From Plicaturopsis crispa FD-325 SS-3 (Eukaryota > Basidiomycota > Agaricomycetes > Amylocorticiales > Amylocorticiaceae), in the NCBI GenBank assembly GCA_000827205.1, contig KN832556.1, positions 351,436 through 415,435 on the forward strand: a stretch of 64,000 bases of DNA, written 5' to 3'. Positions 1 to 64,000 of the stretch are shown here, piece by piece. Made by a program: the position numbers and the translations under genes. Each line of letters starts with the position of its first letter. The first letter of the stretch is position 1. The notes under the pieces are model-generated. The model was not told the DNA's origin, made no database searches, and was given only the letters and a program-made list of their open reading frames with translations.

Positions 1-3000
1 CAGCCGTACTCGACAGCGCCATAACGACGACATCGACAATGAGACTGCAATGAATATCGACCCTTCCGACGAGGAGCCACTTCCCGCAGATATGTCAGAC
101 GGAGGCTCGGACGGCCAGCCCATGGCTGTCGATCCAGCTCGGGCAGCTAGCGAACCGATTGCTATCGCAGACGACATCCCCAATTCACCTGGGCATTTCA
201 ACGGCGACTTTTTTGGGGAGCACTACGAGGACGGGGATTTTGATGGTGACATCCCAGACCTAGCCTCGGACACCTCTGACGACGAGTACTGCGAGAACTC
301 TGACTCTGATTCCGATTCATCGGAGTCGGATGAGGATGTCGAGTATGACGAAGAGCCTTGCGCGGACCCAGACTCTCGCGACAATATTGCGGAGGCGAGT
401 AGCGCGCAGGAACGCAACCGCTTGGCTGAGCATCGTGCCGCCGTTGAAGAGCGTTACCTTTCGCCTCCACATGTCCAAGAGTTTCCGGGCCGCGCTGGTG
501 AGCGCTTGCAAACAGCGAAGGAGGATTCGGGCTATCACAAGTACAAAGATTGGCTGGGGGACGATTGCATGTGGGCACCGTTCGCCTCTCGTCTAGAATG
601 GGAGGTTGCGCGTTGGGCAAAAACGCGTGGTCCGGGGTCCACAGCCTTCACGGAATTGCTCTCCATTGAGGGTGTAAGTTCACATCCTTTTTAGCTTATT
701 GGAGACCATCACTGATCATTCGTGCAGGTCCAGGAGAAACTCGGGCTTTCCTTTGCGAATACAAAGCAGCTCAACAAGATAATCGATAACGACCTACCGA
801 AACGTCCGCGCTTCCACCCCCGATCCATCAAAGTCGCTGGGGAAACGTACGATGTATACTTCCGCGATGTTCTTGAATGCGTCAAAGCACTGTACGGGGA
901 TCCCGAATTTGCTCGCCATCTCGTATTTGCCCCCGAACGTCACTACACCGACGCCGACCGGACAGTGCGCATGTTCCATGACATGCACACCGGGAAATGG
1001 TGGTGGGAGACGCAAGTAAGTGTCCGTAATACATGCCATCCATTATGTAGCCAATCTAATATTTTCTCTGCTCTAACAGAAGGCAGTAGAGGCTCGTACA
1101 CCTGGGGCAACTATCGCACCCATCATCATCTCTTCCGACAAAACTCAGATTACATTATTCCGCAACAAAACTGCTTACCCCGTCTACATGACCATCGGCA
1201 ACATTCCTAAGGATATCCGGCGCAAGCCCTCTCGCCGTGCATATGTCCTCCTCGGCTACCTTCCTACCTCTCGCCTCGAGCACATTACCAATAAAGAATC
1301 TCGTCGCCGCACCCTCGCAAACCTTTTCCACGCGTGCATGCGACGCATACTACACCCTCTAAAGATCCCCGGACAGAGCGGAATTCCTATGTCCAGTGGC
1401 GACGGAGTGGTCCGACGTGTGCATCCCATTTTCGCTGCGTTCGTGGGCGACTATCCCGAGCAGGTACTCGTCACCGGTGTCAAGAACGGTGACTGTCCGA
1501 AATGCGAGATTGCGCGGCCCGATCGTGGCGACGGTGACGCAGAATTCGAGTTTCGTGATCTGGAGCGTGTTCTCGACGCTTTACAGCAGTTCGACGACGA
1601 CAACTTTGAGAACATCTGTAAAGAAGCAGGTGTCAAACCACTGTTCCACCCGTTCTGGGAGGACCTTCCATACGTCGACATCTACCGTTCTATAACACCC
1701 GACGTGCTGCACCAGCTGTACCAGGGTGTTATCAAGCATCTCATCGAGTGGGTTACAAAGGCGGTGGGGCCTGACGAGGTCGACGCGCGCTGTCAGCGAC
1801 TGCCGCCAAATCATAACATACGCCTCTTCATGAAAGGGATCACAGGCCTCTCGCGAGTAACGGGCGAAGAGCACAATCAAATGTGCCGGTTCCTCATGGC
1901 CCTTGTAGTCGACGTGCGATTGCCTGGTGGTCCGAATGCGAGGGCGCGGCTTGTGCAGGCTGTCCGAGCCCTGCTCGACTTTCTCTACCTCGCGTGTTAC
2001 CCCCGACATACCACGGAGACCCTCGACCTTCTCGACGACGCGCTTCAGCGATTCCACGCGAACAAGGACATATTTGTCGATCTCGGTATTCGCGAGGACT
2101 TCAACATACCAAAATTACATTTCCTGCGGCACTACGTTCTGTGTATCAAGATGTTTGGCACAACAGATAACTATAACACAGAATATACCGAGCGCCTTCA
2201 CATCGATCTCGCCAAAGACGCGTACCGGGCGACAAATCACAAGGACGAGTATCCGCAGATGGCTCTATGGCTTGAGCGGAAGGAGAAGGTTCTACAACAC
2301 GACCGGTTTATACGATGGCGTTTAGCGGGCTGTCCTGATAATGACAGCTGGCGCCCACCTGACATCGAGTACCGCCTGCATCTCAAGATGGCGCGGACAC
2401 CGTCCGTAGATGCTGTCCCATTCGAGTCCCTCGAAAACGATTACAAGGCCACGTATTTTCAGGACGCCTTCGCTCGTTATCTTGTTCAGTTCAAGAACCC
2501 GGACTTCACCAACGCCCAAATCGAAGCTGCCGCCCGAAATACCTGCCTGCCGTTTCAGAAAGTTGCCGTCTATCACAAGGTCAAGTTCTGGAACCAAGAT
2601 GCTCTTGGCCATGAGGGTACTACATTTTCGGATACGCTCGACACAATCCATGTTCGTCCGATGCGACAGAATGCTCGCGGGAAACTCGTTCCAGGCCGGT
2701 TTGATACCGCTTTGGTCAATGACGGCACCGGTGGGCGTACAGGGGTGAAAGGTATGGATACTCATGTGCCGCTTGCTATGGTTTTACTAAAAAATGTACA
2801 GGATATCGTGTTATGCAAGTCCGCGCAGTGTTTTCGCTTTCGAAGGCTGCACTAGACCGCATGTTCCCTGACCCATCAGAGCCTCGTCCGCCAAAGCATC
2901 TAGCTTACGTGGAGTGGTTTACACCATTCTCCGTGAATCCTGAACCGCACTACGGCATGTACAAAGTCAAGCGAGTGGTGCGCGACGGGCAGCGGATCGC

Positions 3001-3292
3001 CAGCATCATCCCGGTGTCAAGGATTCGGCGCAGCGTTCATCTTTTTCCCAAATGGGGACCGGTTGCACCGCGAGAATGGAAGAGCAGCAGTGTCTTGGAC
3101 GATGCACCCGCGTTCCTTGTCAATTGCTGGCTCGATCGCCACAGCTATATCACTTTGTATTAATTCGGGCTACCTTGTTTCACTTTCGTATTTGCGTGAC
3201 AATAATTTGACTAAACGGCTTTACTTTTTTCTATTCTACCATCGTGCATACGAATTACAGGTAAATTAGAGGGATTAGAGTCTCTTACAGTG
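1..3292 (+). mobile_element. Plavaka-type (CACTA-like) DNA transposon, left end outside the window
   Basis: The element carries the transposase described in the next entry. Its right boundary is placed at the CAGTG pentamer at 3288-3292. CACTA-group elements usually end in CAGTG or TAGTG, and the complement here begins CACTGTAAGAGACTC, which would serve as the terminal inverted repeat. The matching left repeat and the target duplication lie beyond position 1, so the boundary is inferred. About 125 bases of AT-rich sequence separate the transposase stop from the proposed end. Base composition matches neighbouring genes and the coding frame is undamaged, so the insertion looks young, or the copy is kept in function. 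Confidence 0.7.
2..3163 (+). CDS. Plavaka transposase, 5' partial
   Basis: Spliced as 2-673, 728-1015, 1080-2751 and 2802-3163. The phases agree, giving at least 997 residues with no internal stop. The frame is open to the left edge, so the true start, and probably the N-terminal zinc-finger region usual in this family, lies outside. An acidic Ser/Asp-rich stretch (about residues 75-120) is followed by the conserved Plavaka core: the block around GKWWWETQ, then AYPVYMTIGNIPKDIRRKPS, then VLVTGVKNGDCPKCEI, and later PDVLHQLYQGVIKHLIEW and IPKLHFLRHY. Plavaka is a transposase family abundant in Agaricomycetes. The catalytic residues were not assigned. The product would act in the nucleus on the element's own ends. 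No disabling change was seen in the part visible here. Confidence 0.85.
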
Positions 3293-5386
3293 TCTACATA
3301 CTTTTGCGTACTTTAGCGCTACATTGGCAGTTGTTAAAGGATTTTAAGAATCCACCGTTTTCCTGATGAGTCTTTTGCCGTCTTCTTCAAAGGCTGATCA
3401 GTGAGCTTGAGGGCCCGGTACATCCGAGCCTGAGCTGAATCCCGCGCAGGTGCTGCACTGCAGCTGCGCGCCGCAATATATCGACGTGATAGAAATGTTG
3501 CGCAAATGTCAGATATTCTCGAGAGAAATGAGGGCAGTATGATCGGATATCTTGGAATACTTCTGGCATTTGCACGGGGTCGAATCTATAGAATGATTTG
3601 AGAAAATCTGCACAAAATCTGACATTTTTCTCAAATTCCGCCACATGCGAAATGAGCGACGTTGTGCTGTGTAAATGTTAGCTGCGATTTTGCGGCGAAT
3701 ACCCCGCTCAAGTAAAAGCTCGTACCGTAGCCATCTTTCCGATCCAGCAAAAAGCTCCTACAGTCCGAGTCAATTCGAGGGGCACAAGGTAAAGTTTTGA
3801 AGCTTAGTCGGCTGGGTTGCGCCATAACTAATGGTCATGCCAGCGGTATGCAGCCTCGACTAAAAACACTGCAACTGGTCAATGTGTTCAACGCTCATCC
3901 TTGATCCTGGCGGTATCGTGCAACTTAACATTAAGGTCCGTTCAAATTCGCGGAAGCGAAAGTCGGAAGTTGCTGAACTTCTGCGACGACAATGGTATTT
4001 GATATGGATAGGAATCCACTTGAAGGCGAAGGCGAGCCTGAGGCTGTCAGACAGTCCTGCAGAACGTTTGGAAATGCTGAGAGGGATGCGTTTCCGAATT
4101 TCGTGACAAACACAAAAACAAAAGTGTGCGCATGTACTAGGCCTGATCGAAGCTACTAAGTCCTTCCTCCGCGGTCCGACCTCTCCATCTAGTAAGCACT
4201 GCGTCTTGACTGCGTCCATCATGTTCAAACTTCATTCCTTAGATTCGATTCCTACAAATCACTGCTACGCTTCAGTAACAGCCAAGCACATGCCTCAGAC
4301 TGCAGTGCGGTAGTTGACTACAGCTCTAGCGACACTGTCACAGCATTGCATGGATTACCTACGGTGACAATGCTTCTCAACGTGAGATACTGTCTCGAGC
4401 CTCGCAGGTTCACTGGAAGTAACCTCGAAGAGACGATTGGCTCATACTCGTACGTTCCTCCACGATGATCAAATATCTTCTGGACTTTTTGTGCTTTATT
4501 CTCATAGATAGTTTCGAACCAAAAATGCATGCCCATTCGTGAGCTCATCTAGCATTAAGCGTGTGTGCATATGCGCGGACGCACCCCTGGTAAGTCTGTC
4601 GCATCACACGCACTCACACTCTATATTGGCTGACCGACGGATGGTGGTTGGTCGGCGACGGGCGTGGTAGACTATCCCGTCGTGGGAAGGGAACGCATCA
4701 ATACCATCTCACTCTTTTTCATCCACGTCAACGGTACCGATGTCGCCCGCTCTCTCGTTAGGCGGCGGGCACTATGTTATATGGAAAACCCAAGCCAAAG
4801 GGCGCGACAGCCGTGCGTGCCACCATTTACAGGTGTCCTATTTCTGTGGCTAGCCAAAGGCTAATATGCTCGCGCTAGGCAGTAAATTTCCTCGCACTAG
4901 TATGCAGTTCAGCATGTGCACAAACTCGCCAAATATGTCTGTACCTATGGTGCGACTATTCGCTTTGCGACGAGGGAATTTGGGGGCTGGTCGACGCTTT
5001 ACCCTTGGCCCGGGACAAAAAATAGACATCGCAATCCGTGTTACCGATGCCTTCATTCACCCTACGCAACGCTGTGAACGCTATCTCGCTTCAGCCGTGT
5101 GCGAGACTCAGTTTCGCATTGGACGCATGAGGACGCATGCTATTCTACCACGTCGGATGCACACATGGCCAGTATAGGCGTCGTGTATGTAGCTCCTCGC
5201 GAAACCTGCAATATTATTGGCTCACTCTGTGGTTCATGTATGTTGCAGAACTTCACACTCCCCGTAATGCTTGCCTACAAATCGGGTCAAGCAGAGGTCG
5301 AGGAGGTATAAAATGTCCATGGGCAAATCCTCAATTTTACCAGGACACCCCAGCAGTCTCCTACACCGGTCGATCCTTCCTCTGCA
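3293..5386. other. Intergenic region upstream of peroxidase 1, no gene recognised
   Basis: About 2.1 kb between the transposon end and the first peroxidase. The open frames are short, low in conserved composition and cannot be joined by plausible introns. The last 170 bases hold the peroxidase promoter elements listed separately. Nothing else could be supported. Confidence 0.5.
5216..5313 (+). promoter_or_regulatory. Promoter of manganese peroxidase 1: inverted CCAAT box and TATA box
   Basis: An inverted CCAAT box, ATTGGCTCAC, lies at 5216-5225 and a TATAAAA box at 5307-5313. The TATA box ends 73 bases before the start codon. A single TGCACAC at 5158-5164 matches the degenerate metal-response consensus TGCRCNC reported for fungal peroxidase promoters, but such a match is expected often by chance. 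The same order and spacing of the first two elements is found at peroxidase 2. Confidence 0.55.
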
Positions 5387-6942
<1,556 letters not shown>

Positions 6943-7150
6943 ATTGGGCCCGCCACTCTTTACTTTGCTGCGCAAAATCGTCCGCGGGTATTCTTATCCT
7001 CAGTCTTAAGTTTATATCTTCCTTCAACAGGGTTGTTAGATACAGGAAATCTTATCCGGTGCATGTATCTGTGTACTATTCAAAATGCATTTCAGCGATT
7101 ACTTTTGCTGTCCATGAGATGCCCTGAGGGAGAACTTCGCGATGTTATGT

Positions 7151-8170
7151 TTAATTGGAGTCCATCCATGCTTTCAAAGCTACCCGTCTAGCGTTAACTA
7201 ATTCCTTGGCCTGTGCCCACATATCGCCCTCGGCCTCAGGGACGTGCAATAAACGCCTCCCGCCGTATAGTAGTCCCGCAAGCGCTACAATGCGCGGATC
7301 CGCCAACCCCAATGCTGCGTATCCGTCCGCATGGTCCTCGTACAGCACCCACTTCAAGGCGTGCAACAGCTGGCTGTTCTCCGGACACAGGATAAGACAT
7401 ATCTCTAGCTGTGGGCAGCTTTGCATCACGCGCTCCATGTCTGCAAATTTCGCTGGGTCGTGTGTGTCGAAGTCCAAGAAGTCAAACGCGAGGTACCGCA
7501 ATGCAGACATGGGCGCGAGACTCGGCCAGTGCTGCCACATTTCCCAAATGTCCTTGATCTCGAGATGCGTGACATGAGCAAATATTGGGAGCTCGAATTT
7601 GGGTCGGTGCATCCCGGTCAACTGGTACAAGGAGGACGATAGCCGTTTCGGGCGCAGACTGCCTCGCACAACTGGCTCGAATAGTGATGGATATTCGATG
7701 AAGTTGAAGGGTATCCAGCCACTTCCGAAGATAGGATCCGGCCAGTAAACAAATGATGTCGCCGCAGTACAGGCGCCAAAAACTGCCATGATGCCCTCCT
7801 GGTCGTCCCCCTTAGTCGGCATGAACGTGATACGGATGTCCTTTACGGACTTGCCAATGAAGTTCTGGGGTTTGGTTGAGCACGGGCTGCCCCGTTTGGC
7901 AGCATCGGAGACTACGTTTCGCATGAAGAGGCTCAGCTGGCCACCATTTTCCAGGACCACTCTCTCGTAGATGATGGGCTCGACCCTAAACATTGTGTTA
8001 TGCCGACATACAATATGTCAAAGGCGCTACCAGTCTTGTTACCGATGACATGCTCACCAGCATTGAACCCGACGAGCAGTCCTGGCTAGTTGACAAGCAG
8101 TATACGAGTCATCTTGAGCGGCAATTTCAAACACAATGCGCTCAACATCATGAGGTAAGGCTGATATCAT
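7151..8170 (-). CDS. F-box-like Agaricomycete protein A
   Basis: Two exons on the minus strand, 8058-8170 and 7151-7985, give 315 residues. The start was set from the conserved N-terminus ISALPHDVERIVFEIA, which resembles an F-box helix. The intron splits the Trp codon exactly as in the paralogue at 21.2 kb. The body matches that paralogue throughout, for example the YWPD, RGSLRPKR, QLTGM, FAHVTHLE and CPQLEICLILC blocks, followed by a C-terminal helix rich in Arg and Ala. Such short F-box-like or LRR-less proteins are multiplied in mushroom genomes. A role as a ubiquitin-ligase adaptor is only inferred. It is tail-to-tail with peroxidase 1. Confidence 0.8.
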
Positions 8171-8643
8171 TGTGAACTATAGATCGTCACGTTAGAGTAT
8201 AAAAAGACGGCAAAGGAAAGTGCATACTGGAATGGGATCGGGGTTTTTGCCAGTGGGGCGCAACGGATAGCAGCTAAGTTATATGAACCTGCTGTTTAAC
8301 TTGTGTTCAGGTCAGTGAGGAACAGTGCGAAAAGAGTCGACTCAAGCAAGCGCTACATCATTACAATCCTATTGATTCAATTTGAAGACTTCAGAGTTAC
8401 AGTGATCTTTCAGACTCAGCTAGAATAAGACTTCAAGTTTTGTAGTCTTTTGAGCTCCGATTGAAAGTCTACTTGACGCGTTTCGTCACACAATCTTATA
8501 CCGCCACGACATACGCGTGCGCGACACGTACCCCGCAGCTGGAAACGACGACAAGTAGTCGTAGCGTCCCCGTACTCTGTTCTAAATAATCTGCTGGTCA
8601 TTCTCTTTTCGTTGTCCGTCTGTCAGTGAGATTAGGAGCAAAA
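8171..8643. other. Divergent intergenic region between F-box-like gene A and GOT1
   Basis: About 470 bases that should contain both promoters. No coding potential and no clear TATA element close to either start were seen. Confidence 0.4.
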
Positions 8644-9294
8644 ATGTGGTTGTCTGACGGGCAGAGTGAGTTCCAACATGCTCAGCTCATGGCTGCACCT
8701 ACTTAACGTGCCGCTGGACCAGAAATCGGTGTGGCCTTGACGTCTTTTGGCGCACTCTTCATGCTGCTGGGCGTCGTCCTATTCTTCGACGGTGCCCTTC
8801 TTGCTCTCGGAAACGTCTGCCCCCTTCACCGCATATTCTCTCCGGCTGTCTGCTGAACATTGTGATCGCGTATAGGTGCTCTTCATCTCGGGATTGACTC
8901 TCATCATCGGCCCGCAAAAGACTTTCTACTTCTTCGCTAGGAAGCAGAAGATACGGGGCACAGCGTGCTTCCTGGGCGGTATTTTGCTCGTATTCTTGAA
9001 ATGGCCCTTCATTGGCGTCATCGTAGAGACATTTGGGTTTTTGAATCTTTTCGGGTAAGCCTAAACGCTCTGCTCGTAGAATGTGTAGACTTACACTCGC
9101 GTATGCACCTTTTGTAGCGACTTTTTCCCTGTTATATTGACGTTCCTCCGGCAATTACCATTCATCGGTAATTTGCTGACTCTGCCATATATTAGAGACG
9201 TATGTTCTCTCTACACGTACACGCGATGGTCACTGACCTGATGAGTTGACAGGTTGCAGATAGGGTTGCAGGCTCCCGAACGTCTGCGGTCTGA
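8644..9294 (+). CDS. GOT1: GOT1, Golgi transport protein
   Basis: Exons 8644-8665, 8723-8814, 8876-9054, 9118-9199 and 9253-9294 give 138 residues, the usual length for the Got1/Sft2-like family. The N-terminus MWLSDGQKIGVALTSFGALF aligns with yeast Got1. The hallmark block LIIGPQKTFYFFARKQKIRG follows, then the segment ending FLRQLPFIGNLL. Four hydrophobic membrane spans are visible. The protein acts in the ER-Golgi membrane in vesicle traffic and COPII or Golgi SNARE function. The first exon is only 22 bases. The third exon begins GTGCTC after a TATAG acceptor, and the preceding donor gtctgc is weak. Confidence 0.93.
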
Positions 9295-9462
9295 GTTATC
9301 TTGTGTCATCCATGTTGCTTCGAAATACAGCAAACGTGACTGCATCTATGTGAGTGCAGAACTACAACTATGAAAGCAAGAACATGGATAGGACGTAGTA
9401 GGTCGCTTCGGCGGGGCTTGCAGAAGGATCACGAACACAAATAAGCAGTGAATAATAATTGA

Positions 9463-11654
9463 CTAGATTACATCGGCCTCATTCAGCTCGTCCGTCTCGC
9501 CGTCTACGATCTCTCGCCACCGCCTCTCGAGCTCGCCTCGCTCTTTTGCACCGAAACTCGCACCACTACCCACGACACTCGTGATAACGCGCACTGCCTC
9601 GTCCCCCCTTCCCTTCCCGAGCAACCACCCCGCCCACCGAAGGGTCGCCTCCGGTGCATCGATGCTTCGCCAGTGCTCGTACACCTGCTTTAACACATCC
9701 TCGCGCGGCTCGTCCGCACGCGCCTCCACTGCGAACATCTCCGCCCAAACGCGTCCAGTTACATGCCATTTCCCCGCCATCCTGCGCACGTGGTGGGATT
9801 CCGCGTGAGGCGCGGCTGCCCAGCGGAGCAGCAGTGACTCGTGGATAGGCGCAAGGGAGGCGTCTCGCATGCTTTCAGCAAGAAGGCCTTCTAGGACCGT
9901 CGTCCCCTGCTCCGGCAGGTGATCGAGCCCCCATGTCCATACGTCTTCAACGGCAGGGTCTAATGGGTATACAGATTTGCGTGATTCTGTCCAGGCCTTG
10001 GTCGTATCTGCCGTGTTTGCGAAGCGCGATTCGGCGTCCAGTCGAGCAAGCCACAACTTCCCGCTCGTTGGGGACGCAGCGGTGTAACGCCGTGCTAACC
10101 GAAGAATTTTCTCGGGCGACGAAGAGGGGAATAGTTCAGGTGAGGGGCATGTATTTGCGAATGTGAGTGTAGTGATGTGCGCGGCCGAAAGGGCGGGGGA
10201 TGGTGTAGATTGTGATTTTATGAGCGCGCGGAGCGTGGATGTCAAATATGCACGCTGGTAAATCGCAAGTTAGCACCAGCACGTTTAAGTTACACTGAAA
10301 GGGCTTTTGGCACTCACTAGATGTAGATCCGTCTCCTCGCGTGTACACCATTTTGTCACGAAAGCCCCATATACGACACACCAGTCTTCGCGTCGCTTGT
10401 CCTCCGCGTTCTTGATGCCCTCCGTGAACTTGGAGTTGGCATCTCGTAATGCGTCGACTAGCTCTTCTCCGTCCAATGTGGTCTGGTCTAGGAGGAGAGT
10501 GACAGCGCGGGGCTCGTGTGACAGTGTATTATCGAAGAGATTACGGAGGTACGAGATGAGGTCGTCGCGGAGAGCTGGAGGCGCTGGGTAAGTCGCGAGA
10601 AGTGTGTAGAGTGAGGAGAAGAGGGGTAGTGTCGGTAGTGCTAGAAAAGGATGTCGATATTTAGCAATTGCTGAGAGAAAAAAGCTGATGCGCTTACCTT
10701 TGACAGCACTCGAGACAACGGACTTTACAATGGCACCCTCCATAATTTCCCGCCGGACGGCATCACCTTGATCACCCTCTTCATCTGCATCCTCCTCCAT
10801 CCTTTGCACATCTCCTCCTTCTCCCAAGACGTCCATGTCCGTGTCCACACTCTTTCCTTTCCCTTTCCCTTTTCCGATGTCCACTCCAAGAATGCCCCAC
10901 CGCCGTCGCAGCCCTTCGACGAAACCCATCTCCATCTTCACATACTCTGTCCACATCTCGACGCTATCCGCGTTCAGTCGTAGTCCACGCTGAAGTAATG
11001 CGCGAGCAGCTGCGGGCGAAAGATGGTCCAGCTCATGCGAAGCCGATAAGATGTAGAGTGCAGGAACATTTGGGTGCAGTTGTAATGCACTGCTCGGCGT
11101 CAGCGTAGCCATGTTGTGTACGACGAAATACGCACCGTGCGGAAACTCGTCCCACAAGTGCACGCGCACCCTCGCGCTTCGCTACTTGGATGTACTGCAC
11201 CCACAATCCCACATCCGCTCCGAATTTCTTGAGCGCACGCTCGAATATTTGGAACACCCGTCGCACGAGTGCGTAGTCCGATATCGACGGCGGGGGTTTA
11301 GTATCTGCGTCTTTTTCTGTTGATCGCCTATTCAGGGGGGGCGTTGTCTGACCGTAAGATATTCACGTACGCTGTCGCTCGACGCGCTTGCGCCGCAGAT
11401 GCTCGAGGCCCATAGCGTACGATGCGTACCGCAAAAAATCGGCCTTCTTGGGTACGCGACGCACAAGGGCTGTCTCGAACGCGGTGTTCTTTTTCATGAT
11501 CTGCTTGATCTCTTTCTGCGCACGAACTGCGTGGGTCAATGTGCTAAAAGCGCGTACAATTCTGCGGTTTACTGACTTGTGTGAAGATGTTTTTCTCGGC
11601 GAGATCCTTGAGCTCGGCGAGCATCTGCTCTTGTTGGAATTGGACCCTCTCCAT
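9463..11654 (-). CDS. UTP6: UTP6, U3 snoRNA-associated SSU processome protein
   Basis: Six exons on the minus strand (11577-11654, 11371-11515, 11136-11316, 10698-11089, 10318-10640, 9463-10254) give 636 residues. The N-terminus MERVQFQQEQMLAELKDLAE and the following EIKQIMKKNTAFETALVRR match Utp6 proteins. HAT (half-a-TPR) repeats run through the middle and C-terminal half. A low-complexity Gly-Lys and Asp/Glu-rich insert sits near residue 220. Utp6 is part of the nucleolar machine that cleaves pre-18S rRNA. The acceptor of intron 1 was chosen at cgtgcgcag because only that choice restores the conserved Gln-Lys-Glu-Ile junction. The gene is divergent from the adaptin, with a 388-base shared promoter region. 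Confidence 0.92.
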
Positions 11655-12042
11655 GGCTGCGAGATCGGGGGTGTAGACAGTAATACAAGTGCCAAACGTA
11701 TGCTGCAAGTATAGAGCAGCTGCAGAATTTTGAAAGCATTTCTGAGGGGAAAATGTTTTCGGCTTTCTCCGAACGCCCCTAGTGGTAAGTAGCTGCACAC
11801 GGCCTGCTCTAAGCACTCAGCAAACTCAGAACGTCCATCTCTCGACAGCCGCTGGGCACTGGCAACGCTGGATCCTCATCTGTCTTGACGACTGACCGCT
11901 TTGATACCAGGGAACTTGACCTGGAACACGACCTACACGATACCGCAGAGCGCCTAGTAGCACCGAAACGCGACATCCCTACGACATCCTACGAACGACC
12001 AGTATTCACGCACGCTCGAGTGCTCGATATCAAACGCTAAAC
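11655..12042. promoter_or_regulatory. Shared divergent promoter region of UTP6 and the AP-4 epsilon-like gene
   Basis: 388 bases lie between the two start codons. The region is rich in CGA and CGT words and shows no clear TATA box, which fits housekeeping promoters. Individual sites could not be assigned. Confidence 0.35.
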
Positions 12043-15000
12043 ATGGATGTTCCCTTCGTTTCCTCTGGGTCGATGTCCAGAGCACATTACTCCCTCGTTC
12101 GCAGCGTCGAAACGGCGTCTTCAAGCTCAGTTGCAGATCAACACGTATACGCGGCGGTGGACGCGGTGCGCGACCAACTCGCAGATCCCGCACTGTCTAT
12201 CGTTAGCATTGAACCTGGTCTATTTGCGTAGACTCTAACTAATGCGAAACTCCAGAAAGAATGCATAGAGGGTCTTGTTATGCTGCTGTATTGCTCCATG
12301 ACAGTCACCTCTGGGTTTATCTCGTCCAAGGAGATTGACTTCGCGCTACCCCATGCTGTAAATCTAGCCGAGGCTGGTGTATCTGTACATGCTAAGAGAA
12401 TAGGTACTTCAATTGTATGGATGCGTGTCAAAAGCTCCGTTGACGCTCTTTCTGAAGGGTACTTGTTTTGCGCCGAAGTGATGCCGCCAGACCACGAGCT
12501 CCAGCTTATGCTTGTAAACACCTTGCGAAAGGTGCGTATACCTCATGACGAAGCGATCCGTCTATTAAGCTGTGGCCAGGACCTGGAAAGCCCGAAAATC
12601 CCTCGTATATGCCTTGCTCTCGACGCGCTCATCCTAAGCCCGACTGAGGACGTGATACCCGCGGTGCAATCGCGTCTACACGACCTATTATCCCATACAT
12701 CGTCAGTATGTATCCTACAGTATATGCTACGGCGCGGTTCTGACCATTTGACGTGCCCATTGCACTTAGTGGGCCTGTTCGGAGACGTGCGCTCTTAGCA
12801 TTCCGGGCCCTGTCGCGTTATGGACCAGAGATTCTGATCCCCATCCACAGCAATATACAACGGCGGCTACATGACAGTGAACCAGAGGTTATAGGAGCGG
12901 CACTCACCATATGTCTCGATGCAGTCAACGTATGTGCAAACTGTTGCTCCTGGTGCGTTTATTGAGGCGCCTTTGCAGGCACAACCTGCCTCTTCGGGCG
13001 AGTACCGTGCGCTTGTCAATGGCATGCTTCGATCGTCCTGGCCGATACGAGAGAAGCCAAAGTTCGTCATTCTCGACAAGATTATACGCGCACTCTGTGT
13101 CGTAAAGTAAGTCCGGTCTCCCTTTCCAAGGATGGCACGCGGTTTGATTTCTATATCTTCTGGCAGGCCAACGCGAGAAGCTCTCAAAATCGTCTTCCAG
13201 CTCATACAATACACTTCCACACATCGCTCTCAAAGTGCGTACAATATCCCTCATTCAAGTCGGAAGCGGACATAGGGTTAACTAAATTGACCAGTCATTC
13301 TCCATGATGCGTTCCAATTGCTCGGAAAGATCAAGACCGACCCGATTCTGACCTTGCAGAAAGCTCCTCGCATGGCTCCTGTACCCAACATCCGACATCT
13401 GTTGACTTCCCGTGACCCAAATGACCAACTACTCTTCCTTAGCTGCCTCGAATGTCTTGACCCCGCACTATGGGCAGGCACACGTCCCGAGACACCTGCT
13501 GTGCTGGAGGAGTGGGAGATGGAGCGATTCATGAAGCTCTTGGAGTCGCCGGACGGCCTTATTCGCAAAAAGGTGTGATCCTCTTACACTTCTCAATCGT
13601 GTCTATCAGCGGCTCACATCGGGATGGCGTTGGTGCTTTATAGGCCCTGAGAATACTCTATTGTGTGGACAAAAATATTGTCGAAGCGTACTTCAGCCAA
13701 GCACTTCAGCACCTACCGCCGCGCCTGTCTATGAAAGACAGAAGCGAGACTGCGGCGCGCCTACTCGAAATTAGCCAGACACTATCCGGAGAGGACGGTG
13801 AACTATATGCCCGGCATGTCCGTGAGGTCGTGTCTGCCACCGAGAGGGAGGGTGATTCGAGCAGTATGCAGCACGTCCTCGAACCAGTAGTAGAGGCGGT
13901 GCTTCTGCACATCCGCGATGGTATGTAGTCGCTCACTCGCTTCATAAATCCTGATTCTCACACTATGTTGCAGCGGAAGATGCTTTCCGCTTGGGTTGTG
14001 TAACGACGCTTGTCGCGTCTGTGACCGATGAAACTGCTTCCCTTGGGCCAACACTCATGGTAATCATTTCTGCACTGGCAACCGAACACAGTGGCCGTTT
14101 GCCTGTTCCTCCCCCTGACGTTATACAAGGGTTAGCGAGAAGACTGCCGACTCATCCACGTAGGTTTTTGCATCATTCTTGGGAATGGAGGATGCAGATA
14201 TATTCTTTCACAGCGGCAGTACAAGAAGCCTGCCTATTGTCCATGCTCCGCATATCTGCCGACTGTGAAGACGTGCCGCCCACTGCGATCTCGGCCGCAA
14301 AAGAATTGGGGCAGTCGTCTAAAAGGCATATTCGGCTGGTAAGGCTGTGGTCACTCCTTAATGAGCATTGCACTAAACATGTTGACAGCGATGTGAACAA
14401 TTTGTCCGTCTCAGTTCGCAGAAGGAGGTGCTCGCTACTATCATTTCCAGTGCCCAGTCTTCCTCAGTGAGATTTCACTGTCTGTCGCACGGTAGAGAGT
14501 ACTAACATCTGAGAAAAGCTACCAGACTTCTTGAAATCGTTAATTGCCTATTCCATAGCCCAGCCCTCGCCCCCGAAAGAATCACCGCCGCCAACGAGTC
14601 CGACACGGTCACCCGAACCCCGGGCATCGTCGCGTGCATCGGCTTCCCCTAATAAGCTAAGATATACTGCGTACGAGCCACCGAAACCCTCTCCGCACCT
14701 GAGGCGTCCGCCAAGCTCGTTGCGGAGCCTCAGCGCGGGGAGCAGCTCGCTGTCTGACCGCGGCAGCCAAACCAGTGGGCGTGGTCGGACCTCACTAGAT
14801 GAATTGTCTAGGACGGTCACCGCCGGTGACTTGACCCTGGCGGCTGGCGGGTATGGAGACGTTCATGAACAGGCGTGTCTTTTCTTTCAATGTTAAGAGG
14901 CAGTACTTAACAGTCATCACAGGTGGCAGCGAAGAAAGCGGGGCCACAGACGCGGACGGCTGACATTGACGACCTCGTGCGTATGGTTTCGACATTTAGA

Positions 15001-15510
15001 GTTGGTATCAACTCTAACCATACTCTTGTAAAGGTCCCGCGCGCCGACCTTATGTCGTTCGATTCGCCTTTCATATCTGATCCACCCGTGTCCTTCTCGT
15101 CATATGCAGCTGCCGAGCCCAATCCCGTCGACTTCAAGGCCACCTGGAACTCTCTCGAAGGCTCCAATGCTAGGGGATGGTGCGAGGCCTCGATTGGCAG
15201 CGTGCTTGAGCGGCTGCAAGGCTCGCAGTTTACGCTGCAAGTCATCGCCGCGGATCGGCCGCCATTTGAAGGTAGGCTTTGCGATCCGGGAATCCATTGC
15301 TAGGAGGACGCTGACGTCCTGTTACTTCTAGGTGAACTAAAGGTGCTCATATCGCCGTCCTCTACCGTTGAAGGGGTGCCTGGATCCGAACAAGACTCGG
15401 TTGCTGCATTGCGGCTAAAGGAGAGTGAGGAGGAGAGCTGTTTGTGGCGGCTACGATGTGCCGATGTCACACTCCGGACAGAAGTAAAGCGGATTTTGAC
15501 TGATGGATAG
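12043..15510 (+). CDS. AP-4 complex epsilon-like large adaptin
   Basis: Fifteen exons: 12043-12201, 12256-12403, 12458-12531, 12580-12701, 12770-12929, 12979-13106, 13167-13234, 13295-13572, 13644-13920, 13974-14159, 14214-14338, 14389-14466, 14519-14872, 14923-15271, 15332-15510. This reads 894 residues in phase. The N-terminal HEAT solenoid starts with KECIEGLVMLLYC, then GYLFCAEV and LVNTLRKDL, the pattern of AP-4 epsilon. Before the hinge, YTAYEPPKPSP recalls the APYKPP element of animal AP-4 epsilon. A Ser/Pro-rich hinge and a short ear-like tail follow. AP-4 sorts cargo at the trans-Golgi network. Exon 13 has an awkward donor: gcgtgt at 14873 or gttcat at 14861, differing by four residues. 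A 57-base in-frame segment at 14977-15033 could also be an intron. AP-1 gamma is less likely. Confidence 0.75.
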
Positions 15511-15688
15511 TTGTTACTGTAGAGATGTGTACTCGATTCAGTGGGGGGATGATAATAAATAACGGTGGTCATATTGGTGAATATGTAGAGGAATGCGTAC
15601 AGATTACAATACAACTGCCGGTCAATGCGCAAGGACGTGCTCCTTCACAACAGGAATGAAGAGTTTTTGAATGGATGTCAACGACCAA

Positions 15689-17306
15689 TCAAAGCTGCAG
15701 GATTGCCGGAGAGTTGGATGTCTTCAGAGACACGGAGCCCGCATCCTTCTTCTCATCACCCCATTGCACAGACCCTTCGATGTGCCCTCTACGGCTCACA
15801 CGGCGCTGCTCCAGACGACGCTGTCTCCCTTTCCCAGCTGGGTCTTCCACGCCACGGCTGTACTCCAAAGACGGCCCAATCATCGAGGACTGGACGACGA
15901 ACGTACCCTCGTATGCGGGGTGCAAGGAAACGATAGCGGGCGAATTCGACGACCTCGCGTCGACATGAAGGATAGAGTCGACCGGGGACGTGGGGAACCC
16001 GACGTAGATCTTGCTGTTCGACGTCTGCGCGTCGACGTTGTACTTTCCGCCAGCGGCCTTCTCCTTCAGGAGATGCACCTCCGATTCAATAGGTCTGCGT
16101 CGGAGAGGTCAGTTGGAGATGCCATATGAGATCGTAGAAGGTTAGCCTTACGCATTGCTGGTCTTGAGACGTAGCACGGAGGCATCTGCGCCATCATTGT
16201 GGTTGAGCCCGACCTCGGCGTGGATACGCCCGTTAGAAGTAACGATCTCGAGGAGGCCAGACGTATTGAATGTGCCACGAATCTCGCCATTCGAAGTTTT
16301 GAAGTGTCCGTCGTCGAACTGGATCGACTGTGGCGAAATGATCGGTCAGAAAAATGGAAGGTGCTGTCGACAGTGAACTCACGTCGACGTGGATGGGGAA
16401 ATTCGACGATTTCAATGACACAGATCCGAACTCGACCTTCCCTAGCAAATCGCCGACGTGCTGCGCGAACAGGCCAAGCGTTGTCTCGAAGGCGTTGATA
16501 CGAAGAGGGCGTGAACCCTTCGTGGGCAAGTGCACGGTGACATCGAATCGCAACTGGTCCCTCTCAGTATGGTGATGACGGTGGTCATGCTGCGGTGTCT
16601 ACGGGAGCGAAGGAACGTCAGCACAATAATCCAGTCTCAGATCTAGCAGTGCGACCCACGAAAATTCCAACACCGTGCTCCTCGTGGCCACGCGTAAGGA
16701 GGCACACGTTGGCACGGTCCAAAATGTCCTGCGAGTAGTAATGAACGACTACGTCGACTTTGACCACGTCGGAGACGGAGCCCGACTCCACGACGTCGAC
16801 GGCGCCGTGGGCGAACTGTCCGCGGCTGAGAAGGAACAACACGTCGGCAGACGCTGGGAGCTCGAAGGATGTTTGCCCGGAGTAAGGTGCCGATGAATGA
16901 TGGTCGTGCACATCATTCGGCGACCAATTCCTCCCGCCGATGCATTTGTCGATTATGCCGTCCGAGGGCTGTGGCCAGCCAGTTTCAAAGAATTCTCCGC
17001 CAGACATCTGCGAGAAAATAGGTGAGGCGGTTTTCTTTGCGGCGGTAGTTTATAGCCAAAGAGACTAACCGGACCGTTCCTCCAGAAGCTCGAGCGATGT
17101 ACGTGGTGCCCCACAACATGCAGGAGCGTCAAGGCAGCGACGGCCCAGACAAAGGCCCTGAGGAACCTGTGCAAAGTCGATGGCCTCCTTGCGGGTTCCG
17201 TGGAAGGTATAGATATCACCTGGTAGGGAGCGCCGTAGGTGTAGCCAGGAGGGGGGACACCATTGGCAGTTGGTATATTTGTGGCGAGTGGTGCTTTCGA
17301 ATCCAT
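15689..17306 (-). CDS. Membrane-anchored DUF4097-like beta-repeat protein
   Basis: Five exons (17070-17306, 16660-17007, 16383-16598, 16152-16327, 15689-16094), 460 residues. A Pro-rich cytoplasmic head of about 50 residues leads into one membrane span (FLRAFVWAVAALTLLHVVG, about residues 50-68). The large C-terminal domain contains a recurring Ser/Thr-Ser-Asn motif followed by a hydrophobic strand: LKSSNFPI, FKTSNGEI, VTSNGRI, AQTSNSKI, ARSSNSPA and LKTSNSPA. This spaced repeat is typical of DUF4097-type right-handed beta-helix domains. A His-rich patch lies near residue 200. The topology suggests type II membrane anchoring with the repeat domain outside the cytosol. No enzymatic residues are recognised; the function is unknown. 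The assignment comes from motif pattern, not a search. Confidence 0.75.
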
Positions 17307-19047
17307 GTTGAAGTGGCGTGTGGGGGCAGACAATGTTCTTGCAATCGAATCGTTCTTATACTTCCGTGACTTGCTGTTCTTAGGGTGACCCTTAGGCGCT
17401 TGCAGAGCAAGGCACGCGTGGAATATGGCTGCGCGATTGCGAGATTTGCTGCGGCGTAGCTGACATGTACTTCCTTTATGTTCGCGGAGTGATACGTCAC
17501 TGATATTTTCACCGTGGCGTTGAATCATCTGTGCTAACAGAATTTTAGTGGCCAGGGCTGTACTCACTATATAGCTAGAAATGCTCGGATGGTGATCCAA
17601 AGACCGCTGGCTCAATCCAATGAATGGTCAGGATTCCGCTTCTTTGACATTCGTCACTGAAGACCATGTTGAACGGTTGGGGACTGGATGAAAAGAGATA
17701 TCAGAGATTGTCCATCAGTTTTGCGCAGCCAGGCAAAGTACAGTACATGGTTGACTCGGAATTTCGACGAGAGCGCTGCGGGGAAATGTGCTGCGGCACG
17801 CGCGCGCGCAGTCAAGCATGTGGCTGAGGGCGCGTCTTCGCGCATGTTGGGCCGACTCGCCGTCTACTTTTGTACTGATCACAAATCCGACGGTCCAGGA
17901 TGGTTATAGCACGCATGGGAGCGGGCAAAACGACTGCTCCGGGTGTACGCGGGGAGCATATAATTGACAGGCGTGATTCAGAGTTATGTCAAGGTATTTA
18001 CCCATTTGCTAGATCGATGTTGGATCGATGTGTACCTAAAGAGCGACGAGCATTGCTATTTAGTCGGAACCGATGGATAGCTTCGCTACTAGGAGCACAC
18101 CTATGACTTTTGCAACGCATAGCGGCCAAAATATGGACATCCATCGTAAACCCACTGATAAACGCGCAAAGCAGTAATATGCGGCAGCTTCAAGTAATAG
18201 CCCGGATACCACTAGTCCAGATACTGGGTACACGGGATTTGCGCTCTGGCTGCAGCCATTCACGAGTAGGGCGTTTGCGAGCGTCCGGCTCTACCAGCAA
18301 ATCAGGATCCGCGGGTTTCCTGTTGCATACGGACCGGGTGCGGCTGGCTCCTTGTGTACCGCGGTGAAACACTTGACTATTGTGGTCAGGTGTGGTCCTA
18401 TCAGCAATTTTTCGCAAGGAAGGTCCTTGGCAATCGGATCCGGTATGCAAAAGTAACAAAACAAGCCCAGAATTGTGTGGAATGGCCATATGGGACGGAA
18501 GGAAACTGAGGAAAAGACTTGCGAAATTGTAATGAAAAGTCAAGTGAAAAGTAGCCAGAGTGTAACCGTGGGAAATGCGTCTCTTGGGGCTCCTCGACCG
18601 ACTCGACGTAAATTTTCTAACTTCCTTTCTCTTTTCGCTGTCACCACGACGTCCAACAACAAAGCTGTAAAATTTGCAAACTTATGATTCCCCCTTCACC
18701 TCCTTGGTTCGTTTCATCTATTCTCGCCGCCCTTTACCGCTTCGCACTAAACCCTGTATTCGTCTCACAGCGCACAGATCAACACAAACCTCATCGGTCC
18801 ACTTGTTCTTCTTCTCATCGACACCGACCGCCCACCTTAGGGCCCCCAGAGCTATCCAACTTCACCTGCACCAACTCTCTCGGCTTTCTGCACAACTAAT
18901 GGGATAATTGCACATCGATTTGCCGGAACTAGGTCGCTCAGCCTCCGGAACTCGTTTGACAAGAACACATAGACATACATATCGGAACACAAAAACACAA
19001 AAACCTACAGAACCCTCATTCGATACCCTTTGATACCTCTGGCAACA
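17307..19047. other. Intergenic region, no gene recognised
   Basis: About 1.7 kb. A minus-strand open frame at 18060-18263 is hydrophobic but has no recognised relatives and no splice partners. The last 400 bases before 19048 are rich in C and T on the plus strand, as in leaders of highly spliced fungal genes, and probably form the promoter and 5' leader of the next gene. Confidence 0.45.
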
Positions 19048-20723
19048 ATGCACGCCCTCAAAGCTCCTTCTTTCTTCCGTCCAGCCAGCCGGCCTTCGTC
19101 GCCCGCCCCAACAGGCACTTCCGGATCGGTGCCGCCCTCTCGCCCCGACTCAGGCTTAGGGTTCGAGCGCTCAGCGCGCCCTCTCAACAAATTGTCGCTT
19201 AGCAGCTTCAGACGTCCGTCTCCAGCTCCAGCACCGACGCCTTTGCCCGCACCCCAACCGCTCGTGCAGGATGGCTCGTATCTCGAAGTTTGGAGTCTCA
19301 AACTCAGCGAGGCCGTCTCGAAAGCGCTCGCACAGCCAACCGGGCCAGCAGCATCCAACGAGCAGCTCGGTGGTAAGCGTCCGATCCCCGCCGGCCGTGG
19401 AAGAGCTTTGGGTACTCTCATAGCATCGTGCGTACCTCGTCGCCCAGTGCTTCGCATGGAAACGCGGCTGACACATTCACTCCCAGTGAGCTGAGAGCAA
19501 CCCGTGATAACACGCATTTGAACAGAGCCACCATTCGGTGCCTCCATCGGCCTCTGTCGGTCCTCATCACGAACATATCTGCCCACCTTCTCCCCCTATT
19601 GTCCTCCCCCGCATTCCTCGACCCTCCCGCGCCGACGCAGCAATCCCCCAACCTCAATTCCACGCAGCTCCATGCGATCGCCCTTGCAACATTTGCGGGA
19701 GAAGTCTTGGAAACTTTCGATGAACTCGGACTCGGAATTGACAGCGCAGACATCCGGGGCGACGGGCTCAAGTCCATACGCGAAGGCCTTATCTCTCTCG
19801 TGTCCCGGGTAGTGAACCCCCTAATCACCGGGATCAGGCGCGATATTATGCCGGTTCTCGAGGCACTGGAGGTGCCCAACACGGTCAGTTCTGGCTCTCC
19901 ATCCACCAAGCCGGTCGTGGCAAATGGCAAATCGACTGCATCATCGCTTGTATTCCACCCATCCATCGTCATCCTCCAAGGCATCGTGCCGATTTATGCG
20001 AAGGCACTGGGGCGTTATACATCCACTGCGGCTACGCAAACACCTCTCGCGACCCTTTTAATTTCGATTGCATGGCGTGGACTGGTAGCCCTTGCCCATC
20101 GGGAGCCACGGCCGCCTACCCCACCCCCGTCACCCACGCCGATACCTCCGGTAATGAAGAAGCAACGCCGCCTTTCCTCTGGACCACAGACCCCATCGTC
20201 TGCGCGCTTCGCGATCAAGCTACCGCCATCACGTCCCCCGTCGCCACCACCCGTACCACTGCCTGCGTCGACCGCTGCCGATGCGCGTGCGCTTTACGAC
20301 CTGCTCAACCTCCTTCCACGACCCAACGGTGCACAGGAGAGCACCCGCCTCGCGCGCGAAGCGGTGGATGAGGCCTTCGACGGCCTGAAGACGCTCGCCG
20401 CGTTCCTCGAGGCCGTGCAGGACAACGCGCTCCTCAAGGAGAGCGACGGCGTGCCCGCGCGGCTGGACGCGCTGACCGCGGACCTCCCGACGCTCGTCGC
20501 GCTCCCCGCGCTGATGCGTGCGTGCGGCGAGGTGCGGAGCGTCGCGGGCATCCTGGGCTTCGCGGAGGAGGAGTACCGGGGCGAGTGCTTGAGCGGCTTC
20601 GGGCGCGCGGAGGACTGTGCGGGCGTCGTGGCGCAGCGGGTGCTCGACGTGCTCCTTGCGGATGGCGCGGACGGCGTGCTGGAGGGCTGGCTGGAGCGGG
20701 AAATCGAGTTGGCGGACGATTGA
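19048..20723 (+). CDS. Hypothetical protein, Pro/Ser-rich with helical C-terminal half
   Basis: Two exons, 19048-19427 and 19487-20723, give 538 residues. The N-terminal 80 residues are disordered and rich in Pro, Ser and Ala. A helical region follows, including a segment around VLETFDELGLGIDSADI, then a Pro-rich linker with KKQRRLSS, and a strongly charged helical C-terminus ending LEREIELADD. No known domain was recognised. The ATG at 19048 was chosen because the frame is closed upstream except for a non-ATG extension. The last 400 bases are much richer in G and C than the flanks. The gene stands alone on the plus strand. Confidence 0.65.
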
Positions 20724-21224
20724 CTCTCTGTTTGCGATTTCTGGTGCCGGAAGGATCCCTCTTCGTTTATTCATCGTTGTCGCATACACGCTTCTATTTT
20801 ATGTTTCATATTGCAACTAGACGTTCTGCCAGTGCTGTATATATATCGTCGTGTTTTTCCATTCTAATGGGTGAGCGCAAGCTTAGTGCCTGGTATTGCG
20901 TACCCCGGCTGATTTCTCCCTGAGCGTTGTGATATGGGAGTGCAAACGTGTACAGTACATACGGAAGGTTTCAGCCTGGTCGTATTGAAAACCTAAATTT
21001 CGGCGGGTGCGCGGACGTCGACTACTCCGTGCACGGATGCCGCGAAGATAATGGCAGTGCACCTGTTGGTTTCGCCGCAAACGATCTGCGAAACTGGCTA
21101 TAGACACTGTACTGTAATTGCCAACACTGTAGTGAGTCTAGTATGTCTTATGCTAGCGCCCTCCGGAAAAGCTGACCTTATCGCTCTCAGTTCTTCGCTG
21201 TCGAAGTATCATTAACTATTACCG
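20724..21224. other. Intergenic region, no gene recognised
   Basis: About 500 bases between two plus-strand genes. It should hold the 3' end of one and the promoter of the other. TATATATC at 20838-20845 lies in the 3' flank. No other signal was seen. Confidence 0.4.
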
Positions 21225-22243
21225 ATGAATTCGTTACCGCACGACATCGAGCGCATAGTCTTCGAAGCCGCAGCCCGAGGCGACCCTGGTGCATCCGTTC
21301 AACTTGCGACGGTTGCTCGTCGTGTACAGGGATGGTACGTCTCATATTCGTCAAGGATGTCAGGATTTTTTCGGAGAATTTATGATATCGCATTTTCGAT
21401 AGGATCGAGCCCATGCTCTACGAGACAGTGACTCTCCAGGACAGCCGCCATCTGAAGCTCTTCACGCGAACATTTCTCTACGATTCCGATCCCGAGAAAT
21501 ACTCGACCAAGCCGCCTGGGTTTGTCGTGAAATCTATGAAGGATTTCAGCCTTCTCTTCACACCGATTCAAGAGCAAGACCGACTTGCCGTGATATCCAT
21601 CTTGCAGAGCTGCGGGGACCTTGCGTCTCTTGCCTACTGGCCGGACTCCAACTACACCTCTAGCCGCTATTGGGAACTTGACGCCCATTGCCAGTCTATC
21701 ATCGGCCCAACGATCAGGGGAGACTTGCGCCCCCGACGGATTTCAGGCTCCTTGTGCAAACTGACGGGCATGAGAGTTCCCATACTCACCATCTCGCTCT
21801 TCGCCAATGTGACACACCTCGACGTTAAAGACCCGTGGTCTACTTGGGGCCGCTTCCCGTTCCACAATATCCCATCCCTGCGGTACCTCGCGCTCGAAAA
21901 CCTGGACTTCACCCGTCTCATCGCACGCGGCGCGTCTGCCGTTGTGGCAAGGATCCTAGAGAAATGTCCGCAGCTGGTCGTCTGTGTGATCTTGTGTCGC
22001 GAGAGAAGCGAGCTACTGGGTTATATAAATGAGACATACGATGGGCATGTCGACGGATATGCTGCATGGGGTTTCATCGATCCGCGGATAGCAGCGCTTC
22101 CGGCACCATCTTACCACCAAGCGTACTGCCTGCACATCCCTGAAGGTGAAGCGGAGATGTGGAGACGCGCCGAGGAAGTGCTGAAGGCAAGAAGGCTGGC
22201 TTCAACGCGTGCGGCGTCAATTTCGAATTGGCAGTCGTTGTAG
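21225..22243 (+). CDS. F-box-like Agaricomycete protein B
   Basis: Exons 21225-21334 and 21403-22243 give 316 residues. The N-terminus MNSLPHDIERIVFEAAARG is an F-box-like helix and aligns with protein A at 7.2-8.2 kb. The single intron interrupts the same Trp codon. Further shared blocks are SLAYWPD, RGDLRPRR, KLTGM, FANVTHLD, CPQLVVCVILC and a C-terminal AEEVLKARR helix. The two paralogues face opposite ways and lie 13 kb apart, so this is a dispersed duplicate rather than a fresh tandem copy. A role in substrate recognition by ubiquitin ligase is inferred from the F-box-like start alone. Confidence 0.8.
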
Positions 22244-22352
22244 CGCTGGTAAGTACAGTAGTATATTGAGCAGATTATAATCTATGTCTACTTCCATTGC
22301 AACGCCTCTAGATTCGACCTTACAACACGATATAAAATAGCGATGGAATGCA

Positions 22353-23171
22353 TCAATATATCCCTGGCAAAAGTTTATACCGCACCCTCCGTGAATACGC
22401 CTCCCACTCCTTTCCCATTGTATCTCCCAAGAGGCTCTCCTCGGCAGATATCCGCAAGACAAGGCAGGCGGCGACTGTTGCCACGACAGCTAGCCAGAAT
22501 AAGGCTAACCCCGCACCAAGCGATGTGCCTAGCACACCGCTCTCGAGTAGCCACGACCCCTTGGCTTGGCAGCAGAGCTCCCCGACATAAGCCATGAACA
22601 GACCCGTGTAGCTGGGGTGCCGCACGAATCCATACGGTCCAGAGGTGACGAGCTTATGGTCTTGCCGAATACTTAACACAACGCCCAGAATTTTCAGCGC
22701 AAGTGTGCTTGATCGATTGAACAGAGTGACTTACCTTAGCTCGAAAGTAAAATGTTTTCCGAGTGCGCGATACGCTTGCAGCCTCACGAAGATGCCCGAC
22801 ACGACCAGTAGGCAGCCTACGAGGAAGAGCGGGGTTACGCGGACGTGTGCTGACGGTCTGTCGATGATCAAAACGGAGAGCACGGTCTGCGAGAGTTTCG
22901 ACGTCGGATAGCATTGCGCGCATATGACCACGGCCTCTGCAAGACCCGTCACCCATGCACCTAGCTTGTATGCAATGTTAAGGGTCGCGTCATAGAGAGT
23001 GTTACTCAGACTCACCTTACAAACGCCGCGAGTCCATCGCGAGCCGATAAACACCTCCCTGAAACTGTCCTGCTTCACGCGTGCCCCCGCGGATGGTTTG
23101 GATGGTGGCGTTTGAATCCTGTGAAACCCAACGGTTTTCGGTATGAGGAAGGGCAATTTTATCAACGACAT
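22353..23171 (-). CDS. Isoprenylcysteine O-methyltransferase-like protein 1 (ICMT array copy 1)
   Basis: Three exons (23016-23171, 22735-22964, 22353-22671) give 234 residues. The first exon encodes a conserved head, MSLIKLPFLIPKTVGFHRIQ. Several hydrophobic spans follow. The C-terminal domain has GPYGFVRHPSYTGLF, the RHPxYxG motif of the ICMT/PEMT family that contributes to binding S-adenosylmethionine, and ends with the EEsLL...MGKEWeaY pattern. Classical Ste14 methylates the C-terminal prenylated cysteine of Ras-type proteins and pheromones in the ER. This shorter form belongs to an expanded mushroom group whose substrate is unknown. Exon sizes 156 and 230 bases are identical in all three array members. 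Confidence 0.85.
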
Positions 23172-24021
23172 ATTGGCCTACACGATATGTGTCGGGGGGG
23201 TGGCCTCAAGGTACACTTTCCATAGCGCCTTTTGAGTGCAGAGGTCTGTCACTGCGAGTAAATTTATCAACCACTGTGCATGAAGCATCAGAAGGACGAG
23301 ATGGTACCATACCGCAAATGAGCTCGCGGAACACAGACGCACGATAGGGATACGCGGCGGTGGATGACAAGAGGCAGGGGAGTCGGACGGCACCGCTTAC
23401 TACGACGGCCGGATGGAAGGTAGCGCGTCGCGTCGCGGGCCTCGACCAGCGCCCAATGTTGGATTATAATAGCATCCACGCGGACGGACGATTATCTTTG
23501 AGGTCAGAGATGAGGAGGAATGTCGAGCTTGATCATCAATGCGGAAATGAAGCTCGAGGAGTGGGCGCACTGGAAGATCAGGCCACATCGGGTTCCCGGG
23601 TAAACCTGTAGGCCTCGAAGTGCCTTTAGATATATCCGGCAGGTAGAGTCTGTCAGAGTCCTCCGCATGTTTCACGGTACGACGGCGGGTCGTGAGGTCG
23701 GCATGAGCCAGGAACACCGCGATATCGTGCACGGAGTCATGGACTCACCGTCGTGTCCTATCAGCTGGAGCGAGACGCCTCCGACATGTTCAATCGCGGC
23801 AATAAATATAGTAGATGTAATTGAACAAAGTGAAGCGTACGATGAACGTGTGCAAAGAGTGCACATGGGAAATCGATCTTAGACAAGCTTATAAATTCCC
23901 TGTGGCACGGAGTTACTCGGGGCAGTTTTGAGCTGAGGTTGACGGCGGCGAGCACCTATAGACAAGGTGTAGGTTAGGACGCGTTTATCTCCTCAAATCG
24001 CGAACCTACGTGCAATAAACA
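23172..24021. repeat. Spacer with duplicated block, copy 1
   Basis: The part from about 23460 to 24000 resembles 25195-25800, behind array copy 2. Shared stretches include the regions around CGAGCTTGATCATC, CGCCTCGAAGTGCCT-like words, GAGACGCCTCC, ACAAGCTTATAA and CATCTCCTCAAATCG-like words. The similarity is interrupted by small gaps. On the minus strand, copy 1 shows open segments at 23672-23866 and 23400-23732 joined by a plausible donor and starting under a TATAA, so a decaying or non-coding transcript is possible. Confidence 0.55.
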
Positions 24022-24844
24022 TCAATACACCCCGGGCAAAAGTTTATATCGCACTCTCCGTGTATATGCCTCCCACTCTTTTCCCATCCTATCTCGCAAG
24101 AGCGACTCTTCGGCAGATATCCGCAATACGAGGCCGGCGGAAACTGCTGCTACGACAGCTAGCCAGAATAAGGCTAACCCCGCGCCTAGCGGTGTCCTTA
24201 GCACACCGCTCTCGAGCAGCCACGATCCTTTGGCATGACAGCAGAGTTCCCCCATATACGCCATGAACAGACCCGTGTAGCTAGGGTGCCGCACGAATCC
24301 GTACGGTCCAGAAGTGACGAGCTTATGATCTTGCCGAATGCTTAGCATGACGAGATTTCAGCAGCAGTGTCATCCACCGGTCGATTGAGATGAAAGTCTT
24401 ACCTTAGCTCGAAAGTGAAATGCTTTCCGAGAGCGCGATATGCTTGCAGCCTCACAAAGATGCCCGACACAATCAAAAGGCACCCTACGACGAAGAACGA
24501 GGTTATGCGGATGTGTGCTGCTCGATTACTGATGAGCAAAGCGAAGAGCGCGGTCTGCGAAAGTTTCGACGTCGGATAGCACTGCGCGCATATGACTACG
24601 GCCTCTGGAAGACTGGTCGCCCATACACCTGACTTATTGAACCAGGTTAAGTACGAACCGTGTCATAGAGAGGGCTAACTAGGCTTACCTTGATCACGAT
24701 GCGGGGCCATCGCGAGCTGAGGAACACTTCCCTCAAGCCGTCCGGCTTTAGGCGTTCACCTGCGGATGACTTGGATGGTGGTGTCTGAATCCTGTGAAAC
24801 CCCACAGTTTGTGGTATGAGGAGGGGCAGTTTGATCAGAGACAT
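24022..24844 (-). CDS. Isoprenylcysteine O-methyltransferase-like protein 2 (ICMT array copy 2)
   Basis: Exons 24689-24844, 24403-24632 and 24022-24340 give 234 residues. This copy is the closest relative of copy 1: the last exon differs at only about a dozen residues and has the same length of 319 bases. GPYGFVRHPSYTGLF and the KEWEAYTRRVRYKLLPG tail are intact, and no damage is seen. The membrane-span pattern is the same as copy 1. The gene is in the same orientation as copies 1 and 3. The high similarity to copy 1, including flanking spacer, points to a recent tandem duplication. Confidence 0.85.
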
Positions 24845-25953
24845 GCTAGCCTGTGCGAGAAGTATGGTCTGAGTTTCTGGGAACGCTTTCCATACTGGCG
24901 GCTTTTATGTGGGGAGGTCTGTCAATGCGATTATTAGCCCGCTTACTCGAATCATGATCAGAACGATAGAGTAATACTGCACCAGACGGCACCCGAAATG
25001 TGTTCACGGAGCACAGATGCTGGGAAGGAATGTGCAGTTGTAGGTGACAAGCGGCTGGGAAGTGGGAGAGGCGCGGAGCCGCATGTTACGACGGCCCGAG
25101 AGAAACGACTACGTCGCAGCACGAGCATCGTCCGTCGCGCATTGTTGTGTCACACATAACATGACGATCGCCGTGGTTCCACGTCTTTAGGGACCATTTC
25201 TTGTTTTGTAAAGTGGGCAGACGATCATTCTTAAGATCAAAGAGGATCGTCGAGCTTGATCATCGATGCGGGTCAGATAACGTCGAGATTGAAGTTCGAG
25301 GAATAGGCGAGACGAACCTGACAGGTACAAAGGGCCCGCGTACAGCTGCACGCCTCGAAGTGCCTGTAGATATAAATCAGGTAGTTAGACTCCTCCGAAA
25401 TATTTTGCGGTGCGTCAACGGGCCGCTGCTAGGCAGATGTAGAGCCTGTGACGTGCATCGACTTGGGTCAGAAGCACATCGATATACTAGAGTGTGGCCT
25501 CACCGTTGCGTCCCACTTGGTTGGCGTGAGACGCCTCCAAAAAGTTTGATAGCGGGGATACATGTAGTGGGTGTGAGTGCACCTAACAAAGCAGGCGTAC
25601 GCTGGATGGTGCGGAGAGCAGTGCACATGTGAAGATCATCAACAAGCTTATAATGCCGTCCAGTTCCCATGAATAGTGAGAAAAGCACGTAGGCCCTTGC
25701 GGTAGTGCTGAACCGGGTTTGGCGGCGGCGGCAACGAACACCTAAGTATAGAGGAAGTATTGGTCAGGACGCGTTCATCTCCTCAAATCGTGGACTCACA
25801 GTCGCCATATGAAGAACGTCCAACGCGGTCGTGTTTTGCCCAGGTTGGTTTTGACGAGGATGAAGGACAGAAAAGAACGGACAGCGAAAACGGGAGAGAG
25901 GCAAAAATACAAAAGTCTATATTTGAGGCGGACATCGAGAATATCGGACAATA
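24845..25953. repeat. Spacer with duplicated block, copy 2
   Basis: Roughly 25195-25800 matches the spacer behind copy 1 with many small differences; the open segments seen on the minus strand of copy 1 are not kept in frame here. The remainder, next to the start of array copy 2 and the end of copy 3, shows no recognisable feature. Confidence 0.5.
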
Positions 25954-26784
25954 TCAATAAAAACCTGGTACCAGTTTGTAACGCACCCTTTCCACGTACT
26001 CGTCCCATTCCTTCCCCATTTCCTGGCTAAGGAGCCCCTCTTCAGTCGATATCCGGAGTATCAGGCTCACGACAATAGACGCAGCGACGAGGAGCCATAT
26101 CGACACTATCCCCGCGCCCAGACACGTGCGTAATACGCCGCTCTCGCGCAGCCAGGAGCCGCGGCTGGCATGGCAGAAGAGTTCCCCAGCATAGGCCATG
26201 AACAGACCGGTGTAGCTGGGGTGTCGAACGAAGGCGTAGGGACCGGTCGTTACGAGCTTGTGCTCCTTTCGGATACTGAAGCACGGCGCGGTGAACATCC
26301 CAAACGCGGTGGTCCGTGTACATAGGACGCTTACCTGAGCTCGAACGTGAAGAGATTTCCGAGAGCACGGAATGCTTGCACTCTGACGAGGACTCCGACC
26401 ACAATCAAGAGGCAGCCGACGACGAATAACGGTGTGATGCCGATCTTGGTCGGAGAGCCGTCGATGATCAAGGCGGATATGACATGCTTTGATATTGGCG
26501 ATGTTGGATACTGAGTAGCACCAAGGACAGCCGCCTCTGCTAGTCCACACAACCACAGCACTGTCTACAAGAAAAGAAGAAGATTACCGTTAGCGTTGAT
26601 ATAAAGTTATAAGATGTCCGCGGCTCACTTTGATGACAATGGGCGGCCACGTAACGTAGAGGAGCCACTCTCCCCAATTGGCCGGCTTGAGGCGCTCGGC
26701 GTCGGATGACTTTGCTGGCGGCGTCATCAGCCTGTGCATGCCTGCCGTCTGTGGCAGCAGAAAAGGCAGCTTCAATAGCGACAT
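25954..26784 (-). CDS. Isoprenylcysteine O-methyltransferase-like protein 3 (ICMT array copy 3)
   Basis: Exons 26629-26784, 26335-26564 and 25954-26275 give 235 residues. It is more diverged than copies 1 and 2 but keeps exon sizes 156 and 230 and both intron phases. The head reads MSLLKLPFLLPQTAGMHRLM. The catalytic-domain signature GPYAFVRHPSYTGLF is present, with one extra residue in the following loop, and the tail ends YKLVPGFY. It is probably the older member from which the other two derive, or their sister; a tree would decide. Confidence 0.85.
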
Positions 26785-28430
26785 TTTGTTTTTCGTGCGC
26801 GGGGGTTGGGAGTTTGTTGCCGGAGAAACAAATGGTACATGGTGGCTTTATAGGTCCTCCATGGCGGTTCGTCGCGCGAATGTTGGCGCTAGGCGAACGC
26901 TGAAAGATGATCACAGAACGCCGGTCGCGGGCCCGCAGTGCACGCGCAGATGGAGGACCTGTATGTAAGTTTGAGCATCAATCATAGACGGTAAGAAGCT
27001 TGACTACTTTTTTCTCAGCTGAGCAATGTTACAAAGGTCACTCTAAGGTGTCGTACTTATTCCGGGCCCGGACTTCCCCAGCCTGAGAAATGGAAACGCA
27101 ACCGTAGTCGAAGGCGTAATGAAGCTCGGTCCGGTATTTTCGGATGGCAGGTGGACGGCGATCCTGCATCCTGACTCGTCTGAGCGTCCGCTGGCGTTCG
27201 CCGCTCGGCGTCCTAGTGGCGCCCGCAGTGCATAACTGACGTGTTTGAAATTTCTGCGTCAACAGACAGACCAAATTGCTATGTGTGTTTGCTGTTGCGA
27301 GTACGAAATAGCGGAAAAATACGTGGGTCGCAAGGGGTCGCATTGTACCCGAGATGAAAAGTGTGACGGCAGGACGAGCGCCCGTAGATGGGCAGGCACT
27401 GGCAGGCATGCGGTACATTGATGCCTCCGAGCGCGACGGAAAACACCTATCAGTCGCGTTTCGTTCGTTAAGGGCATATGTTACCGCGGTCGGGTCTTCG
27501 TAGAACGCTGGCGTGGAATGTTACAATGAGAGAAGTCAGACGCGTGTATTCGTGGAAAAGCCTGCGTGCAGACCAGCTGATGTTTATGTCCCTGAAAGAC
27601 ACGCGAAGAGCATTCTGCGATCGCCTCGCAGATCGCTCGCAGTCTGCATAGAGAATCCTTTGCATGCTATCTTTGAGGGTTTCACTCCCGTCGAAGTAGT
27701 ATGCAAAGTGGACGATCTAGTGCGCACCGGCCAGGGTAAAATTGCTGCCAATTAGTGGTCGGAGGATCTTTCTGCCTGACGAGCATGATGATGGTAAGAC
27801 ACCGGTGAACATAAGCTCTGAAACAGAGATAGCGTTGGCCCGCGTGAGATGGCGAGCACTCGCCTCATGTTTCTGGGCCCTCTCCTTGGAAGCTCTCTAT
27901 CCAAAGTGCTACGCGTCCGTGCTCCAATCATCATGATAATCTGGCCATTTGTGGACACTAGCGTGTGCGGTATGCGAAAGAGCGCCGACGTAGTGCGACA
28001 TCGGGTGCTACATGTGCGAAGCGGTTGCGCTCGCCCGACTCGGGGTGTTGAAAAACTTGTCGGTGGATGTATGCCTGCGCGTGGTCGGCGTCACATCGCG
28101 AAATAGCAAGCGATCGTGTCGGTAGCGGGAGGAGTGTCGCAATTTGTTGGTGATTTAAGTTTCCAGTCGGCGTTTCGTGAATGAGAACCTAGAAGAAAAG
28201 CTGAGGCTGTCAGCAATAAAAACCGGGAGGCGGCCATTGCCGCAGCGAGCGGCAATCTCCTAAACAGACGCGGACAGTCGTTGCCTCGGTCCGTAAGCAA
28301 ACTCTGAGAGAAGTAAAAGGTCAGGAGACTTAGGATCGGTGAAGGATATTGATAGCAGTATCATTGGCCAGGAAAGCAACATGATGATGGGGTGATGGTA
28401 AAGTGCAGAGGAAAACTATAGGTATTCCGT
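26785..28430. other. Intergenic region, no gene recognised
   Basis: About 1.6 kb upstream of array copy 3 and downstream of RPL12. Short frames occur on both strands but none shows family motifs or consistent introns. Nothing further can be supported. Confidence 0.45.
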
Positions 28431-29106
28431 CTACTCATCGGGTACCTCGAGCTCCCCCGAGTTGATACTGTCGATAATATCGTGAGGCGGCTGGCCATCG
28501 ATGGTGCAGCCGACACTCTGTGCGGTTCCGAGAATTTCTTTCACGGTGCCAGACAGCTCCTTCGCGAGGGATTTGGACTTCATTGTCCGCGCGATGTCGA
28601 TGATCTCGTCGAAAGAGATGTTGCCGGCATGTTTAATGTTCTTCTCCTTCTTGCGGTCGCGTGGGGGCTCTACAAAAAGCAGCACCGTCAGACGAGTTTC
28701 TACCCGGTGTCATTTGTTCTACGCACCCTTGAGAGCCTTAATGACAAGGGAGGATGCAGATGGTACAACGGCGACTTGTGCTTGCCGATTTTGAATAGTG
28801 AGTTGGACAGTTACGCGCAGGCCCTTCCATGCGGTAGTGGCCTTGGCGATGTCTTCTCCGACCTTCTTGGGCGACTGTTGGGCGGGTCGGTGACGTTAGA
28901 CCAGTGTCTTTCTGCAGCTCATTCAGCAATACTCACCAAACCAAGGGGACCAATTTTGGGAGCTAATGCAGATGAAGCACCGACTTCACCACCCGTCGCC
29001 CGCAGGTAGATGATTTTGATTTCATTGGGGTCCTATTTTGAAGGCTACCGTCAGCCGCAAGTCCACAGATAAGACAGCGCTCGATAATTACGATCTTGGG
29101 GGCCAT
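28431..29106 (-). CDS. RPL12: 60S ribosomal protein L12 (uL11)
   Basis: Exons 29092-29106, 28937-29032, 28727-28874 and 28431-28669 give 165 residues, exactly the usual eukaryotic length. The first exon has only 15 bases and encodes MAPKI; exon 2 continues [18 protein letters not shown]. Then come [36 protein letters not shown] and [12 protein letters not shown], all diagnostic of eukaryotic L12. The protein binds the GTPase-associated centre of 25S rRNA. The tiny first exon near the start codon is a common layout for fungal ribosomal-protein genes. It is divergent from the cyclin gene. Confidence 0.96.
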
Positions 29107-29351
29107 TGCGAAGGAGAACGGGGGTAGGGTATGCTCGGTGGTGTGGCGGCGACGCGGTCGGTAGATACGAAAATTAGAGTTCAGAGGCTCGCGTGGAACT
29201 GTACAGATCCAGACTCCGTCCCACGGGAGACTGGGACGCAGTCTGTTTCAGCGCCTATCGAGATCTTCGTCTGAAATTGTCGTTTGGTCAAGTCCTTTCG
29301 TTTCCCTCTGCAGTATCTTAGTGAGGCGTTATACCCGTGTGCAATGGGTGC

Positions 29352-30430
29352 ATGGAATCCTCGGAAAGGGTCGAGTTACCGGCTGCTTTTGAGGACGCCC
29401 ACATAGATGACTTAGTGGTCCTTATCGGTGCGTCTTTTCCTCGTTGCTTCAGCATGAGTGGCGATGCTAAGGCGAGAGCGTGTAGCGGATATGCTAGACC
29501 GTTTAATGGCCCATAATGACAAGATACCACTACAACCGTATGTGATCTAGTTTATGCAGGGCAGGTACATCGTCACTGATTCCACCATTACGCAGTGAAA
29601 GTCTCACTCGGTTTCATTCACGATCAAGTCCTGGCATTTCGGTGCTGGACTATCTGAAACGTATCGTCAAATTTACTAACTGTGAGGTGAGTACTGCGCA
29701 TGTCAGGGTTTGGCCCTGCTCTAATGCCCACGCACAGAAATCGTGTCTTTTAATCACACTGCACTACGTCGACCAGATCTGCTCCCGGATGCCCCTTTTC
29801 ACATTATCCTCGCTCACTTGCCATCGCTTTATCATCGCCTCTATCACGGTATCTAGCAAGGGTCTATGCGACACCTTCTGCACGAATAACCTCTATGCTA
29901 AAGTGGGGGGAATTTCTGTCGGCGAGCTGAATGTACTCGAACGCGAGTTCCTCCACGCGATTGAGTGGCGTTTGATGGTTAGCAAAATCTCTTCATTCAT
30001 CCCAGGCGAAGCCCCACCAAGTGTCTGCATGTCTCAAGGCTGAAACGACAATTGCCCTCGGGTGCCTCTATCCTTTCGCGTGCCTTTGTTCACCTTCTTC
30101 TGCTAGTGCACACGCGAAGTCCTCCAGGAGTACTACATCAATCTCATCCGCACGCATAGCACAGGGCGTTTCGTGATGGTTGGAGCGCAATCGCCCGATA
30201 TCATATCCTCCGACAGCGATATGGATAGTGCACCGTCCCGGTCATCCTCGCCAAATGAGACGAACCTCGCACGCATGCGCCCCTCTTCCCACGAGGCGTC
30301 GACGATACTCATTGATACCGCAACACTTTCGCCTGATGTTGCACGTCGTCCCACGATCGAGCAGGAGATGGCGTTCGCAGCCTTGCAGCAGTCTTGGGAG
30401 AGATCAGCCGAGGGGGGAACGCGTGAATAG
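29352..30430 (+). CDS. Pho80/PCL-type cyclin
   Basis: Exons 29352-29427, 29486-29537, 29596-29686, 29738-29977 and 30107-30430 give 260 residues. The cyclin-box half contains LDYLKRIVKFTNCE, LLITLHYVDQIC, the segment around LTCHRFIIASI with AKVGGISVGELNVLEREFL, and IEWRLM followed after the intron by CTREVLQEYYINLIR. This order is that of Pho80-like cyclins, which partner the CDK Pho85 and control phosphate and carbon responses. The acceptor of the last intron was fixed by the conserved Cys-Thr-Arg-Glu junction; that intron is 129 bases, about twice the local norm. The C-terminal 80 residues are Ser-rich and disordered. The gene is convergent with the sugar transporter. Confidence 0.88.
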
Positions 30431-30662
30431 AATGATGGCCGTCTATGTGTATCGTGTTAGCACTTTGTCCTGACGTGGAATCAATATTTTATTGCTACAT
30501 GCAAGGTGCCCCCACTGGAATATCTCCACTTAAAATATGCTTGCAAGGTTTTGACGCAAGGAACGATACACACGGCGCTTCGAGCTTTCGAATTTTACCC
30601 TTTATCATGAGCAATACAATCTTAGAAGTACAATGCAAGTATGCTAGCAAGAACACCGCCTC

Positions 30663-32878
30663 TCAAACCGTTTCCGTGTACACCTCGCTCTCCTTCTCTT
30701 TCTCAATGCTAGGTGTCTCAGCGTCACCAACAACAGCACGCAGCTCCGCAATCTCATCGACATTGCGGAACCGGAAACCGCCTTTGACGGTCTGGTCGAT
30801 GACAAGCCCACTGTGAAACAAGTCAGTGTCAACGTGCAGTGGGTAGAGGTAAATTACGAAATGGACATACACAGCGTATATGAGCATGGCGAGATAGCCA
30901 CTCATGGGCACAAGGTAGGAGCGACGAGTGTTCGCCCTGTCAGCCAGTGCACCCTGCGCTGGGGGGTACCATGCACCACCTCCGACACCCTTATCGGGCC
31001 TGTCAGTACAATGGAGATAGATGGGTCCGAGGAGATTACGCGTACCATGACTATCAGACCAGATCCCTTCTTCGTGTGTACTCCGAGGTTCTTGGTACCG
31101 AGAGTGAATATGCACTGTACGGGGGCGAAGTACTATCAGCAATTGAAAATACGCGATAAACAGCGGGCGTACTCACAGGGTAGCATATAGACTCGAAGAA
31201 GAACAGCGCGAATAGACATCCGACGCCAGCGTCACCTTTGACCTGCGACACAGCAATGGAGAACGTAGTGCACCCCACGGCGAAGAACGTGAGGAGCAAG
31301 GCGGGATCCACGAAATTGAGGATCGCGACCCCAACGAACCTAGCGGTGAGCATAATCAGCCGTGTCCGCACATTTGGACATCAGAGAACGGTGCTTACCG
31401 GCCGACCGTAAACGTGATCTGGCAAAACGAGAAGAGCTGGCTCGCCCTCGACTGGCTGATACCAACGCCCTGCTCGGAGAGATAGTTAACTGCGAACGAC
31501 GCGACGGCAACCTGCGCTCCCCTACAGTCGGACGTTAGTGTATTGGTAACTGATTCCGGTGGCAGCGAGACGTACGTGTACGACATCTGTGCAATGAATC
31601 CGAAGATGCAGCGATACTGTTTCCAGAATGGTTCGACGTCATTCGTAATCCCGACTTCGTGTATCTCCTCAGCAAGGGCTTCCTCCGTGATTTCGGGCAA
31701 GTCGCAGAAACTACAAACAGGGAGAGATCAGAAACATTCAGGAAGGTCCAGATAATCAGCGCCCTACTAGAACATGATGTTGAGGACTATGCCTAAGCCA
31801 GCAACAGCGAGGTATACCCTGTCAAAGACAAACGTGTCAGCATACATCTGTGTGCAGGTGCGAGCCTACTTGCCATTGTACTGTGTCTAATGTTGTAGCA
31901 TTCTTTCCAAGGAAGAACCATCGCGAGGCGATGAGCGGGCCTGCGAAAGACGCCACGCCCTGGAATCCCTGACTGAAGTTCAGGCGCGCAGCCGCATACT
32001 TGGGCGTCCCAAGGACGGCTATGTATGAGTTCGCAGCGACTTCAAGCGTTGCAAGTCCGCATCCTTGAAGGTGATACATCACTGAGTCAAGCGCGTCCTA
32101 GCAAGATGCGAAAGTCGACTCACCAATAACGAACGTACAACCCACAAAGCCACCGTATTTCTCGAATTTTGCGCTAGGCCAGAAAAATATAGCGCCTGGT
32201 TTGGCCTATCATTCAACACGACGAAAGTATAAACTGCGGAACCACCCTTACCTAGGGAATAGAGCAGCAAGCCCAGGTGTATGCCGATCTGCAAGGCATA
32301 TCACCGATGAGCTCACTCTATTGGTGTAAAGATAGCTATTGCATGTACACACTTTGTAGCCGTATTTTCTCATCTAAGAACATCAGCATGGGAACTCTCG
32401 TGACGATAACGGAGACTCACAAACATGCCGGCGAAAGGGGACCATACGAAATACGAGCCCTGGGCCAAGTCAGACGGTATACAGAGACGAGCAGGCGACG
32501 GCGGCGTACGAAATATGCTAGTTGCAGCAAGGTGCTTTGGAGTTTCGTTATGTGGAAGACTGTTTGGAAATGGGCGTTAAGGACATCGAGGAGCTGATGT
32601 TTGTCCATGTCAGGATGCGATACGATGACAGCGGCGGCGATGGCCAGAGACGACGATGCTCACACCATAAGCAAAACCCCCTGGATGCGTTGCGTGAGTC
32701 TATCGCCCGCGTTCTGTATGAACACGATGACTTACAAGTGAAGAACAGCGACGTGACGAGGCTGAACGAGAAGAGCCATCTCCCGCGCGACAATTGCGAG
32801 CCTAGCGTCTTTCAGCAACGACTCGGGAACCCACACCCGATGCTAGCGAAACTCACCTGTCGTACCAACGGGCGCCAT
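30663..32878 (-). CDS. FHS/FucP-type major facilitator sugar transporter
   Basis: Sixteen exons, from 5' to 3': 32857-32878, 32736-32801, 32664-32680, 32510-32593, 32421-32459, 32353-32373, 32252-32288, 32124-32195, 31874-32063, 31774-31818, 31576-31710, 31399-31521, 31177-31339, 31046-31114, 30871-30989, 30663-30810; 449 residues in perfect phase. Family signatures are FFTWGFAYGLLDVLN, FHITKLQSTLLQLAYF, MRKYGYKIGIHLGL, CGLATLEVAANSY and GVGGGAWYPPAQG. Twelve spans are expected in the plasma membrane, with proton-coupled uptake of fucose, glucose or a related sugar by family analogy. Exon 6 is only 21 bases. The intron 31819-31873 is a GC-AG intron with a consensus gcaagt donor. The soluble tail is acidic. 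Confidence 0.9.
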
Positions 32879-33423
32879 CACTGTCTCGGAGTCTAGGAAT
32901 GCGCAGAACGCAGAAACTGACGAGAGAAGTCAGCCGAAGACGCGCCCAACCTAATCCCAGGCCTTTAACCTATTATACCTCCGTGCGAGCGGGTGTGGGG
33001 TAACCCGGAACCAGGCACCGCGGACCATGCATCTCTGCGCGATCAGGCAAGGGGAGGTCAGAAGGAAAAACGCGGGGTATGTAGCGGGCACGGCTAGGTT
33101 GGCGTGGTGCCCCGTGACCCTGCTCCAGCGGGCCGTCGAGCAGGTTGGGAGGATTCCTTGCGCGGTTTGTGTGCGTCACTGGGCGTCTTGTGTTCGTTCA
33201 TCAAACGCGAGCTTCTGTGTCAACTTGGCATGGCATTGGATGTGTATCATTGTGATGTCCCAGGATGGCCCAGGGAAGATCAGCTGGTATCAGGTAGTGT
33301 CCGAACGGCGTCCGTATATCTGCCGTTGCATCCGACGTAGTTTATGAGGGCACTAGTACGCGCAAAGGTAAAGCATAACGTTATACCGCAAAACCCACTG
33401 CCTTGCCATCCGTCCGCCCACTA
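32879..33423. other. Intergenic region, no gene recognised
   Basis: About 545 bases upstream of the transporter start and downstream of the secreted-protein gene. No feature was recognised. Confidence 0.4.
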
Positions 33424-34361
33424 TCAGTCCGGGCAGAATTGGACGACGCTCACGACGCCAGCGCTGATGGAGGGAGCTGCATCATCATGTGACATTAATA
33501 TCTGTACGTCCGCAGACTCTCGCGAAGCGTGCTCACCATTGCCCGCGCCGAGCTTCGCCGTCAAGGGCTGCACGCCCGTGTAGGTGAGCACCACGCTCGT
33601 GCCGGGGTGCTCTTTGGAGGTGATCGTAACGTTGGCGGGGAGCGCGGAGGGGACGTCAAAGGCAACATGGTCCGTCCCATTGTAGCTCTGCGTGGCGCCC
33701 TTCGCGTCGATGGTAGACACCGTGATCGTCAGGGTGTCGTCGCACATAACGTTGTCGACCGTGACAGACTGGTTCAAAGGGACCGCCTTGAAGCCTTTGC
33801 TTCCTCCCTGCAACGTCGCCGAGGCGTCAGGGTTGTTATTGTATGAAAGAACACCGAATGCCTCACCCATGCATCCCGTTGGCTCTTCTGGGACGGCCCG
33901 TCGAGGGTATATGCGGTGTTGATAGACAGGTAATTGTCGACAGCCACATTGACTTGGGTATTGTCGTACTTGTAAGCTGCCGTGGTAATGGTGTTGTTCG
34001 CCGACAGGTTATAGATAACCGCGGAGTCGTCGTCGCCCTTGAGGCGGAAACCACCTTTATCACCCGAGGTGTTTATTTCCCACCCCGCTGTCCCGTTGTC
34101 GATAGTGAACCAGTTCTTGCTGTTGCTCAAGCGCCCCTCGTACGTCGCTTGTGTGCCATTCTGGGATCACGATCCTATAATTAGCGCCTCCACTCAAGCA
34201 TTGGACGTAGTGCTCACGGTCTTTGGGGTGGGCGCGTTAAGCGATACATACAGGCTGGGTGCTTCGTCCTTAGCATTCGCCCGCGCGATAAGCTGGTTGG
34301 CGGCTGGCAGTGCAGCGGCTGTCGACGCCAGGAAGGCGAGGGATGCTACAAGGGCCAACAT
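33424..34361 (-). CDS. Small secreted protein of unknown function
   Basis: Exons 34218-34361, 33867-34160, 33537-33807 and 33424-33476 give 253 residues. The first 17 or so residues, MLALVASLAFLASTAAA, form a clear signal peptide. The mature part is rich in Asn, Thr, Ser, Asp and Gly, with several potential N-glycosylation sites and patterns suggesting two beta-sandwich-like halves (for example WFTIDNGTAGWEI and VAVDNYLSINTAY). It ends in FCPD. No catalytic mot motif was recognised. The intron at 33808-33866 leaves an open frame on its own, which makes a shorter product look possible, but phase and splice signals favour removal. An inverted repeat with TATA-like cores lies 40-100 bases upstream. 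Confidence 0.75.
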
Positions 34362-34400
34362 CGCTGCGAGGACGTCAAAGTGCGCTAAACGTATTTTGCC

Positions 34401-34463
34401 ACTGCCTATATACCCAGACTCATCTGTGGTGCGTGACCATATGGACTGGTGTATATAGGCAGT
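34401..34463. promoter_or_regulatory. Inverted repeat carrying TATA-like boxes upstream of the secreted-protein gene
   Basis: Left arm ACTGCCTATATACCCAG at 34401-34417 and right arm CTGGTGTATATAGGCAGT at 34446-34463. The arms are complementary except for one inserted base and are separated by 28 bases. Each arm contains TATATA. The left arm lies about 40 bases before the start codon of the minus-strand gene, so it could supply its TATA box. The symmetrical arm could fire the opposite way. No plus-strand gene was recognised there. Confidence 0.45.
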
Positions 34464-36747
34464 ACAGCGATGCAAGTTGATTTGCGCTGTAGTTACAGAC
34501 GCGTAGACTTGGCGTAGACGATTTCAAGTGGTAAAGCACGTTGAACGTTGATAACTTGTTGATCCTTGTAGCCGAAGCACCACCGTACTCGATGGGGATG
34601 TTTGCTTTTATTTAAAGTACGGCTGGCTATACATTACAATGATCTAAGTACTAAGCGATCAATTAGCAATTGGTTTACTACACCACCATTTGAGTCGGAG
34701 GCCAGTCGGATATTGATGGCCGAATGTCTCCATGGTACCACGACAAGTGTCGCACCGTGCTCTGAGAGATCTCAAATTCAGGTTTCTCCTCGGAGAGCAG
34801 GCTGACCCCTTCTCGAGACCTTTTTGACATTTGTGCCAGCTCGGAAAACCTGCGCTAGGAAATGTCATACTTAGAAATGTTGCTCGACTTGATGCACTCC
34901 TTGAAAGGTCAGCTATTTATTAAGACCTGAATGCTTTCACTGCTACATCTGCTTCTTCTGAAATTTACTGGTGAGATTGGGGAGGCAAAAAATGCACTGG
35001 CAGTACCGCCTGCACTAGTCGACGTCGCACCGACTCGTCAGCGAGGACGCGAGGACGGGGAACGCGAGTATGCAAAGTCCCAAATTTACTCTTGTTTGGC
35101 TTCAAAGCCTCAGTCTGCGGCACGGCGGCTTCCGTTGTCATGCTTGTCCTGAACTTTCAACAACATCGCACTTGCTTAGGCGTGTCCCACTCTCAGCGCT
35201 CGTTCTCGAGCTTCAATATTCCCGCTCTGGTGTATTCAAAGTTTCGTGGCGATGAAATCGCGTTCGAGTTCGCGGAAGCAACAGGGTCATCAAGATTCCG
35301 ACTTCAAACTCTCCGTTCTTGCTCGCGGCCAAGGGCGTTCGGTCCTCAATCTCAATTGAAGACTCCCCATTCAACACACGGCTCCCCATTGTCAAGCTCG
35401 AGCGGTGACCGTGTTGTATGGTCAATCGACCTTGCCGAGCGATCCTCATGCCCAGAAGTCGTGCCGTCGCACGGGCTGCTCGACACCGCGATACCACGAA
35501 GCGCGCGTTCTGGGTCAGCGCTCAGCAAGTACTCAGTGGCTGGGTCGTGATACGGCAGGACCTCCGGAGCATGAAAAACGTGCACTTTTGGCCAGCCGGA
35601 ACGAAACCTGTGGTCCCAGACCTCCCTCATTCGTGTCGTCGTCAAGAGGACCTAAAGTCGATGTGAACACCAAGCTCGCAGCCCCGCTGCCGTCGAACCA
35701 ATGCTGCAAGGATACTGTGCTCATTTGAAGTGAAAACGACAGTGCCCCTGGCTTCCACCGCTACGCACAAGATGTTCAGCGACATCGACACCTTTTGCGG
35801 ACCCGCCTCAATCAAGTGCCCGTCGCCCGCCCGTCTCTCTGTCCGACACGAATTGCCCTGCGTGTAATCGGCGTATATCCCACCTGACGCTGAGGCTTCA
35901 CGGTATCCGCTCCGCAGGCCTCATCATCACCATTTTCTCCGGTCCCTCTTTGCAGCCGGTAAATTCCACGTCGCACCCACACGCTCGGTGCGCGTACTCT
36001 ACTCGTCGAGGAGCAGCAACAGGTCGTTCCACCTGCGTGGACCCCAGCGCTGGTGCAGAGCTAGCAAACCAGCGCGCAAAACAACACCCCAGCAACTACC
36101 CCAGCCCGCACTCCAGTGCACGCCGAGCGCAGAAACGCCCCGATCGTTCCGTCCGTTCGCCGTGAGTGCAGCAGGCACACATTAACGGCCCCTGCATGCA
36201 GAAACAACCCGCGCGCATAGCACCTCACAGGCCTCACCCCGCCTCATTCACACGGCGCTGACGCAGCACGTCCGGCAAAAACACGAGCGCCATGCGCAGG
36301 AAGACAACCGGGCGCATTGTGAGGCCACACTATGGGGAGGCAATTGGCGATCGAGGTGAGAACGGTGGCGGCTTACCCCACTCCCTATTCACTTGGTGCT
36401 GCGCGCCCGATTCTGCAATATCATGTAATGTAGTCACTCGTCGCAATGCATACACTATCCACTTTCGAATCAGCCCCCGAGGATTAAGCAAAGCAAAATT
36501 AATATTCATAATATTGCGGTGTCTGCCAGGGATGGGCATGAGCTGAGGACGATCTGGCCTGTGAGGTCAGAATGAGATCGAGGGTCAGCAGATATCTGCT
36601 GATCGTGGACTTTGGTCTCAGCGCGACCTCCGGGGGAGGGTCCGCCGACATCCGAGCCGGGATATGCCACCCGACATCCGTGCCGAATGGTGGTGTAGGA
36701 ACGACGTCGAGCATAATGGGGCAAAGACGGGGGCTCACCACATCTTG
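34464..36747. other. Gene-poor region with one decayed frame
   Basis: About 2.3 kb. Apart from the decayed minus-strand frame at 35213-35724, listed separately, the region has only short frames without motifs. The stretch 35900-36300 is rich in C and A on the plus strand. Confidence 0.4.
35213..35724 (-). pseudogene. Possible decayed gene, three overlapping minus-strand frames
   Basis: Three open segments tile one after another in the same direction: 35724-35533, 35645-35352 and 35497-35213. Each stays open where the previous one closes. The composition is protein-like, with phrases such as FTSTLGPLDDD, PEVLPYHDPATEYLL and VLNGESSIEIEDRTPLA. Reading them as one ancestral host gene needs two frame changes, since no introns fit. 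The ancestor was not recognised. Confidence 0.35.
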
Positions 36748-37177
36748 GTCTTTGCAGGACCCCCGACAACCACCCAGAATGTGTGTTTTCAGTTCGGATG
36801 CGAAACGGCGCGCAGCGCCGGAGGTCTCTTCAAATTCGGATGCCAAATGGCCAAATTTTGGTCCAAGGTTTGTGCAAATTTTCGGATGCAAGACGCGACG
36901 AGGTGAAGGTCTGTGCAAGTTCGGATGTCGGGACTCAGATTTTGGTCGAGATCAGGCTGTGGCGGGGAATTTTTGTATTAAATACCCCTGATATAGACAA
37001 ATTTATACCATATCTAGCACTATGTATGTGTCATTTTTCGGATGCGAACTTGGCTTTGGCAGGGGTATAACCGATTTTCGGATGCGAACGGCGTCTGGGA
37101 GGGCAGGTCCCATTCGGGTGTTGACCCCCTCAGAAAAAACATACATTCTGGGTGGTTGTCGGGGGTCCTGTCTTTGC
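36748..37177. mobile_element. hAT-like MITE, 414 bases with 8-base target duplication
   Basis: The element spans 36756-37169 and is flanked on both sides by the perfect 8-base repeat GTCTTTGC (36748-36755 and 37170-37177). Its ends are inverted repeats of about 33 bases starting AGGACCCCCGACAACC, with one mismatch after the first 27 bases. An 8-base duplication is typical of the hAT superfamily. The inside has six direct copies of TTCGGATGY (near 36792, 36836, 36881, 36920, 37037 and 37077), which may be subterminal transposase-binding sites. There is no coding capacity, so this is non-autonomous. The nearly identical ends suggest recent movement. Confidence 0.8.
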
Positions 37178-38348
37178 TCGCATCACAGGTGGTACAGTCG
37201 TTCAACGGTGTTGACCAGGGGAAACGTATCACCTACTTGCTTGCATTGGTATCTTTACATGCTGCTACATGAGGCTACATGACGCGATAATCAGGGCGAC
37301 TGGTGTTGCACGCCGAGTGGCTGTTGGCAACTGTGCCAAGTAATGTCCGTTGCATACATGTCGTTTTCCGGCTCATGCGGTTGCTTATACAGTCGTCTGT
37401 TCAGTGCAGTCCTCAGCCAAAATCAGAATGTAGGTGCATACGAGTCAGCCATTCCAGTAGAATGCAATCCCTGTTCTAAAATCCCGATGCTGGCCTTCCT
37501 GGCATAGAATCAGACCGTCGCCTCCTTTGCGGCGCATGGGCCGTGAGCGGCCATTCTAGCATCCGCACATTGGTCCTCCCGAGGCAGCATCCGCACAATG
37601 CGGGAGCGAGATTCGCACTCGCGCAACCTGTGATATGAGCAGCATTGAGATTGCGGATAGAAAAGAGAGATAAAGCGCGGACCAGAGATGTTTCAGCGTG
37701 CGGTTGCGAACGTTCACCGTCGCTTACGTGAGCGAGCACCACGCGTTCGAATCGCGCAAGCGGCCATGCGAAACACAGAAGTCTGGTGGTGCGACTGCTT
37801 GGCGAGTGCGATAAGGCTGCTGTGAAATAGTACTGGACGTGCACAATGCAGGGTGCTGGTACAGGAGAAAAGCAGGAATATGTGTCTGCAAAACGGCGAC
37901 GAGCAGCATGCAAAACACGGCGAGAAAACGAAAAAGTGAAATAAGTCTGAGGCGGTGAAAGAATCGGCGATTTGGGGTAAATGACCACGCTGCGCCAAAA
38001 TCGAGCACATGGTGCACTCGACAACTGATTTCGTTCTTTCCCTCCCTCCTCTCTCTCCGCCATCCCCTTCCCAGTCAAAGTGGTCTGTGAGTGCTCGCTT
38101 TCTCTTATTTCGCTGCCAGTTTGCTGCTAGAAAAGAGCCGTCTATGCTGCGCACTTTTTAGGTGCTGACTCTCGCCGTGTCTCTAGCAGCCCTGTGCGTC
38201 TTGTTCGTCTGCTTGTTCGTTTTCGCTAACATACACCTTTCTACAGCCCGTGCGTCGATAGGAAGGGTGCACTGACCCCCCGCTGCATGCATCACGGCCC
38301 CGTCCAGCTCAGACTTTCAGCAGGTCTTGTCTGATCGGTCGTATCCCT
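37178..38348. other. Intergenic region upstream of the kinase gene
   Basis: About 1.2 kb. The last 300 bases are pyrimidine-rich on the plus strand and probably form the promoter and leader of the kinase gene. A 5-base stem with a 7-base loop near 37607-37623 was considered and rejected as a tRNA arm. Confidence 0.4.
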
Positions 38349-41300
38349 ATGTTGCAGTATCCTCTCCCCCACCCGCCGCTGTCCGCCCTCTCCTCTCCAA
38401 AGCCCTCTCCGAAACTCTCTGCCAGCCGCTCCAGTAATGACCCCCGCCTAGCTATCGGCAAGCAGCAGCGGCAACAGTCGCAGCAGTCGCAACATCTGCC
38501 GCGCTTCAACCCCCCGTCCGCCACTCGCCTCGCTAACCTTTCCATTTCCTCTACTTCCTCATCTGCTGTTTCTTGTTCCCCTTCCCCCTCTTCCCCCTAC
38601 ACCATTGCCCCCAACACCACATCTTCAAAATATTCTGCTTCCTCGTCCCTTCCTAGTCGTCGCTCATCCACGTCCAGCCGCATCGAAGATGTCCTCTTTC
38701 CCGGCGATATCGTCGCCCCGGGTATCTTGCTTCAAGGCGAGTACATTCGTGAAGTACCCACAACCGTTCCTCCACCCTCGCCGCCCGCGCATGAGCTCGA
38801 GGTTGTCAGGAGGCTCGGTACCGGCTCCTACGCCGTCGTTTACTTGGTCCGAGAGGTCTTACGTCGACGTCAGCCGTCTTTAGAGGATCTCGTAGGTGCC
38901 ATGGATCTCCCCGACGCCAGCTCCACGACGTCGGACGATGTTATCTACGGCCGTGAATTCGCTATCAAGTGCCTCTCGAAGGCGAACCTCGACGAGGACG
39001 CCCTCGCCTCGCAGCTGTCGGAAGTTTCTATCCATCAATCTTTGCGCTCGCATCCGAACATCGTCACGCTCCATCGTACTCTCGAAACTCCGTCTTTTCT
39101 TCTCTTACTGCTTGAATTCGTCCCGGGAGAGGACCTGTTTTACTTCCTCGAGCAGGCGCGTGATCACTGCGCGTCCCCGGCGCCCGCGACCTCGCCTTCT
39201 TCCCGCACGCCTCCTACACCCTCACTGCTGTCGAATCTGCACCCTTCGCAGCTCCTTGCACGCACACGGCTTCGGCTAGTTGCGCGCATGTTTGCGCAGA
39301 TGTGCGACGCCGTCGCCGCCTGCCATGATCAGGGGGTTTTCCACCGTGACATCAAGCCTGAAAACTTTATCGTTACGGATGCGTGGGATGGCGCTGGCGA
39401 GCGCCGGGTAGTTGTCAAGTTGACGGACTTTGGATTGTCGACGACGGACGTGGAGAGCTGTGATATGGATTGTGGAAGCGCCCCTTACATGAGTTATGGT
39501 GCGTACTCTCCACCCTATCATCCACAGAGCTCTACCCCTAAACCACTATGTCTCGATCACAGAATGTAGGAATAATGTAGCACCGACGTATCAGCCTCGT
39601 GCGGCTGACGTCTGGTCCCTTGGCATCGTTCTCATTAATATGTAGGTCTCGCACAGTTTCTGTGTGTACGTCCTATGCTTATTCGGCTCTTTTCGTTAGG
39701 CTGTACCATTACAACCCATGGACTGACACTGCGGAAGGCGCCTGCCCATCCTTCGCTCTCTATCTCCAGAACCCCACTGCTTTCTTCATGCAGCGTTTCA
39801 TGGGCATGACACGCCCTGTCGCAGATTTCCTCGCCACACGAGTATTCTGCATCCTTCCCACCGACCCGGATGCCCCTTCGCCGCGTATATCTGCCCGTGA
39901 GTTCGGCAAGTGGGTGAGGGACCTGCCGGACCTTCTAGGCGACATCAACACCGGCAGCTCCGGGCACCAGAGAGGCATGAGCACCAGCTCGGCGACGACC
40001 GGTCACCGTCTCTCTGCGTCCATCCCCTCGCACCGTCCCTCTTCTCGCCAGGCCTCCTGGGGTACGACCAACACCCCGCTCACAGCGATGCGTCCGCTTT
40101 CGCGTGCACCATCGCTGGTTCCCGCCTTTGAGATCGAGACGACGGAGCTCCCGACTGTCATCGACCAGGCTGTCGAGGAGGTCGAGGAGCAAGAGGAGCC
40201 TGCGCAGACGTTCCACGGACGCTATGAGGTGTACCATGATCAGGACGAGGAGCAATACCACGACCACGATCAGGATATTGACCGCGAACAGGAACATGAC
40301 GATGGCCGTGACTCCCGCTCGCAATCCACGACGAAGCGGCGCAAGCGCGGTGCCCGCAAGGGCAAGGGCAACCCAACCAGCCCCACATCGCCGCTCGCGG
40401 ACATCACCGGCATGCCCAACTCTGCACGCAGCTTCGCGTCGGGCCTGGGGCTGCCGATTCCTGTGTCTGCGAAGTCGGATGTCTCCTTGGACACGCTCGC
40501 AGACGCGTCCCAGTCGCTTGCGCGCGAGATCAGCCGTGCGTCGCGCTCGTCACAGCCCAGCATGTCGTCCCGTGGCGGCTCGCGCGGGCGCAGGCAACGC
40601 GGTCCTCCGTCGCCTCCCTCCCTTTTCCCCATGCCCTTCCCCTACGTCCCCTCCCAACCCTCCGTCTCCGCTGTCCCTGCCCTCGCCGCGCAGACGCAAA
40701 CCCCCAGCGTCACCAAGAAGGCCTCGAAGTGGAAGCTCAGTTTCGGGAAGAACAGCTCGTCCAATGCCTCCATGCTTCCTCCGCCGTCGCCAGCCGACGA
40801 GACACCCAGCGTCGACGGAAGCAACGGCAGCGGCAAGTCGATGTCCGCGACTGCGAGCAACGTCACGAACCTCATCATGGGCCTCAACGCCCCGCAAATC
40901 ACGTCCAGCCCCGGCGAGCGCGACTTCTCCCCGCCGCGGTCACGTTCCCGCGGCCGCGACCGCAGGCCCAAGGCGAAGGCTGAAGTTCCCCCGCCCCTTC
41001 CCGGCGTGCTCCCGGCCGCCTGGAGTCCCGCCTCGCAGCGCGCGTTCTCGCCGAACAACGGGCGGCACGCGGACCACGCGACGGAGCGCGGGATCTCGCC
41101 GACGAGCACGCGCAGCGGGCGCCCGCTGGCGTCGAGCGCGAGCTCGACGACGTCGGGCAACTGGCGCAGCTCGATGTCGACGATGTCGAGTGCGGGCACG
41201 TCGACGAGCGCGTTTACGCGGTTCAGCAACTCGAGCAAGACGAGCGTGTCGACGAATGCGACGAGTGTGTCTGCGTCGAGCTGGCGCACGCAGACGAAGG

Positions 41301-41718
41301 GTGGTCCTTCCACGCCCAAGCCTTCGAAGCCGGTTATGGACCCCGCTCACCAGATCCCGAAGAATGTCAAGTGTAAGTGCAGATGTCGTTTCTGTTGTAC
41401 CGTAACTGACTTTTCTCTCTAGTCATGACTGGCACGCCTTGGGAATTGGACCAGCTTCCTCGACACATGCACCCCGATCCTCATGGCGACATCTTTGGCC
41501 AGCCACCCGTACGGAAACAACGGGCGCGCAAGCCAAAGGACCTGAAGCTCGACACCATCAACGAGCGCCCCCCGCAGAAGTCGCCACTCTCGACGAGGCA
41601 GGACGCGATGACGAGCACGACCGAGCTCGAAGGGTTCGACGACGACGGGACGCCGAAGAAGGTGCAGAAGGGCCAGATCAATGCGCTCGCAAAGATGCTG
41701 TCCGCCCTGCGCCGGTGA
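38349..41718 (+). CDS. Serine/threonine protein kinase with long disordered tail (Ran1/Ksp1/Vhs1-like)
   Basis: Exons 38349-39498, 39563-39641, 39700-41372 and 41423-41718 give 1065 residues. About 145 Ser/Pro/Gln-rich residues precede the catalytic domain. Motifs in order: glycine loop LGTGSYAVVYLV, Lys in FAIKCLSK, FHRDIKPENF (catalytic Asp), TDFGLST (metal Asp), then SAPYMSYECR in place of a standard APE, and ADVWSLGIVLINMLYHYNPW. This arrangement is shared with fungal Ran1/Pat1, Ksp1 and Vhs1 kinases, which act in nutrient signalling and the mitosis-meiosis choice. A Thr/Pro-rich insert sits between subdomains V and VI. About 600 residues of low-complexity tail follow. All catalytic residues are present, so activity is expected. 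Confidence 0.9.
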
Positions 41719-43170
41719 AGTCTGCGCGCCCGGTGCGGGTGCGATGTTGCTTTCGTGCGTTGTTGTCGTTGTTGCTGTAGCTACGCGGGCGGATGGTTGA
41801 CCGATTTGCAGGTGGTTCGCTATAGTGTCCCGTAGGGTTTAACATGCGCAGGCATCGGTGCCGCGTTGTATTCGGTCAAGTAGCATATGCGGAATCCGTT
41901 CAGGCGTCGTGCCTGCTTCAATCTCTCTTGGCTGCCCGATCCCGATCCCTGAACCTGCCTCAACGCCATGGACGTTTGTTTACTGCTCTTCCCCCAAACC
42001 TCATTTATCCACCACTCCTTTGGTTATGCGGCCGCGTCCCCGTCCCGTGCCTTTGCGCGCTTTTCATCCCCCGTCCCCCCTCCCCAACCCGCCACCTACT
42101 TCTTCTTCCGCATAGATGTCGCATTATTTTATCGCAAACCATAACACTCATTATCCATTTTCCCCTTCTCCATCCATCCATCACTCGTCACTGCGTGATT
42201 GTGCAAACCCATGTTTTTTTATTATGAATACAAAGTCATATTTAATATTGTGCTTTGACATCCTCGCTCGTTCCCCCTCGCTAAGTTTCAATCCCTGTCG
42301 GTGTTTCCTGACTTGACATCTCCCAAAGGTAACTTATGTGTGCCATGAAGGATGCAGCGACACGGAGTATCTAAGTTGTCCGCCGAAAACTGCGCTTGGA
42401 CGGTGTGTCAGTAGACAGCAAAATATGCAAGCTGCTGTTCGGTCTCGAAAGATCGATACGCTGGTACTGGTACTGCACCGAGTGGGTAGAGCGGCGTGGA
42501 AAAGCAGAGCAAGTATGTAGATGTCTTCGTCGATAGGCCTTGGATAGGCCCCTCGAGCTCATCCCCAAATTCGCTGAGATCAAAATTATGAAATTCTCTG
42601 CAAATTTGAGCCAGAAGAGGTCCAATTTTGCGTAAAATGAGATCTTTGGCTCAGAAAGTGACCTGAATGTTGGCGGAGTAAGTTCAATCCGCTGTCGATC
42701 CACGCATGGTCTTGCGATCCTCATCCATCCGCCTGCGGGGAAACTCACGAAACACAAGCAGCTATATGTACCCGCATCTTTGGACTCGGTCGGTCCAGGC
42801 AATAATATATCCACGCACGCAATGCGCCATCGATCTCTGGCAGTTGCGAATTCTCCTTGCTCGATGCTGACTGATGTAGTGTATCCCAAGGCCGACTGAC
42901 CGAGTCGAGCTCTTGCATGGATTAGTATTAGTAAGTACTTTCCTACACTCCAGACGTCAGAAAGAAAAGGGTACTCATTTCGCTGATAAAGCACTTCTGC
43001 GACTGTGCTGAGTGGCGAAACGCTGCACTAGTGCTGACACTGCTGAGTAACCCGCCCATTATGGTTACAAATCAACCTCTGTGCAAGTTCTATAAAAGAA
43101 TGCAAGTAAGTAGCATATACAATCCACCGTACAACTCTTCGTTTCTTTCAACCACATCCACATCCAAAAC
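41719..43170. other. Intergenic region, no gene recognised
   Basis: About 1.45 kb between two plus-strand genes. The first 600 bases are rich in C and T and probably include the kinase 3' end. No conserved frame was found on either strand. Confidence 0.45.
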
Positions 43171-44609
43171 ATGTCCCCGAGCATCAACATCTTCTTCCTC
43201 GGCGCCTCTGGTACGTCCCCGCCGAATAAACCCGCTCATTTCCCATTTATTTACCGACGCGACATGCAGGGTTCATCGGCGGCGGCGTCCTGACGCGCCT
43301 CCTCGCGCACCCCAAAGCCGGCGAGTTCAACATCAAAGCCCTCGTGCGCAAAGCGGACAAGGCGGCGATCTTGACCGCCAAGTACCCCACCGTCACCCCC
43401 GTGATAGGCTCCCTCCAGGACCTCGAGGTCCTCGAGAAAAACGCGGCTGAGGCAGATATCGTCTTTGGTATCGTAAGTCGTTCCCGCCGCCGAGGCCATG
43501 GGCTGGGCTAACGGTGTGCGGTTGTTCGTTGTGATATTATAGGCGGATAGTGACGCGCTGCCCTCGGTGGAGGCTGTCCTGCGCGGCTTGAAGAAGCGCT
43601 TCGAGGCGACCGGCAAGGCGCCCTCGTACATCCACACCGTGCGTCGCCCTTTTCCATCCATACTTTAGCCCACACGTTTCTAATCTCCCCGTTTTATCTA
43701 GTCCGGCACTGGTCGGTTTCCCTCACTGCGCGGATTCCTTGAGCATATTGGACTGACTATGATTGCGGCGCAGGTGTACTGATGGACAGCGCCGTCGGCG
43801 CGTTCTTGAGCGACGACATCTACGACGACGCCGATGCGGAGAAGATCGCGAAGCTCCCGCCTACGCAGCTGCACCGGAATGTGGACGTGCTCGTCGAGGC
43901 CGCTGACACCGCGGGCTACGCGAAGACGTATATCGTCCTGCCCACGGCTGTGTACGGTCAGGCTACCGGCCCCCTCGTCGATGCTGGGTTCCAGCATGCG
44001 TCGTCGCTCATGATTCCCATGCTCATCAAGGTCGCTCTTGGGCGCGGACAGAGCGGTGTCGTCGGCAAGGGGCTCAACCAGTGGGGTTACGTCCACGTCG
44101 ACGATGGTACGCACTTTCTTCTCTTGACCCATGTTGATCCATGCTCAACATATGATGTTTGTGTAGCCGCGGACTTCTACCCCATCCTGCTCGACGCGGT
44201 GCTCTCCGGCAAGGCCGCGCACGGGCGCGAGGGGTACTACTTCCTCGAGAACGGCGAGCAGAGCCAGTACGCGATCGCCGCGGAGGTCGCGAAGGTGCTC
44301 TTCGAGTACGGGAAGGGAAAGAGCCCCGTCCCGACCACCTTTACCGACGAGGAGATCACGCAGTACTTCGGGGTGCGTATCTCCCTTTTAGGCACATATA
44401 TATCGTCGGTCCGTTGTACTGATGTTGCCCTCGACTAGTTCCCGTTTTTGGGCACCAACGCGCGCGCGATCGCATCGAGGGCGAGGGCGCTGGGCTGGAA
44501 GGCGAAGAAGAGCAACGACGAGGTGCTTCCTTCTATCAAGGAGACTGCCGACGTCGTCCTCGCGAGCGGGAGCACCACCGTTGAGCTGCCAGACGTGCTG
44601 TCGAAGTAG
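43171..44609 (+). CDS. NmrA-like NAD(P)-binding protein 1
   Basis: Exons 43171-43210, 43270-43472, 43543-43638, 43702-43711, 43774-44106, 44167-44372 and 44439-44609 give 352 residues. The N-terminal Rossmann motif reads FFLGASGFIGGGVLTRLL (GxxGxxG), followed by a beta-strand with KALVRKADK, typical of NmrA-like and atypical short-chain dehydrogenases. VIGSLQDLE, SGTGVLMD and KTYIVLPTAVYG are shared with the paralogue at 51.0 kb. The fourth exon has only 10 bases. Such proteins are soluble and may act as redox sensors or reductases; the substrate is unknown. The classical YxxxK dehydrogenase pair was not identified. Confidence 0.85.
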
Positions 44610-45741
44610 AGAGGTGAAATGAATTAGAACTCGCTCTATGGCCTTCTAATATGCGGCCTTGTAATATTTCTGCGCGTGGGCTTTGGTGGGACGGCGGTTC
44701 CGAGGATTATTCGTAACATTAGCATATCCCAATACATCTGCCCTTTTCTCATCCTGTAGGGCCCATACTCTATAGTCGCCTCGATAAGTCGCACGTTCGA
44801 GTAAGTATCGTCAGCTCGCGTTCTTCTCCTTCCCCTGCAGCTGATTAATGCCTGCAATTGGGCACAGATGATACAAGTGCCGATAAGGCTATATCATCTT
44901 CCTACAAACACGAAGTACTAGACGCCAATCCGTTCGACTAGGGTTACGGGGTTTGCTGAAGGGGGCGCACTTAGAATCAGTCTAAGCTTGTATGTGAGAA
45001 CAGCACTCACAACTATCCAAGCGCGACGTCTCCGCGGATCTTCGCCTTCATAACGTCGATATTGAGGTCCGGCCACGATTTCAGCGCCCCGTCGCAGCGG
45101 ATTGCGGCACCTGTCGTCTGTGCCACAGTACCTGCAATGCCCACGACATCTTTTGTGGTCCGCGTCGCCTCCTCGCCGCTGTGTCCCCTTTCGCCAGTGA
45201 CACGTGCAGTGGGGATTTGATCCGGAGCTGTTCGGAGGTTCGAGTGTGAACGTGGTAAACGAGCACTAGGCCGCCCCCAGAGCGACTGCCAGTTGGCATC
45301 CCTAGGTCGGCGAAGGGTTCGAGTATGACACGGCGCGCGTGTAGTTGGCGGGCAACGACAGAGCGGGTTAGGATACGTCCAAGTTGACCGATGCGGTTCA
45401 CGAGAGTACCAGGATGGAGTGATGTTACATGGGAGATCGACAAGGTTTCAGTGAAACCGATCGTTTTGTCCGAAAGGACGGCGCAAGGACGAACTACTCC
45501 GTGGCTATATATTGCTGGGTTGAGGTGATGGTGGCCCAAAAAGTGTCCAGTGGAGGTGTCGGATATACGAGGGAAAGCATAGGATTCCAGATGCATAGAG
45601 GCTGTACAATATACCATAGGCATAGCGCATAATGTGTACAGAGTCATAGGGCGGGTGGCGGAGTGCGATAACGGCGAAAGAAAGCAGAGCGACAAATGGG
45701 CGATAATACAGATGCGGACGAGGACGGGTGACGTGCAAGGA
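44610..45741. other. Intergenic region, unresolved minus-strand open frames
   Basis: About 1.1 kb. A 226-codon minus-strand frame (45081-45761) and an overlapping segment ending near 45013 that reads DLNIDVMKAKIRGDVALG look somewhat protein-like, but no start, intron set or family could be fixed. The BUB2 3' end must lie in the upper part. Confidence 0.35.
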
Positions 45742-47025
45742 TCAGTGGTTTTGTATCTCAAATGGGTGTTTCACGAGTTCGTCGTATAGCTCGGGAGGGA
45801 GGTCTCGGACCAATGTTACAGCGATGCCAATAACAGGAAGAGCCTCGAGAGGCGGGAACGTGCGGAGCAGACGCATCGGGCTGAACGCTCGAGTCAATGA
45901 TTGTGAGAAAGCAGACGCTGAGTGATATACGTACCTCTTAGCACTCATGACTTCGTCGCGAATGAGAAGGAGTTGGGCGATGACACAGAGGACATTCAGG
46001 TGCACGCCGAAAGCAAGGAGGAAATCCCATAATTGCAGGACTTGGTCGAGGGGTGGTGTACATGCGCAGAGCGTCAGGACAGCTAATCACAATGAAGAGT
46101 TAGTCAATAGTGAAGCATTTGCGATAAGAGAGTGGCTACGAACATGGAAACGCGTACAATTCAGCCGAAAGATTTTTCGACCGCAGATATGAAAACAATT
46201 CGAGGTCGACGATTTTGAGGCAGCGGTCCAGAAGCTTTGAAAGGTGAACGGAGGATATTGAAGTTCAGATATTGACAGACATACCTTCAAGCCTCTATGA
46301 ACCCCTTCTAATGTAGGTTGTACATATAATGGACAAGACTGTTCGATGAATTTGGAGAAGCAAAAGAATGCCTCGAGTTCTGAGGGCATCGTGTATAGGA
46401 AAGGCGCCGCGAGTACGTTCATGCCCTGGACATAGGTGAAACCCAATTGTTGGGTCTCCTGCCGATCTGTCGGTGCTATCAGGCGAGGCATTCATGAAAC
46501 GTTGGGGAAAGCAGGCCCACCATGATTTCTCCAGACAAACGCATCCAACAAACGAACTAGCATGTCCTCGCGGACGCGTTCCTTGAAACCTTTGTCCGTC
46601 GCAAGCGTACTATCAGAAGCGCCGGATATTAGAACGACACCTGTAAGGAGAGGCAAGTTTGCATACCGAAACGTATCGTTCCTGATTTTCTCTCTGACTT
46701 CACATGGACCTCGCGAGACATACTTCAAAAATGTCTCTGCAGATATGTCGGTCACACGGAGGAGGATCTTCCATATCCGTGGACGCAACGTTGGGTCCTA
46801 TAAATCGTCCAACAGGTTAATGAGCAGCGTTTATGAACCACACAAGGCTGAACTCACAGCTGCAGATGGTATGCCCTCCACGAGTATCATACGGCGCAAT
46901 TTCTTGACGCCCTCTTCGATGTCGCTTGACGATCTCGACTTGGATGACTTGGATTGGTTGAGGATTTTGTTAAACGAGTGCGCCGTGGCAGCTGCGGCCG
47001 ACGAGGCGGAGGACGTCGGCGACAT
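45742..47025 (-). CDS. BUB2: BUB2/Cdc16-type TBC-domain GTPase-activating protein
   Basis: Exons 46858-47025, 46667-46797, 46521-46609, 46285-46466, 46144-46234, 45935-46082 and 45742-45880 give 315 residues, close to yeast Bub2 and fission-yeast Cdc16. TBC signatures: LRPRIWKILL, then IRNDTFRT with the arginine finger, YVQGMNVLAAPFLY with the glutamine finger, and LDQVLQLWDFLLAFGVHLN. With its partner (Bfa1/Byr4) it inhibits the spindle-pole GTPase that drives mitotic exit and septation. The junction of the last two exons was set at ttcag (45881-45885), because the other AG nearby gives the wrong phase. The last intron is in frame and open, so unspliced RNA would also translate. Confidence 0.87.
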
Positions 47026-47375
47026 GGTGGTTCGCAGTGAGAACGTTCAGCAGCTCTCGTGTCGGTTTCTTCTGCAGCCTCGTACACGTGGTACGCCTGA
47101 CGGCAAGCGCGCGCTTTGTGACCCAACTTCTAGTGTGCAAATAGAGGAGATAAAGGCTTTGAAGCGGGTACAATGGCACTGCGAAAAGCAATTGACGGCG
47201 GAAGTGGTGCACTTTACATATATGAGGCGCGATAGAGGAACACCGGAAGGCACCGAAGCCGACTGCCACATCCTTGACCGACAACCACCACCATCGACCG
47301 CAAGACCGCCGCCGCAAGACCCGCCTACGGAAACAACGAAAGACTGCACATAGCAGCCTTATTTTTTCGACATCA
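47026..47375. promoter_or_regulatory. Shared divergent promoter region of BUB2 and the disordered hypothetical
   Basis: 350 bases separate the two start codons. No TATA box was seen. CCACCACCATCG-type low-complexity sequence lies in the middle. Confidence 0.3.
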
Positions 47376-48914
47376 ATGACACAGAGGAGACACGGTACGG
47401 CCCCTGGCGGGCTCGTTCGAACGCACTCCCGCAACTCGTCAGGAGGCTCGTCCAGGATCGGTTTGAACCTCCACTTCACGCAGAAGGACGGTGCACCGCT
47501 GAAACACACGGAGAAACTGAAGAAGAGCGGTCTTGGACACGATGTGCGTCTTGCTTTTCTAGCCGTCAGCGCCTGGTGCTGCCCGTTTTATCTGATGCTA
47601 CGATGACGCTGTTGATAGGTCCACTCCCGCACAACCTCCCCTTATCCACGCGTCCCCAGTGCTCCACGGATACACTCGAGGGAGCATATCCAAACCATAG
47701 CACCTATGAGCAAGCGCTCTCATCTCAAACACAACGGTACCACCACAGGAGCGAAACAGAAGGGCGGCTTCAGCTTGCACAGCCCTGGATCGGACGAGGA
47801 GGATGACGAGTGGGTGTCGAGCGAAAGCGGCGCAGCTACGCCGAATAAAGGTCAAGACTCGGACGCGGAGGAGGCAGAGGATGATTCGGACTCGAGCGGA
47901 GCGGGTACGGCGGCGCAGATAGTGATGAATGGCAAGGGACTCCAGGAGCAAGAGCGGACGCCAATATCAGAAGTACCACCCGAGTCGGCGAGACCGACGC
48001 TCCCGCAGCTTCAGACAGACGCCACGGTCGTATCGGAGACCCCACGTGCGGAGTCCTCGGTGCGTCCGCGTGTCCTGGAGCGCGAGACTACAATACGTCG
48101 CTCTCCCGAACCGAGACCCGCGACGCCGCCGCCGCCGCCAGCGCCAGCCTTCGTGAAAACGGCGCCTGCATCACCAGTCAAGGAGACCGAGGTTCTTCCG
48201 CGCGCGGCTATAGTCGAGTCGAGGTCGGAGAGGACCTCACCAACACATCGCTCGCACCGCCATAGCAAGCATCTGTCCACTACCCGGCCGCCATCTATGC
48301 ACTCTCTCCACGGCAAAGACGGCCCTGTCCTACGTCCTCACCCACTCATCCGCGGACAATCTTACGGGCAACCCTCCGCAGCATTGGCACCTCCGAGGCC
48401 ATCTGCAGTGGTCAGCGCCGACCAGGCGCACGCAGAGTTTCCATCATCCTCTCCCCCGACGGCCCCCTCTTCCCCCACGAGTGTCTACTCCGCTGCCCAA
48501 ATCTCGCCGACGCACCCGCGTTTCCAGGCGAGCAACAACAACAACAACCCCCTCCGGCGCACCTCCATATCCTCCGCGCGCTCCGTGTCGACGCTCCCCC
48601 TCCCCAACACCCAGAACTCCGTCTCCGTAAAGTCGACGCACGATCGGCATCGCACGCTGTCCACCATATCCTCCACCTCCAACTCCTTCGCCGCGCTCTC
48701 CTCGCTCGCACAACTTCCAACGGCGGCGGCACAACACCAAGGGCAAGGGTACACGTCGTTTTTCCCGTCGATAGAGTCGCAGAGCCATCTAGAGGCGATA
48801 CACCCGCTTTTGCCGCCGCCGTATCTCGCGACGCACCTGACCGTGCTGGCGTACCGCTCCCCCGCGCGGGAGTCGTTTGATAGAGTGATACGGGCGAAGA
48901 AGATGCGCAGATAG
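47376..48914 (+). CDS. Hypothetical disordered protein
   Basis: Exons 47376-47543 and 47619-48914 give 487 residues. The N-terminus contains LVRTHSRNSSGGSSRIGLNL and FTQKD, which I associate with a conserved Agaricomycete family of unknown role (recollection, not a search). An acidic DEEDDEWVSSESG patch follows, then long Pro/Ser/Thr-rich stretches with an Asn run, and a compact hydrophobic C-terminus around YTSFFPSIE and HPLLPPPYLATHLT. The composition suggests a regulatory or scaffold protein in the nucleus or cytoplasm. The start was chosen as the first ATG after the divergent promoter region; an upstream exon cannot be excluded. Confidence 0.65.
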
Positions 48915-48996
48915 GCGTGCGTGCGGCGTGCGTGGGTGTATATATTGCGTGCGCTTAGACGGATATTATAGGATTATACATGGACGATGTGCGTGC

Positions 48997-49012
48997 CCCT
49001 CCCCCCCCCCTC
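48997..49012. repeat. C-rich homopolymer run
   Basis: A near-uninterrupted run of C, broken by one T, lies just downstream of the disordered hypothetical. Length variation between strains or assembly error would be expected here. Confidence 0.7.
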
Positions 49013-49180
49013 CCATCCATACCTTGCTGCAACTATCAAACTAACTGCATGGCGTCCTGCAGGTAATTTAACTTAACTCGCACCTGCTCTGACCATTCTG
49101 CATGACGGCGTCCGACATGATTATCTTTGTAAATTGCTGGGATTCTCTTAGTCTTATCGTCATGTCCACAACAAATTTAT

Positions 49181-49240
49181 GCCCTCTATGCTTCCATCAT
49201 GCCCTCTATGCTTCCATCATGCCCTCTATGCTTCCATCAT
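49181..49240. repeat. Three perfect copies of a 20-base tandem repeat
   Basis: The unit GCCCTCTATGCTTCCATCAT occurs three times without a mismatch at 49181-49200, 49201-49220 and 49221-49240. It begins 22 bases beyond the ACR3 stop codon, in its likely 3' untranslated region. The unit keeps the plus-strand frame from closing, producing a spurious short open frame. Confidence 0.95.
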
Positions 49241-49261
49241 GCTCACACTGCTGGCCCATGC

Positions 49262-50744
49262 TCACACATTTGCCGCCCCATCGCTCCTAATACTCCTAGT
49301 CCCAGTCCAGTGCAGCTTCCGCCGCAAGAACAACGCAACCCAGGTGAGCGCGAGCAGGACGGGCACTTCTACGAGCGGCCCGATGGTGACTGCTAGCGCC
49401 TGGTCCGAGCCGACGCCGTACACGGCGATGGCCACTGCTATCGCGAGCTCCTATCCGTGCGTTTGTTTGGTGAGTATCAATTTCATTAAATGGGATGGAG
49501 CGGCCTGCTACTCACGAAATTGTTGCTGCCAGCCGTGAACGCCTGGACTACGGTCATCTCGTAGCCAAACACCCTCTTCTCCTCCTCCTCCTCCTCCCCC
49601 TCCCCCTTCTCCTTCTCCTCCCTGCGCGAGAGCCAGTACAAAAACCCGAACGCGCCGGACCACATGACGACGAAATACAGCACCAAGGGGACGAAGACGC
49701 GGAACACGGGGCCCAGGCGGTGGAGGATGTGGTGGCCCTGGTACGCGAAGAGCACGAGGACGGTGTAGAGGAGCCCGAGGGGGGCGAGCGGGGAGAAGAA
49801 GGGGAGGAAGCAAGTGTCGAGGAAGTGCCGAGAGGTGAGCGTCCAGACTGTGTATCGCGTTGCGACGCCTAACGCTAATGGGATGCCTAGGTACTAGTCA
49901 AAATGGCAGCTATTGAGTGAACGGGCGTGGGGTGGAAGAGGAAACCACGCACTATAAGCACCGAGACAGCCACCTCGCCGTACGTGACATGCAACTCGCT
50001 CGCGTCCGCGCCGCCGCCGCCGATAGTATTAATAAAAAGCAGCGCATACGGCGAATACAGCACGATCTGCATCACCGAGTTCACCACCACAAGAACCGCG
50101 CAATACTCGGCATCCCCCCTCGCGAGCTGGTTCCACACGAGCACCATCGCGATGCAGCGCGCGAGGCCGACCATGACCACGCCCGTGCGGTACGTCGGGA
50201 GGTCCGGCAGCGTCGCCCACGCTACGGCTAGCATGACCAAGGGACCGACGACCCAGTTGAGGAGGAGGGAGAGGAGGAGGTGCGTCCAGATCTTGCGGGA
50301 ACGGAAGATGGTGGGGAGGGTCTCGTATTGGACTTTGGTGAGGATGGGCCACATCATTAGTATCAGGCCGATGGCGATTGCTGAGACGGTGATTATGAGA
50401 TAGTAGATGCGGTGCATGGGAAATACAACGTACGGACGGAAACGCTGTCGAAACGGACCGTGTCGAAAGCGGGCTGCACGCTGGGCACGAATTCGCCGAT
50501 GACTACGCCGACAATCATCGTGACGAGGATAGCGGGCGTCAGGAGTTTGTCCATGATACCAAGTTCCTTGAACAAAGCTGTACATTATTTAACAACGACA
50601 CGAATTTTGACGCGTTAAATTGTGCTCACCTGCAGCTTCAAGACTCGTTTCGCGTTCAGAACCCTCGGCAGAAGCGGAGGGGACCTCCTGACTTGCCATA
50701 GGAGTAGCAGTATTGGCACATTTCTCTTCAGGATTATGATCCAT
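49262..50744 (-). CDS. ACR3: ACR3 family arsenite efflux transporter
   Basis: Exons 50630-50744, 50434-50577, 49953-50380, 49516-49893 and 49262-49450 give 417 residues. After a short acidic head come about ten membrane spans. ACR3 signatures include [58 protein letters not shown] and [20 protein letters not shown]. The third of these holds the conserved Cys that in bacterial Acr3 is needed for transport. Family function is extrusion of arsenite across the plasma membrane. One cytosolic loop has a Lys-Glu run ([16 protein letters not shown]) encoded by a CTC/CCT microsatellite at about 49580-49625. The start was set by the 115-base first exon, whose phase fits. Confidence 0.92.
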
Positions 50745-51044
50745 CTGAGCAGAATAAAAGGCGGGGTGCAAATTTAAAGGACATGGCAAAGAGAATGAAA
50801 GCTTTTGACGAGGTCGCTCATTTTGATTATCGAAGTTCACAGGGGCCAAAATCCCATAGCCGAAAATCAAATTCAAACTACGTGACCTGTCGCGACTGAG
50901 CATGTGTAAAAGTCATGATCTGACTCCGACTCACTGCTTTTCTTACAACCACTGACTGTCCACGGGAACTCGTGCAATACAAAAATTCAATGCAGTACAT
51001 AGTAAGTGAATCCACGTCCGCACGTAACTAGCAACTACTATCAA
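50745..51044. other. Intergenic region between ACR3 and NmrA-like gene 2
   Basis: 300 bases that hold the ACR3 promoter and the 3' end of NmrA-like gene 2. No clear TATA box was seen. Confidence 0.35.
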
Positions 51045-52607
51045 TTACACGCCCCCTGCCTCAAATTTCGCCACCACTTCATCTGGAATCCTCTGCAGCG
51101 CCAAGTTTCCGCTCGCAAGGATAGCCTCGACTTCGGGCTTGATGGTAGGAAGAACCGCGTCGTTGGCCTTCTTGGCTTTCCAGCCCAATGCCCTCGAGCG
51201 AGTCGCGACCGCGCGAGAGTTGGTCCCAAGGAACGGACCCTGGTACGATATATTTAATTGAGTGGGCAGAAAGGTCAGACAAACGAAGACGCACCCCGAA
51301 GTATTTCTTGATCTCCTCATCGGAGAGGGTGGTCGGAACCGGGCCTTGCCCTTTACCGAGCTCGAAGAGGGCTTTGGCGATCTCGGCGCAGACCTCATAT
51401 AAGCTGTGCTCGCCGTTCGTCAGGAAATAATAGCCCTCGCGACCATGGCCAGCCTTGGCGCCGGAGAGGATAGCGTCGAGCAGCACGATGTAAAAGTCCT
51501 GACCTACACAAACATGATGTCCAGTCTCAGCTACGATCAGGTGTACCACAGTCGACTCCCGCTTACAGTCGTCAATGTGGACATAACCCCACACGTTGGC
51601 ACCCTTGCCCACGACACCACCCTGGCCTCTCGCGAGGCCCACCTATTCGAACCGTGTAATGTCAGAATGCCAGAACATATACTAGTGCATGAATTGTGTC
51701 TCGCCTTCACAAGCATGGGGACCATCATGGAGAACCGGTTCTGGAATCCAATGTCGACAAGGGGGCCAGTGGCTATGTCATAGATGACCCCAGGCAGGAC
51801 TATATATGTCTTCGCGTAGCCTGCGGTGTGGGGGTAACTCGATTAGTACACGCACACTTACCCCGTATTCATGTCAGACTCACCTGCGGTGTCGGCGGCT
51901 TCGATGGCTACGTCTACATCCCGGTGTATCTGTGTGACTGGGAGTTTGGCAATCTTTTCGACGTCGGTGTCGTCGTAGATCTCCTTGCCCAGATACAAAC
52001 CAGCAGCATTATCCGTGATAACACCTGAATAAATGTACTTAAAAATCGGGCAATAACTCGAAATCGTTGCGTATGCTGACCTGTTCCGGACTGAAGAAAA
52101 GGGGGATCAGAGATAGGGGACTTCTACTTTCGTCCGGGAGTACGCACAGTATGGATGAGCACGGGGGCCTTTCCAGTCGATTCGCGGTGCTTTTTCAAGC
52201 CACGCAAAATTGCCTCTGCCGCAGGCAAGTTGTCAGCATCCGCCTGTACAATAATTTCGTACGGTCAGCTCGCGAAGTACGAGGGAGATACGAGTAGGCC
52301 GTACGATATTGAAGACGATGTCAGCCTCGGCTGCAGCGTTCTCGAGGATCTCGAGGTCCTGAAGTGACCCTATCACGGGAGTTACAGCAGGGTACTTGGA
52401 AGTGAGGATCGCAGCCTTGTCCGCCTTGCGAACGAGCGCTTTGATGCTGAACTGGGCAGCCTTGGGGTGCGCCAGAAGGCGGGCTAGAATGCCGCCCCCG
52501 ATGTAACCTGAAAGTTCCAAATGGTGGTCATCATCGACTGTAAGTAGCTTTTCGCATGGGCACATACCAGTTGCTCCTGTAAAGAATATGTTGATGGTTG
52601 AAGACAT
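51045..52607 (-). CDS. NmrA-like NAD(P)-binding protein 2
   Basis: Nine exons (52568-52607, 52305-52507, 52148-52243, 52081-52090, 51884-52024, 51705-51820, 51567-51642, 51295-51503, 51045-51239) give about 361 residues. It is a paralogue of the gene at 43.2 kb: the first four exons have identical sizes (40, 203, 96, 10). The Rossmann motif FFTGATGYIGGGILARLL and KALVRKADK are intact. Two extra introns split the region that is one exon in paralogue 1. The donor of exon 6 is either gcgaga, giving a perfect match to the paralogue (PMLVKVGL), or gtgaag six bases earlier, giving a protein two residues shorter. The start ATG at 52607 aligns with paralogue 1; an ATG nine bases upstream is possible. 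Confidence 0.83.
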
Positions 52608-52951
52608 GTTTGGCACTGGCTGGCATGTAGAGTACTGCGCACGTTATATAACGATGAGGGTCATAGGATGTTACGGTTATTCAGCAGCATCCGGGACATC
52701 CGGGATATCTGTAACATCTGGATCCCTTCTGAATCATCGAACAGAATTCCGAGTCGCGACTTGCAAGAAATGTGCCAGGCAGGATTTGGGCAGGATGAAT
52801 CAGTCTTCGAAGAGCGCTCGAAGCCTTGTCGAAGCCCATACTTACTCATGTACCGGTGATTTCCCCTATCAGCGGCGGCCCCCGCGGGCGCAACATGATA
52901 AATCATTGCACTTGCGGGGGCATTCACATTGACACGTCGCATATAGTGGCC

Positions 52952-53520
52952 TCATCTAGAGCTCGCAGTAAAGACGGTAATGGAACGCGAACTTACAGAG
53001 TGGCTCGTTGGTATGGAGTCGGAGGATGCGTAACAGGCGACGCGCGCTTCGAGAGCTTCAAGATCTAAGTGCAGGTGTCTGTCTGGAAGATACAAGTTGA
53101 ATAAGTTCGGCCTGTCCATTGACAGTATCGACTCAACCATCTTGGTGACTTTGGATTGGTCAATCGCCTCCTCCTCCTCTTCACACATGCCACATACGGC
53201 CAGCGTCCCGCATCGTGTCGATCCCCTCCGAGCCGCACCGCACGGCGCCGTCCTTGCGGGTGAGATGGGCGACATCAGCCTGTACGCCCGGACGAAGCCC
53301 GCGCTAGTACTATGCACCAAGGAGGCCTCGTCGAGCGCCTGACCATGCTGCTCGGCGGTGACATACTCGCACCCTGAGGTCGTCCACACAGGGCAACAGG
53401 ACCAGTTCCCGGACGCGTACACGCCCAAAAACGGGGGATAAAGCACGTCGCGGTGCCATTTATGCAGAAGCCGGAAGAGGGCACTTTGAGCACACTGTGG
53501 GCGGACACGAGCGAGGATGT
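52952..53520 (-). pseudogene. Unresolved gene fragment
   Basis: A minus-strand frame reads CAQSALFRLLHKWHRDVLYP, then SGCEYVTAEQHGQALDEASL and MVESILSMDRPNLFNLYLPD, with a Cys-rich stretch between. The composition is clearly protein-like and the frame is open for about 185 codons, but the start is missing and no family was recognised. It may be an exon of a gene whose other exons I cannot see, or a leftover of a host gene copy. It ends in a possible donor near 52995. Confidence 0.35.
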
Positions 53521-55010
53521 GGAATGAAATGGCTGGTTGGAGTGTTATTGCGCGGATCCAGGGAAGCTCGGGAAAGAATTGAAGCGGGCGAGAAACAAGG
53601 AGTTGGGAGTGAATGAGCCCCAGTGAGCAGCTTGTGAATGAAAAGCTTGGCGAGGATGTTTTGTTGTGGTCGGAGGGTACAACTTGATGTGCAGTGTGAG
53701 GATGCCAAGCTGCATCTTTCGATGGTAGCTTCGGAAAGCTTCTTCATTTTGGTACAGTCGGATCTTGCATATCCCAGCAGGAGAAAAAATTTGCCACGCT
53801 TGGGAAGATGGCTGATATTGTGCCCTGACAGGAAATGTAAGTTTTCGCATTAGTACAGACATATAGCATCGTATGCACTTGGACCATAGAGAGAGATTAT
53901 ACATGTCATGCCCAGCCAGGGTTCAGTGCCATGAAGCATATGCGAGCCCTCACCCTCAGGGAATCCTGTTTTCATCAACAAACGGTGGGAGTTGTACCGA
54001 GACTGTGGTATGCGCGACTCTGTATGCCAAGCAATTTTTTTCTACGAGCTAATGATGCCACGAGTAGTGTTGAAGAAAGGGTGCGACCAAACGTCCAGTT
54101 ATGACCAGTCAAGTCGAAGGGAGTTTCGACGACGCAAATGCTAGAGTCACGGTGAAGCCTTCCGGATGGTCCACCGCTTTGCTATTCGATGCGTTGTTGG
54201 AAACACATAGCAATGGGTATGGCAGATATCCTTGTAAGTTTGCAGAGTACGAACATGCATTGAGTCCGAGTCCGAGTTCGTCGTTGAGCACGATGAGGGG
54301 CGGTCTTCCGGGGTTGTTTCGGACGATTAACGGGCCTCGGAGTCAAGAAGAAGTCCAAGTGCCGCGGAGATCGAAACCGTTTCCCCCGCAAGAACGCGAG
54401 AACTTTGTCCAGTTTTGACCACGACAACAAAGCATTCAAGGCTTTTCAAGTGAGCATTCCCGGAAAGAATTGTCGTGTACTCGGGACGTAGCATTACTGA
54501 CTGTCAATTCTCTCGATGTATCGACAGATGACAAAGATTATCGACAGGCGGCGCATGGTCAGGGCGTACGACGGTACCTACTAGTTCAAACGTTTCCCAG
54601 TGCTGGGACTCTGTCTAAAGTGGCTGTCAGCACGATGGCCCTGCAAACATATACATCCTCAGGTTCCCGGATGTGTACATGGCAGACGATTCCAGGAGGT
54701 GCCAATCAAGTTGTGGCCATCTCATGACGAAGGTGTCAACCCACGACTCCGAGTCAATGGGTTCGCTCAACTCTCTTTCCTTGGCACTCCCACCGGTTCT
54801 GTGTGATCGGAAGGATCCAGCCGTCCCTCGGAAGTATCACCATGCATGCCCATACCGGGAGCGTCGTGGGCTGATTTCGGTCCCGAAACATCCAACCCGC
54901 CCCAGCACGCATTTCTCCAGGTAAATTTGAAAGCATTTTTTCCAGAGCGCACAGAAATACACCCCGATGTACCCGTACACCGTGCGTTCATTCGATTGCG
55001 GAGGGAAGGC

Positions 55011-55110
55011 ATTGGCTCGCTCATACAACTATCCGTTTTTCCAGCTTCACACTGTGCAAAAAGCGTCACCCGAGAGGCGGATTATGGGAGACCCTCGGAG
55101 TCGTATAAAT
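55011..55110 (+). promoter_or_regulatory. Promoter of manganese peroxidase 2: inverted CCAAT box and TATA box
   Basis: ATTGGCTCGC at 55011-55020 and TATAAAT at 55104-55110, ending 65 bases before the start codon. The spacing between the two is 93 bases, against 91 at peroxidase 1. A minus-strand TGCGCTC at 54945-54951 fits the loose metal-response consensus. Confidence 0.55.
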
Positions 55111-55120
55111 GCCTGTCTGA

Positions 55121-56666
<1,546 letters not shown>

Positions 56667-58223
56667 ATGCCGGGACTCGGTATACACGCGAGCAGTTGAC
56701 TTTATTTCTTTGGGTTTTTATTTGGGGCTATATATATACACAACATCCGCTACGATACGGATCAGAGTTGTGTATCACCTTTTTAACGTTGACGGCTGCA
56801 CGGCGTCCGAACATATTGTTCTGGCTCTCTCAATATGACTGAGAACGGTACCGGTGCACTGCGAGACTCACCGTGAATCATGATTGCGTTACAATGGTCG
56901 CCTGTCCGAGCAACTGTGATCAAAATAATCAGATTGCGCAGGCCTAGGCGGCAGCATCTATACTACACCGCCGTTGTGGCCGTGTATCAATTTTGTATGA
57001 AATCTAGTCATGTGAGGACTATATGACTACCGACGCTAAGATCATATAATTAAGTACGGCTGAGATTCCATATGATTCGTCTCAGCTGAATTTTATGCCC
57101 CTGCCCACGTCGAATCTATACGCTCACCAGCAACCGCACCGTTGCTGCCGTCGCTGTTATGCCTGGCCGGTAGCGGCCCCAGCTCTGCACGGCGGGTCCA
57201 GGTTGCTCGAAAAAACATGATAATTCACTCAATTATAGCCAGGCTTGTTGTAGTAGCAGCAAAACAGGGATATATTTGTTTGTGGTCGTAAATACAGTGA
57301 TGTTATATACGAGGGATACGGGGGATAGATAATGTATGGTCAGGGCATGCAACAATAGAACAGAGCACATACCCATATGTGTGGCAGCTAGCCCATTCGC
57401 AACGACGCTCCGTAACACCAGGGCACCTCCGAAGCCTAGCCCACATGCACCCGGAGGAGGGACGGCATTTGCGCAGTCATGTTGCAGTGGCAAGTCCGAG
57501 GGCGGATTGCGCGCGCGACATGGAGTTGTGTGATTCCGAGTCGTTCGTTGCCTGGAGTAAGCCTGGACTGTGCAACAGTGGGAGTACTAGTCATAGAGAG
57601 GCAGCAGCGAGACGACGTGATGACAAGGAGTCCGAGTAGCGTAAAGACGACGTCTGGGAGCTGGGAGCGACAGCGTTGAGCAATAATAAGAAATGCAAGA
57701 GGAAGTGTTGGCGTGCAGACGACCATGTTTGCACATGTGTGTTGGCCGTGGCAAGTGTGGCTGAAGGCGGTTGAACAGCAAAACGTCTCGAATATTTCTA
57801 AGTCAAAATCTGGCATATGAATTCCACATAGCGAAACGCTGATGTCGATTTCATGTCCACCTCAGCCTATCGACGTGTCGTAAAGACACCAAAACTTGTG
57901 TAGCCAGGTTTGTCTGGGATTTACATGTAATTTGACCCGAATTCGCTGCGACGCGTTTGTATCACTTCGGGCTCCAACTCACGCTTCGATGGCATGAGTG
58001 CCGGGCCAATAGCAACGTTTACTTAATTATGTGAGATCGAGAACCCTCTTCAAAACGGCGGTGTAAACTTCTCTATGTTGATTTTAAGTAAAGCAGTGCT
58101 GCATATGCGGTGCAGCTACCGCTCCCGCACACCCTTATAATCGGCGCAGTACTAAACACTGTAAGTAAAGACCACCGAAGTACCCCACACTTGCCCCTCA
58201 CTCCTAAATTCCACCGTAGCAAG
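56667..58223. other. Intergenic region, no gene recognised
   Basis: About 1.55 kb between peroxidase 2 and the monooxygenase. The stretch 56990-57110 is AT-rich. Frames around 57430-57820 show no motifs. No repeat or transposon end was recognised. Confidence 0.45.
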
Positions 58224-59731
58224 ATGCCGAACACAAAGGTCATATTGTCTGGTTGCGGTATTGCAGGACCCGTGCTCGCTATATTTCTCAAGCTCAAGGG
58301 CTACGAGCCCGTTATATACGAGCGAGGATCCAAGGGATCGAGCGGGGGCACGAGCATGATGTACGCGATTCCTACTCATCGATATCTACGATCCTGACCG
58401 TGTCTCTTGATCAGGCTGCAGCCAAACGGTCTGCGTGTGCTGAAGCTCATCCCAGGCCTCACCGAGAAAATAGTGGGTCACCATATCTCCCAGATCAAGC
58501 AATTATCTGTCGTCCCGGGCGATGAGGGGGTGATCGGAGTCGTCGACATGCCCGTCGAGGAGATGGTCGAGCGACACGGGTTTGTTATGACCGGCGTGAA
58601 GCGGTCGCAGTTCCACCAGACCCTCATCGACGCGGCCGTGGAGCATGGCGTCGAGATCATCTACAACCACCAGCTAGCGTCCATCGAGCAGAAGGATACG
58701 GAGGTGCACGTCAAGTTCGCCAATGGCCAGAGCGACGTCGCTAGCTTTGTTGTCGGATGCGACGGATTGCATAGCAATACGCGAACTGAGCTGTTTGGCG
58801 AAGGCAAGGCAGATTTCACGGGATTGGTCCAAGTAAGTACATGCTTGCGAATTGTCGACCCGTGGCTGATGCCGACCAATTGCGGCGGGTAGGTAGCGGG
58901 CATAGGGCCCTTGCAACCTGGATTTGCGGACGCGATGACAAACATTTATGGGGAAGATGTGCACCTAGTCACGTACCAGATCAACGACAACGAACAGTCC
59001 TGGGCGTAAGTGTCTCCACTGCAGTGGTCTTTCACACTTTCCGACTGAGGCCCTTTCCTAGCGTCACTCTACGGGAATCGGAGGCAAAGGAATCTTGGCG
59101 CGCAATGGATGCCAGCAAGGAAGCCGAATTTAAGGCAAGCCCCTACGCTTCCTGGTCGTACGGAGGCAGTGAGCTCGTCCAGAGTACCAAAGGAATCAAT
59201 AAAGTACGGCATGCTTTTCTATGAGAATACTGGCGAAATTAACAGTTCACCCCCGCTTGCAGTACGGATTGTACGACCGACCTGAATTGGCATCGTGGCA
59301 CAAGGGCCGTGTCGTGTTACTGGGCGACGCAGCACATCCCACTAGTCCAGTGAGTTTCCCTGCATGAAGACTCACACAAGCTTTCCGTTTACTGATCGAA
59401 TCTTCAGCACCTTGGACAGGGCGCCAACCAAGCGTTCGAAGACGTATACCATCTCGTCCGTTGCCTGGTCAAGTATAACCCGGACGCAGGCGAGCCATCT
59501 ACGGAGGACTTGTCAAAGGTGTTCGAGGAATACGAAAAGGCGCGGATACAACGCACGTCTGCGCTCGTAAGCGGTGCCCGGCAGCAGGGAAACGCCCGTG
59601 TTGTTCACGGACAAGAGGCATGTCTAAAGAGGAACGAGATATTGAGGAAAATATGGGGAAATGCTGCCGCCATGAAAGAGGCGCCTGGGGCTGCTTGGGC
59701 CGGGCCATTCACTGGTGCTCCTGAAATCTGA
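58224..59731 (+). CDS. FAD-dependent monooxygenase (salicylate hydroxylase-like)
   Basis: Exons 58224-58360, 58415-58832, 58893-59005, 59062-59203, 59263-59349 and 59408-59731 give 406 residues. The N-terminal dinucleotide-binding motif is ILSGCGIAGPVLAIFLKLKG (GxGxxG), ending in the usual acidic YER. A DG motif occurs as VVGCDGLHSNTR, and the second FAD motif as VVLLGDAAHPTSP followed by GQGANQAFEDV. These three together define the class A flavoprotein hydroxylases. It should hydroxylate a small aromatic or related compound with NAD(P)H and oxygen in the cytosol. The exact substrate is not predictable. Length is typical and all motifs are intact. It is convergent with the bZIP gene. Confidence 0.92.
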
Positions 59732-59926
59732 TGTTTCCACACGTCTATGAATAACATGTGTAACGATTAGATGACTAGACAAGTTCCATTAATCTACAAA
59801 TACTAGACCATGACAGTGAGTCTTTGGCTCTTTTGATAGTGAAGAGGAGGGTACACACCACGAAGCAAGATACTGCTACATTTCTGTACATGGTGACGGC
59901 GAAGTGATCGAGCTGCACTAGTCGAA

Positions 59927-60674
59927 TCACGTCGAGCGCACTCTCGATGTTCTTGTGAAGGAGTCTCTCGTGGGACTCGTATCGGTATCATCGAGCTCGT
60001 CCTCCTCTAGCTCATCCTCCATGTCTTCATCCTCCTCGACAAGACCTCGACAGTCGACGTAGCCACCACAGCATTCGGAGCCCAGGCTAGGGCTGGGGCT
60101 TGGATGCGGGCGCGAATGATGTGAGGGCTTGTCAATGTGCCGTCTATCGCGGAGCTCGGCCTCAGGAGATCCAGAAGAGTGTGGCGGTGTATATCTCTGG
60201 GAACGAGCCTCGGACGCAGCGGCTGCGGCGGAGAAAGAATAAAATGGAGGGGATGGTGCGGGCGATGGAAAGGCAGCGGGTCGTAATGCCTTTGTAGCAG
60301 ACGTCGATGGCTCGGATGGCGCAGAGGGTTCTGGGAATGCGAGTCTACGAAAGTGCTCCATGGCTTCCGTGGCAGCCACAAGCTGTTTCCTGAGCTCTGT
60401 AGACGCTAATGCCTGCATACCATATGGGTATGAGTGATAGTTCGAAATAATGAATCGATAAGCGTACCGTTTCAGAGTCGTACTGCGACGACGGCAACAG
60501 ACCAGCCTTCAGTTTTTCGATCTCCTCCCTGAGCCGCACATTCTCGGCCTCGGACTGCCTGTATCGCTCCTCCAGGTCCGCGATATACTGAGCCTTGCGC
60601 GCGCGGTAGTCGCGCTGCTGCGTGAGGGCTCTAGACGGCGGAATTGTGAGATCTTTTTTGCGTCCTCTTGTCAT
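59927..60674 (-). CDS. bZIP transcription factor
   Basis: Exons 60468-60674 and 59927-60412 give 230 residues. The first exon holds a basic region, RALTQQRDYRARKAQYIADL, followed directly by a leucine-zipper-like coiled coil containing EERYRQSEAENVRLREEIEK. A basic patch at the extreme N-terminus (TRGRKKD) is a likely nuclear signal. The rest is Pro/Ser/Ala-rich, with a very acidic stretch near the C-terminus that could activate transcription. The tail ends in Ser, Thr and Arg. The fold class is secure; the target genes are unknown. Its neighbours, a flavin monooxygenase and a nucleoside hydrolase, could be targets, which is speculation. Confidence 0.85.
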
Positions 60675-61577
60675 TTGGCGAGTTCGTGGGCGGCGTCGTG
60701 TATTCAGGTGGGCTGGTTACACGACGGTTGCCCTTTATACCGGGCCATGCTGACAGAACTTATGAAATTGTAATTCAGGAGTCAAAGTCTGGTGAAATGG
60801 CGATAGGGGTTCCCACGGTGCCGCATATGGAGAATTGCAATCAAATTCCAATTCGTCTGCAATATGTCGTGCTCGACAGGGTCCTCATACCGGTCGGATC
60901 CTGCTCTGTGGCAGTACCGCAACGGTCAAAAAATTCGCAGAGACGTTCAAGGGAACCCTCAGGTCGTCACTCTTATCTATCGATTTTTTGAATGAAATAA
61001 ACGGTATGTCGGTGAGCAAAGTGCTTTCCTTTGGGGCGGCTACCAGAACTCAAATTCGAGGATGTGATTCGCTGCGCGATATACCCATGGAAATATCGAC
61101 GTGCGAGTCGGTGGAGGATATAGCACAGACGCCCGATTGCATCCAAGGAGCTTGGGTACTCACACACAAGTTCAACGGTACGCGCTCAAGCGATGATCTG
61201 ACCATCATGTGAGGTCGACGGAGCAGTTTCGTCTTCATTTCGGTATTCATTACTTGCCAAGCACCTGCTTCCAGCATCTCCAACGTACAAGCGAGTCTGT
61301 CCATTATCGCGAATAATATCGCCATCCGAAGCGTTTATGTCGCTCGCTTGGGAAACGGGGATAGAGCAAAGTCACACTAACACACCAATGGACGGAGAGC
61401 TGTGCATCCGGAGTCCGGACAGATTGAGCACTATTCACAATCGCACGCAATTGAAGGACTGTATACTCTTCGACGAATACATATACGTTATCATATAAAG
61501 TAACTGGATCTGTTGACTGAGCATTGTATCAATATCGACGAGATGGAGCCTCCAAAGAAAGGAAGGTTTGTGCGCAC
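60675..61577. other. Intergenic region, no gene recognised
   Basis: About 900 bases between the starts and ends of two minus-strand genes. It should contain the bZIP promoter. Short frames show no motifs. Confidence 0.4.
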
Positions 61578-63210
61578 CTAAACAGCCCCCCATATTCGCT
61601 CGAACAGAAGTTTCACAAGCACATCGCTCCCCGGAGTTTCCACGATGCAGGCAACGCCATCGCGAACCTTGATTGGCTGTCCGTTCGCGACCTCCGCGGG
61701 CAATGCAGTGGACTCGAATGCTCTATGCTTCGTCATCTGTCGTTCAAGCGCCTCCTGTGCCTCGGCGCGGTTGGATCCAGGCGCGTAGGCACTCTCATCC
61801 TCTCGCCTATCCACGACGAGCATTCCACGCGTAATCTCGCCCGTCCTATGCGAGGCAACCCGATTCAACGAAAGTGAGGAATTTAATTTGCAGGCTCGCT
61901 CACCGCTCGACCTGGAACTTTCTCTTCATGGCTTTCCAGCCCTTCTCCAAGCGAGGGCTCCCACCCTCCTCTCCCAGGACCGGCGGATTCATAATGGCAC
62001 ACCATACTGCGACAATATCATGCAGCTCCATAGCGTCATTTCCAAATTGCACCATCACCTCCCGCGTGCGCTCCAGGAACGCGCTTGTGAAGTGCGTCAG
62101 AACCGCCTTTCCGTGTGCTACCGAGGGGCCCTCGGTAGATTCTAGCGCTGGGTCGACGACTTCCTTGTAAAGCGGGAATCGGAGTTGGTGGGGAGTGGTG
62201 ATGTCGAGAGGCAGGAGGAGGAACCGGTCTAATGGAATGCCAGTGTTTGGGTCGTCGGGTGTGAGGACCTCGCGCACCGCATATGGGTCTGCGAAGAAAT
62301 TGACTGAAGAAATCGCGGTCATTATGTGTGTGGTGGTCCAAATATTAGAGCCATACATTCCGAGACAGGACTCGTGTTCCCGGGGACATCCAAGGCGCCG
62401 CCCATACACGACACCCGCCCTATACGGTCCCGCACCGTAGCAGCATCTTTCCGCAGGGCGGTCGCCAGGTTTGTGAGAGGGCCCAAAGCAATGTATGTCA
62501 CGCTGCGCGCAGGCCGTGCGCGCAGGACCTCGAGCGTCATGTCAACGGCAGGTCTGTCGGTGGGATTCAGCTGAGGATGGAAAGGCGTCCCGTCCTTGAT
62601 CTCATAGTCTAGATCGGGGTGTCGGCCAGTTATGTCACCCAAGCCGTCCCTTTAGAGAGGTAGAGAGAACTGTTGTCAGTTTATGGGCATTTAATGCATT
62701 GACTGGAGCGGTACCGCAGCCTGACCTTCCGTGGAAATACTCAGCACTGTGGAGGTCCCCATCGAGAGGTCCCACAGCGCCTTTGGCGACAAACGGTTTG
62801 GTTTCTGAAAATAAATTAGGGAACCGTCCGCGGTCTTCTGGGTGACGTTCTATGTGGCGGGTGAGCGCCTGGTACGTCTTGAAGATATTGATACTGCCGG
62901 CTCTATAAGTTTGTGGGGCGCGCATTTACTGGATGGCAGACCTCACCGCGATGACTCTAAGTCAGTATTTCCTATTGTTCATAGGGTGAGTACATTGATC
63001 ACAGGAGTAAGTACCCGCCAGATATGCTCACCAAAGGATACTACGAAACCGAGGATTTCTAGCTCCGGCGAGGCGAGAGCTAACAGGATAGCGATGACAT
63101 CGTCTACTCCTGGGTCTGTGTCGACTACCAAAGTTTTGTTTTGTCAACGCTACAGTCACAATGGTAATGGGATGCTCACTAATGACTGGAATCTTTGCAG
63201 CTGCCGCCAT
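61578..63210 (-). CDS. Inosine-uridine preferring nucleoside hydrolase
   Basis: Exons 63180-63210, 63032-63124, 62947-62971, 62726-62902, 62357-62649, 61904-62303 and 61578-61845 give 428 residues. The N-terminus IPVIIDTDPGVDDVIAILLA contains the DxDxxxDD calcium-binding motif that defines the family. Then come GNTDLESS, FHGRDGLGDITG, VTYIALGPLTNLATAL, GRVSCMGGALDVPGNTSPVS and EFNFFADPYAV, in the expected order. The enzyme splits ribonucleosides into base and ribose in the salvage pathway. The third exon is only 25 bases. The C-terminal 90 residues extend past the bacterial core, as in other fungal members. Catalytic and calcium residues are kept. Confidence 0.92.
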
Positions 63211-63711
63211 GGTATCCTGGAGTCTTGATGCAGTAAGTAACTCAGATGTCTCTCCTCGGTCACGGTACAGATCAGCAGATCGATGATATCGCAAGAAACT
63301 TAGGATACAGGCGTTCTACTTACAGGAGAGCTGCATATGTTGTGGCGTCGCGACCCGCTGGGGTCGGCCCGAAATGCTATGATCGCGCTATGACAAAGTA
63401 GAAGTAGGATACGGGTTCCAGTCGTTGAGTACGATAGCGTAGCAGAGCATGAAGCTGATTGAAGTCATGACGGCACTCATAGTCGCGGAGCATATTCAAA
63501 TTCACGAAAGTCATTATTGGCGATAGGCATACGATGTTGCATGGCTACATAAGTAGAGTATGCGACAACATCAAGACACTAGGCACCTGGACAGAACCCT
63601 GACAAGACCCACAGCTCACATTCCCGCACGCCGATCCAGAAGCAGCTGGAAGGAAAAGTGTTGAGTTAGAAATGCAAAAATGGGTGCGGAGCAAAACTGA
63701 AGCAGGAAGAG
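63211..63711. other. Intergenic region, no gene recognised
   Basis: About 500 bases upstream of the nucleoside hydrolase. It probably contains its promoter and the 3' end of the edge gene. Confidence 0.35.
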
Positions 63712-64000
63712 TCAGAGATCTTGGTGGAAAAATGTAGTCTCATCGGGCGAACCCTCTGAAGTAGCAAATATATTTTCGAATACATCATATTGAACGCAGG
63801 AGGTTGGAAGGCAAGAATGCAACAAGACATGTATACTCACTGGTTGTCCATAAACTCGTTGAGCAGCCGTCGCGCCTGAAATTTGGGCATCCGTTACAAC
63901 CAAGAGCAGTTCGAAGCCTCCAGACGAGTAGAACATCACACAGCGAGCAAGACCAGCGCCATTTGGCGGTGCAAGGAAGAGAGAACGCGGCCGCTTAAAA
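63712..64000 (-). CDS. 3' end of an unrecognised gene, cut by the right edge
   Basis: The minus-strand frame is open from the edge and reads KRPRSLFLAPPNGAGLARCV, then MFYSSGGFELLLVVTDAQIS and GATAAQRVYGQP. A gtgagt donor follows at about 63840, with candidate acceptors cttcag and cagag near 63766; the second keeps the frame and ends FFHQDL. The frame without splicing is also open to the same stop. No family was recognised. Confidence 0.4.
   Translation of the reverse strand, partial: FKRPRSLFLAPPNGAGLARCVMFYSSGGFELLLVVTDAQISGATAAQRVYGQPVSIHVLLHSCLPTSCVQYDVFENIFATSEGSPDETTFFHQDL

Follow-up and report, generated by a model that had tools for sequence, protein, structure and literature searches.

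Miniature elements with 8-bp target-site duplications and a one-directional subterminal array in Plicaturopsis crispa, with a letter change shared across the array

The MITEs of the hAT superfamily, of which BuT2 is a described example (PMC3942097), are short and non-coding and combine terminal inverted repeats (TIRs) with 8-bp target-site duplications; the hAT elements Mar and Ds share these traits, and Ds has subterminal repeats as well. Rows of short motifs lying inside the TIRs are described for Hermes (PMC10368747) and for Kat1, which derives from a yeast hAT element (PMC4763223). The accounts of these two systems give subterminal motifs whose arrangement is not the same at both ends of Hermes (PMC10368747) and a motif polarity that differs between the ends of Kat1 (PMC4763223), and they name nTnnnnAn as the target preference of Hermes (PMC10368747). 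Among KDZ elements, Zisupton and Dileera are reported to leave 8-bp duplications (Kojima 2025, PMC12730594), and the Zisupton elements described from Pristionchus have TIRs, with duplications not detected in that account (PMC9297572). Kyakuja, named as the KDZ group present in each of the five agaricomycete orders that have TET-bearing elements, is described as lacking TIRs and as having CA..TG ends and 7-bp duplications (Kojima 2025, PMC12730594). A study of Marasmius oreades gives TIR motifs of KDZ and Plavaka elements in a supplementary figure (PMC8290104).

The elements analysed here, families A and B of P. crispa, are likewise short and non-coding, with TIRs and 8-bp duplications, and their subterminal repeats recall those of Ds as well as the motif rows of Hermes and Kat1. 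In contrast to Kat1 as described, their motifs run in a single direction across the whole element, and their rows also differ from those described for Hermes and Kat1 in that one shared letter distinguishes the subfamilies. They depart from the described hAT MITEs in that their tip and target preference lie off the hAT signatures tested and no hAT partner was found. When compared with the fungal Zisupton and Dileera elements by duplication length and gene content, tips aside, they are alike in their 8-bp duplications and in a genome where KDZ genes are abundant, but no KDZ gene was found between A or B tips.

The window, the whole 64-kb stretch of DNA analysed, corresponds to C3:351436-415435 of the 33.2-Mb assembly (49 contigs, designated C with a number). 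It contains a complete non-autonomous element of 414 bp (36756-37169, + strand), assigned to subfamily A1. The left TIR (34 bp, 36756-36789, + strand) begins AGGACCCCCGA and matches the right TIR (34 bp, 37136-37169, - strand) at 33 of 34 positions, the outermost 27 bases being perfectly inverted. The element lies between a perfect pair of 8-bp duplications, GTCTTTGC, at 36748-36755 and 37170-37177. The preliminary description had read these features as an 8-base duplication on both sides and near-perfect inverted ends, with 414 bases between the duplications, and both readings were borne out. When the window was scanned for inverted ends flanked by 8-bp duplications at a spacing of 100-5000 bp, down to a limit of 15/24, this element was the sole match (24/24), and the same scan of 20 base-shuffled control windows gave none at 16/24 or above. 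The longest open reading frame (bacterial code) entirely within the element has 95 codons (36783-37070, + strand) and is thus too short for a transposase. An Rfam search of the 64-kb window gave no match.

The subterminal array consists of the motif TTCGGATGY, which occurs four times in the left half (36793-36928, starts at 36793, 36835, 36881, and 36920) and twice in the right half (37037-37121, + strand), where it reads TTCGGATGC at 37037 and 37077 and is followed at 37113 by a seventh site in altered form, TTCGGGTGT. All sites point in the same direction at both ends. The six unaltered copies all lie on the + strand within the element, as had been described before; elsewhere in the 64-kb window there are zero on the + strand and one on the opposite strand, at 39058.

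Whole-genome searching showed that the element is multicopy, which settled a question raised in the preliminary description, namely whether the sequence is single-copy. Because the similarity search scored the best candidates only, all genome copy counts given here are lower bounds. At least five full-length A1 copies, the window copy included, are 94-100% identical to the window copy, and there are partial copies and longer relatives besides; pairwise identity among the A1 copies is 95-99%. Subfamily A2 (487-488 bp) was found at C1:274190, C41:18933, and C1:2073212, and subfamily A3 (657 bp) at C37:19462, with arm identities of 71% for A2 and 65% for A3.

Family B was uncovered through a search with the array motif. 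Its TIRs differ from those of family A, the first 11 bases being identical; the reference copy (G000:C27:88698-89044) has the TIR AGGACCCCCGAATRTTAGG. At least 19 near-complete B copies were found in the genome, 92-100% identical over nearly the whole query, a count that includes the query copy as well as C2:2111197 (query 9-347) and a gap-broken copy on C14 (query 17-347). Ungapped B pairs in which both tips are exact number 17 and are 338-358 bp long. In a set of 17 B end pairs that includes the gap-broken C14 copy, the inverted ends match at 22-24 of the outer 24 positions in all 17. A further copy on C17 (C17:589996) is truncated and stands outside the 19; it is an old copy, whose array sites show changes of the CpG-decay type (CCCAGATG, CCCGAATG). 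Together, families A and B range from 338 to 657 bp and occupy at least about 32 genomic places, partial copies included, and A1, A2, A3, and B have in common the tip AGGACCCCCGA and an array around YCGGATG whose sites all lie on one strand. In a literature search by title and abstract, with the tip sequences themselves outside the search, we recognised no publication describing families A or B. The A/B group is a real and probably recently active set of MITEs with 8-bp duplications, new as a family but belonging to an established class of transposons.

We then considered the insertion sites. Perfect 8-bp duplications flank 27 of the 27 end pairs read (5 A1, 3 A2, 1 A3, and 18 B, the gap-broken C14 copy included), and every one is different in sequence. 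Standing outside these 27 are copies that lack one end, have it altered, or have it within a gap or beyond the sequence read (C12:78573, C1:3882952, C17:589996, C2:2111197, and C19:457350), together with the right ends that recur at C22:270020 and C1:2074968. The outer position of the duplication favours G (30 of 54 half-sites); one duplication, at C8:801289, entered the counts in the orientation opposite to the strand of its copy, which bears on strand-specific base counts and leaves the symmetrised base counts and the motif counts unaffected. We rejected CAGGACC.. as an alternative tip, which would imply a 6-bp duplication, since its outer base varies between copies. When the flanks of eight sites were joined and searched against the genome, no paralogous empty site was found for any of them; the matches were their own places and two gap-adjacent repeats of the same flank only, and at the sensitivity of that search these insertions therefore lie in single-copy DNA.

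That all 27 duplications are perfect and mutually different indicates a MITE moved by cut-and-paste. Together with the 95-99% identity of the A1 copies, it also supports the earlier proposal of a MITE with recent movement. The group is characterised by inverted tips and 8-bp duplications, by numerous separate insertions whose ends are near-identical, and by array sites at fixed distances. We consider it very probable that the element is a miniature non-autonomous cut-and-paste DNA transposon mobilised in trans. On this model, a transposase encoded elsewhere would bind the AGGACCCCCGA tips and the YCGGATG sites of the subterminal array, excise the element and reinsert it at staggered cuts 8 bases apart, the repair of which would give rise to the 8-bp duplications that are observed. 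The shared tip, duplication length and core motif suggest that A1, A2, A3, and B probably use one group of related transposases.

The preliminary description had proposed a genome search for relatives and for an autonomous element sharing the ends. The relatives were found, with differing 8-bp duplications in their flanks; no autonomous element with matching ends was found in the gapped assembly. The exact tip AGGACCCCCGA gave 65 matches in the genome, as against 10 for a reversed control. Fifty of these form 25 exact inverted pairs, 24 of them spanning 338-488 bp and one, on C14, spanning 1326 bp across a gap. The other 15 comprise three paired with an inexact tip (C1:1128350, C2:2111197, and C37:19462), two repeats beside gaps, two that run into gaps (C12:78573 and C1:3882952), one in the truncated C17 copy, and seven single tips, which is no more than the reversed control yields. 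Exact tips at long distance, arrays, hAT, KDZ, and MULE genes, and end-only matches (A1, A3, and B queries, with counts that are lower bounds) revealed no transposase gene between AGGACCCCCGA tips in this gapped assembly, and viral contigs gave 0 matches to the exact tip patterns. The partner may thus have been lost, lie in a gap, have altered tips, or belong to a class beyond those searched (hAT, KDZ, and MULE).

Several candidates for a longer element were assessed. At C12:78573 (L061) and C1:3882952 (L062), A-type copies pass on their inner side into other sequence and then into an assembly gap; these are possibly longer elements, or possibly sites of later insertions. The sequence between the C12 copy and its gap matched nothing among 15 loci or in the 64-kb window. 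The one new end-only match, C17:589996 (L111), was not a partner, as it is the old B copy, its match ending at query position 168 with other DNA following; six frames of 1.6 kb there gave no Pfam match. The intervals C1:2073212-2074968, C22:269005-270020, and C14:817780-819105 were rejected as longer elements, being repeats around N gaps. A repeated match, AGGACCCCTGACACCC, on C3 and C18 was likewise rejected as a relative, as it is part of a different repeat in the two of its four places that were read. That repeat lies at C3:757200, C3:764452, C3:787656, and C18:597604; the two copies read (L059 and L060) have 395 bp in common at 98%, adjoin assembly gaps and are without a CGGATG array.

Which superfamily supplies the transposase was weighed on duplications, tips, target preference and gene content, with hAT as our first guess and a Zisupton- or Dileera-like KDZ enzyme as our second. 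The element had been called hAT-like, and of that label the fit of the 8-bp duplications stood, whilst the Hermes target motif is at chance level, the tip is off the hAT consensus and no hAT match was found within 100 kb of an exact tip on its contig. That the element is a MITE of hAT origin, mobilised by a hAT transposase that would bind the array through its BED domain, has in our estimation about an even chance of being correct. Such an origin would agree with the 8-bp duplications and short inverted tips and with the subterminal repeats known in Hermes (PMC10368747) and in the yeast hAT-derived Kat1 (PMC4763223). The genome also has 13 hAT dimerisation-domain matches, all above the family cut-off. 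However, nTnnnnAn is present in only 1 of the 27 duplications, with about 1.4 expected from the base composition of the window, a motif that belongs to Hermes, other hAT groups preferring other targets, and TA at duplication positions 4-5 is present in 0 of 27. The hAT tip consensus is YARNG, which the AGGAC(C) tip of families A and B does not fit. The 12 hAT places (13 rows before one was merged with its neighbour) come no closer than 105 kb to an exact tip of their own contig, a distance to be read with the gaps and short contigs that limit reach.

KDZ genes are abundant, with 43 domain matches in the genome, 42 of them above cut-off and many in open frames, and Zisupton and Dileera are reported to leave 8-bp duplications as found here (Kojima 2025, PMC12730594). 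A non-autonomous Zisupton- or Dileera-like element is nonetheless a doubtful explanation in our view. The nearest tip to any of the 32 KDZ places (43 rows, 11 neighbouring rows merged) is 6.2 kb off and belongs to the complete A3 element, and the next is 22 kb off. Within 5.5 kb around the KDZ copy at C37:13253 there are four scattered CATCCG (two of them 25 bp apart) and zero CGGATG, and scanning C37:9500-24900 for duplications flanking TIRs yielded just the A3 element and a weak candidate (13/20) that does not enclose the gene. The traits described for Kyakuja are absent as well, the element having 8-bp duplications, AGG..CCT ends and TIRs. In open frames of 744 and 746 codons, C17:306041 and C24:173956 give weak KDZ matches, one above and one below cut-off, and are possibly a separate KDZ lineage.

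Duplication lengths near 8 bp are also found in MULE, P, Merlin, and Novosib elements. One of these superfamilies, or an undescribed one, would account for the absence of both hAT and KDZ matches between the tips, but the MULE search gave two weak matches, one of them just above cut-off, and we regard this origin as unlikely too. An 8-bp duplication readily leads to an element being classed as hAT without a test; here the signatures tested favour hAT over none of its rivals. With clean young copies and defined tips and arrays, the mobilising enzyme can be sought.

The array itself was compared between subfamilies. Over A1, A2, and A3, the sites keep their distances from the left tip (39-40, 81-82, 127-128, and 166-167) and from the right tip (130-132, 91, and 55), with a spread of at most 1 base on the left and 2 bases on the right; the third array site of A3 is altered, to CCGGGC. 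In a genome search, 23 of 23 matches of the pattern TTCGGATG-N15..45-TTCGGATG fell within A1 copies, whole or partial (control, 3), and 55 of 64 matches of a CCGGATG-type array pattern fell within A2, A3, or B copies (control, 2). Within A1, variable columns number 0/56 in the motif and 24/351 elsewhere (two-sided P = 0.06), and conservation of the motif, modest by itself, counts as weak evidence when A1 is taken on its own; between A2 and A3, differences fall at 13/49 motif positions as against 124/286 others (P = 0.03). Most likely, the array is a docking row for a multimeric transposase or for its DNA-binding domain, the one-way sites at fixed distances from both tips serving as the places where it would dock. 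Against this, the same-polarity array makes the two ends unlike, which is not the simplest layout for two-end recognition. The earlier suggestion of a transposase-binding array is thus strengthened by site positions kept between subfamilies and by a shared letter change, with the binding role itself plausible.

This letter change concerns the first base of YCGGATG, which is T in 35 of 35 cells in A1 (7 sites in 5 copies) and C in 20 of 21 cells in A2, 7 of 7 in A3, and 5 of 5 in the B copy on C27. The sole A2 exception is T at site 2 of C1:2073212. The count used full copies, partial copies being left out, and site 4 was realigned one base by eye because the alignment sets it one column off. 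Polarised by A3 and B as outgroups, T is the derived state. Outside the motif, fixed A1/A2 differences amount to 26 of 287 columns, and at that rate the chance of at least six of seven sites being fixed is about 4e-6, in a test that was chosen after the pattern had been seen and that treats the sites as independent. The comparison involves five A1 and three A2 copies, which are of common descent.

We read the array-wide T as best explained by an array that followed a changed transposase specificity. A trans-acting transposase, its binding to the array and its co-evolution with the sites would all be implied. More tentatively, and with the odds in our view against it, the subfamilies may be a fossil record of transposase-site co-evolution, in which a one-base change of specificity was followed in lockstep by the whole seven-site A1 array, A1 as against A2 and B being lock-and-key lineages in one genome. 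The shared letter could instead have arisen by mutational bias or by gene conversion among sites, with no selection by a binding protein. C to T is a common deamination change, here in a CCG context, and the copies are few and of common descent. However, a CCGG outside the motif (GCGCCGGAGG) is intact in four of five A1 copies, the fifth being altered at another base; a second CCGG outside the motif shows a change of the inner C instead; and CCGA is absent from the A1 sites. The bases around the sites also remain site-specific, so that conversion tracts would need to be very short. An origin by deamination or conversion is therefore disfavoured, and we think it improbable. The letter change over the whole array is the part worth following; if it is confirmed, it would offer a natural experiment in which a transposase and its sites change together.

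The window also contains other features. Another DNA transposon lies near its start, where a Plavaka transposase (PF18759, 722-2855, + strand) is split over two open reading frames, 722-1210 (profile 1-102) and 1188-2855 (profile 137-325). This transposase and the 43 KDZ domain matches of the genome suggest a basidiomycete host, probably an agaricomycete. A short tandem repeat with a 20-base unit in 3-4 copies lies at 49179-49252.
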